Origin: Lysobacteraceae bacterium
Lineage (GTDB): Bacteria; Pseudomonadota; Gammaproteobacteria; Nitrococcales; AK92
Direction of reading: 5' to 3'
DNA: 64,000 nt
Assembly (NCBI GenBank): GCA_012523465.1
Contig: JAAYIK010000013.1
Coordinates: 186,001 to 250,000 of the forward strand
Shown piece by piece: positions 1 to 64,000 of the stretch (its first letter is position 1; the number at the start of each line of letters is the position of its first letter). Under the pieces are notes generated by a model. It was given only the letters and a program-made list of their open reading frames with translations, ran no database searches and had not been told where the DNA came from. A program made the position numbers and the translations under genes.

Positions 1-2
1 TC

Positions 3-500
3 CTGGGTCGGCGCTTCGACATCCGGGTGCCGGCGGAATTCGAGTCGCTGGCGGTGGTGTTCGTCTATGCCTCGTTATTCCTTGGCGAGCTGCGCGGCTA
101 CTACATCCGCTATTGGTGGTGGGACAGCCTGCTGCATACCTGCTCTGGCTTCTTGCTCGGCATCCTGGGCTTTCTGTTGGTCCACGTGCTCAACGAAAAG
201 CGCCGCATCGACAATCACATGAACCCGGGGTTCGTGGCGCTGTTCGCCTTCTCCTTCGCCTTGGCCGCAGGCACCTTGTGGGAGATCTTCGAGTTCGCCA
301 TGGACCAGCTGTTCGGACTCAACATGCAGAAAAGCGGCCTGATGGACACCATGACGGACCTCATCGTCGACGCCCTGGGCGCGCTGGTGGTGTCCGTTCT
401 CGGCTACGTCTATCTGCGCCGCGACAGGCGCGACTCCTTCCTCGAGCGCTGGATCATCGCCTTCATCGAAGCCAATCCACGGCTGTTTCGCGACGGCTGA
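3..500 (+). CDS. YjdF/DUF2238-like integral membrane protein, 5' end outside window
   Basis: The reading frame is open to the left window edge, so the N-terminus is missing; a GTG at 27 is inside the conserved region and is unlikely to be the start. The visible 166 residues hold about four membrane segments and the family-type pattern of an LGE motif, a WWWD-LLH stretch, TLWEIFEF and a DTMTDLIVDALGA segment near the end. These acidic and aromatic membrane motifs match the YjdF/DUF2238 family, whose function is unknown. The gene ends 6 bases before the convergent LysR gene. Identity of the family is a recall-based judgement; no role is inferred. Confidence 0.7.
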   Translation: MGRRFDIRVPAEFESLAVVFVYASLFLGELRGYYIRYWWWDSLLHTCSGFLLGILGFLLVHVLNEKRRIDNHMNPGFVALFAFSFALAAGTLWEIFEFAMDQLFGLNMQKSGLMDTMTDLIVDALGALVVSVLGYVYLRRDRRDSFLERWIIAFIEANPRLFRDG

Positions 501-506
501 GGCCGT

Positions 507-1442
507 TCAGGACGGCGCGTCGGCTGCCAGTCGCGCATAACGGGAACGAGCGCGATCGCAGATCTCGCGCAGCAGCCTGGCCAAGGTTTGGGTGGCGGGG
601 CCGGCGTTGTCGCGATCGGCAAACACCAAATACAGCTCCACCTTGCGCCTGGCGCCGGACTCCAGCGGCAACGGTCGCAGCAAGCCCTGTTCCAGCTCGG
701 TCCGGATGTGCTCCTTCGGGATCCAGGCGAAACCCAGCCCTTGCGTGACGAAGCGGATGGAGGTGGCCAAGTTGGATACCGTCCAGCGCTCCTCGGCGCC
801 GAGCCAGCCCGCGTCCTCCTGCCGCCGCAGGCCGGTGTCGCGCACCACGAGCTGGCGATGCATGCGCAAGTCATGCTCGGTCAGTTCGCGGCCCAGCTGA
901 TGCAGCGGATGCTTAGGGCTGGCCACCGCAACGAACTCGATGGGCAGCAGCGCCTCGCCAAGAAAGCCGGGCGGCGTCCTGGCCGTGATCACCAGATCGG
1001 CTTGTCGATTGAGCAGGATTTCCAGAGTACCGAACAGCACCGACTCGATCACCTGCACCCGCGAGCGGCCGCTGACCGGCGCGAACTCGGCCAGCGTCTC
1101 CAGCAGCAGATCAGGCGGGAAGATGGCCTCCACTGCCAGCCGCACCTCCGGCTCCCAGCCTTGCGCCAAGGTTGCGGCCAGCCGCTCCAGGCTGCGCGCC
1201 TCCTCCAGCAGCGCGCTGGCCCGCCGCAGCAGCAGGCGGCCGGCTTCGGTGAGCTCGGCCTTTCTCCCCTTCAGGGTCAACACCTCCACTGGCAACTGCT
1301 GCTGCATGCCCTTGAGAGCGTAACTGACAGCCGACTGACTCTTGTTGAGCGCCTCGGCAGCACGGGCGAAGCTGCCCTCTTCCACCACGGCTTGCAGCAC
1401 TGCCCATTGCTCAAGCGTGACCCGGGGAATTCGGCTGGTCAT
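507..1442 (-). CDS. LysR-family transcriptional regulator
   Basis: 311 residues, the usual LysR length. The start chosen is the ATG at 1442, giving MTSRIPRVTLEQW; the longer open frame has no LysR homology upstream. Residues about 8-65 form the winged helix-turn-helix (EEGSFARAAEALNKSQSAVSYALK), followed by a linker helix and a periplasmic-binding-like effector domain (about 90-300) with the typical GLGFAWIPKEHI segment near 265. It is divergent from the first pirin gene, with 109 bases between the two starts, so it probably controls that gene and itself; this is inference from arrangement. The effector is unknown. Confidence 0.9.
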   Translation of the reverse strand: MTSRIPRVTLEQWAVLQAVVEEGSFARAAEALNKSQSAVSYALKGMQQQLPVEVLTLKGRKAELTEAGRLLLRRASALLEEARSLERLAATLAQGWEPEVRLAVEAIFPPDLLLETLAEFAPVSGRSRVQVIESVLFGTLEILLNRQADLVITARTPPGFLGEALLPIEFVAVASPKHPLHQLGRELTEHDLRMHRQLVVRDTGLRRQEDAGWLGAEERWTVSNLATSIRFVTQGLGFAWIPKEHIRTELEQGLLRPLPLESGARRKVELYLVFADRDNAGPATQTLARLLREICDRARSRYARLAADAPS

Positions 1443-1551
1443 CTGCGGCCTTCGCCTCCATTCGTCGTGAGCGGCTATGCTGACCATGGCGACATCGTAC
1501 GCCAACAAGACCCTTGCAGACAGGCATCGCGCGCGAGCGCAGGAGGCAGGC

Positions 1552-2487
1552 ATGACCTGGGAACCACGGGATTGGTCGGCGTTCGGACCGGACGAAAACC
1601 TTGAGACACTGATCGTTCCCCGCAGCAGCGATCTCGGCGACGGCTTCCAGATGCAGCGCACCCTGCCCGCGGCGCGGCGGCGTATGGTGGGACCGTTCGT
1701 TTTTCTCGACCAGATGGGCCCGGGGCTGTTCCCCCGGGGCGGCGGGCTGGACGTCAGGCCCCATCCGCACATCGGACTGGCCACCGTCACCTATCTTTTT
1801 AGCGGCGAGCTTTTGCACCGCGACAGCCTGGGCGTGGTGCAACCCATCCGACCTGGTGAGCTGAACTGGATGACGGCCGGGCGTGGCATCGTCCACTCAG
1901 AGCGCACACCACCAGAGCTGCGCAACGCCGAGTCCGAGCTGTTCGGCGCGCAGGCCTGGGTCGCCTTGCCCCAGGAGCATGAGGAGATCGCGCCCAGTTT
2001 CAGCCACCACGGTGCGGCCGAGCTGCCCGTGCTCGAAGGTGAGGGCAAGCAGGTGCGCCTGATCGCCGGCGAGCTGTACGGCGCACGATCGCCCGTCGCT
2101 GTGCTGTCGCCGCTGTTCTACGCCGACGTCGCGCTGGCCACAGGCGCCAGCCTGGTGGTCCCGACCGATTACGAGGAGCGGGCGATCTATGTGGTCGAAG
2201 GAGCGGTCGAGACCGGCGCCAGCCGCATCGAGGCCGGACGGCTGGCGGTCTTCAAACCCAGGATCCCGGTCACGCTGCAGGCCGCCTGCGCCCCGGTCCG
2301 CCTGCTGCTGGGTGGCGAGCCGTTGGACGGCCCACGCTACATCTGGTGGAACTTCGTCTCCAGCTCGCGAGAGCGCATCGAGCAAGCCAAGGAGGACTGG
2401 CGTGGCGGGCGCTTCTCCATGATTCCCGGCGAGACCGATCACATCCCATTGCCAGGCGAACGCCCGCCACCGGTTATGTACCCCTGA
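1552..2487 (+). CDS. Pirin family protein (first of two)
   Basis: 311 residues counted from the ATG at 1552, which has an AGGAGG ribosome site five bases upstream; an earlier ATG at 1477 lacks one. Bicupin fold of the pirin family. The metal ligands are visible in the N-terminal cupin: HPHIG (H71, H73) and [11 protein letters not shown] (H115, E117). Bacterial pirins are non-haem iron proteins, some with quercetin dioxygenase activity and others acting through protein partners; substrate cannot be told here. Divergent from a LysR regulator and followed 229 bases on by a second pirin. It is longer than the second copy, with extra sequence ahead of the first cupin. Confidence 0.9.
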
Positions 2488-2716
2488 CGACAAGACGTTG
2501 CGCAAAAAAATTGATCTATTCAAGCAAATATTGCGCGCATGACGTCGAAAAAGCAGGAGTAAGCTTGGAACATGAAAGCGGCGAACGATCAAACTCTTGC
2601 GCCTGCTTTCGCGACTGTCTCTGATCTTGCCCTCGACGAGGGAGGCTGCAGGCGAAGGCCGCTATCAGCGCCGACGCCCCGGACAGGCTGTCGGCAGCAG
2701 GCATGTGGAGGTTTGC

Positions 2717-3556
2717 ATGAACGAGCGTGAGATTCGACAAATCCTGGTCGGCCAGCGGGCATCCGACGGTGCCGGTGTCCGCTTGACCCGGGTGCTGCAC
2801 CCGCAACGGCCACTGGACCCCTTTCTGATGCTGGACGAGTTCAATTCCGACCAGGCTGACGATTACATCGCGGGTTTCCCGCCCCATCCCCACCGCGGCT
2901 TCGAGACGGTCACCTACATGATCGAAGGCAAGATGCTGCACGAAGACCACCTGGGCAACCGGGGGCTGCTGACCAGCGGCGCCGTGCAGTGGATGACCGC
3001 CGGCCGCGGCATCATTCACTCGGAGATGCCGCAGCAGGAAGAGGGCCGTATGCGCGGCTTCCAACTCTGGATCAACCTCCCGGCGGCGGAAAAAATGAAA
3101 CCGCCGGCCTATCAGGACATCGCGCCGGAGCAGATCCCGGTGGTCGCGCTCGACGGCGGGCGGGTCAAGGTCATCGCTGGCCGCTTCCCGCATCAGGACC
3201 GGGTCGTCACGGGCCCCGTGCGCGGCGTCACCACCGATCCACTGTATCTCGACGTGCAGCTGGCGGCAGGCAAGCGGCTCGACGTACCCACCCCCGCCGA
3301 TTACACCGCCCTGGTCTACGTCTTCGAAGGCGAGCTGATGGTCGCCGACCAGGCCGTCAGGCAAGGGCAGCTGGCGCGGCTCGGACCGGGCGCCTTTATC
3401 TGCCTGCAGGGCTCGGATGGTGCCGGCCGGGCGCTGGTGCTGGCGGCCCGCCCCATCGGCGAGCCGATCGCTCAGTACGGGCCTTTCGTGATGAACACCA
3501 TGGCCGAGGTCGAGCAGGCGATACGCGACTATCAGAACGGCCGCTACACCGAATGA
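2717..3556 (+). CDS. Pirin family protein (second of two)
   Basis: 279 residues from the ATG at 2717, preceded by GGAG. The open frame reaches 2597 but the added residues are not pirin-like. The four iron ligands fall at H57, H59, H101 and E103 within HPHRGFETVTY and MTAGRGIIHSE, almost the same numbering as in human pirin (known from the family). The C-terminal cupin (about 150-260) ends in a typical GPFVMNT segment. The two pirins differ widely in sequence, so they are old paralogs or separately acquired rather than a recent duplication. Whether both are transcribed together is not clear from the 229-base spacer, which is AT-rich near 2500-2530. Confidence 0.92.
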   Translation: MNEREIRQILVGQRASDGAGVRLTRVLHPQRPLDPFLMLDEFNSDQADDYIAGFPPHPHRGFETVTYMIEGKMLHEDHLGNRGLLTSGAVQWMTAGRGIIHSEMPQQEEGRMRGFQLWINLPAAEKMKPPAYQDIAPEQIPVVALDGGRVKVIAGRFPHQDRVVTGPVRGVTTDPLYLDVQLAAGKRLDVPTPADYTALVYVFEGELMVADQAVRQGQLARLGPGAFICLQGSDGAGRALVLAARPIGEPIAQYGPFVMNTMAEVEQAIRDYQNGRYTE

Positions 3557-3563
3557 ACCCCCT

Positions 3564-4592
3564 TCACCCGCTGGCCCGGTCGCGCTCAGCGTAGCGCTGG
3601 GCCAGCATGGCTCCCACCATGATCTGCACCTGGTTGTAGATAATGATGGGTAGCACGATCAGGCCGAACCCGGGGTGCGCGGCGAACATCACCTTGGCCA
3701 TGGGCAGCCCGGAAGCGAGGCTTTTCTTGGAGCCGCAGAAAACCGCAGCGATCTCGTCGGCGCGGGAAAATCTAAGCCGCCGCGCCAGCCACCAGGTCAG
3801 CCCCAGCACACCCATCAGCAGCACCAGGCACAGCACCACTGCCAGCACCAACACCAGCGTCGGCACGTTCTGCCAAAGCCCGTCGGTCACCGACTGAGCG
3901 AAGGCGACGTAAATGATCAGCAGCAGCACCACCTGATCGATCCGGTCGCCCAGCACTGGATTGCGCTCCAGCGGCCCAGCTAGCCAGGGACGGCTGAGCT
4001 GTCCGGCCGCGAACGGCAGCAGCATGATCAGGAAGATATCCCGCAACGATTCGATCAGGCTGAACCCGCCCTCCCCTGCGCTGCCTATCATCAGGCTGAG
4101 CAGAACGGGCGTGAGCATCATGCCGAACACGTTAGAACCGGCGGCGCTGCAGACGGCGGCCGGCACATTGCCACGGGCGATGGAGGTATAGGCGATGGAG
4201 GACGAGACCGCTGACGGCAGGGCGGCCAGGTAAAGAAAGCCCAGCACCAGATCCGGCGGCAGCCAGAGCCGGCCGATAGGAGCCAGCGGCACCACCAGCA
4301 GCGGGAACACCACGAAGGTGATGGAGAAGATGAATAAGTGCAGCCGCCACTGGGTCAGCCCACCGATCACGGCTTCCCGTGGTAGGGCGGCACCGTGCAC
4401 ATAGAACAACAGGGCGACGCCGGCGGTGGTCAAGCGTCCGAACCACACCGCCGCCTCGCCTTCCACTGGCCAGAGGAAGGCCACTACCACGGCCAGCAAG
4501 ATCAGGCAGGTAAACGGCGACAGGCGCAGCCGCTGCATCAGCTTGCGCCCCGCCTCCAGCAGGGTTTTCATCCAGGCAAATCCGCTAAGCAT
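3564..4592 (-). CDS. Bile acid:sodium symporter (BASS/SBF-like) family transporter
   Basis: About 342 residues with nine or ten hydrophobic segments and the SBF-like (PF13593-type) features: YLAALPSAVSSSIAYTSIARGN in the middle and CGSKKSLASGLPMA near residue 285, a signature of the cation-binding crossover region. The substrate is unknown; relatives carry organic anions with sodium. The start at 4592 overlaps the stop of the GntR gene as ATGA, which suggests translational coupling; an ATG at 4571 is an alternative that shortens it by seven residues. Likely regulated by the upstream GntR protein in the same operon (inference). Confidence 0.85.
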   Translation of the reverse strand: MLSGFAWMKTLLEAGRKLMQRLRLSPFTCLILLAVVVAFLWPVEGEAAVWFGRLTTAGVALLFYVHGAALPREAVIGGLTQWRLHLFIFSITFVVFPLLVVPLAPIGRLWLPPDLVLGFLYLAALPSAVSSSIAYTSIARGNVPAAVCSAAGSNVFGMMLTPVLLSLMIGSAGEGGFSLIESLRDIFLIMLLPFAAGQLSRPWLAGPLERNPVLGDRIDQVVLLLIIYVAFAQSVTDGLWQNVPTLVLVLAVVLCLVLLMGVLGLTWWLARRLRFSRADEIAAVFCGSKKSLASGLPMAKVMFAAHPGFGLIVLPIIIYNQVQIMVGAMLAQRYAERDRASG

Positions 4593-5266
4593 CACGAAAT
4601 GGTTGCTATGGCAGGCGTCAGCAGGCGATGGGCCGCCGCAGCGGCAGTCTCCGGGTCGCCTTTCAGAATGGCTTGGTAGATCGCTTCGTGTGCCTCCTGG
4701 GTCGGCTCCGGCAGGCAAGGCTCGTCCTCGGTCCGGGCGATAGTGATCTCGATGCTGTCGAGGAAATAACGGTAAAGCGCGATCAGCGCGGCATTGTGAC
4801 TGGCCTGCACGATGCTGAGATGGAACCGGGCATCGCGCTCGACGAAGGCCGCCAGCGAAGCCTCGTCGCTCCAACTGCCGCGGGCATCCAGTGCTCGCCG
4901 CATGGCGGCCAAGTCGCTTTCCGTCCGCCGCAACGCGGCTAGCCTGGCCGCTTCTACCTCCAGCGCGCGGCGCACCTCCAGCAGATCGCGCAGCGTGGCG
5001 GCGTCGATGCGCCGCAAGGCCGCGCTGGGATCGCGCTGCGAGCGCACATAGGTGCCATCGCCCTGACGGACTTCGAGCATGCCGATATGGGCCAGTGCCC
5101 GCACCGCCTCGCGCACAGTGTTGCGACCGACTCCGAGCTGGGCGGCCAGCTGATTCTCCGACGGAATGCGCTCGCCCCGCGGCCAGGCGCCGCTTTCAAT
5201 CTGCGCGCGCAGCTGCTGTATCACCGCCTCCACCCGGGAGGTGTGCGGCACGTGTGACAAGGTCAT
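4592..5266 (-). CDS. GntR/FadR-subfamily (FCD) transcriptional regulator
   Basis: 224 residues from the ATG at 5266, which follows a strong purine-rich ribosome site. Residues about 8-75 are the winged helix (GERIPSENQLAAQLGVGRN, then EAVRALAHIGMLEVRQGDGTYV). The rest is an FCD all-helical ligand domain with the usual metal-site candidates: FVERDARFHLSIVQASHN around 135-150 and EAHEAIYQAIL near 200. It sits directly upstream of the BASS transporter with a four-base overlap. A 12-base-arm palindrome covers its own probable -10 box, pointing to autorepression. The effector is probably the transported solute, which is inference. Confidence 0.9.
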   Translation of the reverse strand: MTLSHVPHTSRVEAVIQQLRAQIESGAWPRGERIPSENQLAAQLGVGRNTVREAVRALAHIGMLEVRQGDGTYVRSQRDPSAALRRIDAATLRDLLEVRRALEVEAARLAALRRTESDLAAMRRALDARGSWSDEASLAAFVERDARFHLSIVQASHNAALIALYRYFLDSIEITIARTEDEPCLPEPTQEAHEAIYQAILKGDPETAAAAAHRLLTPAIATIS

Positions 5267-5280
5267 GATCCACCCCCCGC

Positions 5281-5323
5281 CGACAAACATCCAATCATAG
5301 GATGTTTGTCGAGCGCAGCTCAA
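5281..5323 (-). promoter_or_regulatory. Promoter with palindromic operator for the GntR-transporter operon
   Basis: Perfect inverted repeat CGACAAACATCC (5281-5292) / GGATGTTTGTCG (5300-5311) with a 7-base centre. Read on the - strand the centre contains TATGAT (5299-5294), 18 bases after TTGAGC (5323-5318), giving a plausible sigma-70 promoter with the palindrome lying over its -10 box. The GntR start codon follows at 5266. A GntR dimer bound here would block transcription. A rho-independent terminator for yfbR is less likely because no T-run follows either arm. Confidence 0.6.
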
Positions 5324-5337
5324 CTTGCCGCCTCGTC

Positions 5338-5958
5338 TCAGGCGCCGGGCTCAGGCCAATGCGGAGGGCTTTTCTTGGTCAGCAGCTGGTCCAGGGTCAG
5401 TCCGTAGCTGGGCAGGAAGGTCTTGATGAAATGCTCGACCTCTGGCATGTCCAGCGTCGCCAGCCTGGCCCGGATATCCTCGGCGGCGTCGGTGAACTCC
5501 ACATTGCCGGCTCTCAGCTCGGCCTCGCACTTGATGTATGCCGCCAGCACGTCGGCCGCCTTGATGAAAGCGCGGTGCAGCTCGGGAATGTCATCCTCCA
5601 ACAGCAGCCGACGGTAGTCCTCGCGCAGATCGTCCGGCAGCAGTGCCAGCAGATTGCGTTCCGCGGTGCGCTCCAGCGCCTTGTAGGCCTGGGTGATTTC
5701 GGGGTTGTGGTACTTGACGGGGCTGGGGAGATCCCCGGTGATGACTTCGGTGGCGTCGTGGAACAGCGCCGCTGCGGCCACCGCATTGGCATCAACCTGC
5801 CCGCCGCATCGGCGGTTGTGGATCAGGGCCAGCGCATGGGCAATGGTGGCTACCTCCCAGGAGTGCTCCATCACATTCTCATCGATGGCGTTGCGCTTCA
5901 ATCCCCAGCGGCGGATCCAGCGCAGCTTGCTGAGATAGGCAAAAAAGTGACTGACCAT
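5338..5958 (-). CDS. yfbR: YfbR-like 5'-deoxynucleotidase, HD domain
   Basis: 206 residues, close to the 199 of E. coli YfbR, which removes phosphate from dNMPs in a metal-dependent reaction. The start MVSHFFAYLSKL at 5958 aligns with the E. coli N-terminus and has AAGGG eight bases before it. HD-domain ligands are visible: NVMEHSWEVA (H about 33), LFHDATEVITGDLPSP (H and D about 68-69) and KAADVLAAY (D about 137). The gene ends 71 bases before the GntR gene on the same strand but the palindromic promoter lies between them, so they may be separate units. Confidence 0.9.
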   Translation of the reverse strand: MVSHFFAYLSKLRWIRRWGLKRNAIDENVMEHSWEVATIAHALALIHNRRCGGQVDANAVAAAALFHDATEVITGDLPSPVKYHNPEITQAYKALERTAERNLLALLPDDLREDYRRLLLEDDIPELHRAFIKAADVLAAYIKCEAELRAGNVEFTDAAEDIRARLATLDMPEVEHFIKTFLPSYGLTLDQLLTKKSPPHWPEPGA

Positions 5959-6044
5959 ATGTAAACCCTTGCGTGGTTCTTCCGGGCGGGAGTTCATCAT
6001 ACGAAGTCGGATTGACGCAAAACCGCAACCTTGCCCGAAGCGCT

Positions 6045-6071
6045 GTCGCAAAAAAGCGACAAGAAAGTCGC
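6045..6071. repeat. Three alternating 5-base repeats forming two exclusive hairpins
   Basis: GTCGC (6045-6049), AAAAAA, GCGAC (6056-6060), AAGAAA, GTCGC (6067-6071). The middle copy can pair with either flank, so two mutually exclusive short hairpins are possible. It lies in the divergent gap between yfbR and the small ORF at 6151. It could be a chance pattern or a leader switch; stems of five pairs are weak. Confidence 0.35.
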
Positions 6072-6150
6072 TGCGGCCAGGGAACGGCCGACCGACTCGG
6101 CTGTCGGTAGAGACATGGAGCCTTTCAATCCGTCGACAGAGGTGAACGAC

Positions 6151-6300
6151 ATGCGAGCTCAGAATACCCCACGGCAACGACGCCCCAAGACCGCGCCCAA
6201 GCAGGTCGCTCCGGCCAACACCAAGCATCTGCAGCGAGACAAGAAAGAGGCCGCTGACCAGGCCGGCATCCATCACGTCGCCGTCCTCGGCTACAACTGA
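6151..6300 (+). CDS. Small basic protein of unknown function (49 aa)
   Basis: The ATG at 6151 follows GAGGTGA at good spacing, which is the main support for translation. The 49 residues are rich in Lys, Arg, Gln and Ala (RAQNTPRQRRPKTAPKQ) and end in a short hydrophobic tail HHVAVLGYN. No family is recognised. A perfect 9-pair hairpin follows 22 bases after the stop. An upstream in-frame start at 6031 would add 40 residues but lacks a ribosome site. It could be an RNA-binding small protein or a spurious ORF. Confidence 0.4.
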   Translation: MRAQNTPRQRRPKTAPKQVAPANTKHLQRDKKEAADQAGIHHVAVLGYN

Positions 6301-6322
6301 CAGAGCCGACCGAACCTTCCCT

Positions 6323-6347
6323 GCTCCGCCGCCCGTTCCGGCGGAGC
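6323..6347 (+). terminator. 9-pair GC hairpin after the small ORF
   Basis: GCTCCGCCG / CGGCGGAGC with a 7-base loop. It is a perfect stem placed just after the small ORF and 73 bases before yqaA. No T-run follows, so intrinsic termination would be inefficient; it could instead protect a short transcript. Confidence 0.4.
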
Positions 6348-6419
6348 GTCTCCCTCCTGCCAGCCAAAGCGACGTAACATGGTCAATCCTGCCAACCGTC
6401 CTTTGCCTGCAGGTGTTGC

Positions 6420-6848
6420 GTGGAGCTCATCCCCTACGCCAGCCTTTTCCTGACCGCGCTGCTGGCCGCCACCATACTGCCCTTTTATTCAGAAGTCCTG
6501 TTCCTGGGCCTGCTTGCCGCCGGTCATGACCCGGCCTGGACCTGGCTGGCCGCGACCCTGGGCAACACGCTCGGGGCGGCGATCAACTGGGCGCTCGGCC
6601 GCCATCTGCTCCACTTCCAGGACAGGCGCTGGTTTCCCTTCAAGGGCGAAGGCCTGGCCACGGCGCAGCGCTGGTTCCAGCGCTTCGGCGTCTGGTCGCT
6701 GCTGTTTTCCTGGCTGCCGCTGGGCGGCGATGCGCTGACCTTCATCGCCGGCATCATGCGGGTGCAATTCGCCCTATTCTTCGCTCTTACCGCGCTCGGC
6801 AAGGGCGCGCGCTACGCCGTGCTGCTGGCAGCCGCGAGCCAGCTATGA
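6420..6848 (+). CDS. yqaA: YqaA family (DedA/VTT-type) membrane protein
   Basis: 142 residues with a GTG start at 6420; the only nearby ATG (6379) is out of frame. The sequence follows E. coli YqaA closely in pattern: SEVLFLGLLAAG near the N-terminus, ATLGNTLGAAINWALGR, a FGVWSLLFSWLPLGGDALTFIAG segment and GKGARYAVL at the end. Four membrane segments. The related DedA proteins take part in lipid carrier recycling and membrane homeostasis; YqaA itself has no settled function. Convergent with the DUF4139 gene, 11 bases apart. Confidence 0.85.
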   Translation: MELIPYASLFLTALLAATILPFYSEVLFLGLLAAGHDPAWTWLAATLGNTLGAAINWALGRHLLHFQDRRWFPFKGEGLATAQRWFQRFGVWSLLFSWLPLGGDALTFIAGIMRVQFALFFALTALGKGARYAVLLAAASQL

Positions 6849-6859
6849 GCGCGCCGCGC

Positions 6860-8254
6860 TCAGTGTTGCACCCGCACCCTGTAGCCAAAGGTCTGTTCGC
6901 TCTCGGGCGGGAGCTCAATGCGCCACTCCACCAGCTGAGCGGCAACCTTCTCGTAAGCATGGTCGCTGCTTTGGATCTCCCAATCCCCGGACATCCGCTC
7001 GGCGATGACCACGGTTACCGGCTGGCTCTTGCCGTTGCGCAGCTGGAAGCGCTGCTCTAGCTCCACCACCTGAGGCGCCAGGCGGCGGTAATCGACAGTG
7101 GTCTTGGCTGCCCGCACATCGAAGGCCGTACCCAGGCGCAACTTGATGGGCTGATCCTTGGCGGTATGATCCAGCCGATCCTCACCCAGGAACTGCGGTC
7201 TCCCCTGCAAATCATGGCCATAGATGCGCACCACGCCCGCCGGCAACGGCTGGCCCAGCCCCGGCTCGCTGTTGCGCAGATACAACAGCATGATGACCGG
7301 GATGGCTTCCTCTTGGGCACTGTTACGCAGAGCATTGCCCTCGATGCGGTACTCGCGCTCGACGGGCACGCTGCGCGGGACGAGCAGCGGCAGCTGGCGG
7401 CGTTGCTGCGGCAACAGGTCCAGTGGCTCCGGCAGCTCGTACAAGTGGTAGTCGTCGAGCGGCTGACTGGCCATGTCCGCCGGGGCGGCTTCCGCCGTGC
7501 GCGCCATGGCGACGAACGGCTGGACGTCGTTGCTACGGTTGGGCTCGCCCGCCAGCAACTGGACGCGGGCATTGAGGAAGCTGGCTTGAGTGTTGTTTTC
7601 CACCGTTACCCAGCCGCTCAGGGAAAGCGAGGATTCGTTCTCCAGCAGGCCAACGTAATCCGCCTGCCAGCGCAGGCCGCGGCTGAGATAAGCCAGCTGC
7701 AGCGATTGCGGCCCGCGTACCTGATTGTCGAGTTCGAGGATGAGCTTGTCCTGTCCCTGCAGGGACGCGGGCAAATCCGTCAGTGCCAGCCGCCACGGCG
7801 CGCCGGGACCGCCGAACTCCACCCGGTCCTGGAAACGGACGATGGGAACGTCGCCCTGCGCGCCGATCAGCACGCCGGTCTCCTCCACCGGTGCGCCCGA
7901 TGCCGAGCTCTGATGCAGGACGCGCACCTCTCGACCGATGCTTTGCCGCAGCAGGCTCTCGGGCGTCAGTGTCGCGCGGCCGTACTCGATGCCGCTTAGC
8001 ACCACCCCTTGGCTGCCGACGAACAGGCTTTCGCTGACGATTTGGTCGCTGACGTCGAGCACGTGGAGACGCTGCCGCCCCAGCGGCAGATCGATCGTGC
8101 GCTCGTCCCGCACCAACGCGAAGCCTTGCTGGTAAATCGTCAAGGACAGGTCGGCCTGATCGTTGCGGTCGGCTGTCGCTTCCGCCGCAGCCGTCGCGGC
8201 CGTCAACGCGGCGGCTAAGCCAAGTAGCGATTTCCCAAGAAAGCTTTGGCGCAT
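6860..8254 (-). CDS. DUF4139 domain-containing exported protein
   Basis: 464 residues from the ATG at 8254, with AGGAGTG just upstream. The N-terminus MRQSFLGKSLLGLAAALTAATAAAEA is a signal peptide. The following beta-rich body, with DLSLTIYQQGFALVRDERTIDLP at the mature N-terminus, a LSRGLRWQADYVGLL stretch near 205 and a C-terminal VEWRIELPPESEQTFGYRVRV, is typical of DUF4139 proteins, which are predicted periplasmic proteins without a known activity. No membrane segment other than the signal. It is 73 bases downstream of the flippase-like gene on the same strand, so the two may be cotranscribed. Confidence 0.8.
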   Translation of the reverse strand: MRQSFLGKSLLGLAAALTAATAAAEATADRNDQADLSLTIYQQGFALVRDERTIDLPLGRQRLHVLDVSDQIVSESLFVGSQGVVLSGIEYGRATLTPESLLRQSIGREVRVLHQSSASGAPVEETGVLIGAQGDVPIVRFQDRVEFGGPGAPWRLALTDLPASLQGQDKLILELDNQVRGPQSLQLAYLSRGLRWQADYVGLLENESSLSLSGWVTVENNTQASFLNARVQLLAGEPNRSNDVQPFVAMARTAEAAPADMASQPLDDYHLYELPEPLDLLPQQRRQLPLLVPRSVPVEREYRIEGNALRNSAQEEAIPVIMLLYLRNSEPGLGQPLPAGVVRIYGHDLQGRPQFLGEDRLDHTAKDQPIKLRLGTAFDVRAAKTTVDYRRLAPQVVELEQRFQLRNGKSQPVTVVIAERMSGDWEIQSSDHAYEKVAAQLVEWRIELPPESEQTFGYRVRVQH

Positions 8255-8327
8255 CCCTTTCACTCCTGAACTTGGAGCCGATACCAAGCCACAGCCGCCG
8301 CCGCAGCGTCAAGAGCAGCGCAGCCGC

Positions 8328-9323
8328 TTACGGGGAGGGCGTTCGAGCCAGGCCGCCGAGCTGGCTGGCGACCAGGGCAAAAACCGGTGCGCCGGCGAGC
8401 AAATACCAGTAAAAGGTGACGAAGCGCCACAACAGCAAGGCAGCTGCCGTGGTGCCTGCATCCAGGTGCGGAGCCAGCAGCGCGCTGAAGCCGAGCTCCA
8501 CCCCGCCACCGCCGCCGGGCAGGAAGGTCGCCTGCCCCACGAACAGCAGCAGCCCCTGCATGGCGAACAAATAGCCCCAGGACAGCGACTTGCCGAGAGC
8601 AAGCAGTACCAGCGGCAAGACGCTGTAGCGTAGCAGCCAATGCAACAGGCAATAGAAATACAGCAGCCCCAGCCGGGCGGCCCCCATGCCGGCCAGCAGG
8701 CGGGCGCTGCGGCGGAACCGTAGCAGACCGCGCAGGAGGCGAAAGCGAACCCCTTGCAGCCAGCCCCAGCGGCACAGGGTCAAGGCACAGGCGCCGGCCA
8801 GGGCACGGCCGTTGCTCAGCAGGAAGAACAGCGCTGCCGAGCCCAGCACCGCAAGGACCGACATTAGTCCCAGCAGTCGCAGCGGGCTGGCCATGTTCCC
8901 GTCGGCGACGACGAGCACAGCGACCACGGGCAAGGCGGTGCCGAAGAAGATCAGATCGACGGCGCTATCCACCGCCACGACCGCCGCGCCGCTGCTGACC
9001 GGCAGCCCATGGCGCGACAGCAACAGCACGTAGGTGGCCGGGCAGCCGGCGCCAGCCGGCGTCGCCACGCCGGCGAACTCGCTAGCCACGACGATGGCGA
9101 ACGCATCGCGCCGCGCCAGCCGTCGTCCAAGCGCACCTGCCAGCAGCCGGATGCGGGCGGCGTTGCACAGCCAGGCCAGCACGATCATGCCCAGCAGCAG
9201 CAGGATCTCCCGCACCGGCACCGCTCGCAGTACCTCGAGGCTGACCAGGCCGCCGTGCAGCAGCGGTACCGCCAGGCTGAGCACCAGGCTGGCGGAGACC
9301 AGAAGCGGCCAGGAGCGCTTCAT
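8328..9323 (-). CDS. Flippase-like (LPG synthase TM region, UPF0104-type) membrane protein
   Basis: 331 residues from ATG 9323 (a GTG at 9329 is also possible). About eight membrane segments. The family signature is visible: ASEFAGVATPAGAGCPATYVLL near 85, and FLPGGGGGVELGFSALL near 275, corresponding to the conserved glycine-rich PGGxGxxE region of the lysylphosphatidylglycerol synthase/flippase-like superfamily. The soluble aminoacyltransferase domain of MprF is absent, so a lipid or glycolipid translocation role is more likely than lysinylation. The adjacent GT4 glycosyltransferase on the same strand fits a glycolipid pathway (inference). Confidence 0.82.
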   Translation of the reverse strand: MKRSWPLLVSASLVLSLAVPLLHGGLVSLEVLRAVPVREILLLLGMIVLAWLCNAARIRLLAGALGRRLARRDAFAIVVASEFAGVATPAGAGCPATYVLLLSRHGLPVSSGAAVVAVDSAVDLIFFGTALPVVAVLVVADGNMASPLRLLGLMSVLAVLGSAALFFLLSNGRALAGACALTLCRWGWLQGVRFRLLRGLLRFRRSARLLAGMGAARLGLLYFYCLLHWLLRYSVLPLVLLALGKSLSWGYLFAMQGLLLFVGQATFLPGGGGGVELGFSALLAPHLDAGTTAAALLLWRFVTFYWYLLAGAPVFALVASQLGGLARTPSP

Positions 9324-9392
9324 GGCCACCCCGTAGCCCCGACTACGGCGGGCCAGGGTATCTGGCTGCTGGGCAGAAGCGTGGAACGGCGC

Positions 9393-10526
9393 TCAGGACA
9401 GCGCATCCTGGGCCCTCAGCGCGCTCGGCGTGCCGGAGATACCGGTCAGGTCCTGGTAGAGCGCCAGTAGCCGATCGAAGGTCACGTTCCAATCGTAGCG
9501 GCTTTCGGCGCGGTGGCGGGCGTTGCGTCCCAGCTGCTCGATGCCGCGCTCGAAGACGCTTTCGACGGCTTCGATGAGGGCAGACACAGTCGGCGCCGCA
9601 GCCAGTTGACCGACACTCTCATCCACCAGCTCCGGGACCGAGCCGGCGGCCACTGCGACCACCGGCCGACCGCAGGCCATGGCCTCGGCCAGAACCAGGC
9701 CGAAGGTTTCCGTCACCCCAGCATGCACGAACAGGTCGGCGCTGGCAAGATAGCGCGCCAGAAACTCCGGCCGCTCCTGGTACGGCAGCAGGCTGACGTT
9801 GGCCTCCAGCTGCCGGCGCCGGCTACCGCCGATCAGCAGCAGCCGATAGCCAGGCCCAAGCCGGCGTGCAACCTTGACCAGCATCTGCACGTTCTTCTCC
9901 CGGACCAGGCGTCCGGCGTAGACCAGCAGCCGCGTCTGCGGCCCGGCCCCCAACTCGGAGCGCAGCGCTTCGTCACGACGGGACGGATGGAACAGCCGGG
10001 TGTCCACGCCCAGCGGCTGCAGCACGGTGCGTCGTATCCCGAATGCCTCCAGCCGCTCCTGGACGTAACGGCTGGGCGCAGCCACCGCGTCGAACTCGCC
10101 ATAAAGCGAACGCAGGTAGCACTGCACCACCGGCACCGACCAGGAACCGAAATGCAGCTGGGCCAAGCGCTCGATGTCGGAATGGTGGAAGGCGAGGGCC
10201 GGCACGCCCAGCGTCTGGGCCGCTCTGGCCGCGCCCCAGGCCGGCACGTAGGGATCACCGGCCTCGATGAGGTCGGGTTGAAGCTCGACCAGCTGCCGGT
10301 ACCACGGCCCGGTGCGCAGCGGGAACCGATAGCCGCCACTGAAAGGCAGCGGCAGCGCGGCGATGGTGGCGACGCCGCTTGCCGCGGGGCGACTGCGCGC
10401 GTCGGGGATCAGTAAGGTATGCTGCAGCCCAGCGCGGCCGGACAGCCACTCCCGCTTCGCCATCAAATAGCGCTTCACGCCCCCGCTGCAGTGGGCAAAG
10501 AACATGGTTGCGTCGACGAGATGCAT
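9393..10526 (-). CDS. GT4-family glycosyltransferase
   Basis: 377 residues starting at ATG 10526 (MHLVDATMFFAHCSGG), with AAGGA upstream; the longer frame lacks homology. GT-B fold: N-terminal half up to about 190 with a GGVKRYL glycine-rich acceptor site, C-terminal half with LLVYAGRLVREKNVQMLVKVA at about 205 and the E-x7-E donor site TETFGLVLAEAMACGRPVVAV at about 290. It transfers a sugar from a nucleotide donor, presumably to a lipid or polysaccharide acceptor at the inner membrane. Probably in one unit with the flippase-like gene 69 bases downstream. Resembles GDP-mannose-type transferases but donor cannot be called. Confidence 0.88.
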   Translation of the reverse strand: MHLVDATMFFAHCSGGVKRYLMAKREWLSGRAGLQHTLLIPDARSRPAASGVATIAALPLPFSGGYRFPLRTGPWYRQLVELQPDLIEAGDPYVPAWGAARAAQTLGVPALAFHHSDIERLAQLHFGSWSVPVVQCYLRSLYGEFDAVAAPSRYVQERLEAFGIRRTVLQPLGVDTRLFHPSRRDEALRSELGAGPQTRLLVYAGRLVREKNVQMLVKVARRLGPGYRLLLIGGSRRRQLEANVSLLPYQERPEFLARYLASADLFVHAGVTETFGLVLAEAMACGRPVVAVAAGSVPELVDESVGQLAAAPTVSALIEAVESVFERGIEQLGRNARHRAESRYDWNVTFDRLLALYQDLTGISGTPSALRAQDALS

Positions 10527-10759
10527 TCCGACTTCCTTGTCGGCGCAGTCCTGCGGAGGGACCGCGCCTTCTCCTTCGAGCCATCGCTTGATGTAAAGGC
10601 CTGGCCGCGTCGCCGCAAGACGGTGGCCAAGGATCCTGGGGAGATTCCATATGGCAGCTGCGGAAAACCGCCCATATACCTGGGCTAGGCACGACGGCAC
10701 GGGACCACGCCCGCAGCAGGGCCGGTCGGCAACACCAAGAAGCACCAGGAGCGGACCTT

Positions 10760-10957
10760 ATGCCGCGCAGGCAGAACAGCACGACGGATTTTCCATTCCG
10801 CAGCGGCAGATTCTTCTACGTCAACGGCGAATGGTATTTCGCATCGCGTGAATCGAGCGGCCACGGCCCATACATAGATCGCGCGGCGGCAGAGGCGGCC
10901 TGCCGCCGCTATGTGGAAGCCAAGCAGCGGGCCAACCGGCTGAGGCGATCGAGCTGA
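10760..10957 (+). CDS. DUF6316 family small protein
   Basis: 65 residues. The core RSGRFFYVNGEWYFASRE then GPYIDRAAAEAACRRYV matches the short DUF6316 pattern (an RFF...WYF.TRE...GP.....A...Y.E arrangement) found in gammaproteobacteria. Such proteins are cytosolic and of unknown role. The ATG at 10760 has AGGAG nine bases upstream. Divergent from the glycosyltransferase with a 233-base gap in which no other gene is seen. Confidence 0.7.
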   Translation: MPRRQNSTTDFPFRSGRFFYVNGEWYFASRESSGHGPYIDRAAAEAACRRYVEAKQRANRLRRSS

Positions 10958-10999
10958 TGATGGACTAACGCCGCCCTCAAAAGCGACGGGTGGTAGCGT

Positions 11000-11644
11000 A
11001 TGACGACATTCGCATTGGTGATGCTTTTTGCCTTGCCTCCAGCGGCGCTGTTCGCCTGGTGGTGCGTCCATCGCTACTGGCCCCGCGCCCCCCGCGTGAC
11101 CTTGCATGCCCGCGACATGCTGCGCCGCGACGCCCAGGCCATGTATCTGCGCCTGCGGGCCGCCCTGCCGCAGTACCTGATCTTCGCCCGCGCCAGCCTG
11201 GATGCGTTCGTCGAGGCCCGTGGCGCCGACAAGGCCGCCACTGCCGCCAAGCAGGCGGAGTTGGCGCGTCAGACAGCCGATTTCCTCATTTGTAGCAGCG
11301 ACTTCCGCGTGGTTGCTGCAGTGGAGCTTGAAGGCGTGGTCGGCGCCCGCGAGCACGGCCGGGAAAGCGCTGCGCTGTTGCGGGCAGCCAATATCCCGGT
11401 GCTGCGCTGGAACAGCGCCAGCCTGCCCACCGTGCGCGACATTCAGGAAGCCATCGCCGAGCTAGAGACCCAGCGCTTGTTGCGCATCGGCATGGAAAAC
11501 CGCCTGCTGACAGAGCCGCGGGGGAGCAACCTCCAGGGAGCAGGCACCAACCGCAGCAGCAAGCATTGCGCCGCTGCCGGCGCAGGAGTGTTCGGCGCTA
11601 GCGGTGGCCAGCCCGCCATTGGGCGACATGGTCGGGGTTGTTGA
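11000..11644 (+). CDS. DUF2726-like membrane-anchored protein
   Basis: 214 residues. An N-terminal membrane anchor (about 3-25) is followed by a DUF2726-type nuclease-fold-like domain, with ALPQYLIFARASLDAFV, then TADFLICSSDFRVVAAVELEG (the acidic VELEG position), ESAALLRAANIPVLRWNSASLP and DIQEAI. Such domains resemble restriction-endonuclease-type folds but the role is unknown. The C-terminal 40 residues are low-complexity and run 47 bases into the 3' end of the convergent SDR gene, so the true C-terminus may differ in relatives. Confidence 0.65.
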   Translation: MTTFALVMLFALPPAALFAWWCVHRYWPRAPRVTLHARDMLRRDAQAMYLRLRAALPQYLIFARASLDAFVEARGADKAATAAKQAELARQTADFLICSSDFRVVAAVELEGVVGAREHGRESAALLRAANIPVLRWNSASLPTVRDIQEAIAELETQRLLRIGMENRLLTEPRGSNLQGAGTNRSSKHCAAAGAGVFGASGGQPAIGRHGRGC

Positions 11645-12347
11645 TGTCCCATTCGTGCAGCCGATAGGCCTCGGTCGTGGTTTCGGTCAGCACCCAGCCA
11701 ATGAAGCTGGCGACCTCGGCCGGCGAGCGCAGCTGCCCTTCCCGATGCAGCTGGCGGAAGCGCTCCACCGCGGGGAAATCATCCTCGCTTTGTGCGCGGA
11801 TCAGCTCCTGCATGGGCGTATCGACCACCCCCGGGCGTACGCTGCCAGCGGCAATGTCGCCATGCTCTGCATTCAGCATCTGGTACAGCATGTAAAGCGC
11901 CGCCTTGGACACGCAGTAAGCCCCCCAACCTGCCAGCGCATTGTGGGCCGCGCCTGAGGAGATGTGCAGCACCCGCCCGCCGACCAGCCGCGGCAACAGC
12001 GCCTGGGTCAGAAACAACGGCGCTTCCACGTTGATTTGCATGGCCTGGCGCCAGTCCTCCAGCCCGATCCGCGCCAGCGGTCCGACCGGGGTCAGCACGG
12101 CGGCGTTGTGCACCAGGAAAGCGACCCGGCGCTCGCCGACGGCGGCCACGATTTGCTCGCGCCCGGCCGGGTTAGCGACGTCGGCGACCACCGTTTCGCA
12201 GCGATCGTCGAGCAGCGCCGCGGTCTCCTGCAAGGGTTGCGCGCGCCGGCCCACGACCATCACCGGATGGCCACGCTGGCCAATCTCCACGGCGATCGCC
12301 CGTCCCAGGCCCGTGCCGCCACCGGTCACGATTGCCAGATGCTTCAT
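11598..12347 (-). CDS. SDR-family NAD(P)-dependent oxidoreductase
   Basis: 249 residues from ATG 12347, preceded by GAGGAGG. Classical short-chain dehydrogenase: cofactor loop TGGGTGLGRAIA at 8-19, VVGRRAQPLQ after beta-2 suggesting NADP preference, VHNAA near 84, catalytic Ser in HISSGAAHNA and Tyr-Lys in YCVSK near 150. Substrate unknown. It lies 20 bases after mtfA on the same strand, and overlaps the convergent DUF2726 gene at the 3' end. Confidence 0.88.
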   Translation of the reverse strand: MKHLAIVTGGGTGLGRAIAVEIGQRGHPVMVVGRRAQPLQETAALLDDRCETVVADVANPAGREQIVAAVGERRVAFLVHNAAVLTPVGPLARIGLEDWRQAMQINVEAPLFLTQALLPRLVGGRVLHISSGAAHNALAGWGAYCVSKAALYMLYQMLNAEHGDIAAGSVRPGVVDTPMQELIRAQSEDDFPAVERFRQLHREGQLRSPAEVASFIGWVLTETTTEAYRLHEWDINNPDHVAQWRAGHR

Positions 12348-12367
12348 CCCATCCCTCCTCGCAGTCA

Positions 12368-13165
12368 TTACAGCGACAGCAAGCCGCCCCGTTCAGCCTG
12401 CTCCAGCCGCTGCAGCGGATCCTGCCGGTAGAAAGCACGCAACTGAGCATAGACATCAGGATAAGTTCCGGCCACAAGTTGCGGCAACTCAAAGAAATAT
12501 TCAGAAATCACAGCGAAAAACTCGGCCGGATCCTCGGCCGCATAAGGGTCGACCTCGGTCTCCTCGCCGGCATCCAGCCTGCGGTTCATGTCCGCGTAGG
12601 CGGCACTGAATGCCTGGCTCCAGTCTTGCAGGCGCATGTCCCGATGCAGCGGCGGCAGGCCGTTCGGTGGTCCATTCAGCATGTCGAGTTTGTGCGCCAG
12701 CTCGTGGATGACCACATTGAAGCCGTCCAGCCGGCCCGACGCCTCCACTTCTTCCCAGGAGAGCAGCACCGGCCCACGCTCCCAGGCCTCGCCGACCAGC
12801 TCTTCGGTGTACTCATGCACCACTTCCGCCTCATCGACATGGTGGCGGCGCGCGAGAAAGCCAGACGGGTAGACGATGACGCTGTACCAGTTGCGGTACC
12901 AGTCCAGGCCGAGGTTGAGTACCGGCAGCGCCGCCAGGCAGGCAATGCGCAACCGCATGGCCTGATCCAGTTCCAGTCCCGCCACCGGCTCCAGGGTCTT
13001 GTCATGCAGGAACAGCAGCGCCAGCGCTTGCAGGCGCCGCTCCTCCTCGGCCGCAAGGCCCGCCAGCAACGGCAAGTCGGCCACAACCTCCTGCCAGAGC
13101 CGCGCGTCCAGCCGAGTCCGCGCCAGGATGCGCCGATGCCGCCAGTCTCGCAGCCAAGCCAGCAT
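12368..13165 (-). CDS. mtfA: MtfA-type zinc-dependent peptidase (M90)
   Basis: 265 residues, equal to E. coli MtfA. The gluzincin motif HELAH is at 154-158 (VVIHELAHKLDM), with a third acidic ligand in AEDPAEFFAVISEYFFE near 215. VIVYPSGFLARRHH near 97 is also typical. E. coli MtfA binds the repressor Mlc, thereby influencing glucose phosphotransferase expression, and has aminopeptidase activity; whether an Mlc target exists here is not shown. Between prfC (7 bases upstream) and the SDR gene in what looks like one operon. Confidence 0.92.
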   Translation of the reverse strand: MLAWLRDWRHRRILARTRLDARLWQEVVADLPLLAGLAAEEERRLQALALLFLHDKTLEPVAGLELDQAMRLRIACLAALPVLNLGLDWYRNWYSVIVYPSGFLARRHHVDEAEVVHEYTEELVGEAWERGPVLLSWEEVEASGRLDGFNVVIHELAHKLDMLNGPPNGLPPLHRDMRLQDWSQAFSAAYADMNRRLDAGEETEVDPYAAEDPAEFFAVISEYFFELPQLVAGTYPDVYAQLRAFYRQDPLQRLEQAERGGLLSL

Positions 13166-13172
13166 GACGCCG

Positions 13173-14753
<1,581 letters not shown>

Positions 14754-14771
14754 ATGTAACGAGGCAATTCC

Positions 14772-15281
14772 TTGGTAAATCGCGCGATTATACAGAAGGC
14801 CGGCTCGCAGCAGCCAGCCGAGGGCCGCGGTCGGTCCGCAGACGCTCCCCACCCCTTCTGGGAGCGCAAGACGCTGCAAGAGATGAGCGAGGAAGAATGG
14901 GAGTCGCTTTGCGACGGCTGCGGCAACTGCTGCCTACACAAGCTGCGCAATCCCGACACCGGCGAGCTGTTCCAGACCAATGTCTCCTGCCATCTGCTCG
15001 ATCCCTATACGGGCCGCTGCCGCTCCTACCCCAACCGGCAGGACCTGGTGCCCGATTGCGTGTCTTTGAGCGCGAACAGCATCCCCTATTACGACTGGCT
15101 GCCGGAGACCTGCGCCTATCGGCTGCTGGCAGAGGGCAAGCCGTTGCCCTGGTGGCATCCGCTGGTCTCGGGCGATCCCGAGAGCGTGCACAAGGCCGGG
15201 ATCTCGGTGCGCGGCCGCATCGTCTCGGAAAGCGACATCGGCGACGCGCCGCTTGAGGATTACATCATCGACGATGACTAG
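14772..15281 (+). CDS. YcgN family (UPF0260) cysteine-cluster protein
   Basis: 169 residues with a TTG start at 14772, preceded by GAGG; there is no ATG before the conserved domain. It follows E. coli Ycg[21 protein letters not shown], then [37 protein letters not shown] and [22 protein letters not shown]. The many cysteines suggest a metal or iron-sulphur site. The function is unsettled. The stop overlaps the convergent slt stop by four bases. Confidence 0.9.
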
Positions 15282-17185
15282 CATGCATTCCCGCTCTCGA
15301 CCAGGCATAGCGTCTGCGGGTCGAAGGAACGCAGGTAGTCAGAAATGCGCTGCGGCTTGCCGTTTTCGTAATAGCTGATCGCCTCGATCCACAATGCCGG
15401 CGGCAGGTCGGCGTTGCGCTGCAACCAATCGGCGACCCGCTGCGGTCCGGCGTTGTAGGCCGCAGCAGCCAGCACCAGGCTGCCGCCGTAGCGATCCAGC
15501 ATCGCCCGCAAATAGGCGCTGCCCAGCTTGAGGTTGGTATCAACATCGAGCAGGCTGCCCCGTGACGGCAGCTCCACCTGCAGCCGGCGGGCCACTTGCC
15601 GCCCGGTCTGCGGCATCACCTGCATCAACCCCAGTGCCCCCACCCGCGACCTAGCATCCGGCTGAAACGCGCTTTCCTTGCGTACCACGGCGTATGTAAT
15701 GTGCGGCTCCAGGCTGTGCATGCGGCTGTAGCGCTCAATCTGGTCGCGGTATGGGGTCGGGAAACGCAGCTCCAGGTCGTCGCTCAGCCCAGCCTGGTTG
15801 GCGGTCGCCACGGCACGCTCGTACCAACCCCAGCGCAGCGCCAGGATGGCAGCCTGAGCCTGCTGGGCCTGATCCATCCGCCGCAGCGCGGCCTGCCACT
15901 CGCGTCGCGCTTCCGGGAGCAGGCCGAGCCTGTACAGCTCGCCGGCGCGGACAATGCCGGGCATGGTCTTGACCTGGGCCATCACGTCGGCAGCCAGCGT
16001 GGTGGCGGCATGGTTCAGGCTGTACGGCAGCGACACCCGGTCGGCGGCGAGAAAGCCGTAGTAATGCCTTTCCAGGGCCAGCAGGGTGAACTCGGTCTGC
16101 GCCGCCCCGGGCTCGCCCACTGCCTCCAGCGCATGCGCCCGCCAGTAGCGCCACTGGCTGCGACGGCGCTCGGCCGGTGGCAACGCCGCGATCGCCCGCA
16201 GCAGCCGCGGCCAGTTCTGGTTGCGCAGCGCCATGCGCGCCATCCAGACGCGCACGTGGTCGTCGACCAGGCCAGGCGGAAGCGCATCCAGCCAAGCCAG
16301 GGTCCGCGGGTCCTGGCTGTAAGCCGCCTGCAGCGCGACATGGCGTTGCAACCGCCCCAGCTGGACTGTGCCGAATGGCAGCTGCTCCCGGTAGCGCTCC
16401 AGATGGTCCATGGCGGCGGCCGCATCGTTACTAGCGAGGCGGCGCAGGGCATGGGCCAGGACCTTGCCGGCAAAAGGGTGATCGAGCGCAAAGCCCGGCC
16501 GCTCCAGGACATCCCGCGGCTGGCGATGGGCAGCTAGCCAGCGTTCCAGCCATTCCTGCCGGGCCGGATCCAGCTGCTTGCGAAAATGCGCCGCCAGGCT
16601 GGCGTGGCCGTTCTCGAGCAGCAGGGTCACTCGCTCCCAGATCTGATCGGCGCTGATGACGTCACGCCGGTACAGCTGCTCGAACACCGGATCGCAAGCC
16701 GCCGGCTGGGACCGTCCCACCAGCCACAGCGCCAGCGCCTCGTCCAGCCAGGTTTGATCGATCGCGCCGCGCGCCAGCCTGGCCTGCAGGTGATGGCAGC
16801 GCAGCTCGGCATCGGCGACTGGCTGGTAAAAGCGCTCGAACTCCCGCCAGCGCCGCTGCTTGGCCAGCTGCCGCAGATAGGCGAAGCGCAGCTGCTCGGT
16901 TACCGGCAAGTCGGCATGCGCGGCGAGGAAGGCCGCCACGTGCTCCGGCGAGCTGGCGGCCAGGTTGCGCTGCAGGGAAAAATATTCGAGGTAGGGCGCC
17001 AGCACGTAGCCCCGCAACGCGGCCGTCTCGGCTTGCACATCGACCGCTTCTCCCCGCAAGATTCGCTGCTGTGCGCTCAGAAAGCGCTGCCGCTGCGACT
17101 CGATCTCGGCCGCAGCGCCGGACGGCAGCGGCGCCAAGACCAACAACAGGAGGAGCACCACCAGCTTTTGCATGATCGACGGCAT
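15278..17185 (-). CDS. slt: Soluble lytic murein transglycosylase (Slt70 type)
   Basis: 635 residues from ATG 17185 (alternative 17173). A signal peptide ([21 protein letters not shown]) leads to a long alpha-helical superhelix (about 30-450) and a C-terminal goose-lysozyme-like domain. The catalytic glutamate is in VVRKESAF near 480, followed by [12 protein letters not shown] and [11 protein letters not shown], the four classical motifs. It cleaves peptidoglycan glycan strands to 1,6-anhydro products in the periplasm. Convergent with the YcgN-like gene; divergent from fabA with a 266-base gap in which no gene is seen. Confidence 0.95.
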
Positions 17186-17451
17186 AAGCAGCGAATGGTC
17201 GGCGCCATGATGGCGGCATTCGGGACGTTTGGATTCCTTAGCCAGTCTATCTGGTGGCGTTCCAGCGAAACCGGAATGGCTCGACAATCCGAGCCGCAGC
17301 CCGGAAATCGACGAATCGGCGTGACCCGCGGGCCGCGGTGCATTACTATTCGCGCTTGCCGGGATCAGCAACGCAACGCTGTGGCAATCCTTATCCCGCA
17401 AAATGGAACGATGCCGACGCTAGGACCGTTGGCGTCTTTTTAGGTACAGGA

Positions 17452-17979
17452 ATGATTTATAAATCCAGCTACAACCGGGAAGAGATACTCGAATGCGGCT
17501 TCGGCCGCCTGTTTGGGCCTGGCAAACCGCAACTGCCAACGCCGCCCATGCTGATGTTCGACCGCATCACCCACATATCCAGGGACGGCGGTGCGTACGA
17601 GCGCGGCCAGATCATCGCCGAACTCGACATCAGGCCCGATCTGTGGTTCTTCGAATGCCATTTTCCAGGAGATCCGGTCATGCCTGGCTGCCTCGGCCTG
17701 GACGCCATGTGGCAGCTGCTCGGCTTCTTCCTGGCTTGGACCGACCACTCCGGCAAGGGGCGCGCGCTCGGCTGCGGCGAAGTCAAGTTTTTCGGCCAGG
17801 TCCTGCCGGATGCCAAGCTCGTCACCTACACGCTGGACATCAAGCGCCTCATCAACCGCAGGCTAGTCATGGGTATCGCCGACGGCTCTTTGGCAGTCGA
17901 CGGCACCACCATTTATAAGGCAACAGACCTCAAAGTTGGGCTGTTCAAGGATCCGGCTACGCTGGCTGCCGGCTCGTAA
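17452..17979 (+). CDS. fabA: 3-hydroxydecanoyl-ACP dehydratase/isomerase
   Basis: 175 residues (E. coli 172). The ATG at 17452 gives [21 protein letters not shown]. The catalytic histidine lies in [16 protein letters not shown] (His about 74) and the aspartate in [12 protein letters not shown] (about 88). It makes the trans-2 to cis-3 decenoyl-ACP isomerisation that starts unsaturated fatty acid synthesis. fabB follows 76 bases later, the usual gammaproteobacterial pair, so the two are probably one operon. No clear FabR/FadR site was identified upstream. Confidence 0.97.
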
Positions 17980-18055
17980 ATGCGCATCAAGGCGGGTTCT
18001 GGCGCCGCTTCGCCGCCGCCACTGCCGCGAAGGGAACTGACCTTAGGAGTGAATC

Positions 18056-19273
18056 GTGCGACGAGCAGTCATTACAGGCATCGGCATCGTTTCCTGCATC
18101 GGCAACGATGCCGCGACGGTCACCGACTCGCTGAAGCAGGGACGCTCGGGAATCCGCTACAAGCCGGATTATGCTGAGCGAGGACTGCGCAGCCAGGTCG
18201 CCGGCGTCATCGACATCGACCTCGACGAACTGGTGCCGCGCAAGGCGCGCCGCTTCATGGGCGACTCGGCCGCCTACGCCTACGTCGCCATGGACCAGGC
18301 CATTCGCGACGCCGGCCTGACCGAAGACATGGTGTCCAACCCCCGCACCGGCCTCGTGGCCGGCTCTGGCGGCGGCTCTACCGAACATCTGGTCATTGCC
18401 GCCGATACCCTGCGCGAGCGCGGCATCCGGCGCGTAGGACCCTATGGCGTCCCCAAGACCATGGCCAGCACCGTCTCGGCCTGCCTGGCGACGCCATTCC
18501 AGATCAAGGGCGTGAACTACTCGATCACCTCTGCCTGCGCCACCAGCGCTCACTGCATCGGCCATGCCCTGGAGCTGATCCAGCTCGGCAAGCAGGACAT
18601 CGTGTTTGCCGGCGGCGGCGAGGAAGAGAACTGGACCATGGCCATGTGCTTCGCCGCCATGGGCGCCCTCTCCTCCAGGTACAACGACACGCCTGAGAAA
18701 GCCTCCCGTCCCTATGACGCCGACCGCGACGGCTTCGTCATCGCCGGCGGAGCCGGCATCGTGGTGGTGGAGGAGCTGGAGCACGCCAAGGCGCGCGGCG
18801 CCAAGATCTATGCCGAGATCGTCGGCTACGGCGCCACCTCCGACGGCTTTGACATGGTCGCGCCTTCCGGCGAGGGCGCCGTGCGCTGCATGCGCATGGC
18901 TCTGGAGGGCGTCGAGGGTTCCATCGACTACATCAACACCCACGGCACCAGCACCCCAGTGGGTGACATCAGCGAGCTCAAGGCTATCCGCGAAGTCTTC
19001 GGCGACCGCATGCCGCCCGTCAGCTCGACCAAGTCGTTGACCGGCCACTCGCTGGGCGCCACCGGCGTGCAGGAGGCGATTTACTGCCTGCTGATGCTGC
19101 AGGAGGACTTCATCGTCGCTTCCGCCAACGTGGAAAACCTCGATCCGGAAGCCGAAGGCATGCCCATCGTCACCCAGCGCGTCGACAACGCCGGCCTGCG
19201 CACGGTGATGACCAACAGCTTCGGCTTTGGCGGCACCAACGCAACGCTGGTGCTGCGCCGCTACGAAGACTGA
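18056..19273 (+). CDS. fabB: Beta-ketoacyl-ACP synthase I
   Basis: 405 residues with a GTG start at 18056 behind TTAGGAGTG. Thiolase fold with the Cys-His-His triad: [11 protein letters not shown] (Cys about 163), [11 protein letters not shown] (His about 298) and [12 protein letters not shown] (His about 333). It elongates the cis-3-decenoyl-ACP made by FabA. A strong hairpin terminator follows the stop at 28 bases. Confidence 0.97.
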
Positions 19274-19300
19274 CCGCCGCCTTGCGGTCGCCGCAAGCGC

Positions 19301-19336
19301 AAGGCCGCAGCCCAAGGGCTGCGGCCTTCTCGTTTC
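19301..19336 (+). terminator. Rho-independent terminator after fabB
   Basis: 12-pair stem AAGGCCGCAGCC (19301-19312) / GGCTGCGGCCTT (19317-19328), loop CAAG, followed by CTCGTTTC. A smaller hairpin CTTGCGG-TCG-CCGCAAG (19281-19297) precedes it. The downstream edge touches the stop codon of the convergent NSS gene, so it may serve both directions. Confidence 0.85.
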
Positions 19337-20708
19337 AGCCCCTCAGCACGCCCACACTATAGAGCAGCACCAAAACGACCAGCACCGGCGAGACAAAGCG
19401 CAGCACGAAGTACCAGAGCCCGAAGTAGCTGCCGAGCCGCACCTCCTCCGCAACCGCGGCCCGCTTCATCCGCCAGCCGACGAACAGCGCCACACCCAGC
19501 CCGCCTAGCGGCAGCATGATGTTGCTGGTCACGCCGTCCAGCAGATCGAAGAAGGTCTTGCCACTCAACGCATCGATGAAGCCAAGCGGGTGGAAACCGC
19601 TCATCAGGTTGAATGACAGCGCACTGAAAATCCCGAGGATCCAGGCGATGACCGCCAGAATTCCGGCCGCCTGCAATCGGCTTAACCCGCGCCGGGCCAT
19701 CAGATAGGCGGTGGCCGGCTCCAGCAGCGAGATCGCCGAGGTCAGCGCGGCGAACACCACCAGTAGGAAGAACAGGAAACCGAAGAAGCTGCCGGCGACC
19801 ATCTGGCCGAAGACATACGGCAGCGTCTGGAACAACAAACCGGGGCCAGCTTGCGGCTCCAGGCCGATGGAGAAGACAATGGGGAAGATCATCAGCCCTG
19901 CCAGCAGAGCGACGATGGTGTCCGTAGTGATGACCACCACCGTGTTGCGACCGATGGACTCTTGGGGAGAGAGATAAGAGCCGTAGGCCATCACTGCTCC
20001 CATCCCCAGGCTAAGACTGAAGAAAGCCTGGCCCAGTGCCATGAGCACCGACTCCGGACCGAGCTGGCTGAAATCCGGCCTAAACAGGAACGTAAAGCCC
20101 TCGGCAAAGGCACCGATCCAGGCGCCGTAGCCGACCAGAACCAGGATCAGCAGGAACAGCAGCGGCATCATCCAGCCCACCGCCCACTCGATGCCGCCGC
20201 GCACGCCGCGGGCGACGATGAGGAAGCAAATCAGCATGAACAGGGTGTGCCAGAAAATCTGCAGCCCCGGGCTGTCCAACAGGCTGCCGAACTGGGCCTG
20301 AGCTTCCTCCGCCCCCAACCCTGAAAGCGCGCCGGTCAGGCCCCTCAGCGTATAGTCCAGTGCCCAGCCGGCGATCACACTGTAGAAGGAAAGGATCAAA
20401 AACCCAGCCAGAACGCCCATGCCGCCGATCAGGCGCCAGACAGGGCTTACACCGCTCTCCTCCGCCGCCGCCCGCATCGCGGCCACCGGATTGCTCTGCC
20501 CGCGGCGTCCGACCAGGATCTCAGCAATCATAATGGGCACGCCGATGGCGAGTATGCAGAGCAGGTAAACCAGAACGAAGGCTCCACCTCCATTAGCCCC
20601 GGCCATGTAGGGAAATTTCCAGATGTTCCCCAGGCCTATGGCGGAGCCGGCCACCGCCAGCACGAAGCCGCGGCTGCCGCTCCACTGCTCTCGGGTCTGT
20701 TGCACCAT
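19335..20708 (-). CDS. Neurotransmitter:sodium symporter (NSS) family transporter
   Basis: 457 residues. The first helix carries the family signature SAIGLGNIWKFPYMAGANGGGAF (sodium and substrate site, residues about 21-43), then FVLVYLLCILAIGVPIMIAEILVGR. About eleven or twelve membrane segments; MAYGSYLSPQESIGRN near 240 is also typical. Bacterial relatives carry amino acids with sodium. The short tail and absence of a large C-terminal domain match MhsT/LeuT-type members. Substrate is not predictable. Convergent with fabB. Confidence 0.92.
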   Translation of the reverse strand: MVQQTREQWSGSRGFVLAVAGSAIGLGNIWKFPYMAGANGGGAFVLVYLLCILAIGVPIMIAEILVGRRGQSNPVAAMRAAAEESGVSPVWRLIGGMGVLAGFLILSFYSVIAGWALDYTLRGLTGALSGLGAEEAQAQFGSLLDSPGLQIFWHTLFMLICFLIVARGVRGGIEWAVGWMMPLLFLLILVLVGYGAWIGAFAEGFTFLFRPDFSQLGPESVLMALGQAFFSLSLGMGAVMAYGSYLSPQESIGRNTVVVITTDTIVALLAGLMIFPIVFSIGLEPQAGPGLLFQTLPYVFGQMVAGSFFGFLFFLLVVFAALTSAISLLEPATAYLMARRGLSRLQAAGILAVIAWILGIFSALSFNLMSGFHPLGFIDALSGKTFFDLLDGVTSNIMLPLGGLGVALFVGWRMKRAAVAEEVRLGSYFGLWYFVLRFVSPVLVVLVLLYSVGVLRG

Positions 20709-20872
20709 TGTTGTTGTTCTCCGCTTGGGGGGTTCCTAGGAGGCACCGGGCAAGACGGCCTGCCGGTGCCGAACAGTGCTGCCTGAATTGTGGCAATCGG
20801 GCCGCACGGCGGCAACTCGCCGCCCGCCCCGAGGTCTGCCCACCGTCGCCCCTGCCCTGTTGGCAGGCCGCA

Positions 20873-21193
20873 GGCGCTGTCGGCTTCAGCGCCAGGGACT
20901 TCGCCAAGCTCCGGTCGGCACCACCTCCACCTGGTGGAGCATGGTCATGCCTTGCTATATGCGCATCGACTACCTGGCCGAGGGAATCGCCCGCGGTGCC
21001 GGCGCCAACGGCGGCAAAACCCGATCTTGAACACCGTCACCATCTCGGACGGCGTCGCCGACGAGCCGGGGACGATGAAATGCTCGCTGGCATCCGGGGG
21101 ATGATCACCGGTTCGGCGGAATCCAGCGCCGGCTGTCAAGGATTCGACGGCCTGCTCGCCATCGGCGCAACGACAGGAACAGGCCCGGCTGCC
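20873..21193 (+). pseudogene. Decayed fragment of dihydroxy-acid dehydratase (ilvD/edd family)
   Basis: Four consecutive blocks match, in order, the N-terminal part of IlvD-type dehydratases but in three reading frames: GAVGFSARDFAKL (20873-20911), VGTTSTWWSMVMPCYMRIDYL continuing to 21018, LNTVTISDGVADEPGTMKCS to 21101, and GMITGSAESSAGCQGFDGLL ending at 21193. Family equivalents are AVGF..DDF.KP, IVG...W...TPCNM....LAE, FNTI.VSDGI...EGMKYSL and REVIADSIE......DGLVAI. Three frameshifts and several lost conserved residues (for example the CDK motif) show it is dead, and the C-terminal four-fifths is missing. The flanking bases 20709-20872 and 21194-21313 hold nothing I recognise. Confidence 0.7.
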
Positions 21194-21313
21194 AGGCAGC
21201 CGCCGCCATGCTATCGATGCGGCGTGCTGGCAAAGTACGCTCGCAGTGTCGGTTCAGCTGCTGAGGGTGCGGTCGCCGACCGCTTCGCCCTCTTGACAGC
21301 GCTAGGTCGCAGA

Positions 21314-21523
21314 TCAGCCTCGCTCCCGCGTGCTGCGGCGGTTCCAGCCGGCGATGGCGTCCTCCCGCTTTTCCTTCTCCGGACCACGGGCCTCGCAGCG
21401 AGTGCAGTACACCACGTAGAAAGGCTCATAGCCGGGCTGGCCGGGGTCGCGATAGATGTCGGCAACGCCGCCGCAGAATGGGCACAAATGCAAATCCCGA
21501 ACCGTGCTTGCTTTGGATGGCAT
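21314..21523 (-). CDS. Lar-like (restriction alleviation family) zinc-ribbon protein
   Basis: 69 residues from ATG 21523. Zinc-ribbon cysteines are C14, C17, C40 and C43 (LHLCPFCGG and VYCTRCEARGP), followed by EDAIAGWNRR, the usual ending of Lar-like proteins. Lar proteins of phages and enterobacteria weaken type I restriction, but chromosomal Lar-like zinc ribbons are often uncharacterised, so the function is open. It ends 7 bases after the Gre-like gene on the same strand begins the unit; the two may be cotranscribed. Confidence 0.7.
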   Translation of the reverse strand: MPSKASTVRDLHLCPFCGGVADIYRDPGQPGYEPFYVVYCTRCEARGPEKEKREDAIAGWNRRSTRERG

Positions 21524-21530
21524 TGAAGGG

Positions 21531-22043
21531 CTATTCCTGTTCGTAATCGATCGCGATGATTTCGAGGACTTCCACGCCATTCGCGGTCTCCAGCCGCACC
21601 TCGTCGTCCAGGCTGCGTCCCAGCAGGGCACGGGCGACAGGCGCCAGGAAGGAGACCCGGCCTTCGGCGGCATTGGCTTCGTCGACGCCGACGATGCGAT
21701 AGCGCCGCTCCTCGCCCGCTTCGGTCGACACCGTGACCGTCGCGCCGAAGCGCACCACCTCGGGATCCTGGCCGGCAGGGTCCACTACTACGGCGCTGGC
21801 CAGCCTGGCGTCCAGCTCGGCGAGCTGCTGGGCCAGAACCGCGTGGCGCCGGCGCCGCTCGCCCTCGTCCGCCAGCTCGTCCAAGGCATCGCGCTGGCGA
21901 GCCAGCCGCTCTCGCTCTTCCTGCAGCAACCGCAAGCCGCGCGGCGTCACGTAATTGGGCGTGCCGGGGGGCAACGGCGGGCGGGCCGGCACCACCAGAG
22001 GCACATCCTGGGCGTCGTCCTCTTTCACGAATGCCTTGCTCAT
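21531..22043 (-). CDS. GreA/GreB-family transcription elongation factor-like protein
   Basis: 170 residues from ATG 22043. An N-terminal coiled coil (about 40-95) starts with PNYVTPRGLRLLQEERERL and a C-terminal FKBP-like domain (about 100-170) holds VRFGATVTVSTEAGEERRYRIVG, SFLAPVARALLGRSLDDEVRLE. The coiled-coil tip reads LADEGERRRRHAVL, without the GDLxENxEY sequence used by GreA/GreB to hold the catalytic magnesium in RNA polymerase, so transcript cleavage activity is doubtful. It may be a competitor-type secondary-channel factor. The 31-base gap to fliR suggests separation from the flagellar cluster only by convention; same strand. Confidence 0.75.
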   Translation of the reverse strand: MSKAFVKEDDAQDVPLVVPARPPLPPGTPNYVTPRGLRLLQEERERLARQRDALDELADEGERRRRHAVLAQQLAELDARLASAVVVDPAGQDPEVVRFGATVTVSTEAGEERRYRIVGVDEANAAEGRVSFLAPVARALLGRSLDDEVRLETANGVEVLEIIAIDYEQE

Positions 22044-22074
22044 GACGCTACTGTAGCGCAAAAGCGCCAGGCAA

Positions 22075-22851
22075 TCAGGCCGCCAGCAGCTGGCGCAGCG
22101 CGCCGAACGCCGTGCTCCAGATCTGCAGCAGCCGCGTTTGCAGCACTGGCAGCACGAAAAACAGCACCGTCAGAAAGCCCAGCATGATGGTGACCGGGAA
22201 GCCGACTGAGAAAAGGTTCATCTGCGGCGCGGCCCGGGTCATCACGCCCATGGCCAGCTGCACCACCAGCAGCACCACCACTGCCGGCAGCGCGATCAGC
22301 ACCCCGCCGGCGAACATCTGGGTGCCGAAGGCAGCCACGGCCATGAAGTCGGCCTGCTGTAGGCCGAAGCCGGCCACCGGCATGGTCTCGAAGCTGGTCG
22401 CCAGCAGCTCGATCAGCATGTGATGGCCACCAATGCCAAGAAACAGCAGCGTCGCCAGGATCAGCAGGAACTGCGACAGCATGGGCACGCTGGCGCCACT
22501 TTGCGGGTCCACCATGGTGGCGAAGCCCAGGCCCATGGTCAGGCCGATGCCCTCACCGGCAATGACCACGGCCTGAAAGGCTGCCGCCAGCACCAGCCCG
22601 GTCAGCATCCCGATCAAGGCTTCCTGAACCGCCACCAACAGCGCTGTCGGCGAGAGCAAGTCCATGGCCGGCGGAGGCGGCACCGCCGGCAGCACGGCCA
22701 CGGTGAGCGCCAGGCTGAGCAGCACCCGTACCCGGATCGGCACCTGCACGTTGCTGAACAGCGGCGCCGTCAGCAGCATGGCAGTGATGCGTATCCAGGG
22801 CCAGCCGAAATGGGCGACCAACTGGCCGATCTCGGCGCTACTGAAATGCAT
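22075..22851 (-). CDS. fliR: Flagellar export apparatus protein FliR
   Basis: 258 residues from ATG 22851 (a GTG at 22869 is possible). Six membrane segments, with the family pattern VQVPIRVRVLLSLALT near 40, GEGIGLTMGLGFATMVDPQSG near 100 and MTRAAPQMNLFSVGFP near 208. Part of the FliPQR export gate in the basal body. It is the last gene of the fliKLMNOPQR run; flhB, which usually follows, is not in the window. Confidence 0.95.
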   Translation of the reverse strand: MHFSSAEIGQLVAHFGWPWIRITAMLLTAPLFSNVQVPIRVRVLLSLALTVAVLPAVPPPPAMDLLSPTALLVAVQEALIGMLTGLVLAAAFQAVVIAGEGIGLTMGLGFATMVDPQSGASVPMLSQFLLILATLLFLGIGGHHMLIELLATSFETMPVAGFGLQQADFMAVAAFGTQMFAGGVLIALPAVVVLLVVQLAMGVMTRAAPQMNLFSVGFPVTIMLGFLTVLFFVLPVLQTRLLQIWSTAFGALRQLLAA

Positions 22852-22870
22852 GCCGGCTTCCCGACCCACC

Positions 22871-23149
22871 TCACGGCCCGTAGCTGACCAGCTCCGGTAT
22901 CGCCGTCAGCAGGCCGCGGGTGAAGTCCAGCAGCACGGTTAGCATCCAGGGAGCGGCGATGAAGAGCGTCAGCGCTAGCACGGCCAGTTTTGGCACGAAG
23001 CTCAAGGTCTGCTCGTTGATCTGGGTGGCGGCCTGGAACATCCCGATGAGCAGGCCGACGCCGAGGGCGCTGAGCAGGACCGGTGCCGCCAGCAGAACGA
23101 TGATCCACAGCGCCTGACGCCCCAGCTCGACCACGATGTCAGGACTCAT
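22871..23149 (-). CDS. fliQ: Flagellar export apparatus protein FliQ
   Basis: 92 residues with two membrane helices: ALWIIVLLAAPVLLSALGVGLLIGMFQA with the conserved ATQINEQTLSFVPKL loop, then ALTLFIAAPWMLTVLLDF. Four copies surround FliP in the export gate. Only 19 bases separate it from fliR and 48 from fliP. Confidence 0.95.
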   Translation of the reverse strand: MSPDIVVELGRQALWIIVLLAAPVLLSALGVGLLIGMFQAATQINEQTLSFVPKLAVLALTLFIAAPWMLTVLLDFTRGLLTAIPELVSYGP

Positions 23150-23197
23150 GCCTACCTCCCGGTTACGACTGCGCCTGAGCTGCCGGCGGCAGCCCTC

Positions 23198-23953
23198 TCA
23201 GGCGGTGAAGCTCGATGCCAACGACCCGATAATCAGCGACCAGCCGTCCACTAGCACGAACAGCATGATCTTGAACGGCAGCGAAATGATCATGGGCGAG
23301 AGCATAATCATGCCCATAGACATCAGGGTGCTGGCCACCACCAGGTCGATGACCAAAAACGGCAGAAAGATGATGAAGCCAATCTGGAAAGCCGTCTTCA
23401 GCTCGCTGGTCAGAAAGGCCGGAATGATGATGCTCAGCGGCAAATCTTCCGGCCCCTCCACCGGCTCCGCCCTGGCGATGCGCAGGAACAGGGCAATGTC
23501 CTCCTCCCGCGTCTGCGCCAGCATGAAGCTCCGCAGCGGCACGCTGGCCTGGCGCAGCGCCTGCTCCGAGGTGATCTCTTCCGCCAGATATGGCTGCAAC
23601 GCCTGCTCGTTGATGGCATTGAAGACCGGCGCCATGACGAACAGGGTCAGGAACAGCGCCAGCCCGATCAGCACCTGGTTGGATGGGGCCGCCGCCGTGC
23701 CGAGCGCGGTACGCAACAGGCGCAGCACGATGATGATGCGTGTGAAGGCCGTCATGGTGAGCAGCAGCGCCGGCAGCAGCGTCAGCAGCGTCATGACGAC
23801 CAGGATCTGGAACGTCACGCTGTAGGTTTCGCCCTCGGGGCCGGCTTGCACCGTCAGCGCCTCGATGGCGGGCAGCTGCGCTAGCGCCGTGCCGGGCAGG
23901 AGCAGCCCGCAGGCGAGGCATGGCAAAAGGCGAAAACGAAACATTCTGGGCAT
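23198..23953 (-). CDS. fliP: Flagellar export apparatus protein FliP
   Basis: 251 residues from ATG 23953 with GGTGAG upstream. An N-terminal cleaved signal ([20 protein letters not shown]) and four membrane helices are typical. Conserved pieces: [26 protein letters not shown]-equivalent [11 protein letters not shown], and [23 protein letters not shown] before the C-terminus. Forms the core pentamer of the export channel. Confidence 0.96.
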
Positions 23954-23978
23954 GTTGCTCACCGCGTCGGCGACCAGC

Positions 23979-24407
23979 TCAACGCTTGCCTTCCGACTGC
24001 TGCATGACCCGGCGCAGCCGCTCGGCGAAGGAATTGCCCCCGGGCGCCGGACGGGTGCCGCTGCCGATGCCGTCCTCGGCCAGCGGCTCCTCCAGCACAT
24101 GCAAGGTCTGTACCCGTCCCGGCGCAACCCCGATCAAGAGCTGCTTGTCGCCGACCTGGATCAGCACCACCCGCTCGCGCTGGCCCACCGCCAGCCCGCC
24201 CAGCACGCGCAGCTGGCCGCCGCCGTGGCCACCGATGCTACCCATGCGGCGCATCAGCCATGCCAGCACGAGAATGGCCACGATCACCGCCAGCAAACCG
24301 ACGATAAGCCGCACCAGAGAACTGACATCGACCCCGGCCGGCTCGGCGGCGGCAAGGGCCGCCGGGCTGCAGCAGAACAGCGACGGCAGAATCACGCTCT
24401 TTCGCAT
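23979..24407 (-). CDS. fliO: Flagellar biosynthesis protein FliO
   Basis: 142 residues. Short N-terminal signal-like stretch, one membrane helix ([22 protein letters not shown], about 31-52) and a cytosolic domain with [29 protein letters not shown], the usual FliO beta fold. It assists FliP assembly. Placed between fliN and fliP as in most gammaproteobacteria. Confidence 0.93.
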
Positions 24408-24416
24408 CGCTTGTCC

Positions 24417-24833
24417 TTACCGCAGCTTGCGCACCCGATCCGCCGGGCTGACCACGTCGGTGAGCCGGATGCCGAAGCGCTCATTCACCACTACCACCTC
24501 GCCGTGGGCGATAAGGGTGCCGTTGACCTTCACGTCTAGCGGCTCGCCGGCCAGCCGGTCCAACTCCACCACCGAACCGTGGTTGAGCTGCAGCAGGTTG
24601 CGGATGTTGATCTTGGTGCTGCCGATCTCCACCGAGAGCGTTACCGGAATATCCAGTATCGCCTCCAGGTTCTTGTCCTCGTTGCCTTTTTCCTCGGTCT
24701 CGTCGGTCAGTTCGTCGAGCGGCATCGGCACCGCCTCGTCCGACTTCGCCTGGGCAGCCTCCTCCTGCCGAGCCTGCTCGGCGAGCGCTGCCGCCCAGTC
24801 CTCCATGATGTCGTTGTCAGTCTTCTCGCTCAT
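24417..24833 (-). CDS. fliN: Flagellar motor switch protein FliN
   Basis: 138 residues. An acidic, unstructured N-terminal half is followed by a SpoA domain (about 60-137): LDIPVTLSVEIGSTKINIRNLLQL, GSVVELDRLAGEPLDVKVNGTLIAHGEVVVVNERFGIRLTDVV. Forms the cytoplasmic C-ring base and binds FliH. Its start overlaps the fliM stop by 17 bases, indicating translational coupling. Confidence 0.96.
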   Translation of the reverse strand: MSEKTDNDIMEDWAAALAEQARQEEAAQAKSDEAVPMPLDELTDETEEKGNEDKNLEAILDIPVTLSVEIGSTKINIRNLLQLNHGSVVELDRLAGEPLDVKVNGTLIAHGEVVVVNERFGIRLTDVVSPADRVRKLR

Positions 24834-25845
24834 TTTTCGCCTTTAGGTTGAGAATGACGTCCGCATCGGATTTGGGAATCGTGATGCGCCGGGTGATCTT
24901 GACAGCCGCCTGTCCGTTGGCGGCGCCGTAGATTCCTTTGAACAGAGGGATGTCCTCGGCGAAGATGATGGCCTCCTCCGGCTTGTCGATGGGGATGACG
25001 TCGCCGGGACGCAGCAAGGCCAGCTCGCGCAGCGTCAGCTCAATCTCGCACAGCCGGCTGGTCAGGGTGACGGGGGCGTCCTTGATCTCCTCGCGCAGGG
25101 AGCGGCTCCAACGCTCATCGACCTCGTTGCGGTCGCTCTGCAAGCCGGCATCTAGCAGGCTACGGATCGGCTCGATGGTGTAGTACGGCAGCGCCACGTG
25201 GAGATCGCCGCCACCGCCGTCCAGCTCGACATGGAACTTGCTGACCACCACCACCTCGGTGGGACTGACGATGTTGGCGAACTGGGGATTGACCTCCGAG
25301 CCCTGGTACTCGAACTTCACCTCCAGCACCGGCGCCCAGGCCTGCTCCAGATCGGCAAAAGCCTGGTTCAGCATGTTCTGGATGACACGCTGCTCGGTCG
25401 GGGTGAACTCGCGGCCCTCGATCTTGGGAGCGAAGCGGCCATCGCCGCCGAAGAAATTGTCGACCGCGATGAACACCAGTTTGGGGTCGATGACGAACAG
25501 CCCGGTTCCGCGCAGCGGATGCATCTTCACCAGGTTGAGGCTGGTCGGCACGTAGAGGCTGTGGACGTATTCGCCGAACTTGAGCATCTCCACGCCGCCA
25601 ACGGAGACCTCCGGCGTGCGGCGCAGCATGTTGAACAGACCGATCCGGAACAGGCGCGCGAAGCGCTCGTTGATCATCTCCAGGGTCGGCATCCGTCCGC
25701 GGACGATGCGCTCCTGGTTGAAGTCGTACCTTCTTACGCCGTCCGGGTCGGCAGCCGCATCGGTCTCCGTCTCGACGGCGCCGCCCTCGATGCCGTGCAA
25801 GAGGGCATCGATTTCGTCCTGGGTTAAGACGTCGTGCATCGCCAT
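24817..25845 (-). CDS. fliM: Flagellar motor switch protein FliM
   Basis: 342 residues (an ATG two codons in, at 25839, is equally possible). The CheY-phosphate binding peptide LSQDEIDALL-type is seen as LTQDEIDALLHG at residues 7-18. A CheC-like middle domain (about 60-240) and a C-terminal SpoA domain (about 255-330) follow. It controls rotation direction in the switch complex with FliG and FliN. Confidence 0.96.
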   Translation of the reverse strand: MAMHDVLTQDEIDALLHGIEGGAVETETDAAADPDGVRRYDFNQERIVRGRMPTLEMINERFARLFRIGLFNMLRRTPEVSVGGVEMLKFGEYVHSLYVPTSLNLVKMHPLRGTGLFVIDPKLVFIAVDNFFGGDGRFAPKIEGREFTPTEQRVIQNMLNQAFADLEQAWAPVLEVKFEYQGSEVNPQFANIVSPTEVVVVSKFHVELDGGGGDLHVALPYYTIEPIRSLLDAGLQSDRNEVDERWSRSLREEIKDAPVTLTSRLCEIELTLRELALLRPGDVIPIDKPEEAIIFAEDIPLFKGIYGAANGQAAVKITRRITIPKSDADVILNLKAKNERED

Positions 25846-25848
25846 GGG

Positions 25849-26343
25849 CTATTGCATCACGAATCCGGTGAAATACAGATCGGAGGCCTGGCCGCCGACA
25901 TCGTGGTCGAACAGGATGTTGTTGACCTCGGTGAGGGCCTCCACGCGCAGCCGCTCCTTGCCTTCCCGGTCGGCGACGTCGGCGAAGGTCTTACTGGATA
26001 GCAGCATCAGCAGATTGTTACGGATTACCGGCATGTGCTGCATGATCGCATCCCGCACGCGCTCGTCGCGGGTCATGATCTCGATGTCCGCCTGCAGAAA
26101 TCCCATCCGTCCGTCACTGCGCTCGAAATTGACCACCAGGGGCTCGAGCGAGATGTAGATCGGTGGCTTTGGCTTGGGAGCGGCAATGGTGATCTCGCTG
26201 TTGCTCGGCTGGCCGATGACGCCGGTCACGTAAAGAGCGCCGCTGACGCCGATAGCGCTGACCAGCACGATCAAAATGATCAGTAGCGTCACGACCGCCG
26301 TCGCCCCCGGCGGGCCCGACGTGTTGCCATCAGTCATGGACAT
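25849..26343 (-). CDS. fliL: Flagellar basal body-associated protein FliL
   Basis: 164 residues with AGGAG eight bases before the ATG at 26343. One membrane helix (about 15-40: TAVVTLLIILIVLVSAIGV) and a periplasmic stomatin-like domain with YISLEPLVVNFE and YLQ-equivalent GFLQADIEIMTRDE. It encircles stator units and supports torque. Three bases separate it from fliM. Confidence 0.94.
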   Translation of the reverse strand: MSMTDGNTSGPPGATAVVTLLIILIVLVSAIGVSGALYVTGVIGQPSNSEITIAAPKPKPPIYISLEPLVVNFERSDGRMGFLQADIEIMTRDERVRDAIMQHMPVIRNNLLMLLSSKTFADVADREGKERLRVEALTEVNNILFDHDVGGQASDLYFTGFVMQ

Positions 26344-26372
26344 CCAGGAACTCCTTCCGCCTCGATCCAGGC

Positions 26373-27326
26373 TTACACGTATTGGTCGATCAGCCCCCGC
26401 GAGACCCGCACCCGGGCCTCCACGGCGCCGACCGCGCTCTGTTCGTCAACCGCAGCGAGGCCCGTGCGCGGCGCGCCGCCGCCACCCTCGCTGCGTCCTC
26501 CACTCCACCCGCTCTGGTCCCGCGCCACATCGACGTCGACCTGGGTAAAGCCGCTCTCGCCCAGCATACCGCGCAGGCGCGGCAGCTCCGCCTCCAGCAC
26601 CTCCCGGGTGACAGCGTGCTGCGCCTGCAAGGTAATCGCGGCCTGGTTGTCCTTGACCGCGATACTGATCTCCAGCGGTCCCAGCTCGGGCGGATCGAGC
26701 CGGATTGTAGCCTGCTGTACGTCGTTGCGTACCAGCCACAGCAGGCGCTCGCCCACCGCCTGACCGAAATCCGAGTGGCGCACCGGCACCGACAGCGGGC
26801 GTTCCGCTTCGGCGGCGACGCCGGTTCGCTCGCTCCGCTGCGCCTGCAGCAGCAGGTTGAACTCCGGTCCCTCCGCCTCCAGGCCGCCCCGCTCCAGCGT
26901 GGCTCGCTCGGCGAAGCGGGTCTGCTCGGCCTGTTGCGCCTGCTCTGCGGCCAGCGCCTCCGCGAGCAGCTGCTGCTCGCTCGCCTGCCCGCTCAGCTGG
27001 CCGCGGCTGTTAGCGATGAAGCCGAGCAGCGCTGCGGGATCACCAGCGGCCTCACCGGTAACGGCCTCGTCCCCGACCGTCCTGGCGGCAGCAGCAATGC
27101 CCGCCGCCGACGGCTGCGCCGGCGTCGCTATCGCCACCAGCGCGGCAAGCTCCGCCCGGCCCTGCTCATGCAGCCAGTCCTGCAGTTCCCGTGGCGACAG
27201 GCTCTGCAGCTCCGGCGGCAGGCTGCTCAGCAGCGCCTCCAGAAACCCTTCGCCCGCGGCCGGCTGGACGGACTCGGGCTGGGCGCGCTCGGACAGCATT
27301 TGCACTATTGACAACTCAGAAATCAT
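26373..27326 (-). CDS. fliK: Flagellar hook-length control protein FliK
   Basis: 317 residues, low-complexity and rich in Ala, Glu and Gln in the N-terminal two thirds, then the Flg_hook domain (about 205-285) with the signature ATIRLDPPELGPLEISIAV and LRGMLGESGFTQVDV. Exported ruler that switches secretion from hook to filament proteins. It has its own sigma-54 promoter in the 90-base gap after fliJ, making it the probable first gene of the fliKLMNOPQR transcript. Confidence 0.93.
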   Translation of the reverse strand: MISELSIVQMLSERAQPESVQPAAGEGFLEALLSSLPPELQSLSPRELQDWLHEQGRAELAALVAIATPAQPSAAGIAAAARTVGDEAVTGEAAGDPAALLGFIANSRGQLSGQASEQQLLAEALAAEQAQQAEQTRFAERATLERGGLEAEGPEFNLLLQAQRSERTGVAAEAERPLSVPVRHSDFGQAVGERLLWLVRNDVQQATIRLDPPELGPLEISIAVKDNQAAITLQAQHAVTREVLEAELPRLRGMLGESGFTQVDVDVARDQSGWSGGRSEGGGGAPRTGLAAVDEQSAVGAVEARVRVSRGLIDQYV

Positions 27327-27365
27327 GTCTTGCCCCCACTAGCAGGCGATCGGCCCGATTTGCAC

Positions 27366-27381
27366 TGCAAGCTTCGGGCCA
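27366..27381 (-). promoter_or_regulatory. Sigma-54 promoter for fliK operon
   Basis: Read on the - strand: TGGCCCGAAGCTTGCA, against the consensus TGGCACG-N4-TTGCA; the invariant GG and GC are ten bases apart. Predicted start near 27355, 29 bases before the fliK ATG. A GGCGGC-AACGC-type hairpin (27401-27415) lies between this site and the fliJ stop. Confidence 0.82.
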
Positions 27382-27416
27382 AAGCTCCGTCGTCCCGGCC
27401 GGCGGCAACGCCGCCG

Positions 27417-27863
27417 TCAGTCGTCCGGCAACTTGTGCCGCCGGCGCAGCGCCATGGCGTCATTCTGCTGCTGCTCGCGACGCTGCACCTCCTGACGCTC
27501 GGCCTCGGCATAGCGCTGCACCACCTTGTCGATGGCTTTTGCCTTGCTCAGCAGCGCCAGCCATTGCTGCCGCTTTTGCTCGACCGCGGCGCTCAGCTGT
27601 TCCACCTCGTGCTGCTGCTGCCGGATGGCGGCATCGATGCGGCCGACGAAAGCGTTGTAGTCGCGCAGCCGGAACCCGTCGATGCCGGCAGCGCCGCTGC
27701 GAATGCGCTGCTCCTGGTACTGGGCGCGGAACTCTTCCAGCTGCTGCAGGCGGGCCTGCTGCTCCTGCAGCCGCTGTTGCAGGGCGGCATAGGCCGTGGC
27801 GGCCGCCTCCGCCTTGTCGTCGGCGATCTTCCGGACCGGCCGCATGCGCTCGGAACGGGTCAT
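27417..27863 (-). CDS. fliJ: Flagellar export protein FliJ
   Basis: 148 residues, almost entirely charged coiled coil rich in Gln, Glu and Arg (for example YAALQQRLQEQQARLQQLEE). It is the general chaperone/escort of the export ATPase and bridges FliI to FlhA. Typical length and position directly after fliI, with a 19-base gap. Confidence 0.93.
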   Translation of the reverse strand: MTRSERMRPVRKIADDKAEAAATAYAALQQRLQEQQARLQQLEEFRAQYQEQRIRSGAAGIDGFRLRDYNAFVGRIDAAIRQQQHEVEQLSAAVEQKRQQWLALLSKAKAIDKVVQRYAEAERQEVQRREQQQNDAMALRRRHKLPDD

Positions 27864-27882
27864 GGTTCAAGCTCCATCGCGT

Positions 27883-29238
27883 TCAATCGCTGATCGGCTC
27901 CATCAGCGCCTGCAGCTGCTGCAGGCTGCTCTCGAAGTCGCAGGCTTCGGACACGTCCTGGCGCAGGAACTGCTGCAGCCTGGGATAGAACAGGATGGCC
28001 TCGTCGATGCGCGCATCGCTCCCCTTCTGGTAGGCGCCGACGCTAATGAGGTCCTGGTTCTGCCGGTACAGCGAGTACATTTGCTTGAACTTCTGCGCCG
28101 GCCGCCGGTGTTCCTCGGAAGCGACGTTGATCATCACCCGGCTGACCGACTGCTCGATGTCGATGGCTGGATAGTGGCCCTGCTCGGCCAGCTGGCGCGA
28201 CAGCACGACGTGGCCGTCGAGGATGGCGCGGGCAGCATCGGCGATGGGATCCTGCTGATCGTCGCCTTCGGTCAGCACGGTATAGAAAGCGGTAATCGAG
28301 CCGCCGCCTTCGGGGCCATTGCCGGCCCGCTCTACCAGCGCCGGCAGCTTGGCGAACACCGACGGCGGATAGCCCTTGGTTGTGGGCGGCTCGCCGATGG
28401 CGCGCCCGATCTCGCGCTGGGCTTGGGCGTAGCGGGTCAGCGAGTCCATCAGCAACAGGACCTGCCGCCCCTGGTCGCGGAAGTACTCGGCGATGGTGGT
28501 GGCCAGCATGGCGCCGTGCAGGCGCATCAGGGGCGAGGCATCGGCGGGCGCCGCCACCACCACGGCCCGGGCCAGCCCCTCCGGTCCCAGGATCTGCTCG
28601 ATGAACTCCTTGACCTCGCGGCCACGCTCGCCGATCAGCCCGACCACCACTACATCAGCCTCGGTGTAGCGGGTCATCATGCCGAGCAGCACCGACTTGC
28701 CGACGCCGGAACCGGCGAACAGCCCCATGCGCTGTCCGCGGCCGACCGTCAGCATGGCGTTGATGGCGCGCACGCCGACATCCAGCGGCTGCTCGATGGG
28801 AGCCCGCAGCAGCGGGTTAACCGGCCGCCCCACCAGCGGCATCTGCGCTTCGGCCTCCAGCGGCCCGCGCCCGTCCAGCGGGCGACCGCTGCCGTCCAGC
28901 ACTCTGCCCAGCAGTCCAGGTCCGACCGGCACGGCAGAGGCGCCCGGCACCGGCACCACCCGGGCGTTGGGCGTCAGCCCGTACAAGTCGCCGGTCGGCA
29001 TCAGGTAGAGCCGCTCGCCGGCAAAACCGACCACCTCAGCCTCGACCTCGCTGCCGTCGGTGTTGCGGATCAGGCAACGGGAACCGACCGGGGCGACGCA
29101 GCCTTCCGCCTCCAAGGTGAGGCCGACCAGCCGCCGCAGCGAGCCTTCGACCACCAGCTCGGGCCGCCGCAGGCACGCCCGCCGCCGCTCCAGCCGCCTC
29201 ACCCACTCCGGGGCCCGGTTCGCTTCCAGCGCGCTCAC
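27883..29238 (-). CDS. fliI: Flagellum-specific export ATPase FliI
   Basis: 451 residues. Walker [12 protein letters not shown] at about 172-182, Walker B region [19 protein letters not shown] near 255, and [18 protein letters not shown], a signature of FliI/SctN ATPases. It energises substrate unfolding at the export gate as a hexamer. The start overlaps the fliH stop by four bases (ATGA). Confidence 0.97.
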
Positions 29239-30029
29239 TCCGCCACCTCGCCGTCGGTCTCGCCCGCAGCCTCGTCGTCAACAACGGCGTCGGCCGCGTC
29301 CTCGTCCTCGCCGCTACGTGCGCTGAGCAATTGCTCGGCCAGCAGTGCTAGGCGGTGCTCCAGGCTGGCATCAATGCGGGAACTGCCGCTGACCACCCTG
29401 CAGCCGCCGCGGGCGAGCGAAGCATCTTCCACCAGCCGCCAGGACGCCGCCTCGTCGCTGCCCGCCAAGGCTTGGCGCAGAAAACTGGCGTCGTCCGGAT
29501 GTAGATGGATGCGGACCTCGCGCTCGGCCAGCGGCAGCATGGCTACCGTTCGCCGCACCAGCGTCAGGATTTCCGCAGGCTGCACCGTGAGCTCGTGATG
29601 GATGATTTGCCGCGCCAGCGTCATAGCCAGACGGCTCAAGGCCTGCTCGACCTCGTCGTCGAGTTGACGGGCCGGCGCGGCAAGGGCGTCAAGGATCCGT
29701 CGCATGCGCTCGACTAGCTCGCGAGCTTCCCGCTCGCCCGCAGCGAAACCTTCCTCCCGGCCTTGCGCATAGCCTTCGGCATGGCCTTCTTTCCTGCCTT
29801 CCGCCCGGCCCTCTTCTCTGCCCTGCTCGAAGCCGGCGGCGCGCCCCGCGGCGAAGCCTTCCTCGTAGGCCACCTGCTGCAGCTCCTCCAGCTCGCGCAC
29901 AGTCGGCCCCGGCGGGGCGGCGGCCGCCTCCGTAGCTGCCGGGGAGGGTTCATCCACCAGAGGAAGCTCCCAGCGATCGAAGCCCTCGATTTCGTCTCCC
30001 CGGATGATCTTGGGCGTGGAGGTGGTCAT
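29235..30029 (-). CDS. fliH: Flagellar assembly protein FliH
   Basis: 264 residues. The middle holds the FliH GxxxG repeat run ([20 protein letters not shown] and on, about 65-95), and the C-terminal part (about 130-240) resembles the FliH/V-ATPase E-type domain with [21 protein letters not shown]. It is the negative regulator and C-ring anchor of FliI. The last 30 residues are acidic. Starts on the last base of fliG. Confidence 0.95.
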
Positions 30030-31048
30030 TACAGGTATTCCTCACCGCTGCTGCCGAGCGCAAGCTTGCCTTCGTCGGCCAGGCGCTTGGCAATGGCCAG
30101 GATTTCCTTCTGCGCCACCTCGACTTCGCTGACCCGCACCGGTCCGCGCGTCTCGAGATCATCCAGCAGCATTTCGCCGGCCCGCTTGGAGAGGTTCTTG
30201 ACGATCTTGTCGCGCAGAGCAGTATCGGCGCCCTTGAGCGCGACCACCAGGGTATCGGTGGTGACCTCGCGCAGCAGCAGCTGAATGCCACGATCGTCGA
30301 TCTCTTTCAGGTCGTCGAAGACAAACATCAGATCCTGGATGCGCTGCGACAGCTCGCTGTCGTGCTCGCTGATCTTGTCCATGATCGCGCTTTCGATGCT
30401 GGAGTCGAGGTGGTTGAGTATGCTGGCCGCCGCCTGTGGACCGCCCAGGGAGGAGGACTTCAGCCGCTGCTTGCCGGCAAATTGACGCTCCATGATCTCG
30501 TCCAGCTCCTGCAGGGCGGCCGGCTGCACGCCTTCCATGGTGGCGATGCGCACCACCACGTCGAAGCGAATGCGCTCCGGCAGCTCTTCCAGCACCAGCG
30601 CCGCCTGGTCGGGATCCAGGTAGGAAAGCACGATGGCGATGATCTGCGGGTGCTCCAGCCGGATCATCTCGGCGATGGTCTTGCTATCCAGCCACTTCAG
30701 CTGCTCCAGTCCGCGGGTGCTGCCGCCCATCAGGATGCGATCGATGATGCTGCTGGCGCGATCCTCGCCCAGCGCCTTGACCAGCACCTTGCGGATGTAG
30801 TCCGTATTGCCCACGCCGAAGCCGGCCTGCTCCGAGACCGCGGTGACGAACTCGTTCAGGACCTGGCTCACCTGCTCGCGGTTGACGTTGCGCAGCGAGG
30901 TCATGGCCGTGCCAAGCTTTTGCACCTCGCGGGGGCCGAAGTGCTTGAGAATCTCGGCCGCCTCGTCCTCACCCAAGGACATCAGAAAGATGGCCGCGCG
31001 CTCGGCGCCGGTGAGGGAAGTCTTGCTTGCCTGCTTCTGCTCACTCAT
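30029..31048 (-). CDS. fliG: Flagellar motor switch protein FliG
   Basis: 339 residues. Three armadillo-like domains: N-terminal (GAERAAIFLMSLGEDEAAEIL), middle with the EHPQ motif (RLEHPQIIAIVLSYL near 130), and C-terminal torque domain (MFVFDDLKEIDDRGIQLLLREV, then LKGADTALRDKIVKNLSKRA) carrying the charged residues that face MotA. It overlaps fliF by eight bases. Confidence 0.97.
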   Translation of the reverse strand: MSEQKQASKTSLTGAERAAIFLMSLGEDEAAEILKHFGPREVQKLGTAMTSLRNVNREQVSQVLNEFVTAVSEQAGFGVGNTDYIRKVLVKALGEDRASSIIDRILMGGSTRGLEQLKWLDSKTIAEMIRLEHPQIIAIVLSYLDPDQAALVLEELPERIRFDVVVRIATMEGVQPAALQELDEIMERQFAGKQRLKSSSLGGPQAAASILNHLDSSIESAIMDKISEHDSELSQRIQDLMFVFDDLKEIDDRGIQLLLREVTTDTLVVALKGADTALRDKIVKNLSKRAGEMLLDDLETRGPVRVSEVEVAQKEILAIAKRLADEGKLALGSSGEEYL

Positions 31049-32708
31049 CTTCGTCCAACCAGCTCTTCACCACGCTTGCAGCCAACGCCGGCTCCTGACT
31101 GACCACCTGACGCGCGGCAGTCAACATGTCCTCGTAGGAGGTCGGCCCGGTGATTCCCGGCAGCTGCGGCGTCTCTTCCGTCGGCCCCTCCAGCTGCGGC
31201 GTCTCGTCGCCTTGCTTGTCCTCGGTTTCAGCCTCCTCGGGCTTGTCCTCGATGCCGAACAACGCGCGTATGAGCGGCCGCAGCACCGCCAGGATGAACA
31301 CCAGTCCCAGGATGGCTGCTAGCAGCAGCTTGCCGCCCTCCAGCACCAGCGGATGCTGCAGCCAGGGCATCCTCGTCGGTTCCTCGCCGGTGCCGCCCTC
31401 AAAGGGCGCGCTGATGACCGTGATCGTATCACCCCGGGCGGCGTCGAAGCCCACGGCCTGCTGCACCAGCAGGCTGATGCGTTCCAGCTCCTCCGCGGAC
31501 AGGGGCTGGCGCACCAGGTTGCCTTCCTCGTCCTCCACCAGCCGCTCGTCGACCAGGACTGCCAGCGACAGCCGCTCGATGGTGCCGAGGGGACGGCGAT
31601 TGTGGCGGATGGTCTTACTGATCTCGAAGTTGCGTGTCTCGTTGCGGCTGAAGTCGACGATTTCCGCGTCGGCCTCGTCCAGCGGCTCGCCCGGGGCCAG
31701 CACGCCGGCCTGCGGCGGCTGGTTGGTCAGCGCGCCCGGTACGCCGCCGACGCTGCTGCGCTGCGACTGCTCCTCGGCTAGCTGCTCGCTGCGCACGGCG
31801 CTGGCGGCCGGGTCGTACAGCTCCTGGGTGCTCTCCTCGAAGGTGAAGTCGAGGGTGGCGTTGACCTGGGCCCGTACCCGGTTGGCGCCGAGCATGGGCG
31901 CAAGCAGGTTCTCAATACGGCGAACGTAAGCTTCCTCGATCTGCTGCTTGTACTCGAGTTGCTGGGCGGTGGCGTCGAGCGGCCTGTCGTCGCTGCGAGT
32001 AAGCAGCCGCCCCCGCTGGTCTACCACCGTGACCCGCTCGTGCAGCAGCTCCGGCACGCTGCTGGCCACCAGGTGCACGATGGACGCCACCTGCCCTTCG
32101 CTCAGGCTGCGGCCGGAATAGAGATGCACCATGACCGAAGCCGACGGCAGGCTGCGGTCGCGCAGGAAGACGGACTGCTTGGGGATGGCGAGATGCACGC
32201 GCGCGCTCTCTACCCCCTGGATCGAGCTGATGGTGCGCGCCAGCTCGGTTTCCAGCGCCCGATGGAAGCGCGCGCTCTCGATGAACTGGCTGGTACCGAA
32301 GCGCTGGTCTTGCTGTAGCAGCTCATAGCCCATGCCGCTACCGCTCTGCGGCAGGCCCTGCGAGGCCAGATGCAGCCGCGCAGTATGCACGTCGCGGGCC
32401 GGCACCAGCACGGTACCACTCTGTGGATCCAGCTTGTAGCGAACGCCAGCGGCCTGCAGGGCGTCCAGCACGGCGGGCACCTCCTGCTCGGGAAGGCGGC
32501 CGTACAAGGGGCGGTACACGGGCTCCTGCGCCCACATGAACAGGCCGATGCCGACAGCGACCGCTAGCGCCAGCCCGACCAGCAACCCGATCTGTCGCAA
32601 CAGCTGCGGGTTTACCATTTGCAGCAGCTGCTGCGGAAGCGGGACATTGCCGTCGGCAGGAGGCGTGTTCGAGTTGGTAGTGGAAAGCGCTTGGCCCGTT
32701 TCTGCCAT
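31041..32708 (-). CDS. fliF: Flagellar M-ring protein FliF
   Basis: 555 residues. Two membrane helices (about 35-57, LLRQIGLLVGLALAVAVGIGLF, and about 450-470, GKLLLAAILGLVFILAVLRP), with secretin-like ring-building motifs between them (GLPQSGSGMGYELLQQ; VSSARVHLAIPKQS-type segment). The acidic C-terminal tail binds FliG. It nucleates the basal body. Followed 79 bases downstream of fliE. Confidence 0.97.
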   Translation of the reverse strand: MAETGQALSTTNSNTPPADGNVPLPQQLLQMVNPQLLRQIGLLVGLALAVAVGIGLFMWAQEPVYRPLYGRLPEQEVPAVLDALQAAGVRYKLDPQSGTVLVPARDVHTARLHLASQGLPQSGSGMGYELLQQDQRFGTSQFIESARFHRALETELARTISSIQGVESARVHLAIPKQSVFLRDRSLPSASVMVHLYSGRSLSEGQVASIVHLVASSVPELLHERVTVVDQRGRLLTRSDDRPLDATAQQLEYKQQIEEAYVRRIENLLAPMLGANRVRAQVNATLDFTFEESTQELYDPAASAVRSEQLAEEQSQRSSVGGVPGALTNQPPQAGVLAPGEPLDEADAEIVDFSRNETRNFEISKTIRHNRRPLGTIERLSLAVLVDERLVEDEEGNLVRQPLSAEELERISLLVQQAVGFDAARGDTITVISAPFEGGTGEEPTRMPWLQHPLVLEGGKLLLAAILGLVFILAVLRPLIRALFGIEDKPEEAETEDKQGDETPQLEGPTEETPQLPGITGPTSYEDMLTAARQVVSQEPALAASVVKSWLDEDE

Positions 32709-32787
32709 CGTTTTTCTCTATTCTTCCGTCATGCCGCCGCAGCGGGCGGCCAAAGCCCTGCTACCTGGTCACGCGCTCGCGCATCGG

Positions 32788-33105
32788 CTAGACCTGCATC
32801 CGTGCAATCTCTTGATACGCTTCCAGCAAGCGGTTGCGCACCTGCTTGACCGCCTCGAAGGAAACCCGCGCCTTCTGCATGGAGACTACCACCTCGGTCA
32901 GTGGCACGTCCTCGCCGCGCATGAAGGCATCCTGCAGGGCGGTCGCCTGCAGCTGCTGACGATTGACGTTGTCTACGGCGTTCTTGAGCACCTCGCCGAA
33001 CCCAGCCGGCTTGGCCGTCGGCGCCGACTCCTTCGGTAGCGCGCCGGCCTGCATCGCCATGGCTCGCATCTCGCGCAGTAGATGGTTGACCTTGTCGACA
33101 GTCAT
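32788..33105 (-). CDS. fliE: Flagellar hook-basal body protein FliE
   Basis: 105 residues from ATG 33105 behind GGGGAGTAGGG; the longer frame adds unrelated residues. The C-terminal half matches FliE: FGEVLKNAVDNVNRQQLQA, AFMRGEDVPLTEVVVSMQKA, FEAVKQVRNRLLEAYQEIARM. It links the MS ring to the rod. First gene of the fliEFGHIJ run, with a sigma-54 promoter 36 bases upstream. Confidence 0.96.
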   Translation of the reverse strand: MTVDKVNHLLREMRAMAMQAGALPKESAPTAKPAGFGEVLKNAVDNVNRQQLQATALQDAFMRGEDVPLTEVVVSMQKARVSFEAVKQVRNRLLEAYQEIARMQV

Positions 33106-33140
33106 TGCCCTACTCCCCGATACATTGCTGCAGGAATGCA

Positions 33141-33156
33141 TGCAGGTTTCGGGCCA
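33141..33156 (-). promoter_or_regulatory. Sigma-54 promoter for fliE operon
   Basis: On the - strand: TGGCCCGAAACCTGCA. GG and GC are ten bases apart as required for -24/-12. Predicted start near 33130, a 25-base leader before fliE. It lies between fleQ and fliE, so FleQ may act from a short distance. Confidence 0.8.
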
Positions 33157-33255
33157 ATCTCACAGACCTACTGGAGAAATCTGCGGGCGACGGCCAGTGC
33201 GGGGGATTATGAAGGCAGGCCAGCGCAGGCGGGCGCGATCGAGCTGCGGCGCCCT

Positions 33256-34680
33256 CTAGCCGAATGCTTCCTCTTCCGGGCGCCGAATGCCGTACTTGCG
33301 CAGCTTCTCGACCAACGTGGTGCGGCGCAGCCCGAGCAGCTTTGCTGCCTGAGCCACCACTCCCTCGGCCGCTTCCAGCGCCTGGCGGATCAGGCCGGCT
33401 TCCTGATTGGCCAGGAACTCCCGCAGGTCGATGCCGCCGTTGGACCAGTCCACCGCCGGCAGCGCGCAGGGATCGCGGCGCGCCGCCGGCGCCTCCGCCT
33501 CCTGCGGCTGCGCGACCGTCTCGCCGTTGCACTGCTGCAAGATGCGCTCCGGCAGATCCTCCAGCTGCACCTCGTCGAAGGGATGGAGGATGGCCATGCG
33601 CTCGACCAGATTGGCCAGCTCGCGGACGTTGCCTGGCCAGGAATACTGGGCAAGCGCCGACAGCGCCGCGGCCGAGAAGCGCACCGAGCCACGTCCCTCT
33701 TCCTCGATTCGGCGCACCATTTCCTCGATCAACACTGGGATGTCGCCGGGGCGCTCGCGCAAGGCGGGCAGCTCGATGGGAAAGACGTTAAGGCGGTAGT
33801 AGAGGTCCTCGCGAAACTCGCCCTCGGCGATGCGCTGCTCCAAGTTGCGGTGGGTAGCGGCAATGATGCGCACGTCGGCCTCAATGGTCTTGTTGCTCCC
33901 CACCCGCTCGAAGCAGCGCTCCTGCAGCACCCGCAGCAGCTTGACCTGCATGTTCAGGCTCATGTCGCCGATCTCGTCCAGGAACAGGGTGCCGCCCTGG
34001 GCCATCTCGAAGCGGCCTTGACGGGCACTGATGGCACCGGTGAAGGCTCCTTTCTCGTGGCCGAACAGCTCGCTCTCCAGCAGATCGGGCGGGATGGCGC
34101 CGCAGTTGATGGGCACGAAGGGCTTGTCCCGGCGCGGCGACTGGGCGTGCAGGTTGCGCGCCACCACTTCCTTGCCGGTGCCGGACTCACCCAGGATGAG
34201 CACGTTGGCGTCGCTGGCCGCCACCTGTCGGATCAGCTGCTGGACACGCTGCATGGCGCGGCTTTGTCCGACCAGCCGCGGCACCGTCGTCGAAGGCGGC
34301 GCGTTCGACCTATGCTGCGCGTTGTGGGTGAGAGCCTGCTTGAGGGCGGCCTGGAACTGCGTCTGCCGCAAGGGATACTCCAAGGTGCCGAGCACACTGG
34401 GGCAGGATGTCTGGCTGCTGACCCGGCCCACGCCGTGGGGCGCGAGCAGGAAAACCGGCAGGCTCGGCAGCGCTTCCCACAGCCCGCCCAAGGCGTGTTG
34501 CCAACGGCGTGTGTCCGCATCCACCATCAGGAGAGCCAGGCTGTAGCGTCCGGCGTCAGGCAGGCGGCTGAAATCGCTGTCGTAGGGGATGACCGTGGCT
34601 TCATGCTCAAGAAAACTTGCGATCGCCTCAACGGCGGCGGCCCTTTGCGGGTCGGAATCGATCACGAGAACTTTAACCAC
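33256..34680 (-). CDS. fleQ: Sigma-54-dependent flagellar master regulator FleQ
   Basis: 474 residues with a GTG start at 34680. N-terminal FleQ receiver-like domain (1-115) without a clear phosphorylation site; AAA+ domain (about 128-360) with GESGTGKE, the sigma-54 contact loop GAFTGA and [12 protein letters not shown]-terminal helix-turn-helix ending in [20 protein letters not shown]. In Pseudomonas FleQ binds c-di-GMP through an LFRS motif and the KExxxRN region after Walker A; here KEVVARN is kept but the first motif reads TVPR. It activates the sigma-54 flagellar promoters in this window. No fleS or fleR follows; fliE is next. Confidence 0.95.
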
Positions 34681-34896
34681 GCACCCAACCCCATAAAAGG
34701 ATGCAGTTCGTTGACATCCTGTCGAGCGCCTGCATGCTTGCCACCTTGCGTGGCCGTCCGGCGCCGCGAACTACTTTTATTCTTGATCGTGCAGTACCGT
34801 CAAAATACCGGCATCTCTCTGAAACTACCGGCAATGCGTCATAAAGTCAACGGAAGCGCCTCGCAATGACGGAAATTGAGCGCTTTTTAGGCTTTT

Positions 34897-35448
34897 TTAC
34901 GATACTTGACTTCTGCCCTGGCGGCGGCTGGCGATGATCCGCCGGTGCTGCCGGAAAATCAGCTTCTCCAGCTCGGCCTGGGCATGGTCGGCGTTGACGT
35001 GCAGCCGGGCGTGCACCTGCTGCCCGTCCTCGTGCGGCTCAACCGCGAGCACCTCCACCGGCAACCGCAGTGGCCGCGGTTGCAGCGGGTGCAGAAACAG
35101 CTCGACCAGCAGCAGGGCGCCAGGCGCGGGCGGCTCGTCATCGATCCAGTCGAGGGTGTTGGCGGTGATGCCGATCTCGTGCGATGGTGGCAACGGGCGC
35201 GATTGTGCCAGCAAGTCGGCCAGCAGCTCGGTCAGCAGCAGCAGCCGCTGCTCCAGCAGCTGGATATAACGCGGCGGCGGCTCTTCGTCGTGAGGGTGTT
35301 GCTCCTGTCCGCTTTCTTCCAGAAACGGCAGCAACTGCAGCAGGCGGCTGTTGTCGCGGGCGATCCGTTCCTCTTCCGCCCCGCTGGGCAGCGCAGTCAG
35401 CTCCTGCCAGCGCAGTGGGACGTTGTCCTGATAGCGTAAGGCGTTCAT
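34897..35448 (-). CDS. Atypical PilZ-domain-like protein of the flagellar cluster
   Basis: 183 residues. The N-terminal half is helical (LLQLLPFLEESG, RYIQLLEQRLLLLTELLADLL); the C-terminal part (about 92-180) looks like a PilZ beta barrel with APGALLLVELFLHPLQPRPLRLPVEV and ends in a helix with RQHRRIIASRR. The RxxxR and D/NxSxxG c-di-GMP-binding motifs are not seen (the latter position reads ITANTLDW), so it may be a non-binding, oligomeric type such as those of Xanthomonas. Likely last in the fliD-fliS-fliT unit, next to fleQ. The PilZ assignment rests on pattern and place. Confidence 0.6.
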   Translation of the reverse strand: MNALRYQDNVPLRWQELTALPSGAEEERIARDNSRLLQLLPFLEESGQEQHPHDEEPPPRYIQLLEQRLLLLTELLADLLAQSRPLPPSHEIGITANTLDWIDDEPPAPGALLLVELFLHPLQPRPLRLPVEVLAVEPHEDGQQVHARLHVNADHAQAELEKLIFRQHRRIIASRRQGRSQVS

Positions 35449-35613
35449 TTTGCGCTCCGCATCGGTAGCCTTTAGGCCAGTATAAGCGTAGATGCAAGCA
35501 GGCGTGATCGGACCGCGGTCAGAAATCGTCAGTATCCCGCCCTACGGCGAGCCGGGCGACGGCTGGCAGGCACAAGGCGCCGAAAACGACGCAGGCAGCG
35601 AGTCGGAGCGTCG

Positions 35614-35940
35614 TCAGCGCGAGAAGCGCCGATAGGCTTCCACGGCTTTGCGGCCCTGACGGGCCTCCTGCATGGCCTTGGCGGCCTCCTCGCGGGAGGC
35701 GCTGATCAGCGCCAGCAGCTCGGTGTCCAGCGCCAGCACCTGGCGGATGCACTCGGCGACGGTGGGAGCGGCGTCGGGGGGCACCGGCGTGGAGAAGAGA
35801 CTGCGGGCAAGATCCTGGCGCTCCTGCTCGCCGCGAGCCAGAGCAACCCAGTCGCCGGCACGGGCATGTTTCAGCAACGAGCGGGTCAGCTCCAGCAGCT
35901 GAAAGGCTTTCCTCCGTTTTTCTTCCCCGACGCCTGCCAT
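35614..35940 (-). CDS. fliT: Flagellar chaperone FliT-like protein
   Basis: 108 residues, wholly helical, with LLELTRSLLKHARAGDWVALARGEQERQDL, the FliT-type N-terminal pattern, then VLALDTELLALISASREEA. It follows fliS by 23 bases, the normal position for fliT, the export chaperone of the filament cap protein FliD. Sequence similarity is weak in this family, so the call relies partly on context. Confidence 0.75.
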   Translation of the reverse strand: MAGVGEEKRRKAFQLLELTRSLLKHARAGDWVALARGEQERQDLARSLFSTPVPPDAAPTVAECIRQVLALDTELLALISASREEAAKAMQEARQGRKAVEAYRRFSR

Positions 35941-35963
35941 GGCAGTCTCCGACCCGGCGCCCG

Positions 35964-36377
35964 TCAGGCGGGGGCCGAAGCAGAGCCCCGCGCTTCGGGC
36001 GGAATGGCGTCCCAGGCCTGCTTAATCTCGCGCAGCAGGCCGGCGACTTCGTCCAGCGCCGCCACATCGCTGTGCAGGTTGGCATGCAGCAGGCGCCGCT
36101 GCATATAGTCATACAGCGCCGCGAGGTTGGCGGCAATGTCGCCGCCGGCATCGTGGTTGAGGCTGGCAGCCAGGCCGTCAATGATGGCAATGGCCTTGCC
36201 GATCAAGGCGCCCTTCTCCGCCACGTCGCCCCGCTCGATGGCCCCGCGGGCGCGGGCGATGCGCTCCAGGCCACCTTCCATCAGCATTTGCACCAGACGG
36301 TGCGGATCAGCATAGGCGGCACTGCTCACCCCCACCTGCTGATACATCTGCGCACCGCGCGCAAAACCGTAGCTCAT
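35964..36377 (-). CDS. fliS: Flagellin export chaperone FliS
   Basis: 137 residues from ATG 36377, preceded by AGAGGTG. Four-helix FliS pattern: YQQVGVSSAAYADPHRLVQMLMEGGLERI, KGALIGKAIAIIDGLAASLNHDAGGDIAANLAALYDYMQRRL. It keeps flagellin unpolymerised before export. Ten bases after fliD. Confidence 0.95.
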   Translation of the reverse strand: MSYGFARGAQMYQQVGVSSAAYADPHRLVQMLMEGGLERIARARGAIERGDVAEKGALIGKAIAIIDGLAASLNHDAGGDIAANLAALYDYMQRRLLHANLHSDVAALDEVAGLLREIKQAWDAIPPEARGSASAPA

Positions 36378-36387
36378 GCTGCACCTC

Positions 36388-38355
36388 TCATGCATTGATC
36401 ATTCGCTCCAGGCCGGCCAGTTGCTGCGCCAGAAAACTGCTGGTCTGGTTCATTTGCGCCAGCAGCGCGTCCATGGCGATGAACTGCGACAGCAGGCGCG
36501 CATGCACGCTCTCCATGCGCGCATCAAGAGCTTCCCGGCGTTTGTCAATATCTTTCAGCTGGGCATCCAGGCTTTTGGTCGTGCTGTTGAGGATGCCGTC
36601 GGAATCCAGGTAATCGCTCAGCAGGCTGTCGATGTCGTCGAGAATGCCGCGGGAGAAGGTGACCGTACCACGGCTTCCCAGCCCGGTGCCGCTGATGCGC
36701 AGCTGCAGCCCCTCGGCGGCGCCAGTGCCGGTCAGAATCTGCCCGTTGCCGGTGGCCGGCAGCCCGCCGATGGTTCCGGCCACATCCAGCCCCGCCTCGC
36801 CCTCTCCGACCTCGAACCCCAGCGCCCGAAAATCGGCATCAGCCGTCAAAATCTCGACGGTGGATTCGCTGCCGTAGCGGCTGGAGACGATCTCCAGGCG
36901 ACCGTCGCGGAATTCCACCGACACGCTCAGGCCGGCATCGCGCAGCTTGGCGTCGCTGTTGATTTGCGCCTGCAGCACGGCGGCAAGCTCCGCGCCGTCG
37001 GCATAGCTGCGCCGCGGCAGCGCGATGGTGTTGCTGGTGACGCCGTCGAGCTTGAGCGTGAAGCTGCCACCCTGCTCCCCCTCCAGGCTCGGCAGCGGTG
37101 CCGCCAGGTAACGGCCCTGAGTCGCGGCCTGAGTGATTTCTACCGCATAGACGCCGGCCCGGGTGTCCTTGCTGCTGCCGACGAACTCCACGCCCTCGGC
37201 CTCGGCAGTGAGTCCCATAGCAGCGAACAGCGACCCGATCTGCTCAAAATTGCTCTCGATGGCCTTGTCTAGGCGAGCGTTGTCCAGCTCCAGCGTGCCG
37301 TCCATCTTGGTGATGATGCCCAGGTCGGCAAGAGCGCGGATGCCGCTACCCTCCAGCACCGCCACCGGGCTGGTGAGCAGGTTGCGCAAGCTGCTGTTCA
37401 GCGTGCGCACCAGGGCATTGCCAGTGAGCACCGAGGCGCGCTGGTTTTCCGCGTCGTAGCGGGTGAGCTGGGTGATCTGCTGCTGCAGCTTGTTGTAGCT
37501 CTCGACGAAGCTCTTGATCTTGCCGGCCACGGCCGCCTTGTCCTGGCTGATGTCCAGCCGGACGCTGCCCGTGGTGGTGTCCTTGAGGGTCAGCGTCACG
37601 CCTTCGATGGCGTCGCTGATAGTATTCTGGCTGCGGGTGATCCTAAGGCCGTTGATGATGACCTCGGCGTCGGCCGCAGCGCGGGTCAGCTCGGCCTGCC
37701 CGTTGCCGCTGCCGTCGAAGGCCAGCGCCGCGAGGCCAGGATCCGCCTCGATCACGAAGCCATTGGCTGCTCCCGTCTTGTCGGCGGTGAACACCAGCCG
37801 GTCCTGCTGGCCATCGTTGATGACGGCAGCCTGCACGCCGATCTTGGCCGCGTTCACCGCATCGCGGATCTGCTGCAGGGTGCTGCCGGGCGCGATCTCG
37901 ACGGTCTTGATGCCGAGCACGGGATTGGGCTCGAAAGCCATCTCTTCTCCCGGCGTCAGGGTGCCGAAGCGAAAGGTAAGCGTGCCGCCCGCCAGCACCG
38001 CGCCTTCGGCAAAGCCGGCGGAAGCCACGCTTTGTGCCTGCGCTAGAGCCTGGACCTCGATCTGGTAGCTGCCGACCCGAGCGGAGCTGGAGGCATTGAT
38101 TGCCACCGCATCGCCGTTGCTGGAGCTGGCTCGCATCAGGCCGAAGTTGTCGAGCTTGGCCAGCTCCCGGACCTGATCGCGAAAGCTCGACAGCGCGCTC
38201 TTGAGGGTGCCGTAAGCGGACAGCTGGCTTTGCACCGAATACTGCTGACGGTCGAGGCGGTTCTGTACCGGCGCTCGTTCAGCAGCGACCAGCTGCTCCA
38301 CCAGCGCACGGATGTCGATTCCAGAGCCCAGCCCACTCGTCGTGATTCCAGCCAT
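36388..38355 (-). CDS. fliD: Flagellar filament cap protein FliD
   Basis: 655 residues, on the long side for FliD (commonly 450-550). N-terminal cap domain begins MAGITTSGLGSGIDIRALVEQLV; D0/D1 helices at both ends; C-terminal KSLDAQLKDIDKRREALDARM and the terminal LAGLERMI. The extra length lies in the central domain (about 200-480), where YAVEITQAATQGRYLAAPLP and NTIALPRRSYADGAELAAVLQ suggest a repeated flagellin-IN-type beta module. A sigma-54 promoter precedes it. Confidence 0.95.
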   Translation of the reverse strand: MAGITTSGLGSGIDIRALVEQLVAAERAPVQNRLDRQQYSVQSQLSAYGTLKSALSSFRDQVRELAKLDNFGLMRASSSNGDAVAINASSSARVGSYQIEVQALAQAQSVASAGFAEGAVLAGGTLTFRFGTLTPGEEMAFEPNPVLGIKTVEIAPGSTLQQIRDAVNAAKIGVQAAVINDGQQDRLVFTADKTGAANGFVIEADPGLAALAFDGSGNGQAELTRAAADAEVIINGLRITRSQNTISDAIEGVTLTLKDTTTGSVRLDISQDKAAVAGKIKSFVESYNKLQQQITQLTRYDAENQRASVLTGNALVRTLNSSLRNLLTSPVAVLEGSGIRALADLGIITKMDGTLELDNARLDKAIESNFEQIGSLFAAMGLTAEAEGVEFVGSSKDTRAGVYAVEITQAATQGRYLAAPLPSLEGEQGGSFTLKLDGVTSNTIALPRRSYADGAELAAVLQAQINSDAKLRDAGLSVSVEFRDGRLEIVSSRYGSESTVEILTADADFRALGFEVGEGEAGLDVAGTIGGLPATGNGQILTGTGAAEGLQLRISGTGLGSRGTVTFSRGILDDIDSLLSDYLDSDGILNSTTKSLDAQLKDIDKRREALDARMESVHARLLSQFIAMDALLAQMNQTSSFLAQQLAGLERMINA

Positions 38356-38405
38356 CGTGTCTTACCTCAAACCGTCGCCGGCACGATCCGGCCCGACCCC
38401 ACGCA

Positions 38406-38421
38406 TGCAACAACCGCGCCG
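38406..38421 (-). promoter_or_regulatory. Sigma-54 promoter for fliD operon
   Basis: On the - strand: CGGCGCGGTTGTTGCA. The TTGCA -12 element is perfect and GG/GC are ten bases apart; the first base departs from consensus. Predicted start near 38395, 40 bases before the fliD ATG. It lies in the 127-base gap after flaG, separating fliD-fliS-fliT from the sigma-28-driven fliC-flaG. Confidence 0.72.
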
Positions 38422-38482
38422 CTCCGCAGGACGTGCTCCTGCCCATCGCCCCGCACGACGTGCAGGAGCGCGCCCTGGACGC

Positions 38483-38845
38483 TCAGACCTTAGTCTCGAA
38501 CAGCAGCCCCCGCGCCTCGTCCAGACGGGCCGCGATGGCGAGCACTTCCTCGCTCGGGATCTGGCGGATGACTTCCCGGGTCTCCGCGTCCACGACCGTG
38601 ACCACCAGCTTGCCAGTGGCTTCGTCGACGCTGAACACCAGATCGCAGCGGGCCATGCGGATGAACTCGTTGATCTGCTCCACGGCCCGGGCCAGGTCGG
38701 CTGCGGGAACGGCCGCCTCGGCCTTCGGCCCGACCTTGTGCTCGACTGTGGCCTGCCGCGGCGTCTCGGGCCGCTGCTGCTGCCCGCCGGCGGCGGTGCG
38801 CAGCCCGGACAGCTCGGCCGCCGTGGTTGCCCGAATCTTGTCCAT
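38483..38845 (-). CDS. flaG: FlaG family protein
   Basis: 120 residues. The C-terminal half is the FlaG domain: ARAVEQINEFIRMARCDLVFSVDEATGKLVVTVVDAETREVIRQIPSEEVLAIAARL. It influences filament length in several bacteria by an unsettled mechanism. It sits between fliC and fliD, as in Pseudomonas and Vibrio. A hairpin in the gap after fliC may limit its expression. Confidence 0.93.
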   Translation of the reverse strand: MDKIRATTAAELSGLRTAAGGQQQRPETPRQATVEHKVGPKAEAAVPAADLARAVEQINEFIRMARCDLVFSVDEATGKLVVTVVDAETREVIRQIPSEEVLAIAARLDEARGLLFETKV

Positions 38846-38866
38846 TGCCAGCCTCCGTCAGGAAAG

Positions 38867-38897
38867 CCGGCGACCGCCTGTGGGAGGCAGCCGCCGG
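38867..38897 (-). terminator. Hairpin after fliC, possible partial terminator
   Basis: On the - strand CCGGCG (38897-38892) pairs with CGCCGG (38872-38867), with an inner GCCT/AGGC stem in the loop, then CTTTCC. The short T-stretch means only partial termination between fliC and flaG, in line with higher flagellin expression. Moderate support only. Confidence 0.4.
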
Positions 38898-38913
38898 TTC
38901 AACTGCCGCTCGC

Positions 38914-40290
38914 TTACCGCAGCAGCGAGAGCACATTCTGCGGCAGGGCGTTGGCCTGCGCCAGCATGGCCACGCCGGCCTGCTGCAGGATCTGGGCCCG
39001 GGTCAGGTTGGCCGTCTCCGCGGCGAAGTCCGCATCCAGGATGCGGGAGCGGGCAGCGGAGAGGTTCTCCGAGCTGGTGCTCAGGTTGGCGATGGTGGAC
39101 TCGAAGCGGCTCTGCACCGCACCGAGCTCGGCACGCAACCCGGCGACCTGTTGCAGCGCGAAGTCCACGGTGCGGATGGCGTTGGACGCACCCTCGCGGG
39201 TGGCGACGCTGATGGCGTTCACCGTGTAAGTTTCGGTCGCGTTTGCAAGGTCGTCGAGGCCGAGCGCAGCCAGATCATTAGCATCGCCGCCGACGATGAT
39301 TTCCTTGCCGACATCGGCCATCAGCTCGATGCCACGCTCGAATTTGGCGCTGGTCACAGGATCGGTAATGCCAGCAATCTGTAGATCGACATCGCCGCTA
39401 GCCTCAAGCGTGATATCGCCAGCCGACACCAGCGTGTAGTCTTCGGTCATGGTCACGCCGGTTTGCATGGCATGGGCGTTAATCCTGTCTCGAAGCGTAT
39501 CGAGGTCTTCGCCCTCGCTGAGCTCAATCTTGACGCCATTGATGGTGAGCTCAAAGCTCTCACCGGCGCCCGGCGTGGCACTCAGGCTCAGCGCCCCGGT
39601 CTCCACCGAATCGGCGCGCACGGCCTGCACCCCCGTGCTACCGTAGCTGGCGTTGATAGCCGCCACCACGTCATCGAGGCTGGCAGCGCTGGACAGATCG
39701 ATGGCCACCCCCTGGACCGTGATATTGGCAGGATAGGTCAAGCCTTCGGTATTGACTGTCGCACCGGTCGCAACGGTCGCACCCAGCTGCGCGCCGCGGG
39801 CATCGACGCCGGTGACGCTGATCGCCTGGCCGCGGTTGGCGCCGACCTGGAACACCAGCTCGCTCATGGTGCCGTCGAGAATGTTCTGACCGTTGAACTG
39901 GGTCGAGCCGGCGATGCGGTTGATTTCGGCGATGAGGGCGTTGACCTCCTTGTTGATCGCCTGACGGTCGGACGGGGAGTTGGTGTCGTTGGCCGACTGC
40001 ACCGCCAGCTCACGGATGCGCTGCAAGGCGTTGCCGATCTCGCCCAGGGCGCCTTCGGCGGTCTGGGCAAAAGAAATGCCGTCGTTGGCATTGCGCATGG
40101 CCTGGTTGAGGCCGCGGATCTGGGCGGTGAAGCGCTCGGAGATGGCAAGGCCCGCCGCGTCGTCCTTGGCGCTGTTGATGCGCAGGCCGGAGGACAGGCG
40201 CTGCAGCGAGGTCTGCAGGCTCGACTGCGAGCTGTTGAGGTTGCGCTGCGCGTTGAGCGAAGCGATGTTGGTATTGATTACCTGAGCCAT
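38914..40290 (-). CDS. fliC: Flagellin
   Basis: 458 residues from ATG 40290 behind AAGGAGACGAG; the longer frame is out of homology. Conserved D0/D1 ends: MAQVINTNIASLNAQRNLN, LSSGLRINSAKDDAAGLAIS, and at the C-terminus ANLTRAQILQQAGVAMLAQANALPQNVLSLLR. The exposed centre (about 180-380) holds two flagellin-IN-type modules (VAIDLSSAASLDDVVAAIN and ELSEGEDLDTLRDRINAHA). A well-placed sigma-28 promoter lies 82 bases upstream of the start. Single flagellin gene here. Confidence 0.97.
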   Translation of the reverse strand: MAQVINTNIASLNAQRNLNSSQSSLQTSLQRLSSGLRINSAKDDAAGLAISERFTAQIRGLNQAMRNANDGISFAQTAEGALGEIGNALQRIRELAVQSANDTNSPSDRQAINKEVNALIAEINRIAGSTQFNGQNILDGTMSELVFQVGANRGQAISVTGVDARGAQLGATVATGATVNTEGLTYPANITVQGVAIDLSSAASLDDVVAAINASYGSTGVQAVRADSVETGALSLSATPGAGESFELTINGVKIELSEGEDLDTLRDRINAHAMQTGVTMTEDYTLVSAGDITLEASGDVDLQIAGITDPVTSAKFERGIELMADVGKEIIVGGDANDLAALGLDDLANATETYTVNAISVATREGASNAIRTVDFALQQVAGLRAELGAVQSRFESTIANLSTSSENLSAARSRILDADFAAETANLTRAQILQQAGVAMLAQANALPQNVLSLLR

Positions 40291-40371
40291 GGCTCGTCTC
40301 CTTGTGATACTCGAACGGCTAGTTGCCACACCTGACCGAGGATTTGTGCTTGGTGATCGTCCTCACGCCCT

Positions 40372-40398
40372 ATAACGGCACCTGCCGAAAAAGCTTTA
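40372..40398 (-). promoter_or_regulatory. Sigma-28 (FliA) promoter of fliC
   Basis: On the - strand TAAAGCTT (40398-40391), 11-base spacer, GCCGTTAT (40379-40372), against TAAAGTTT-N11-GCCGATAA. Start expected near 40365, a leader of about 75 bases. Confidence 0.85.
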
Positions 40399-40564
40399 GC
40401 CCCGGAGACGAAATTTTTATCGCCTGGATGGCAAGGCCTGACGGCCGGGACGCGCCTAGAGCGGCAGCGCAGGCGGGGCATGTCCGCAACCGCCCGCAGG
40501 CGGTGGTAACCGCGCCCACCTTGCGGCTGCGCTTGCCGCCCGGGCCCACAGCGGGTCGCCGGGA

Positions 40565-41800
40565 CTAGAGCAGGTTGAACAGCGACAGGCCCTGGACCTG
40601 GAGATAGGTCTTTTGTGCGGCCTGCAGGCCAACCAGCTGCAGGCTGAAGTCACTGATGGCGCTGGCGTAATCGAGGTCTTCCAGCTTGGAGCGGGTAGTC
40701 TGCAGGGCCAGCAGGGTGTCGGCGTTGCCTTCGGTCTCGGCGTCGATGGCGTGCAGGCGGGAGCCGACCTCGGCGCGCACGCGAAGGATGTTCTCGCGGG
40801 CACTGTCGAGGTTGTCCAGCACGTTGCTGAGAACATTGTGCATGTGCGCCCGATTGGAGGCAGTGTCCTCGGCCTGCTCCAGCACGGTGATCAGCTCGTC
40901 CAGGGTCTGGAACAGCGACTGATGGCCAGCAGGCGCGACCTCGATGCTGTCGCCCACTACCGGCTCGCCGCGGATGATGAGAGAAACGCCGTCGAACTCG
41001 ATGCGCTCGCCGGCGACGAACACGGGCGCGGCGTCGGGATCAGTGGCCGGCGGCGCCGGCACGATGAGCTCGCCGTCGCGCTCGACCAGGTAGACCAGCT
41101 CCCCTGCCGTGTTTTCCTCGAAGCGCAGCCGGTACTCGCTGCCGCTGTAGGTCGCGCCGGCGACCAGGTGGGCGTTCTCGATAAGCGCACTGCCCTGGTT
41201 CTTCGCAGTCGAGCGCGCAACGAAGCTGCCGCTACCCTCGGGAATGCGCATGAAGACGTCGAAGCCAGTGTGATTGACCGGTAGCTGGCGGGTCGGCCCG
41301 ACCTGCACGTAGCGGATGGTTTGATCACCGGTGTAGGCGACCTCGCGGCCCGTGACCACGTGGAACGGTGCTTCCCGACTGGCGGCGCCGGCGAACAGGT
41401 ACTCGCCGTTGCCATCCTGGGCGTTGGCGATCTGCAGCAGCTCGTTAAAGCGCTCGCGCAGCTCTGCCGCGATCAGGTTGCGATCGGCGGCGGCCTTGCT
41501 GTCGTTCTTGGCGTCCAGGGTAAGGTCGCGCACCCGCTGGATCAGATTGCTGACCTGCTCCAGCGCCACCTCCTCCTGCCCCAGCTGGTTGCCGGCCAAG
41601 GTGGCGTTCTGCTGCAACCGCTCCAGGTTGCCGATCCTGGCGGCAAGCTGCAGGGCCTGCGCCGCGCCGGCCGGATCGTCAGCCGGGGTGAGTATGCGCC
41701 GGCCGGTGCTGAGCTGCTGCTGCAGCTTGGTGAGCTTGGCCTGCTGCTCTAGCACGTTGCTGATGCTGACCGTCTGAAACCGCGCCGTGGATATCCGCAT
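40565..41800 (-). CDS. flgL: Flagellar hook-filament junction protein FlgL
   Basis: 411 residues. Starts MRISTARFQTVSISNVLEQQAKLTKLQQQLSTGRRI with DDPAGAAQALQL, the flagellin-like N-terminal domain, and ends SDFSLQLVGLQAAQKTYLQVQGLSLFNLL, a typical FlgL C-terminus. Second gene of the sigma-28-driven flgKL pair, six bases after flgK. Confidence 0.96.
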   Translation of the reverse strand: MRISTARFQTVSISNVLEQQAKLTKLQQQLSTGRRILTPADDPAGAAQALQLAARIGNLERLQQNATLAGNQLGQEEVALEQVSNLIQRVRDLTLDAKNDSKAAADRNLIAAELRERFNELLQIANAQDGNGEYLFAGAASREAPFHVVTGREVAYTGDQTIRYVQVGPTRQLPVNHTGFDVFMRIPEGSGSFVARSTAKNQGSALIENAHLVAGATYSGSEYRLRFEENTAGELVYLVERDGELIVPAPPATDPDAAPVFVAGERIEFDGVSLIIRGEPVVGDSIEVAPAGHQSLFQTLDELITVLEQAEDTASNRAHMHNVLSNVLDNLDSARENILRVRAEVGSRLHAIDAETEGNADTLLALQTTRSKLEDLDYASAISDFSLQLVGLQAAQKTYLQVQGLSLFNLL

Positions 41801-41806
41801 GGCTGG

Positions 41807-43756
41807 TTATCTCCCCACCGCATCGAGCAGGGACTGAAACAAACTGTTGGCCACCACCACCATCTGGGCGGAGGCCTGGTAGGCCTGCTGGTAGCGCAGC
41901 ATGTCGGCTGCCTCCTCCTCCAGGTTGACGCCAGAGACGGAATCCCTGGCGGCCTGGGCTTGCTCCAGCAGCACGCCCTGGGCATCGCGGTTGACGTTGG
42001 CGCGCAGCGTCAGCGCTCCGACCCGCCCTACCATGCCGCTGTAGAACTCCTGCAGGGAGGCATCGCCTCCATTGAGGACGGGCCGGTCCTTGACCCCGGC
42101 GAGTACCAGCAGGTTGCTGTTGTCGCCGCGGCCATTGGCGTTGGGCTCGATGACGAAGGCGTCACCCTCCTGGGGCGTGCCGGCGAAATCGAAGTGTATG
42201 CTGCCGGCATCGACCTCGAGCGTAAAGCTGCCCGGGGTGCCGTCATAGGGAATGAAGGTGGTCGTGGCGCCCGTGACGATGAAGCCCGGATTTCCCGCTC
42301 CGTCGGCGTCCTCGCTGTAGGTCAGCGTGACCGGACCGCTTTGCAGGAGCGTCGCCACGTCACCACTGAACTGGGGCCGGCTGATCTGACCGTTGCCGCG
42401 ATTGAGCGCTTCCCCGTTGGGGCCAGTCCGCTCGGCGGCCAGCAGCGGGTTGGCCCAAGCGATCTCCTCCGGCCGGCGCAGCGCTACTTCAATGTGGCGG
42501 GCGACGTCGTGAGTTGGGCGAATGAGGAAGCTGTCGCCCTCGGCGGGATTGGCCGGCAGGGTGATTTCCAGACCGTCCGGGGCGGGGCTGGCGGGCAAGC
42601 TCCAGGCATGCCCGTCGTTGAGCCGGATCAGCTGCCAGCCGCCGGCATCGTAGCGCAGCCGGTAGTCGGAATTGGTGAGTTCGCCCAGCTGATCCGGATT
42701 GATCGACACGGTGGGCAGCTCCGTCCCCGTGTTGCGCTCGCTAGCCTGGACCAGCACCGGAATATCCTTGAAGAACTCGCCGCCAGCTCGCGCCTGGCCG
42801 CCGTCGAAGCTCACGCCCTGGGCATGCTGGGCGTTGAACTGCATGATGAGGGCCCTTGCGGTCAGCCCCAGCTCGTTGCGTAACGGATCCAGGCTCTCGC
42901 GCCGAAAATCCAGCATCCCGCCCAGCGCGCCGCCGGATATTTGACGACTGATGCGCACGTGGTCGCTGCCGGAGGCAATGGCGATTTCGGCGCGGGTGGG
43001 ATCGTACTCGTCGTGGGCGACGACCAGGCGGTTGGTGTGCACCCCGTTGACCAGGGCCTGGCCGTTGCCGATGAAGACGCTGACCATGCCGTTGGGCTGC
43101 TCTACCACTTGCACGCCGACCCGCTCGGCGATTTGCTCCAGCAGCAGGTCGCGCTTGTCGAGCAAGTCGTTGGGCGGCAGCCCCTGCGAGCGCCCCAGCC
43201 CCGTGGCGATGTCCTGATTGAGCCTGGCGATGGCCGAAGCCATCTCGTTGATCTCATCGATGGTGAGCTCGATGCGATGGTTGATCTCGGCGTCCAGCTC
43301 GGCGAGGCGAGCGTCGAGGAAGTGGAAGCGGCTGGCGAGGTTTTGCGCCTCGGTGAGCATGACGTTGCGGGTCGGCGCCGAAGTGGGATCGGCGGCGGCT
43401 GCCTGCACCGCATCGAAGAATGCCTGCATGGCTGGCAGCAGCCCAGCCTTCTGGTCCGCCAACAGATTGTCGACGCGCTCGCTCAGTTGGGCGAAAGCGT
43501 CCAGCCGAGCGAACTCGCTGCTGTTGCTGCGCACCGACTGCGTCAAGTGGTCGTCAGCCAGGCGTCGGATAGCGTCGATGCCCACACCGGTGCCTATCCA
43601 GCCGCCAGAGCCGAAGTGCGGCGTCAGCGTGGTGAACTCGGTGCGCTGCCGGCTATAGCCGGGCGTGTTCACGTTGCTGACGTTGTGCGAGGTGGTCGCC
43701 AGCGCCCGCTGAAAGGCCAGCAGGCCGGAGATGCTCGTCTGAAAAATGTCCGCCAT
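41807..43756 (-). CDS. flgK: Flagellar hook-associated protein FlgK
   Basis: 649 residues from ATG 43756 (MADIFQTSISGLLAFQRALA). The rod-type N-terminal motif TTSHNVSNVNTPGYSRQR and the C-terminal SGVNLEEEAADMLRYQQAYQASAQMV are those of FlgK. The first hook-filament junction protein. It is preceded by a good sigma-28 promoter in the gap after flgJ. Confidence 0.97.
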   Translation of the reverse strand: MADIFQTSISGLLAFQRALATTSHNVSNVNTPGYSRQRTEFTTLTPHFGSGGWIGTGVGIDAIRRLADDHLTQSVRSNSSEFARLDAFAQLSERVDNLLADQKAGLLPAMQAFFDAVQAAAADPTSAPTRNVMLTEAQNLASRFHFLDARLAELDAEINHRIELTIDEINEMASAIARLNQDIATGLGRSQGLPPNDLLDKRDLLLEQIAERVGVQVVEQPNGMVSVFIGNGQALVNGVHTNRLVVAHDEYDPTRAEIAIASGSDHVRISRQISGGALGGMLDFRRESLDPLRNELGLTARALIMQFNAQHAQGVSFDGGQARAGGEFFKDIPVLVQASERNTGTELPTVSINPDQLGELTNSDYRLRYDAGGWQLIRLNDGHAWSLPASPAPDGLEITLPANPAEGDSFLIRPTHDVARHIEVALRRPEEIAWANPLLAAERTGPNGEALNRGNGQISRPQFSGDVATLLQSGPVTLTYSEDADGAGNPGFIVTGATTTFIPYDGTPGSFTLEVDAGSIHFDFAGTPQEGDAFVIEPNANGRGDNSNLLVLAGVKDRPVLNGGDASLQEFYSGMVGRVGALTLRANVNRDAQGVLLEQAQAARDSVSGVNLEEEAADMLRYQQAYQASAQMVVVANSLFQSLLDAVGR

Positions 43757-43803
43757 GACTGTCTGCTCCACCGGCCTGCCTGGGCCGGGCTATCCTCATG
43801 CCG

Positions 43804-43830
43804 TTATCGTCATTAGCCGGAAAATCTTTA
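43804..43830 (-). promoter_or_regulatory. Sigma-28 promoter of flgKL
   Basis: On the - strand TAAAGATT (43830-43823), 11-base spacer, GACGATAA (43811-43804); seven of eight bases match the -10 consensus GCCGATAA. Start near 43797, about 40 bases before flgK. Confidence 0.85.
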
Positions 43831-43837
43831 GCGCCAC

Positions 43838-44785
43838 TCAAGCCCGCCGACTCGTCTGCTCCGCGTCCTGCTGGCTCAGCACCGGGCTGTGCATGATGCG
43901 GGTGATCTTCTCCGCGTATTTGGGATCGGTGGCGTAGCCGGCCCTTTGCAGCTCGCGCACATAGGCCTCGGCGTCGGCAGCGGCCTCCAGCGCCTTGCGG
44001 TAGCGCGGGTTGCTTTCTATGAAGCGGGCATAGTCCTCGAAGCTGTCCTCGAGCGACTCATAAGCCCGAAAGCTCGCCAGCTCCCGCCGGGCGATGCCGT
44101 CGCGATACTCCACCGTGCTGACCTTGACCGCCGGCCCTTGCCAGCCGTTGTGCGCCTTGATGTTGAACAGATTGTTGCTGGAGGCACCGTCGCCGCAGCG
44201 GATGACGTGCCGGCCCCAGCCGGTCTCCAGCACCGCCTGCGCCACCAGCGCCTTGGTCGCCACCCCCAGCCGCCTGGCGGTGCGCTCGGCGACGCTCCAG
44301 ATGGCGCGCACGAACTCCTCCGGCGAGTCGAACACCGGCCCCTTGTCGCCGACGGTGGTAGCCTTCCGGGCAGCCGATGCCGGCGCAACTGGCTCGGCCT
44401 GCCGCGGTGGCTGGCTGGGCACGGGCGCAGCACGGTAGCGGGCCAGATCAGCCTTGATCGTCACCGGTTCCTGCGGCTTCTGTTCCAGTCCCATGTTTGC
44501 CAGCAACTGCTGCTCGATCAGCGGCGCCAGCCCCAGCCCCCGGCCCTGCGCCAGCTGCACCGACAGCTGCCGATCCAGCAGGTCGCGGTATTGCTGCTCG
44601 GCCCGACCACCGAACAAGGTGTCACCCGGCGTCGCCGCCCGCATGCTCTTCAGCATGGTCTGTACGAACAGCGCCTCGAACTGGCGCGCCACCTCCCGCG
44701 CCGTCTCCGGCGTCGGGTTCTTGAGGTCGGCCCGCAGCCGCATCATGGCGGCCGGGTCGAGGCTGTTGAGGCTGTTGCTCGACAT
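43838..44785 (-). CDS. flgJ: Rod cap / peptidoglycan hydrolase FlgJ
   Basis: 315 residues, the dual-domain form. N-terminal rod-capping domain (1-105: REVARQFEALFVQTMLKSMRAATPGD, FGGRAEQQYRDLLDRQLS), a Pro/Ala linker, then a glucosaminidase domain (about 155-300) with AQAVLETGWGRHVI (catalytic Glu), NNLFNIKAHNGW and VEYRDGIARRELASFRAYESLEDSF. It opens the wall for the rod. Confidence 0.96.
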   Translation of the reverse strand: MSSNSLNSLDPAAMMRLRADLKNPTPETAREVARQFEALFVQTMLKSMRAATPGDTLFGGRAEQQYRDLLDRQLSVQLAQGRGLGLAPLIEQQLLANMGLEQKPQEPVTIKADLARYRAAPVPSQPPRQAEPVAPASAARKATTVGDKGPVFDSPEEFVRAIWSVAERTARRLGVATKALVAQAVLETGWGRHVIRCGDGASSNNLFNIKAHNGWQGPAVKVSTVEYRDGIARRELASFRAYESLEDSFEDYARFIESNPRYRKALEAAADAEAYVRELQRAGYATDPKYAEKITRIMHSPVLSQQDAEQTSRRA

Positions 44786-44818
44786 GGCGTCACCGTTGGT
44801 TCAGGTTGAGGCCTGCCG

Positions 44819-45970
44819 CTAGAGGATGATCAGCTCCGCCCGCAGCGCACCGGCGCGCTTGAGCGCCTCCAGAATGGCGACCAGGTCGCCCGGGGCAGCC
44901 CCCACGCGATTGACCGCGTTGACGATCTCCTGCAGCGTGGTGCCCGGCCCGAACAGGAACATGGGATTGCGCTCCTGCACGATCTCCACGGCGCTGTCCG
45001 GCGTGACAACCGTCTGGCCCTGGCTGAACGGCTGCGGCTGGCTGACGTCGAAGCTCTCGCTAATGCTCACCGTCAGGCTGCCGTGGGTGACCGCCGCCGG
45101 CGAGACGCGCACTTCGCTGCCGATGACCACGGTGCCGGTGCGCGAATTGACGATGACCCTGGCCGGCGCCTCACCAGGCGTGACTTCCAGGTTCTCCAGA
45201 TAGGAGACGAAGCCAACCCGCTGGCTGCTGTCCACTGGCGCTCGCACCCGCACCGATACGGCGTCCATCGCCTCCGCCGTGCCCGGCCCGAGGTTGTCGT
45301 TGATGACCTCAACCAGTCGCCTGGCGGTGGTAAAGTCCGGAGTGTGCAGGTTGAGAGTGATGAAATCGTGCCTGGTGAACGGCGTCAGCACCTCGCGCTC
45401 GACGGTAGCGCCGTTGGGGATGGTGCCGGTAGAGGGCACGTTGACAGTAACCCGGGAGCCGTCACGGCCTTCCGCGCCGAAGCCGCTGACCAACAGGCTG
45501 CCCTGCGCCATGGCATAGATCTCGCCGTCCGCACCCTTGAGCGGCGTCATCAGCAAGGTGCCGCCGCGCAGGCTCTTAGCGTTGCCGAGCGAAGAGACGG
45601 TGACGTCGATGGTCTGGCCCGGTTTGGCGAACGGCGGTAGCTCCGCCGTGACCATGACGGCAGCCACGTTCTTCAGCTGCAGGTTGACATTGCTTGGTAT
45701 CGTCACCCCCTGCGCCGACAGCATGGCGCGGATGCTTTGCACGGTGAACGGCGACTGGGTGGTCTGGTCGCCGGTGCCGTCCAGGCCCACCACCAGCCCG
45801 TAGCCGACCAGCTGGTTGGACCGCACCCCGGAGATGGACACCAAGTCCTTGATCCGCTCCGCCTGCGCCGCGACCGGCACGATCAGCAGCACGGCAAGTG
45901 CTGCCGCCACGATGCCACGCAGCGACCGCGCGCCCACAGAGCGTTTTCTCTCAAGCAAAGACTCCGTCAT
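44819..45970 (-). CDS. flgI: Flagellar P-ring protein FlgI
   Basis: 383 residues. A signal peptide ([22 protein letters not shown]) is followed by [33 protein letters not shown], the nearly invariant FlgI start of the mature protein, and ends with [45 protein letters not shown]. It forms the periplasmic bushing for the rod. Confidence 0.97.
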
Positions 45971-45982
45971 CTGCCCACTCTC

Positions 45983-46651
45983 CTAGAAAGGCCAGATCAC
46001 GCTGTTGAAGATCCGGCTCAGCCAACCCATGCGGCTGGCATCGGCCAGCTCGCCGGTGCCGGTGTAGCTGATCTGGGCGTTGGCAACCCGCTGCGAAGAG
46101 ATGGTGTTGTCCGGATTCAAGTCCTCTCGGCGGATGACGCCGGTAATGGTGACGTACTCATCACCCCGATTAAGGGTGAGCTTCTTCTGGCCCTGGATGA
46201 CTAGGTTGCCGTTGGGATGCACCGCGATCACGGTGGCCGTCAACACGCCCTTGAACAAATTGCTCTGGTCGGCCGCCGCCTGGCCCTCGAAGTCGCGCCG
46301 CGCACCGACCGAAGCCGAGAGCGGGTTGCCACCCACCGTCATCGGCCGGCCGAAGACCACCGGCACGCCCATGTCGATGGAGGTGTCCTTGGAGATGTTG
46401 CTGCTGACACCCTTGCGGGCGTTGGTCGACTCCTCGAACACCACCGTGACCAGATCGCCCACCCGGCGGGCGATGCGGTCATCGTACAGCCGCACGTCAT
46501 AGCCGGCCTGGTAGATGGCGCCGTTGATCTCGCGCGGCGGCATTTCGATCTCTGGCAGCGCCAGCGGCTCCGGCACCGACGGCTTGGGCGTGGTCGCGCA
46601 ACCGGCCAGGAGCAGCGCTGCAGCCAGCACATTGAGACGCAGCATTTTCAT
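45983..46651 (-). CDS. flgH: Flagellar L-ring lipoprotein FlgH
   Basis: 222 residues. The lipobox LLLAGC puts the lipidated cysteine at residue 18. Later motifs are FlgH-typical: YDVRLYDDRIARRVGDLVTVVFEESTNA, NLVIQGQKKLTLNRGDEYVTITGVIRREDLNPDNTISSQRVANAQISYTG. It forms the outer-membrane ring. The start follows AGGGTAAG; sits 16 bases after flgG. Confidence 0.97.
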   Translation of the reverse strand: MKMLRLNVLAAALLLAGCATTPKPSVPEPLALPEIEMPPREINGAIYQAGYDVRLYDDRIARRVGDLVTVVFEESTNARKGVSSNISKDTSIDMGVPVVFGRPMTVGGNPLSASVGARRDFEGQAAADQSNLFKGVLTATVIAVHPNGNLVIQGQKKLTLNRGDEYVTITGVIRREDLNPDNTISSQRVANAQISYTGTGELADASRMGWLSRIFNSVIWPF

Positions 46652-46667
46652 GGGCTTACCCTATGCT

Positions 46668-47453
46668 TTAAACGTTGTTTGTGATGAACTGCAGCATCTG
46701 GTCGGTGGTCTGGATGGCCTTGGTGTTGGTCTCGAAGGCGCGCTGGGTCTCGATCATGTTGACCAGCTCCTCGGCGATATTGACGTTGGAAGCCTCCAGC
46801 GCCCCTTGATGGATGCGCCCCAGGCCTTCCAGACCGGGCGTGCCGATCAGCGGCGCGCCGCTGGCCGTGGTCTCCTGGTAGAGGTTTTGGCCTATCGGCT
46901 GCAGCCCGGCCGGATTGATGAAATCCGCCAGTTGAATGACGCCGATCTGGGCGCCGGCCGCCTGTCCAGGCAGCTGCACGGTGACCGTGCCATCCATGCC
47001 GATGGTCACGCTCTCGACATCCTCGGGCAGGGTGATGCCCGGCTCCAGCAGATAGCCGCCGGAGGTGACCAGGCGGCCCTGCTCGTCGACCTGGAACGAG
47101 CCGTCGCGGGTGTAGGCGCCGGTGCCGTCCGGCATCAGCACCTGGAAAAAGCCGCGCCCCTCGATGGCCATGTCCAGGCTGTTGCCGGTCTGGATCAGGT
47201 TGCCTTGGGTGTGCTGCTTTTCCGTCGCCACCACCCGCACGCCGGTTCCGAGCATGAGGCCCGACGGCAGCAAGGTGTCCTGCGAGGACTGGCCGCCGGC
47301 CTGGCGCACAGTCTGATAGACCAGGTCCTGGAAATTGGCCCTGTCCTTCTTGAAGCCGGTGGTGCTGACGTTGGCCAGGTTGTTGGACACCACCGTCATC
47401 CGCATCTGCTGGGCATCCAGCCCGGTTTTGGCGACCCACAGTGCTGGGTTCAT
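46668..47453 (-). CDS. flgG: Flagellar distal rod protein FlgG
   Basis: 261 residues from ATG 47453 behind TTGGAGGTGA. N-terminal rod motif [23 protein letters not shown] and C-terminal [32 protein letters not shown] are diagnostic. A separate sigma-54 promoter in the 290-base gap upstream makes it the first gene of a likely flgGHIJ transcript. Confidence 0.97.
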
Positions 47454-47505
47454 GACTTCACCTCCAAGTCTGCTGCCGCCGGAATGGCGGCGGTGCCTCA
47501 AGCGA

Positions 47506-47521
47506 AGCAAGAAACGGGCCA
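47506..47521 (-). promoter_or_regulatory. Internal sigma-54 promoter for flgGHIJ
   Basis: On the - strand TGGCCCGTTTCTTGCT; GG and GC ten bases apart, only two differences from TGGCACG-N4-TTGCA. Predicted start near 47495, 42 bases before flgG. A hairpin GCCGCC-GGAAT-GGCGGC (47475-47491) lies in that leader. The 290-base gap otherwise holds no gene that I recognise. Confidence 0.8.
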
Positions 47522-47743
47522 GCTTGCGCGAGGCATGGGCTGTTGGGCTTTTGGCGTTACAATGCTCGGCCGCGCCGCCTGGCAACGGCTGGAGCAGGCG
47601 CAAAGGATTGCCCGAGCCTCGCGCCTGGCGATGCGGGGCGCGGCGGGTTGGCGCCCCCGGGAGCGAACGGGATGCAATCTTCCTGGAACGATGCCGGCGA
47701 TCGCGGCCGCATCAGGATGCGGCGGCGCGCCGACAGCAAAGAC

Positions 47744-48487
47744 TTAGCCACCGGCGCGCAGCAGTCGGCTGCTCGCCTCGTCGTTCTCCTTGGTGGTTGC
47801 CATCAGCTTTACGTATGTCTCGTAACTGCGCGCATGGTCGATCATCTTCACCAGCGCATCGACCATGTTGACGTTCGACCCCTCCAGCACACCGCTGGTC
47901 AGCTGAATGCCGGCATCCGGCTCGGCTGGCGCGCCGTCCTTTTGGCGGAACAGGCCATCGTTGCCTTTCACCAGCTGCGCATTGTCGGCCCGGACCAGGC
48001 GAATGCGGTCGATGACCACCAGGGTATTAGGATCCTGTCCTGCCGGGACGATGCTGATGGTGCCATCGCTGCCGATTTCAATGCGATCGGCCGGTGGGAT
48101 GGCGATGGGACCGGCGTTGCCGAGCACCAGATGACCGCTGCCGGTCTCCATCTGCCCGAGCACATTGATGCGCAAATCGCCACGGCGGGTATAGGCCTCG
48201 CCGCCGTCGGCCGCCTGCACTGCGATCCAGCCGTCGCCATTGATGGCAACATCCAGGGGCCGGCCTGTGGTGATCATGGCCCCCTGGCGAAAGTCGTGCC
48301 CCACCGTCGTGGTCTGGGCATAGACGCGGGACGGGTAGCCGGGCCCGTACATCGGTGTGCTCAGCAGCGACTCCAGGTCGGCGCGAAAGCCCGGGGTGTT
48401 GGCGTTCGCCAGATTGTTGCTGTTGTGCTGCTGCGCCTGCAGGGCATGCTTGGCGCCTGCCATGGCAAGGTAAAGCGCGCGGTCCAT
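47744..48487 (-). CDS. flgF: Flagellar proximal rod protein FlgF
   Basis: 247 residues, GAGGGGGAA before the ATG at 48487. Starts MDRALYLAMAGAKHALQAQQ and NSNNLANANTPGFRADLES, then ends VNMVDALVKMIDHARSYETYVKLM. Rod component between FlgC and FlgG. No sigma-54 site was found before it, so it is probably expressed by read-through past the flgE hairpin. Confidence 0.96.
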   Translation of the reverse strand: MDRALYLAMAGAKHALQAQQHNSNNLANANTPGFRADLESLLSTPMYGPGYPSRVYAQTTTVGHDFRQGAMITTGRPLDVAINGDGWIAVQAADGGEAYTRRGDLRINVLGQMETGSGHLVLGNAGPIAIPPADRIEIGSDGTISIVPAGQDPNTLVVIDRIRLVRADNAQLVKGNDGLFRQKDGAPAEPDAGIQLTSGVLEGSNVNMVDALVKMIDHARSYETYVKLMATTKENDEASSRLLRAGG

Positions 48488-48509
48488 GTGTCTTCCCCCT
48501 CGTCTCCGA

Positions 48510-48556
48510 GCCCGCCCGGCCGGCCTGACAGCAGGCGCCGCCGCGGCCGGGCGGGC
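48510..48556 (-). other. Strong intercistronic hairpin between flgE and flgF
   Basis: Perfect 13-pair stem GCCCGCCCGGCCG (48510-48522) / CGGCCGGGCGGGC (48544-48556), 21-base loop, starting 14 bases after the flgE stop on the - strand. No T-run follows, so it is more like an RNA-stabilising or rho-hindering structure than an intrinsic terminator. It would raise flgE (hook) relative to flgF. Confidence 0.6.
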
Positions 48557-48569
48557 GACTCGGCAAGAC

Positions 48570-49799
48570 TTAACGGATATTGAGGATTTCCTGGGTGATC
48601 TGGTCCTGGGTAGAGATCATCTTGGCGTTGGCCTGGTAGGCGCGCTGCGCCGTGATCATCTTGACCAGCTGCTCCGACACATTGACGTTGGACAGTTCCA
48701 GCGCCCCGGACTGGATGTTGCCCATGCCTGAAGCGCCCGGCGCATCGATGATCGGCTGGCCCGACCCGTGGGTCTCTATCCAGGCGTTATTGCCAATGGC
48801 CTGGAGATTCTCCGGGCTGTTGAAGCGGGCCAGCATGATCTGACCGATCTCCATGGTCTGACCGTTGGAGTAGCGGGCCATGATGATGCCGTTGGATTCG
48901 ATGGTCAGATCGGTGAACTGCCCCGGCGGGTAGCCGTCGGGGATCAGCCGGGTGACACCGAACGGCGTCCCATACTGGGTCAGGTTGGAGAAGTCGACCG
49001 CCAGCATGGGCGAGTTCGGCGCCGTGGTGTCACGCGGCATGAGGCCGGTGAGGTCGAAGTCCTGGGCCACAGGGGCGGTCAGCCGGCCGGTGGCGTCGGA
49101 GAAGGACAGGGTGACCGTCTCCGGCAGCAAGTTGTCGCCCACCTGGGCCCGCACCGTCCAGATCGCCTCCCCTGCCGGGTCGGCGGCCGGATCCGCCTTG
49201 ATGAAGAAGAAGGTAATCTGGTGCGCCCCGCCCAGCGAGTCGTACACCGTGGTCGAGGTGGAATAGTTGTAGCTGTCGGGATCGCTTGGATCGAAGGGCG
49301 CGGTCAGTGGCGGCTCCGAGCGCGCCTGCAGATTGGCGTTGATTTCAAGGCGATTGGACTGCTGCGGCGCCATGTCGTTGATGTTGACGCGCAGATCGGT
49401 CCAGGGCAGCGGGCTGTCCACGCTCTTGCCGGTCAGGCGGCGACCGTTGTTGTCGACGATGTAGCCCTCGCGGTCGAGGTGGAAGGCGCCGGCGCGGGTG
49501 TAGACGACGCTGCCGCGGTCATTCATGCGGAAGAAGCCGTCGTCAGTGATGGCCAGATCCAGCACATTGCCGGTGAACGACAGCTGGCCCTGGGTGAATT
49601 GCTGGCTGACGGCAGCTAGGCGCACGCCCTGCCCCACTGATAGCCTGGGCAGGCCGGTCTTGCTGACGGCGAAGATGTCGGCGAACTCGGCCCGCGAAGC
49701 CTTGAATCCGACGGTCTGGCTGTTGGCGAGGTTGTTGCCGGTGACATCCAGATCCGCTGCCGCGGCATTGAGGCCGGTTAATGACGTTCCAAAGCTCAT
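48570..49799 (-). CDS. flgE: Flagellar hook protein FlgE
   Basis: 409 residues. N-terminal MSFGTSLTGLNAAAADLDVTGNNLANSQTVGFKASRAEFADIF, a FlgE-specific YYFKADPAAD-type centre (ADPAADPAGEAIWTVRAQVGD), and C-terminal NVNVSEQLVKMITAQRAYQANAKMISTQDQI. Major hook subunit, produced in about 120 copies. Followed by a strong hairpin. Confidence 0.97.
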   Translation of the reverse strand: MSFGTSLTGLNAAAADLDVTGNNLANSQTVGFKASRAEFADIFAVSKTGLPRLSVGQGVRLAAVSQQFTQGQLSFTGNVLDLAITDDGFFRMNDRGSVVYTRAGAFHLDREGYIVDNNGRRLTGKSVDSPLPWTDLRVNINDMAPQQSNRLEINANLQARSEPPLTAPFDPSDPDSYNYSTSTTVYDSLGGAHQITFFFIKADPAADPAGEAIWTVRAQVGDNLLPETVTLSFSDATGRLTAPVAQDFDLTGLMPRDTTAPNSPMLAVDFSNLTQYGTPFGVTRLIPDGYPPGQFTDLTIESNGIIMARYSNGQTMEIGQIMLARFNSPENLQAIGNNAWIETHGSGQPIIDAPGASGMGNIQSGALELSNVNVSEQLVKMITAQRAYQANAKMISTQDQITQEILNIR

Positions 49800-49808
49800 C
49801 GTTACCTC

Positions 49809-50474
49809 CTATCGAACCTTGCTTACGGCAGTCAGGTCGACTTCGCCCAAGCCAGCCAGGCTGAGCCGAGGCGCGTTGCCGCCCTTGCCTAACGCGACGC
49901 TTTGCACCTCGGCGGTGACGTAGGTCGGCACCGACCACGCCTGTCCGTCGATCACGGCGCTGGCGACCATGTAGTAGTTGCCGGGCGGCATGGCCTTGCC
50001 CTGGGCGTTCTTGCCATCCCACTCGAAATCGATCTCGCCGGGCTCGAGCTGCCCCAGGGCGATTTCCTGAACCAGCTCGCCGTTCATGGCATAAATGGCG
50101 ACCTTGACGTCGCCGGCCCGGACCGGCAGCTGCAGCATTCCCGTCAAAGAACCGTCGCTTGTCAGATAACCGACTTCGCTTTCCACCACCACGGTCCGCC
50201 CGATGAGGCTGGCCGCCTGCAGAGCCTGGTCGGCACGAATGTTGGCGGTAAATTGCTCGAAGCTTTGCTGCAGTCCCTGGATACCGGTGGCGGTGGTGAG
50301 CTGCGCGATCTGCGACAAAAACTCGCCGCTGTCCATGGGCGAGAAAGGGTCCTGATTGCGCAGCTGGGCCACCATTAAGCGCAGGAAATCTTCCTGCCCG
50401 ATCTCGCCAGGTGCGCTCTTCTGCTCGCTCTGCTGCGTCACTCCGCTGCCAGTCAGCGCATTGAGGTTGATCAT
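49809..50474 (-). CDS. flgD: Flagellar hook cap/scaffold protein FlgD
   Basis: 221 residues. N-terminal hook-cap region GQEDFLRLMVAQLRNQDPFSPMDSGEFLSQIAQLTTATGIQGL is diagnostic, and a C-terminal FlgD Ig-like fold holds VKVAIYAMNGELVQEIALGQLEPGEIDFEWDG. It guides hook assembly and is then discarded. Confidence 0.97.
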   Translation of the reverse strand: MINLNALTGSGVTQQSEQKSAPGEIGQEDFLRLMVAQLRNQDPFSPMDSGEFLSQIAQLTTATGIQGLQQSFEQFTANIRADQALQAASLIGRTVVVESEVGYLTSDGSLTGMLQLPVRAGDVKVAIYAMNGELVQEIALGQLEPGEIDFEWDGKNAQGKAMPPGNYYMVASAVIDGQAWSVPTYVTAEVQSVALGKGGNAPRLSLAGLGEVDLTAVSKVR

Positions 50475-50493
50475 GGCGTCCTCCTAGTCGGCG

Positions 50494-50907
50494 CTAGCTG
50501 CCGAGCCGCAGAGTCTGCAACAGCAGCTCCTTGGACGTGTTCATCACTTCGACGTTGTTCTGGTAGGAGCGGGAAGCGGAAATCATGTTCACCAGCTCCT
50601 CCACTGGATTGACGTTGGAACGATAGACGTAGCCGTCGGCGTCCGCCTCGGGATGATTCGGCATGTACAACGGCGTGTTGGGCGCCTGGCTCTCGATGAT
50701 GCCCTTGATTTGCACCGGAACCGTCTGCTGCAGCCCTTGCTGCGCCTTGAGCGCCGCGGCGAACACCGGCTGGCGGGCCTTGTAGGCTTGCTCCGGGCTG
50801 CCGGCCACCGTTTCAGCGTTGGCCAGGTTACTGGCGGTGGTGTTGAGGCGCAGGGTCTGGGCGCTCATGGCCGAACCCGCGACTTCGAAGATCTTGAACA
50901 AGCTCAT
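50494..50907 (-). CDS. flgC: Flagellar rod protein FlgC
   Basis: 137 residues. MSLFKIFEVAGSAMSAQTLRLNTTASNLANAETVAGS and the end VNPVEELVNMISASRSYQNNVEVMNTSKELLLQTLRLG identify FlgC. Seven bases separate it from flgB. Confidence 0.97.
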   Translation of the reverse strand: MSLFKIFEVAGSAMSAQTLRLNTTASNLANAETVAGSPEQAYKARQPVFAAALKAQQGLQQTVPVQIKGIIESQAPNTPLYMPNHPEADADGYVYRSNVNPVEELVNMISASRSYQNNVEVMNTSKELLLQTLRLGS

Positions 50908-50913
50908 GACCTA

Positions 50914-51309
50914 TCAATCCCCCCGCAATGCGCCCATCAGGCCCTGAATACGCGCTCCGAGGAAGGTCAGCGTGGCCTGGTAGCTGACGGCGTTCTCGGC
51001 GAAGGCCGCCTGCTCGACGTGGCTTTCCACGCTGTTGCCGTCCAGGGCTGCCGCATAGGGCTGGCGAAACAGCACCTTGGGATTCAGAGGCTCATGGCCT
51101 GGCGGCTGCAGGTGCAGCGGCCGGGTGGTGCGCAGAGGCTGCTGCTGGCCGAGCGCCTGCCGCATGGCGCTCTTGAAATCGATGTCCCGCGCCTTGTAGT
51201 TCGGAGTGTCGGCATTCGCCAGGTTCTCGGCCAGCAGCTTGGTCCGCTGCGCGCGCAGCTGCAGCGCCGCCGCCGGCAAGGCGAAGGTCTTGTCCAGGTT
51301 TAAGCTCAT
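50914..51309 (-). CDS. flgB: Flagellar rod protein FlgB
   Basis: 131 residues. The rod motif LRAQRTKLLAENLANADTPNYKARDIDFKSAM is typical, with the C-terminal NSVESHVEQAAFAENAVSYQATLTFLGARI. First gene of flgBCDE(F), with GAGGTGA ahead of its ATG and a near-consensus sigma-54 promoter 34 bases upstream. Confidence 0.97.
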   Translation of the reverse strand: MSLNLDKTFALPAAALQLRAQRTKLLAENLANADTPNYKARDIDFKSAMRQALGQQQPLRTTRPLHLQPPGHEPLNPKVLFRQPYAAALDGNSVESHVEQAAFAENAVSYQATLTFLGARIQGLMGALRGD

Positions 51310-51342
51310 GGCTCACCTCGCAGAATTGCTCGCGGCAATAGC

Positions 51343-51358
51343 TGCAAGGTGTGTGCCA
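51343..51358 (-). promoter_or_regulatory. Sigma-54 promoter for flgBCDE
   Basis: On the - strand TGGCACACACCTTGCA, one base from the consensus TGGCACG-N4-TTGCA. Predicted start near 51332, 23 bases before flgB. The strongest sigma-54 site in the window. Confidence 0.9.
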
Positions 51359-51452
51359 ACCGAAAGGAAAGGAGCGAAGGAATGGACGTTGCGGACGCAG
51401 GAGCGCTCCTGCGGCACCGCCAGCCGGCCGTCGCTGCGGCCTGGCCTGCGGC

Positions 51453-52274
51453 TCAGCTTTGCAACTGGTAGATGGTGCCGTGCGGCGTGCGTACCAGCTT
51501 GTAGCAGTCGACCTGCCGGCCGATGGACTCGGAGCCGCCCAGCATCAGATAGCCGCCCGGATTCAGGATCTCGGCCATGCGCGTGAGGATGTCGCGCCGG
51601 GTCTCCTGGGAAAAGTAAATGAGCACGTTGCGGCAGAAGATCACGTCGAACTTGCCGAGCAGCAGAAAGCTGTCCTGAAGGTTGTGCTGCCGGAACGAGG
51701 CGCGGCGCCGGATCTCGGGACGCACTTCCCAGGTCTCGGCGTCGATCTGGGTGAAAAAGCGCTTGAGGCGCTCGGCGCTCAGCCCGCGCCGGATGCTGGA
51801 GGCGTGATAGCGGCCGGTCCTGGCCTGCTCGATCATGTTCCTGGAAATATCGGTCCCGAGCACCTCGACCTCGATTCGCCCCCCGGCATCGTTGTATTCC
51901 TGGGCTGTCATGAGCACGGAATAGGCTTCCTGCCCCGAGGAGCAGCCGGCCGACCACAGCCGCAGCCGCCCGCCGTGGTTACGCTGGTACTCGGGAAACA
52001 GCACGTGTTTGAGGATCTCGAACGGATAGCCGTCGCGGAAGAACTGGGTCTCGTTGGTGGTCATCGCCTCGATGACCTGGGCGCGCAGGCTGGCGTCGCG
52101 ACCGCTGCACAGGGCGTCGATCAGCTCCCCCAGCGACGAATAGCCGCGGGCTTGGACATGCGGATTGAGTCGGCTGGCAACCAGATATTGCCGGTTGTCA
52201 CCCAGGACGATTCCGCTGGATTCCTCCAGAAATTTGGTAAAAGAACGATACTGCTCGTCCGAGAGCCGCACCAT
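51453..52274 (-). CDS. cheR: Chemotaxis protein methyltransferase CheR
   Basis: 273 residues from ATG 52274 behind GGGAGTG (a start at 52289 is possible). N-terminal helical CheR domain (about 5-60) and SAM-binding fold (about 75-270): NETQFFRDGYPFEIL, LRLWSAGCSSGQEAYSVLM, ILGTDISRN-type VLGTDISRNMIEQARTGRY, FDVIFCRNVLIYFS. Methylates chemoreceptors. Sits between cheV and flgB. It lacks its own obvious promoter; expressed probably from cheV. Confidence 0.96.
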   Translation of the reverse strand: MVRLSDEQYRSFTKFLEESSGIVLGDNRQYLVASRLNPHVQARGYSSLGELIDALCSGRDASLRAQVIEAMTTNETQFFRDGYPFEILKHVLFPEYQRNHGGRLRLWSAGCSSGQEAYSVLMTAQEYNDAGGRIEVEVLGTDISRNMIEQARTGRYHASSIRRGLSAERLKRFFTQIDAETWEVRPEIRRRASFRQHNLQDSFLLLGKFDVIFCRNVLIYFSQETRRDILTRMAEILNPGGYLMLGGSESIGRQVDCYKLVRTPHGTIYQLQS

Positions 52275-52501
52275 GCCGCACACTCCCAAGTCTCGGTTCG
52301 CCTTACCGTTGAAGCGCCAGGCGTCGAATCGGATCGAGGCTGCCAGACCGCATGTTTTAGTTCTGTGAGCGAGGTTTTGAAATCGTGACGGGACCAGGCG
52401 GCATGATTCGCCAAGCTAGATAAATGACTTCCTCTGCCAAAGCAAGCTTGCTCCGCAACACCCTCGCTTCGTCTCGGCAAAAGATCGCAAAAGAAGAATA
52501 T

Positions 52502-53428
52502 TTAGACGGCCGTCATGACTTCGTCCAGCCGTTTCGCCACGCGCTCGGCCAGCTCGGCTGGATGGAACTTGGTCAGAAAGTCGCTGGCGCCGATGCGCCT
52601 CGCCAGCTCTTCGTTGAACATGCCGCTGAGCGAGGTGTGCAGCAGAACGTAGAGATGCGAAAGCCGCGCGTCCTGGCGGATGGCGTTGGTGAGGGCGTAG
52701 CCGTCCATGCGCGGCATCTCGATGTCGGAGATCACCATAAGTAGCCGCTCGAACGGCGAGCCGGGATCATCCGCCCATGCTTGCAGCAACTGCAGCCCCT
52801 GCTCGCCGTCATTGGCCAGGGTAATGCCCACCCCCAGCTTCTCCAGCGTGCGGCGGATCTGTCCACGGGCGACGGCGGAGTCGTCCACTACCAGCACGTG
52901 ATAATCGCTTGGCTGGCGCTGCGGCACCGTCTGATCGAGGGAGTCCACCCCTTGCGGATTAAGCTGGGCCAGGATTTTTTCCACGTCGATGATCTGCACC
53001 AGCTCGTCGTCGACCTTGGCGACGGCAGTCACATAGGTGTTGTGGGAAGCGCCCGGCGGCGGCGGCAACACGTCGCGCCAGTTCAGGTTGATGATCCGGT
53101 CCACCTGGGAGACCAGAAAACCCTGCACCGAGCGGTTGTATTCACTGACGATGACCGAGCTGCCGTCGTCGACCGGCGTCGGCCGTCCGGTGGTAGCCAG
53201 GCTCAAGTCGATGATGGGGATGGTCTTGCCGCGGATATGGGCGATACCGCGCACGATGGCATTGGCCTTCGGCAGCCGCGACAAGGGCGGCGCCTTGATC
53301 ACCTCGCGGACCTTGAACACATTGATGCCGAATCGCTGCCGCCCATTGAGGCGAAACAGCAACAGCTCCATGCGGTTGTGGCCGGCGAGCTGGGTCCGCT
53401 GGTCGACGTTCTCGAGGATGTTGCTCAT
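52502..53428 (-). CDS. cheV: Chemotaxis coupling protein CheV
   Basis: 308 residues from ATG 53428. N-terminal CheW domain (about 15-165: LLLFRLNGRQRFGINVFKVREVIK, IRGKTIPIIDLSLA) fused to a receiver domain (about 180-300) with the phosphorylation site VISDIEMPRMDGYAL and the lysine in ASDFLTKF. It couples receptors to CheA and buffers the phosphorelay. The 227-base gap to cheR holds no gene. Confidence 0.95.
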   Translation of the reverse strand: MSNILENVDQRTQLAGHNRMELLLFRLNGRQRFGINVFKVREVIKAPPLSRLPKANAIVRGIAHIRGKTIPIIDLSLATTGRPTPVDDGSSVIVSEYNRSVQGFLVSQVDRIINLNWRDVLPPPPGASHNTYVTAVAKVDDELVQIIDVEKILAQLNPQGVDSLDQTVPQRQPSDYHVLVVDDSAVARGQIRRTLEKLGVGITLANDGEQGLQLLQAWADDPGSPFERLLMVISDIEMPRMDGYALTNAIRQDARLSHLYVLLHTSLSGMFNEELARRIGASDFLTKFHPAELAERVAKRLDEVMTAV

Positions 53429-53453
53429 GTGTTGCTCCGGATTTACCCCCATA

Positions 53454-53481
53454 CTATCGGCACAATGGCGCGTTTTCTTTA
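53454..53481 (-). promoter_or_regulatory. Candidate sigma-28 promoter for cheV-cheR
   Basis: On the - strand TAAAGAAA (53481-53474), 12-base spacer, GCCGATAG (53461-53454). The -10 box differs from consensus by one base, but the spacer is one longer than usual, so this is weaker than the other three. Confidence 0.5.
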
Positions 53482-53510
53482 GCGGGACCGCGAGCGGTGG
53501 CACCCAGGCC

Positions 53511-53526
53511 TGGCACGAAGCCTGCA
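53511..53526 (+). promoter_or_regulatory. Sigma-54 promoter for flgA, overlapping its start region
   Basis: TGGCACGAAGCCTGCA: the -24 element is perfect consensus and -12 is one base off. GG/GC ten bases apart. The predicted start (about 53537) falls immediately before the flgA ATG at 53538, leaving no leader. Confidence 0.85.
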
Positions 53527-53537
53527 TTAAGCCGGGC

Positions 53538-54263
53538 ATGGACATGAGGCAACGCCAATCTGCTGTCACCGGCACGGCCTGGCGGCATGCTGTGCTGCTA
53601 TTGCTGCTGGTCTCGGCGTCGCCGGCGACCGCCAAGCATCCGCTGGAGGACATCCGTCAAAACGTCGAGCGGTTTGTTCACGCCGAATTTGCGTCGCTGG
53701 GCAACATCACCGCGGTGGAAGTCACCCGGCTCGACCCGCGGCTGGCGCTGGCGCGCTGCGAGCAGCCGCTGGAGCCGTTTGTACCCAACGGCCAGCGCCG
53801 CCTTGGCAACGCTACCATCGGTGTTCGCTGCGATGGCCAGCGGCCCTGGACGCTGTACGTGCCGGTCCGCATCACCAGCAGCGTCAACATCCTGACGGCC
53901 CGCCGGCCATTGTCGCGTGGAACCGTCCTTGCCGCCGACGATCTGGTCACGGTCGAGCGCGACGCCGCCGGCCTGCCCTACGGCTATTTCACCGATCCAG
54001 CGCAGCTGATCGGTCAGCAGCTCAAGCGTTCCGTCCGCGCCGGTGACATCCTGACGCCAGCCATGGTGGCGCCGGCGCCGCTGGTGCAGCGCGGGCAGAA
54101 GGTTTGGATCGCCACCCAAGGCGGCGGCGTCAACGTCGCCATGGAAGGTGAGGCGCTTCAGGACGGCGCAGCCGGCGAACGCATCCGGGTTCGCAACCTC
54201 TCCTCCAAGCGCGTGGTGGAGGCCGAAGTCGTCAGCGACAGCCTGGTGCGGGTGCCCTGGTAA
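53538..54263 (+). CDS. flgA: Flagellar P-ring assembly chaperone FlgA
   Basis: 241 residues from ATG 53538 (or 53544). Signal peptide AVLLLLLVSASPATA, then two SAF-like domains: the C-terminal one includes RRPLSRGTVLAADDLVTVERDAAGLPYGYFTDPAQLIGQQLKRSVRAGDILTPAMVAPAPLVQRGQKVWI, typical of FlgA. A periplasmic chaperone for FlgI. Divergent from cheV; flgM and flgN follow on the same strand. Confidence 0.95.
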   Translation: MDMRQRQSAVTGTAWRHAVLLLLLVSASPATAKHPLEDIRQNVERFVHAEFASLGNITAVEVTRLDPRLALARCEQPLEPFVPNGQRRLGNATIGVRCDGQRPWTLYVPVRITSSVNILTARRPLSRGTVLAADDLVTVERDAAGLPYGYFTDPAQLIGQQLKRSVRAGDILTPAMVAPAPLVQRGQKVWIATQGGGVNVAMEGEALQDGAAGERIRVRNLSSKRVVEAEVVSDSLVRVPW

Positions 54264-54368
54264 GCGCGACCGAGCTAATGCCGGGGGAGCGTGCGGTCGT
54301 TAACCCCTGTACGCCGCAGCTTCGGCAGAGGATAATTTCCGGCATGCCGATTTCTTCGCCACCCGCGC

Positions 54369-54395
54369 TAAAGATTTCCGCCGCGCTGCCGATGC
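54369..54395 (+). promoter_or_regulatory. Sigma-28 promoter of flgMN
   Basis: TAAAGATT (54369-54376), 11-base spacer, GCCGATGC (54388-54395), matching TAAAGTTT-N11-GCCGATAA at 14 of 16 positions. Start near 54402, 76 bases before flgM, in the 214-base gap after flgA. Confidence 0.85.
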
Positions 54396-54477
54396 ATGGG
54401 GCGGAAGGATGTAACAAGCGCCCGTTGGCTCCCCGGAGACGGTGGCGAACAATGGATTTGCACCCAGGAGAGAGATG

Positions 54478-54792
54478 ATGACCAACCCGGTCGACAACAG
54501 CACGCGCATCAGCACGGCCATCCCGGCCAACAGCAGGGCGGTGCGTGCCGACAAGGCAGAGGAGACCCGCCCCGCCACCGGCGACAGCCAGAGCCATGTC
54601 GACGGCAAAGCGGACGCCAGCATCGAATCGAGTCGGCTGCAGCAGCTGCGGGAGCGCATCGCCGCCACGCCCGACGTGAACAGAGAGCGGGTGGAAGAAA
54701 TCAAGCAGGCGCTGGCCGAAGGCCGGCTCACCTTCGACCCCCAGCGCATCGCGCAGAAGTTCATCGATCTCGAAGGCTTGCTCGGTGACTGA
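54478..54792 (+). CDS. flgM: Anti-sigma-28 factor FlgM
   Basis: 104 residues from ATG 54478, seven bases after AGGAG (an adjacent ATG at 54475 is the alternative). The disordered N-terminal half and the FliA-binding helical C-terminal part SSRLQQLRERIAATPDVNRERVEEIKQALAEGRLTFDPQRIAQKFIDLE are typical. It is exported once the hook is done, freeing FliA; its sigma-28 promoter gives the standard feedback loop. Confidence 0.95.
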   Translation: MTNPVDNSTRISTAIPANSRAVRADKAEETRPATGDSQSHVDGKADASIESSRLQQLRERIAATPDVNRERVEEIKQALAEGRLTFDPQRIAQKFIDLEGLLGD

Positions 54793-55273
54793 CTCGAACC
54801 GGTCGACGGGCGCGGACTCCATGCAGGCGATCCTGGCGCAGCTGAGCGCCAGCCTGGATCGCCTGCATGGCATTTTGCAAGAGGAGGCGGACCGCCTCAG
54901 CCAGCGTCAGATCGACGGCGTCGACCGCTTGCTGGCCGACAAACAAGCTGCGCTGCAAGCGCTGGAGGCGCTGGAAGCGCAGCGGCGCGAGCTGCTCGCC
55001 CAGGCCGGCTTCGACGGCGGCGACAGCGCCATGCGGCGCTACCTGCGTGAGCGCTGCGACGCCTCCCTGCTCCCGGCCTGGGAGGCCATCCTGGACACGC
55101 TGCGGCGGGTCCAGGCGCTCAACGAAGCCAACGGCCGCATCATTCACCGCAGCCTGGAGCAAACCACGCAAATCCTCGCCATACTCCGCGGCGAGGACGG
55201 CCAGAACCCCCTCCTCTACGGCCCCAGCGGCCGCCCCAATCGCGGCGGCGGCAGCTCCCTCGCCAAAGCCTGA
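54785..55273 (+). CDS. flgN: Flagellar export chaperone FlgN
   Basis: 162 residues with a GTG start at 54785 that overlaps the flgM stop by eight bases. Helical FlgN pattern LDRLHGILQEEADRLSQRQID, LLADKQAALQALEALEAQRRELL and NEANGRIIHRSLEQTTQILAIL; the tail is glycine-rich. It escorts FlgK and FlgL. A bidirectional terminator follows. Confidence 0.93.
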   Translation: MTDSNRSTGADSMQAILAQLSASLDRLHGILQEEADRLSQRQIDGVDRLLADKQAALQALEALEAQRRELLAQAGFDGGDSAMRRYLRERCDASLLPAWEAILDTLRRVQALNEANGRIIHRSLEQTTQILAILRGEDGQNPLLYGPSGRPNRGGGSSLAKA

Positions 55274-55433
55274 ATCCCCCCACCCTGCCCGCCTGGGGCA
55301 CAGTCAGACGCGTGCCGGCGCCGGCGAGCTGCCCGCACGCCATGTAGCGGCCCGGCGCAGCGCTCCGACGCGACGGCCGCTGGCCTGGGAATGAGGCCGG
55401 CTGCTCGCTGTGGGACTCTTGCGGAAACAATAA

Positions 55434-55461
55434 AAAAAGCCGGACTTGTGTCCGGCTTTTT
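55434..55461. terminator. Bidirectional rho-independent terminator
   Basis: 12-pair stem AAAAAGCCGGAC / GTCCGGCTTTTT with loop TTGT. A-tract on one side and T-tract on the other, so it ends both the flgMN transcript (+) and the tRNA-Ala transcript (-). Confidence 0.9.
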
Positions 55462-55467
55462 GCTGTT

Positions 55468-55543
<76 letters not shown>

Positions 55544-55557
55544 TTGGAATGGCGTGC

Positions 55558-55563
55558 ATTATA
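55558..55563 (-). promoter_or_regulatory. -10 box of the tRNA-Ala promoter
   Basis: TATAAT on the - strand, with a GC-rich discriminator toward the tRNA start at 55543; start near 55551. No convincing -35 hexamer at 17 bases (CTTCCC region), so the -10 carries most of the evidence. Confidence 0.6.
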
Positions 55564-55589
55564 GCAGGCCGTTCGAGAAAGGGAAGCCC

Positions 55590-57002
55590 CTAAGACGAGC
55601 CTTCTGTAGCCGCGTGATTGAGCAGCCGGTCGATGCGGCTTAGCACCTGCTCCTGCCCCAGCAGCTCCAGCGTCACGTCTATGGGTGGCGACACCGCCAC
55701 GCCAGCCACCGCCACCCGCAGCGGCTGCGCGATCTTGCCCAGTCCCAGCGCGCGCTCCTCGGCAAGGGCGTGGATTTGCGCGTGGATCGCCTCCCCGGTC
55801 CATGTGGACAGCGCCGCCAGGCGCTCGCGCAGCTCCTTCAGCACCGGCAGGATAGCCTCGGTGACGTGCTTTTTGTATGCCTTGGCGTCGTACTCGGTGG
55901 GCGCCTGGTAGAAAAAACGGGCACTCTGCGCCATCTCCACCAACGTCTTGGCGCGCTCCGACAGCGCTTCCACCACCCGCTCCAGCGCCGGTCCCTGGCT
56001 GGGGGCGATGCCGAGCCGCCCCATGTGCCAGGACAAATGGCGAGCCACATGCTTGCGGTCGGAGTGCTTAATGTAATGCTGGTTGAGCCACAGCAGCTTG
56101 CTCGGATTCATGCTGGACGGGGCGCTGTTGATGTCGTCAATGTCGAACAGCGCCACCATCTCGTCGAGGGAAAAGATCTCCTGATCCCCGTGCGACCAGC
56201 CAAGCCGGACCAGATAATTGAGCACCGCCTCAGGCAGGAAGCCCATGTCGCGGTACTCCATCACACTGGCGGCGCCAGCCCGCTTGGAGAGCTTCTTGCC
56301 GTGCTCGTCCAGGATCATGGGCACGTGGGCGTACACCGGCGGCTCGACGCCCAGCGCCCGCAGGATATTGATCTGGCGCGGAGTATTATTCAGATGGTCA
56401 TCACCGCGGATGACATGGGTGATCTGCATGTCCATGTCATCCACCACCACGGTGAAATTGTAGGTAGGCGTGCCGTCAGCGCGGGCGATGATCAAGTCAT
56501 CCAGCTCGGCATTCTGGAAGACCACCTTGCCCTTGACACGGTCGTCCACCACCACTTCGCCGTCGAGTGGGTTGCGGAAGCGCACCACAGCCTCCTCGCC
56601 CTGCTTCGGCGTCCGGTTCAGATTGCGGCAATGGCCGTCATAGCGGGGCTTTTGCTTGCGCGCCATCTGCTCCTCGCGCAGCTTGTCGAGCCGCTCGCGG
56701 GTGCAAAAGCAGTAGTAGGCCTTGCCTTCATCAAGCAATTGCTGGATGACTTCCTTGTAGCGGTCGAAGCGCTTGGTCTGATAGAAGGGGCCCTCGTCGT
56801 ATTCCAGGCCCAGCCAGGCCATGCCTTCCAGGATGGCGTTCACCGCCTCCTCGGTCGAGCGCTCCCGGTCGGTGTCCTCAATGCGCAGGACGAAGCTGCC
56901 GCCGTGGCGGCGGGCGTAAAGATAGGAATACAGCGCCGTGCGCGCGCCGCCGATATGCAGGTAGCCGGTGGGGGAAGGAGCGAAACGAGTTTTAACCGTC
57001 AT
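55590..57002 (-). CDS. gltX: Glutamyl-tRNA synthetase
   Basis: 470 residues (E. coli 471). HIGH motif in [20 protein letters not shown] (9-28), [14 protein letters not shown], and the KMSKS equivalent KKLSKRAG near 240. C-terminal anticodon-binding region from about 330. Charges tRNA-Glu. It is directly followed by tRNA-Ala on the same strand. Confidence 0.97.
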
Positions 57003-57179
57003 CAGCTGCCCTTTAAGCTCAATGCGAAGTGGCGAGCTATGTTAGCAAATGCGCCGTCCTGCAGGACAACGATGACGGCCGGGGCCGGCAGGGCCCCCAT
57101 CGCCGCAATGGCAACGCCCTGGAGCGTCCGAAAATCGACGTCAAATTTTCGTCACACTCTGTCGCCGCCGCGATCCGTG

Positions 57180-57617
57180 CTATTGGGCTCCCTCCGCCCC
57201 GCCGGCGCCGACCGGGTCGGTGACGAAGCCGAGCCGCTGCAAGCCAGCCCTTTGCGCTGCCGCCATCACCTTCAGCACGCTCTCGTAATTGGCGGTGCGG
57301 GCGCCGCGGATGTGTACGTCCGGCTGCGGATCCTGGGCCGCCGCCTCCGCCAGCCGCGTCAGCAGCTCCTCCTCGCTGACGGGCGTCTCACCCCAATGCA
57401 CCTGCCCGTCGGCCGTCACCGACAGCGTGATGGTGTCGGGCTTGATGTCCGCCGGCGAGCTCTCGGCGCGCGGCAGGTCCAGCTTGACCGACTGGGTCAG
57501 CACCGGCACCGTGATGATGAAGATGATGAGCAGCACCAACATGACGTCCACCAGCGGCGTCATGTTGATTTCACTCATCACCTCCTCGTCGTCTTCGAAC
57601 TGATTGTCAAGGGCCAT
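57180..57617 (-). CDS. exbD: TonB system inner-membrane protein ExbD
   Basis: 145 residues from ATG 57617 behind GGAGGCAGG. One membrane helix with the conserved aspartate: MSEINMTPLVDVMLVLLIIFIITVPV. The periplasmic domain has VTADGQVHWGETPVSEEELL. It uses proton flow with ExbB to energise TonB. The exbB stop is at 57619, a one-base gap. Confidence 0.94.
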   Translation of the reverse strand: MALDNQFEDDEEVMSEINMTPLVDVMLVLLIIFIITVPVLTQSVKLDLPRAESSPADIKPDTITLSVTADGQVHWGETPVSEEELLTRLAEAAAQDPQPDVHIRGARTANYESVLKVMAAAQRAGLQRLGFVTDPVGAGGAEGAQ

Positions 57618-57618
57618 G

Positions 57619-58350
57619 TCAGCCTGCCTCCGCATGGGCATTGGCGGGCAACGCCGCCGGCTTGGCGCGGCGGGATGGCGGCGCGCCGGTCAGGAAATAG
57701 GCATGGAGCTGATGGGCGAAGCGGTTGAGCTTGCTGCGCACGTCCTTGTTGGCCCGGCTGAGCGCGTTGTAGCCAAGCACCGCCGGAATGGCGACGGCCA
57801 ACCCGAAGGCGGTCATGATCAGGGCCTCGCCAACCGGGCCGGCAACCTTGTCGATGCTGGCCTGGCCACTGACACCGATGCCGACTAGGGCATGGTAAAT
57901 CCCCCACACCGTGCCGAACAGTCCAATGAAGGGCGAGGTCGAGCCCACCGAAGCCAGCAGCGGCAGCCCCCTTTGCAGCCGCTCGGTGGAGGTGTCAATG
58001 GCGTCGCGCAGGCTGCTGCTGAGCCAGTCCGTCAGCGGCAGATTGCCGTGCAGATCGGCCTTGTGCTCGTTGTGATGGTCCAGCGCCGCCTGTCCTTCCT
58101 CGACCAGATAAAGATAGGGGTTAGAGGCGCCGGCCTGGCTGAGGATGCCTATCCCCTCGGACAGACTCTGGGCATGCCAGAACATGGACGCCGCGCGGTG
58201 CGCCCGGCGCAGCATCAGCAGCTGAATGCTGCGGCGGATCATTACGTACCAGGAGGCGATGGACATGCCCAGCAACAGCACGGCGACGAACTTGATCACC
58301 AGGTCGCCCTGGTTCCACAGGGCCTCTATGCCGTAGGGATTCGCTTCCAT
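57619..58350 (-). CDS. exbB: TonB system inner-membrane protein ExbB
   Basis: 243 residues with three membrane segments (about 20-40, 125-150, 165-190). The family pattern is LLASVGSTSPFIGLFGTVWGIYHALVGIG near 130 and KVAGPVGEALIMTAFGLAVAIPAVLGYN near 165. Proton-channel partner of ExbD. Ten bases from tonB. Confidence 0.94.
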   Translation of the reverse strand: MEANPYGIEALWNQGDLVIKFVAVLLLGMSIASWYVMIRRSIQLLMLRRAHRAASMFWHAQSLSEGIGILSQAGASNPYLYLVEEGQAALDHHNEHKADLHGNLPLTDWLSSSLRDAIDTSTERLQRGLPLLASVGSTSPFIGLFGTVWGIYHALVGIGVSGQASIDKVAGPVGEALIMTAFGLAVAIPAVLGYNALSRANKDVRSKLNRFAHQLHAYFLTGAPPSRRAKPAALPANAHAEAG

Positions 58351-58359
58351 CTCGGTTCC

Positions 58360-59169
58360 TCAATCCAGGCGAAAAGTAATTTCCTGCACGTAGCGCATTC
58401 GGATCGGCTTGCCGCCCCGGGTGGCCGGGTGATAGCGCCAGGTCTGCACGGCCTCCAGAGCCGCCTTGTCCAGGCGCGGGTAGCCGCTGCTCTCCAGCAC
58501 GCGCAAGTCGGACACGGTGCCGTCCGGCTCGATGACTAACTCCAAGACCACAGTCCCCTGCTCGCCCAGCCGGCGGGACAGGTTGGGGTATCGGGGCTGC
58601 CGGTTGTTGAAAGCACGGGCATCTTCACGAGGCTGCACCACGGCAGCGGCGGTGTCGCCGCTGCTCTCTTCTGCGGCACCGCGTGGCGGTGCGTCGGTCT
58701 GCCGGCTGGCCTGCTCCGCCGGCAGCGGCGCGCTTTCCTCGGCGGGCTCGGTCGGCCGTTCCTCGATTTCCTTTTCGGACGTCTCCTCGACGACCTGCTC
58801 GACCGGTTCCTCTTCGGGAGGCGCGGTGATGGCCTTCTCGGATGGCGGCGCCTTCACCGGCGGCGCCGGCAGCTCAGGCTTAGGCGGCGGCTTCGGCTTG
58901 GGTTCCGGTTTGAGCTTCGGCTTGGGTTTGAGTTTCGGTTCCGGTTTTGGCTCGGGCTTGGGCTTGGGTGGCGGCGTCGGGTTTGGGTCGGGCGCGACAG
59001 GAGCCTGAGCGGCCGCGGCCGGCGGCGCCATGATCAGCACCCCTTCGATGACGGGCAGGGTGATCTCGCCGGAGTCGCGACCGGTGAGATGAATTGCGCC
59101 GGCGATCACTCCGGCGTGGGCGGACACCACCACCAGGAAGACCACCAGCGATGTCAGGCGTGCTTTCAC
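58360..59169 (-). CDS. tonB: TonB energy transducer
   Basis: 269 residues with a GTG start at 59169. N-terminal membrane anchor (about 5-30), a rigid Pro-Lys/Pro-Glu region (about 60-90, KPKPEPKPEPKLKPKPKLK) and a C-terminal TonB domain with NLSRRLGEQGTVVLELVIE and LESSGYPRLDKAALEAVQTWRYHPA. It transmits energy to outer-membrane receptors for iron and vitamin uptake. Ahead of it lies a Fur-box match. Gene order tonB-exbB-exbD. Confidence 0.95.
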   Translation of the reverse strand: MKARLTSLVVFLVVVSAHAGVIAGAIHLTGRDSGEITLPVIEGVLIMAPPAAAAQAPVAPDPNPTPPPKPKPEPKPEPKLKPKPKLKPEPKPKPPPKPELPAPPVKAPPSEKAITAPPEEEPVEQVVEETSEKEIEERPTEPAEESAPLPAEQASRQTDAPPRGAAEESSGDTAAAVVQPREDARAFNNRQPRYPNLSRRLGEQGTVVLELVIEPDGTVSDLRVLESSGYPRLDKAALEAVQTWRYHPATRGGKPIRMRYVQEITFRLD

Positions 59170-59270
59170 TTGCGCTCTGGACGGTACAACAAGTTATTCG
59201 AGCTGCATGGCGATGGCAGGGCCGCTGCCGTCCATGGCTACATGACATGCGAATCATGCGAATTCTATAT

Positions 59271-59289
59271 GATAACGATTCGCATTTGC
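59271..59289 (-). promoter_or_regulatory. Fur box upstream of tonB-exbBD
   Basis: GCAAATGCGAATCGTTATC on the - strand agrees with the consensus GATAATGATAATCATTATC at 14 of 19 positions. More GCGAAT repeats extend through 59248-59270 and a possible -10 TAGAAT lies at about 59266-59261. This suggests iron repression of the tonB operon. The region 59170-59465 holds no other gene. Confidence 0.7.
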
Positions 59290-59426
59290 TAGACTGGTTG
59301 GCAAATCGCGACACAGCCGTCGCCAAGGCAGGCACCGACCGGGCGCAGGCAGTGTCCGCGCTCCAAACGTCCGTCAGAGGCTTGTCGCGGCCAGGCTTGG
59401 GTCGGAAGACAGGAATACAGAAAGAC

Positions 59427-59457
59427 AAAAGGGGTTGGGCTTTTAACCTAACCCCTT
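59427..59457 (-). terminator. Rho-independent terminator after tRNA-Val
   Basis: Read on the - strand: GGGGTTAGG / CCCAACCCC stem with one mismatch, a 7-base loop, and then TTTT. An A-tract on the other side makes it possibly bidirectional. It lies 9 bases after the tRNA. Confidence 0.8.
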
Positions 59458-59465
59458 GATTTTGT

Positions 59466-59540
59466 TGGTGGGCGCGCCTGGGATCGAACCAGGGACCCCT
59501 GCCGTGTGAAGGCAGTGCTCTCCCGCTGAGCTACGCGCCC
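59466..59540 (-). tRNA. tRNA-Val(CAC)
   Basis: 75 bases with encoded CCA. Acceptor GGGCGCG / CGCGCCC, D-arm AGCTCAGCGGGAGAGC, anticodon arm CTGCC-TTCACAC-GGCAG (anticodon CAC, reads GTG), T-arm CCTGG-TTCGATC-CCAGG. Complete cloverleaf. CAC valine tRNAs occur in high-GC genomes, where GTG codons dominate. Confidence 0.95.
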
Positions 59541-59554
59541 TTGTGAGGCCACGA

Positions 59555-59583
59555 ATCATAAGCACGAATCTTGATGCTGTCAA
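59555..59583 (-). promoter_or_regulatory. Sigma-70 promoter of tRNA-Val
   Basis: TTGACA (59583-59578), exact 17-base spacer, TATGAT (59560-59555) on the - strand. Start near 59547, seven bases before the mature tRNA. Confidence 0.85.
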
Positions 59584-59861
59584 CGCGACGATGCCATCCA
59601 CAGCCGCTTGCGCTCGCCTGCCCCGGGAACATCCGACGATCAACCACGGTTCACCGACAGGCGCTCCCTTGGCGAACCGCGCCAGCAACCGCACCCGTCA
59701 TTGCAGTCGGGATCACGGTAACCCGCAACCGCCGCCACGGGCTGCGTCGCCGGACTGGCACGACTTCGAAGCGGTCGCGCCGCCGGTCATGGTGGACCAA
59801 CAGCGGCGTTTTCCCGCCATGATGGCGGACCGGCAGGCCGCCGGCCCGCCGCCGCGATCAG
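59584..59861. other. Intergenic region without a recognisable gene
   Basis: About 280 bases between the tRNA-Val promoter and the thiolase stop. Only a short palindrome CCGCCAT-G-ATGGCGG (59814-59828) stands out, 34 bases past the thiolase stop codon; it could be a weak terminator or an operator. Open frames here are short and unlike known proteins. Confidence 0.5.
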
Positions 59862-61040
59862 CTACAGGCGCTCAACGATGGCGACATTGGCCAGCCCGCC
59901 GCCTTCGCACATGGTCTGCAGGCCATAGCGCCCGCCACGCAGTTCCAGAGCGTGCAGCAGGGTCGCCATGAGCTTGGCTCCGGTGCCGCCCAGAGGATGG
60001 CCCAGGGCAATGGCGCCGCCGTGGACGTTGAGGCGCTCGGGATCGGCGTCCAGTGCCTTGAGCCAGGCCAGCGGCACCGAGGCGAAGGCCTCATTGACCT
60101 CGTACAAGTCGATGTCATCAAGGTGCAGGCCGGCCTTGCGAAGCGCCCGTTGGGTCGCTGGGATGGGCGCCTCTAGCATGATCACCGGATCATGGCCAAG
60201 CACCGTCATGTGATGGATGCGCGCCATCGGCTCCACCCCTAGGGCCTTCAGACCGCGCTCGTTGACCACCATCACGCCAGCTGCGCCGTCGCAGATCTGG
60301 CTGGCGGTGGTAGCCGTCAGCCGTCCGCCTTCCTGCAGCAGCTTAACGCCCTGGATGCCTTCGAGCGAAACGTCGAAACGGATGCCCTCGTCCACCACGT
60401 GCATTTCGCCGGTCGCGCCGTCCTGGGTGCGCACCTCGACCGGCAGGATTTCCTTCTCGAACCAGCCGTTCTCAGTCGCCGCGATGGCCCGCCGATGACT
60501 CTGCAAGGCGTAGGCATCGAGCTCGTCCTTGGAAAGATCGTATTTGCGCGCCATCATCTCAGCGCCCACGAACTGGCTGAACTCCGACACATTGGGATAT
60601 CGGGCGCGGATATTGGGACTCATGTAATGGCCCAGCCCCGCCTCCTGCGGCAGCCTGATCGGTGTGAACATCGGCACCCGGGTCATGCTCTCGACGCCGG
60701 CGGCAATGACTACGTCCATGGTGCCGGACATCACCGCCTGGGCGGCGAAATGCAGCGCCTGCTGCGAGCTACCGCATTAGCGATCGACAGAGACGCCCGG
60801 CACTGACTCCGGCAGCCTGGAAGCCAGGATGGCATTGCGGGCGATATTCATCGCCTGCTCCCCGGCCTGGCCGACGCATCCCATGATCACGTCATCGACG
60901 ATGGCCGGATCGGCACCGACGCGGTCCACCAACCCATTCAGCACTTGCGCCGCCAGATCGGCCGGATGCCAGCCGGACAGCCGGCCGCCCCTGCGTCCGC
61001 CCGCCGTGCGCAGCGCCGCAACGATATACGCCTCTCCCAT
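59862..61040 (-). pseudogene. Thiolase (acetyl-CoA acetyltransferase) broken by a stop codon
   Basis: Starts at 61040 (MGEAYIVAALRTAGGRRGG) and reads as a normal thiolase to SVPGVSVDR, then meets TAA at 60779-60777 exactly where relatives have Gln before the active-site Cys (DRQCGSSQQA). The frame resumes at once with CGSSQQALHFAAQAVMSG and continues intact to the C-terminus, including NVHGGAIALGHPLG (His), and TMCEGGGLANVAI (second Cys). CAA or CAG to TAA fits a single or double base change. It is a point nonsense mutation, not general decay; a fragment starting at 60734 would lack the catalytic Cys. A sequencing error is possible. Confidence 0.85.
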
Positions 61041-61065
61041 CTCTCCTCCTGTTGTTGAATCGCAG

Positions 61066-61925
61066 TCATCGAATCAGCATAGGCGGTTTTTCCGCCCTGA
61101 CCATCGGCTTGTCGGCGTTTTCCCCAGGAGGCGCGGCATTCGCCCTACGGCAGCAGCGCCTGCGCCCAGACCAGGCGCTTTCCGACACGGCGACCGTTCG
61201 GAACAGCTCGCTCAGGAACCCATCCCGGCTGACCACATCGCTGATCTGGCCACGCAGCATCAGCACCGGCACCCGAATCCGTCGCGCCGCGGACCTGATG
61301 CGCTCGCTCTGGGCGGCGACGTCGGGCCGCTTGGTGCCGATGATGAAGGCCGAATCCCAGTGCCAATACAGGCAGCCGTCGGCGCCTGCTCGCAGATTCC
61401 TCTTGAGCCCTCGCGGTTTGGCGGGGCGGGGTCGATACAGCAGATAGCGGGCCACCGCAGCGGCAGCCTCCTCGAGGGAAGCGAAACCGTCGATGTGAGC
61501 CTGCATGAATTCGCGTATCCGCCGCAAGCCATCCGGCTCCAGTCGCGGCACCACGTCCACCAGCACCAGGCCGGCGGCGAGCTCCCGCTCGCTTTCTCCG
61601 ACCGCAAGCAGCGCCGCAACCCGCCCAGCGAGGCTCTGACAACGACCGGCGGCCGGGGCAGCTGGCGATCACCGCGCACAGGTCGGCAGCATAGGCGTCG
61701 AGCCGGTAATCGCCATCCACCGCCCATTCGCTCTCGCCGTGCCCGCGCTGGTTGAGGGTGATTCACGTGGTAGCCCCGCCCTGCCAGGGTGGCAGCCAGG
61801 GTTTTCAAGGGATGGCGGGTTTGGCCGCCACCGTGCAGCAAAATCACGCCCGGTGCCGTCGGCGAACCGGCCACCTCGGCTAGGAGCCGCACGTCCCGGC
61901 TGCCGAGGAAGCAACATTTTTCCAT
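61066..61925 (-). pseudogene. Alpha/beta hydrolase with several frameshifts
   Basis: Starts at 61925 (MEKCCFLGSRDVRLLAEVAG) with the oxyanion segment VILLHGGGQTRHPLKTLA. Near 61762 an extra base shifts the frame; then ITLNQRGHGESEWAVDGDYRLDAYAADLCAVIASC continues. The nucleophile region ASLGGL appears in the first frame again near 61630, and LAVGESERELAAG in a third. From 61566 the third frame runs intact through LVDVVPRLEPDGLRRIREFM and VPVLMLRGQISDVVSRDGFL but ends before the HMVAGD-type His region. Three shifts and a missing C-terminus mean it is dead. Same strand and between thiolase and hydratase/dehydrogenase genes. Confidence 0.8.
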
Positions 61926-62114
61926 GGTCATGCTCCTGCCGCAGCCGCCAGACAGTGGCGTCATCCGCGCCCACTGCCCGCTGCCGGGTTGCGGCAGGGC
62001 ACGGCAAGGCCACGATCATGCAGTCTCTCCTCTCCGCCGACAGCAACGCGTCGGACGCTTGCGGCCGGCACCATGGCAGCGCCAGCCGCAAGCGTCGAAC
62101 CACGTCAAGCAGGC

Positions 62115-64000
<1,886 letters not shown>

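Follow-up and report, generated by a model that had tools for sequence, protein, structure and literature searches.

Ordinary bacterial pseudogenes arise by frameshifts and internal deletion, and the locus described here resembles them in its small deletions, its one large deletion, its relaxed codon positions and the redundant counterpart that was kept, with no notable difference. The gene concerned is ilvD, which encodes dihydroxy-acid dehydratase (DHAD). Two forms of the protein are relevant, namely the short form (NF002068/PRK00911, TIGR00110) and the E. coli type or long form (NF009103/PRK12448), which belongs to the same enzyme family and is predicted to share the reaction. A Cys at alignment position 48 marks predicted [2Fe-2S] DHADs, whereas Gly occupies this position in [4Fe-4S] DHADs such as the E. 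coli type, and oxygen stability is greater for the [2Fe-2S] form (PMC9543379).

We analyzed a window of 64,000 nucleotides from a Lysobacteraceae bacterium (GCA_012523465.1, contig JAAYIK010000013.1, positions 186,001 to 250,000), in which the original prediction had placed an IlvD relic between an NSS transporter gene and a Lar-like gene. Tblastn, 67–72% DNA identity and comparison with shuffled sequences confirmed this relic. Both of its ends align with short-form ilvD; unlike the intact genes, it is frameshifted, has lost a middle part of ~1.18 kb, carries a replaced ligand Cys codon and is non-functional. The E. coli-type protein resident in the same genome is more distant: it is about 40% identical to short-form proteins of subgroup S1 (the label used here for PRK00911-like short-form ilvD), has Gly for Cys at the diagnostic position and does not detect the relic.

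Structure of the relic

The relic lies on the plus strand, in a gap of 600 bases that separates the NSS transporter gene from the Lar-like gene. Its features and neighbours are listed below; nucleotides (nt) of the intact gene refer to the ilvD open frame of the relative G003.

19335..20708, minus strand: sodium:neurotransmitter symporter (NSS) family transporter, PF00209 (neighbour)
20876..21193, plus strand: N-terminal block (N block) of the short-form ilvD relic, aligned with nt 94-412 in G003
About 20912/13, 21020/21, 21094/95 and 21166/67, plus strand: four 1-nt deletions in the N block
20932-20934, plus strand: 3-nt insertion in the N block
20953..20955, plus strand: codon TGC, still readable, aligned with the TPC cysteine of predicted [2Fe-2S] DHADs (sequence, alignment and the signature of PMC9543379)
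21169..21171, plus strand: codon AAC (Asn) in place of the Fe-S-ligand Cys of CDKNMPGC in intact genes (alignment)
21193..21196, plus strand: junction of the large deletion; G003 nt 413-1595 absent, an out-of-frame net loss of 1,181 nt
21196..21285, plus strand: C-terminal block (C block) of this ilvD, ungapped alignment with nt 1596-1685 of 1692 in G003
21314..21523, minus strand: Lar-family restriction alleviation-like small protein, TIGR03655 (neighbour)

As the tblastn query against the window, we used an intact short-form IlvD encoded on a Pseudomonas hygromyciniae plasmid (L002). Three collinear pieces (20812-21018, 21024-21095 and 21095-21166) gave a combined E value of 2.45e-12, and a fourth (21197-21283) matched residues 515-543 of 543 (E = 2.6e-6). 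At the DNA level, positions 20874-21193 were 67–72% identical to intact ilvD genes of relatives in the order; the alignment of the N block with the G003 gene (same family, locus L021) covered 318 bp with 72.4% identity in blastn (74% among the rows of the tree described below). The C block was also recovered when the organism's own genome was searched with the G003 protein (window 21194-21286, 74% over residues 508-538 of 539, E = 7.5e-7), and it matched positions 528-556 of 559 of the NF002068 profile (E = 0.0088). The alignment score of the N block against the G003 gene was 270, whereas none of 500 dinucleotide shuffles scored above 51; for the C block, the score was 76 and the 500 shuffles reached at most 34. 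Both ilvD termini are collinear, in the right order and on the same strand. Because both ends were kept, the relic represents one ilvD minus its ~1.18 kb middle, not an N-terminal fragment. The range originally predicted, 20873-21193, was nearly exact for the N block but missed the C block.

The four single-base deletions spread the N block over three frames, which explains why four IlvD peptides had been noticed in three frames. These N-terminal peptides are real and lie in aligned blocks, but NDRNRPGC and the C-terminal 30 residues had gone unreported. In reading order, the relic peptides are VGFSARDFAKL; PVGTTSTWWSMVMPCYMRIDYLAEGIARGAGANGGK; ILNTVTISDGVADEPGTMKCSLAS; RGMITGSAESSAGCQGFDGLLAIG; NDRNRPGC; and, past the large deletion, ARQPPPCYRCGVLAKYARSVGSAAEGAVADRF. 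The C block comprises the ~30 last codons of ilvD, and the stop codon is gone. The four 1-nt deletions and the out-of-frame loss of a net 1,181 nt leave no open reading frame over the full ilvD length, and the GSCGGM Fe-S-ligand region lies within the deleted middle. Judged from its sequence, the relic makes no working enzyme. Only two of nine intact S1 genes (L021 and L024, by eye) carry GCCTG at each of the two break sites, so that slippage between short repeats as the origin of the ~1.18-kb deletion is a guess.

A 272-codon open frame (20708-21526, plus strand) spans the relic in GC-rich DNA, and an NCBIfam scan matched it to the C-terminal part of IlvD only. Gene callers could report this frame as a hypothetical protein; it is probably not a gene.

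Relationship to other ilvD genes

PF00920 matches were found in 53 of 59 genomes searched, including the organism's own. We classed the ilvD loci by two references and split S1 from S2 by eye (75–77% and 54–60% identity to the plasmid protein, respectively). Long and S1 forms occurred together in five genomes (G003, G004, G005, G025 and G037); thus, the two forms are found side by side in some relatives, and genomes with a single form are common. Three genomes (G013, G031 and G034) had S1 without the long form, and five had the long form without an intact S1 gene (G000, the genome with the relic; G002; G012, with S2; G054; and G056). G001 contained a contig-edge ilvD fragment 95.6% identical to the long form, and S2 was carried by most of the others.

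We constructed a tree from 18 N-block DNA rows, comprising the relic, nine S1 genes and eight chosen S2 genes, with long-form genes left out. The relic and the nine S1 genes grouped apart from the eight S2 rows with support of 100/100. The end branch of the relic (0.42) was the longest in the tree, and the G003 gene was the most identical S1 gene; these 18 rows gave no placement of the relic among S1 members.

In the organism's own genome, the search for an intact ilvD returned one PF00920 match, which was above the cut-off: an E. coli-type gene of the different subfamily at G000:C27 (NF009103, 1202 bits). An intact S1 copy was not found there, either by the PF00920 search or by the search with the G003 protein. 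The original prediction had offered two origins, namely decay of an extra ilvD/edd paralog or a duplicated fragment left by recombination. Because the resident gene is of a different subfamily, the relic falls in the S1 clade with 100/100 support and no intact S1 copy was found in the genome, we consider the relic an extra paralog and not a duplicated piece of the resident gene. Tblastn with the long form over the window gave no significant match at the relic, and the resident ilvD was rejected as its source on this basis as well. The relic is thus of IlvD rather than Edd, and an Edd relic was rejected: the covering open frame matched NF002068 only, via its C-terminal part, and the closest DNA matches were IlvD genes.

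In an alignment of 12 proteins, Gly (VPGH) was present in 5/5 long forms and Cys (TPC) in 7/7 short forms. The TPC Cys precedes the CDK cysteine by 73 alignment columns, which is the spacing of positions 48 and 121 in PMC9543379. The Cys of the short forms, the TGC codon in the relic and the Gly of the long forms together suggest that the lost S1 enzyme was probably an oxygen-stable [2Fe-2S] DHAD and that the kept long form is probably an oxygen-sensitive [4Fe-4S] DHAD.

Decay at codon positions

Mismatches between the N block and the G003 gene numbered 22/106, 26/105 and 34/104 at codon positions 1, 2 and 3, whereas the 36 pairs among nine intact S1 genes showed fractions of 0.02-0.13, 0.01-0.11 and 0.34-0.56, respectively. 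This flattening relative to intact pairs indicates that constraint at positions 1 and 2 of the N block was relaxed. Second-position mismatches of the relic (pooled over nine S1 genes) exceeded those of intact pairs by 0.15 to 0.33 in all six N-block segments. For the 30 codons of the C block, pooled mismatches at positions 1, 2 and 3 were 0.33/0.19/0.58 compared with 0.23/0.21/0.54 in intact pairs, and second-position mismatches against G003 were 2/30, which represents little excess decay. The long decay that had been proposed is therefore borne out by the N-block counts but not by the C block. Given 30 codons, the coding-like C-block pattern may be due to chance, and the difference from the N-block pattern (Fisher P = 0.04), one among several comparisons, was not relied on. 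Retention of the C-terminal remnant, through translation within the 272-codon frame or another local role, appears improbable; if it were retained, the dead gene would have left a small living remnant.

Genomic context

Synteny in relatives had been proposed as a check, and no relative examined had ilvD at this site. Specifically, limited stretches near fabB, the NSS gene or the GreA/GreB-like gene were inspected in seven relatives (fliR loci left out), and none of them contained ilvD. Among the inspected loci, NSS adjoined fabB in G005 only. G001, the only same-genus genome (78% complete), had a different frame there, an ABC-type ATPase as read from its start. Beside seven S1 loci (G004 S1 flanks left out), NSS, fabA, fabB, Lar, GreB and FliR-like genes were not found. 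Neighbour genes of S1 were common to G031 and G013 only, which belong to one genus, and otherwise differed between genera.

Several observations concern the surroundings. A second NSS transporter (G000:C1:76954-78306), on the same contig, shares 44% identity with the NSS transporter beside the relic. The GreA/GreB-like protein at 21531-22061 (minus strand) fell under the cut-offs of all greA/greB models; G034 has one relative at 42%, aligned along most of the protein, the other matches are weaker, and further GreA/GreB-family matches lie at C5, C21 and C12 of its own genome. The intact short-form ilvD of the conjugative Pseudomonas plasmid (L002 3964-5595, NZ_CP070507.1) lies downstream of pyrC, in a stretch for which the PLSDB table lists no gene.

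Origin of the relic

We conclude that the relic is an ordinary pseudogene of a redundant ilvD paralog, a reading that is well supported. The homology, both gene ends, the lesions and the second, intact ilvD are direct observations. More specifically, we assign a probability of about 0.94 to the inactivation and decay of a redundant short-form (S1) paralog between the NSS and Lar-like genes. A second, PRK00911-like DHAD gene would formerly have been intact at this site, on the plus strand. It would have become dispensable, since the E. coli-type gene at G000:C27 can probably provide the same valine/leucine/isoleucine step, and with redundancy as the presumed cause of its inactivation it would have drifted, acquiring four 1-nt deletions and the ~1.18-kb internal deletion and losing its ligand Cys codon and stop codon. 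We infer both the order of these lesions and the decay in place.

Decay in place gains no support from synteny, because an intact S1 gene was not found at the relic site in any relative examined. This would also suit an ilvD fragment that was imported or duplicated by recombination and never worked here, as would the S1 surroundings that vary between genera and the copy on a conjugative Pseudomonas plasmid, which together suggest that the S1 gene may move. We nevertheless consider such a fragment unlikely: the two termini are arranged and oriented just as they would be in a complete gene that had lost its interior, and an intact S1 donor was not found in the organism's own genome. Single-base deletions are a common error type, and four of the lesions are of this kind; however, a working ilvD broken by assembly or sequencing errors would leave the absent ~1.18 kb, the flattened N-block codon positions, the replaced Fe-S-ligand Cys codon and a branch by far the longest in the tree unaccounted for, and is very improbable. 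The chance that the similarity is accidental, in GC-rich DNA, is negligible, with each block far above 500/500 shuffles and both ends matched significantly and independently.

The relic records the disappearance of one member of a pair of parallel dihydroxy-acid dehydratases from a lineage with some relatives that retain the pair. If cluster type can be predicted from the Cys/Gly signature, the enzyme given up here was the oxygen-stable one, and the lineage relies on the oxygen-sensitive one. Among the literature matches listed, no title concerned such an ilvD relic. In G002, an IlvD/Edd-family gene (G002:C24:23318-24258, L232) appears to be divided between two frames that overlap (PF00920 pieces 2-201 and 197-314) and is possibly another frameshifted paralog.
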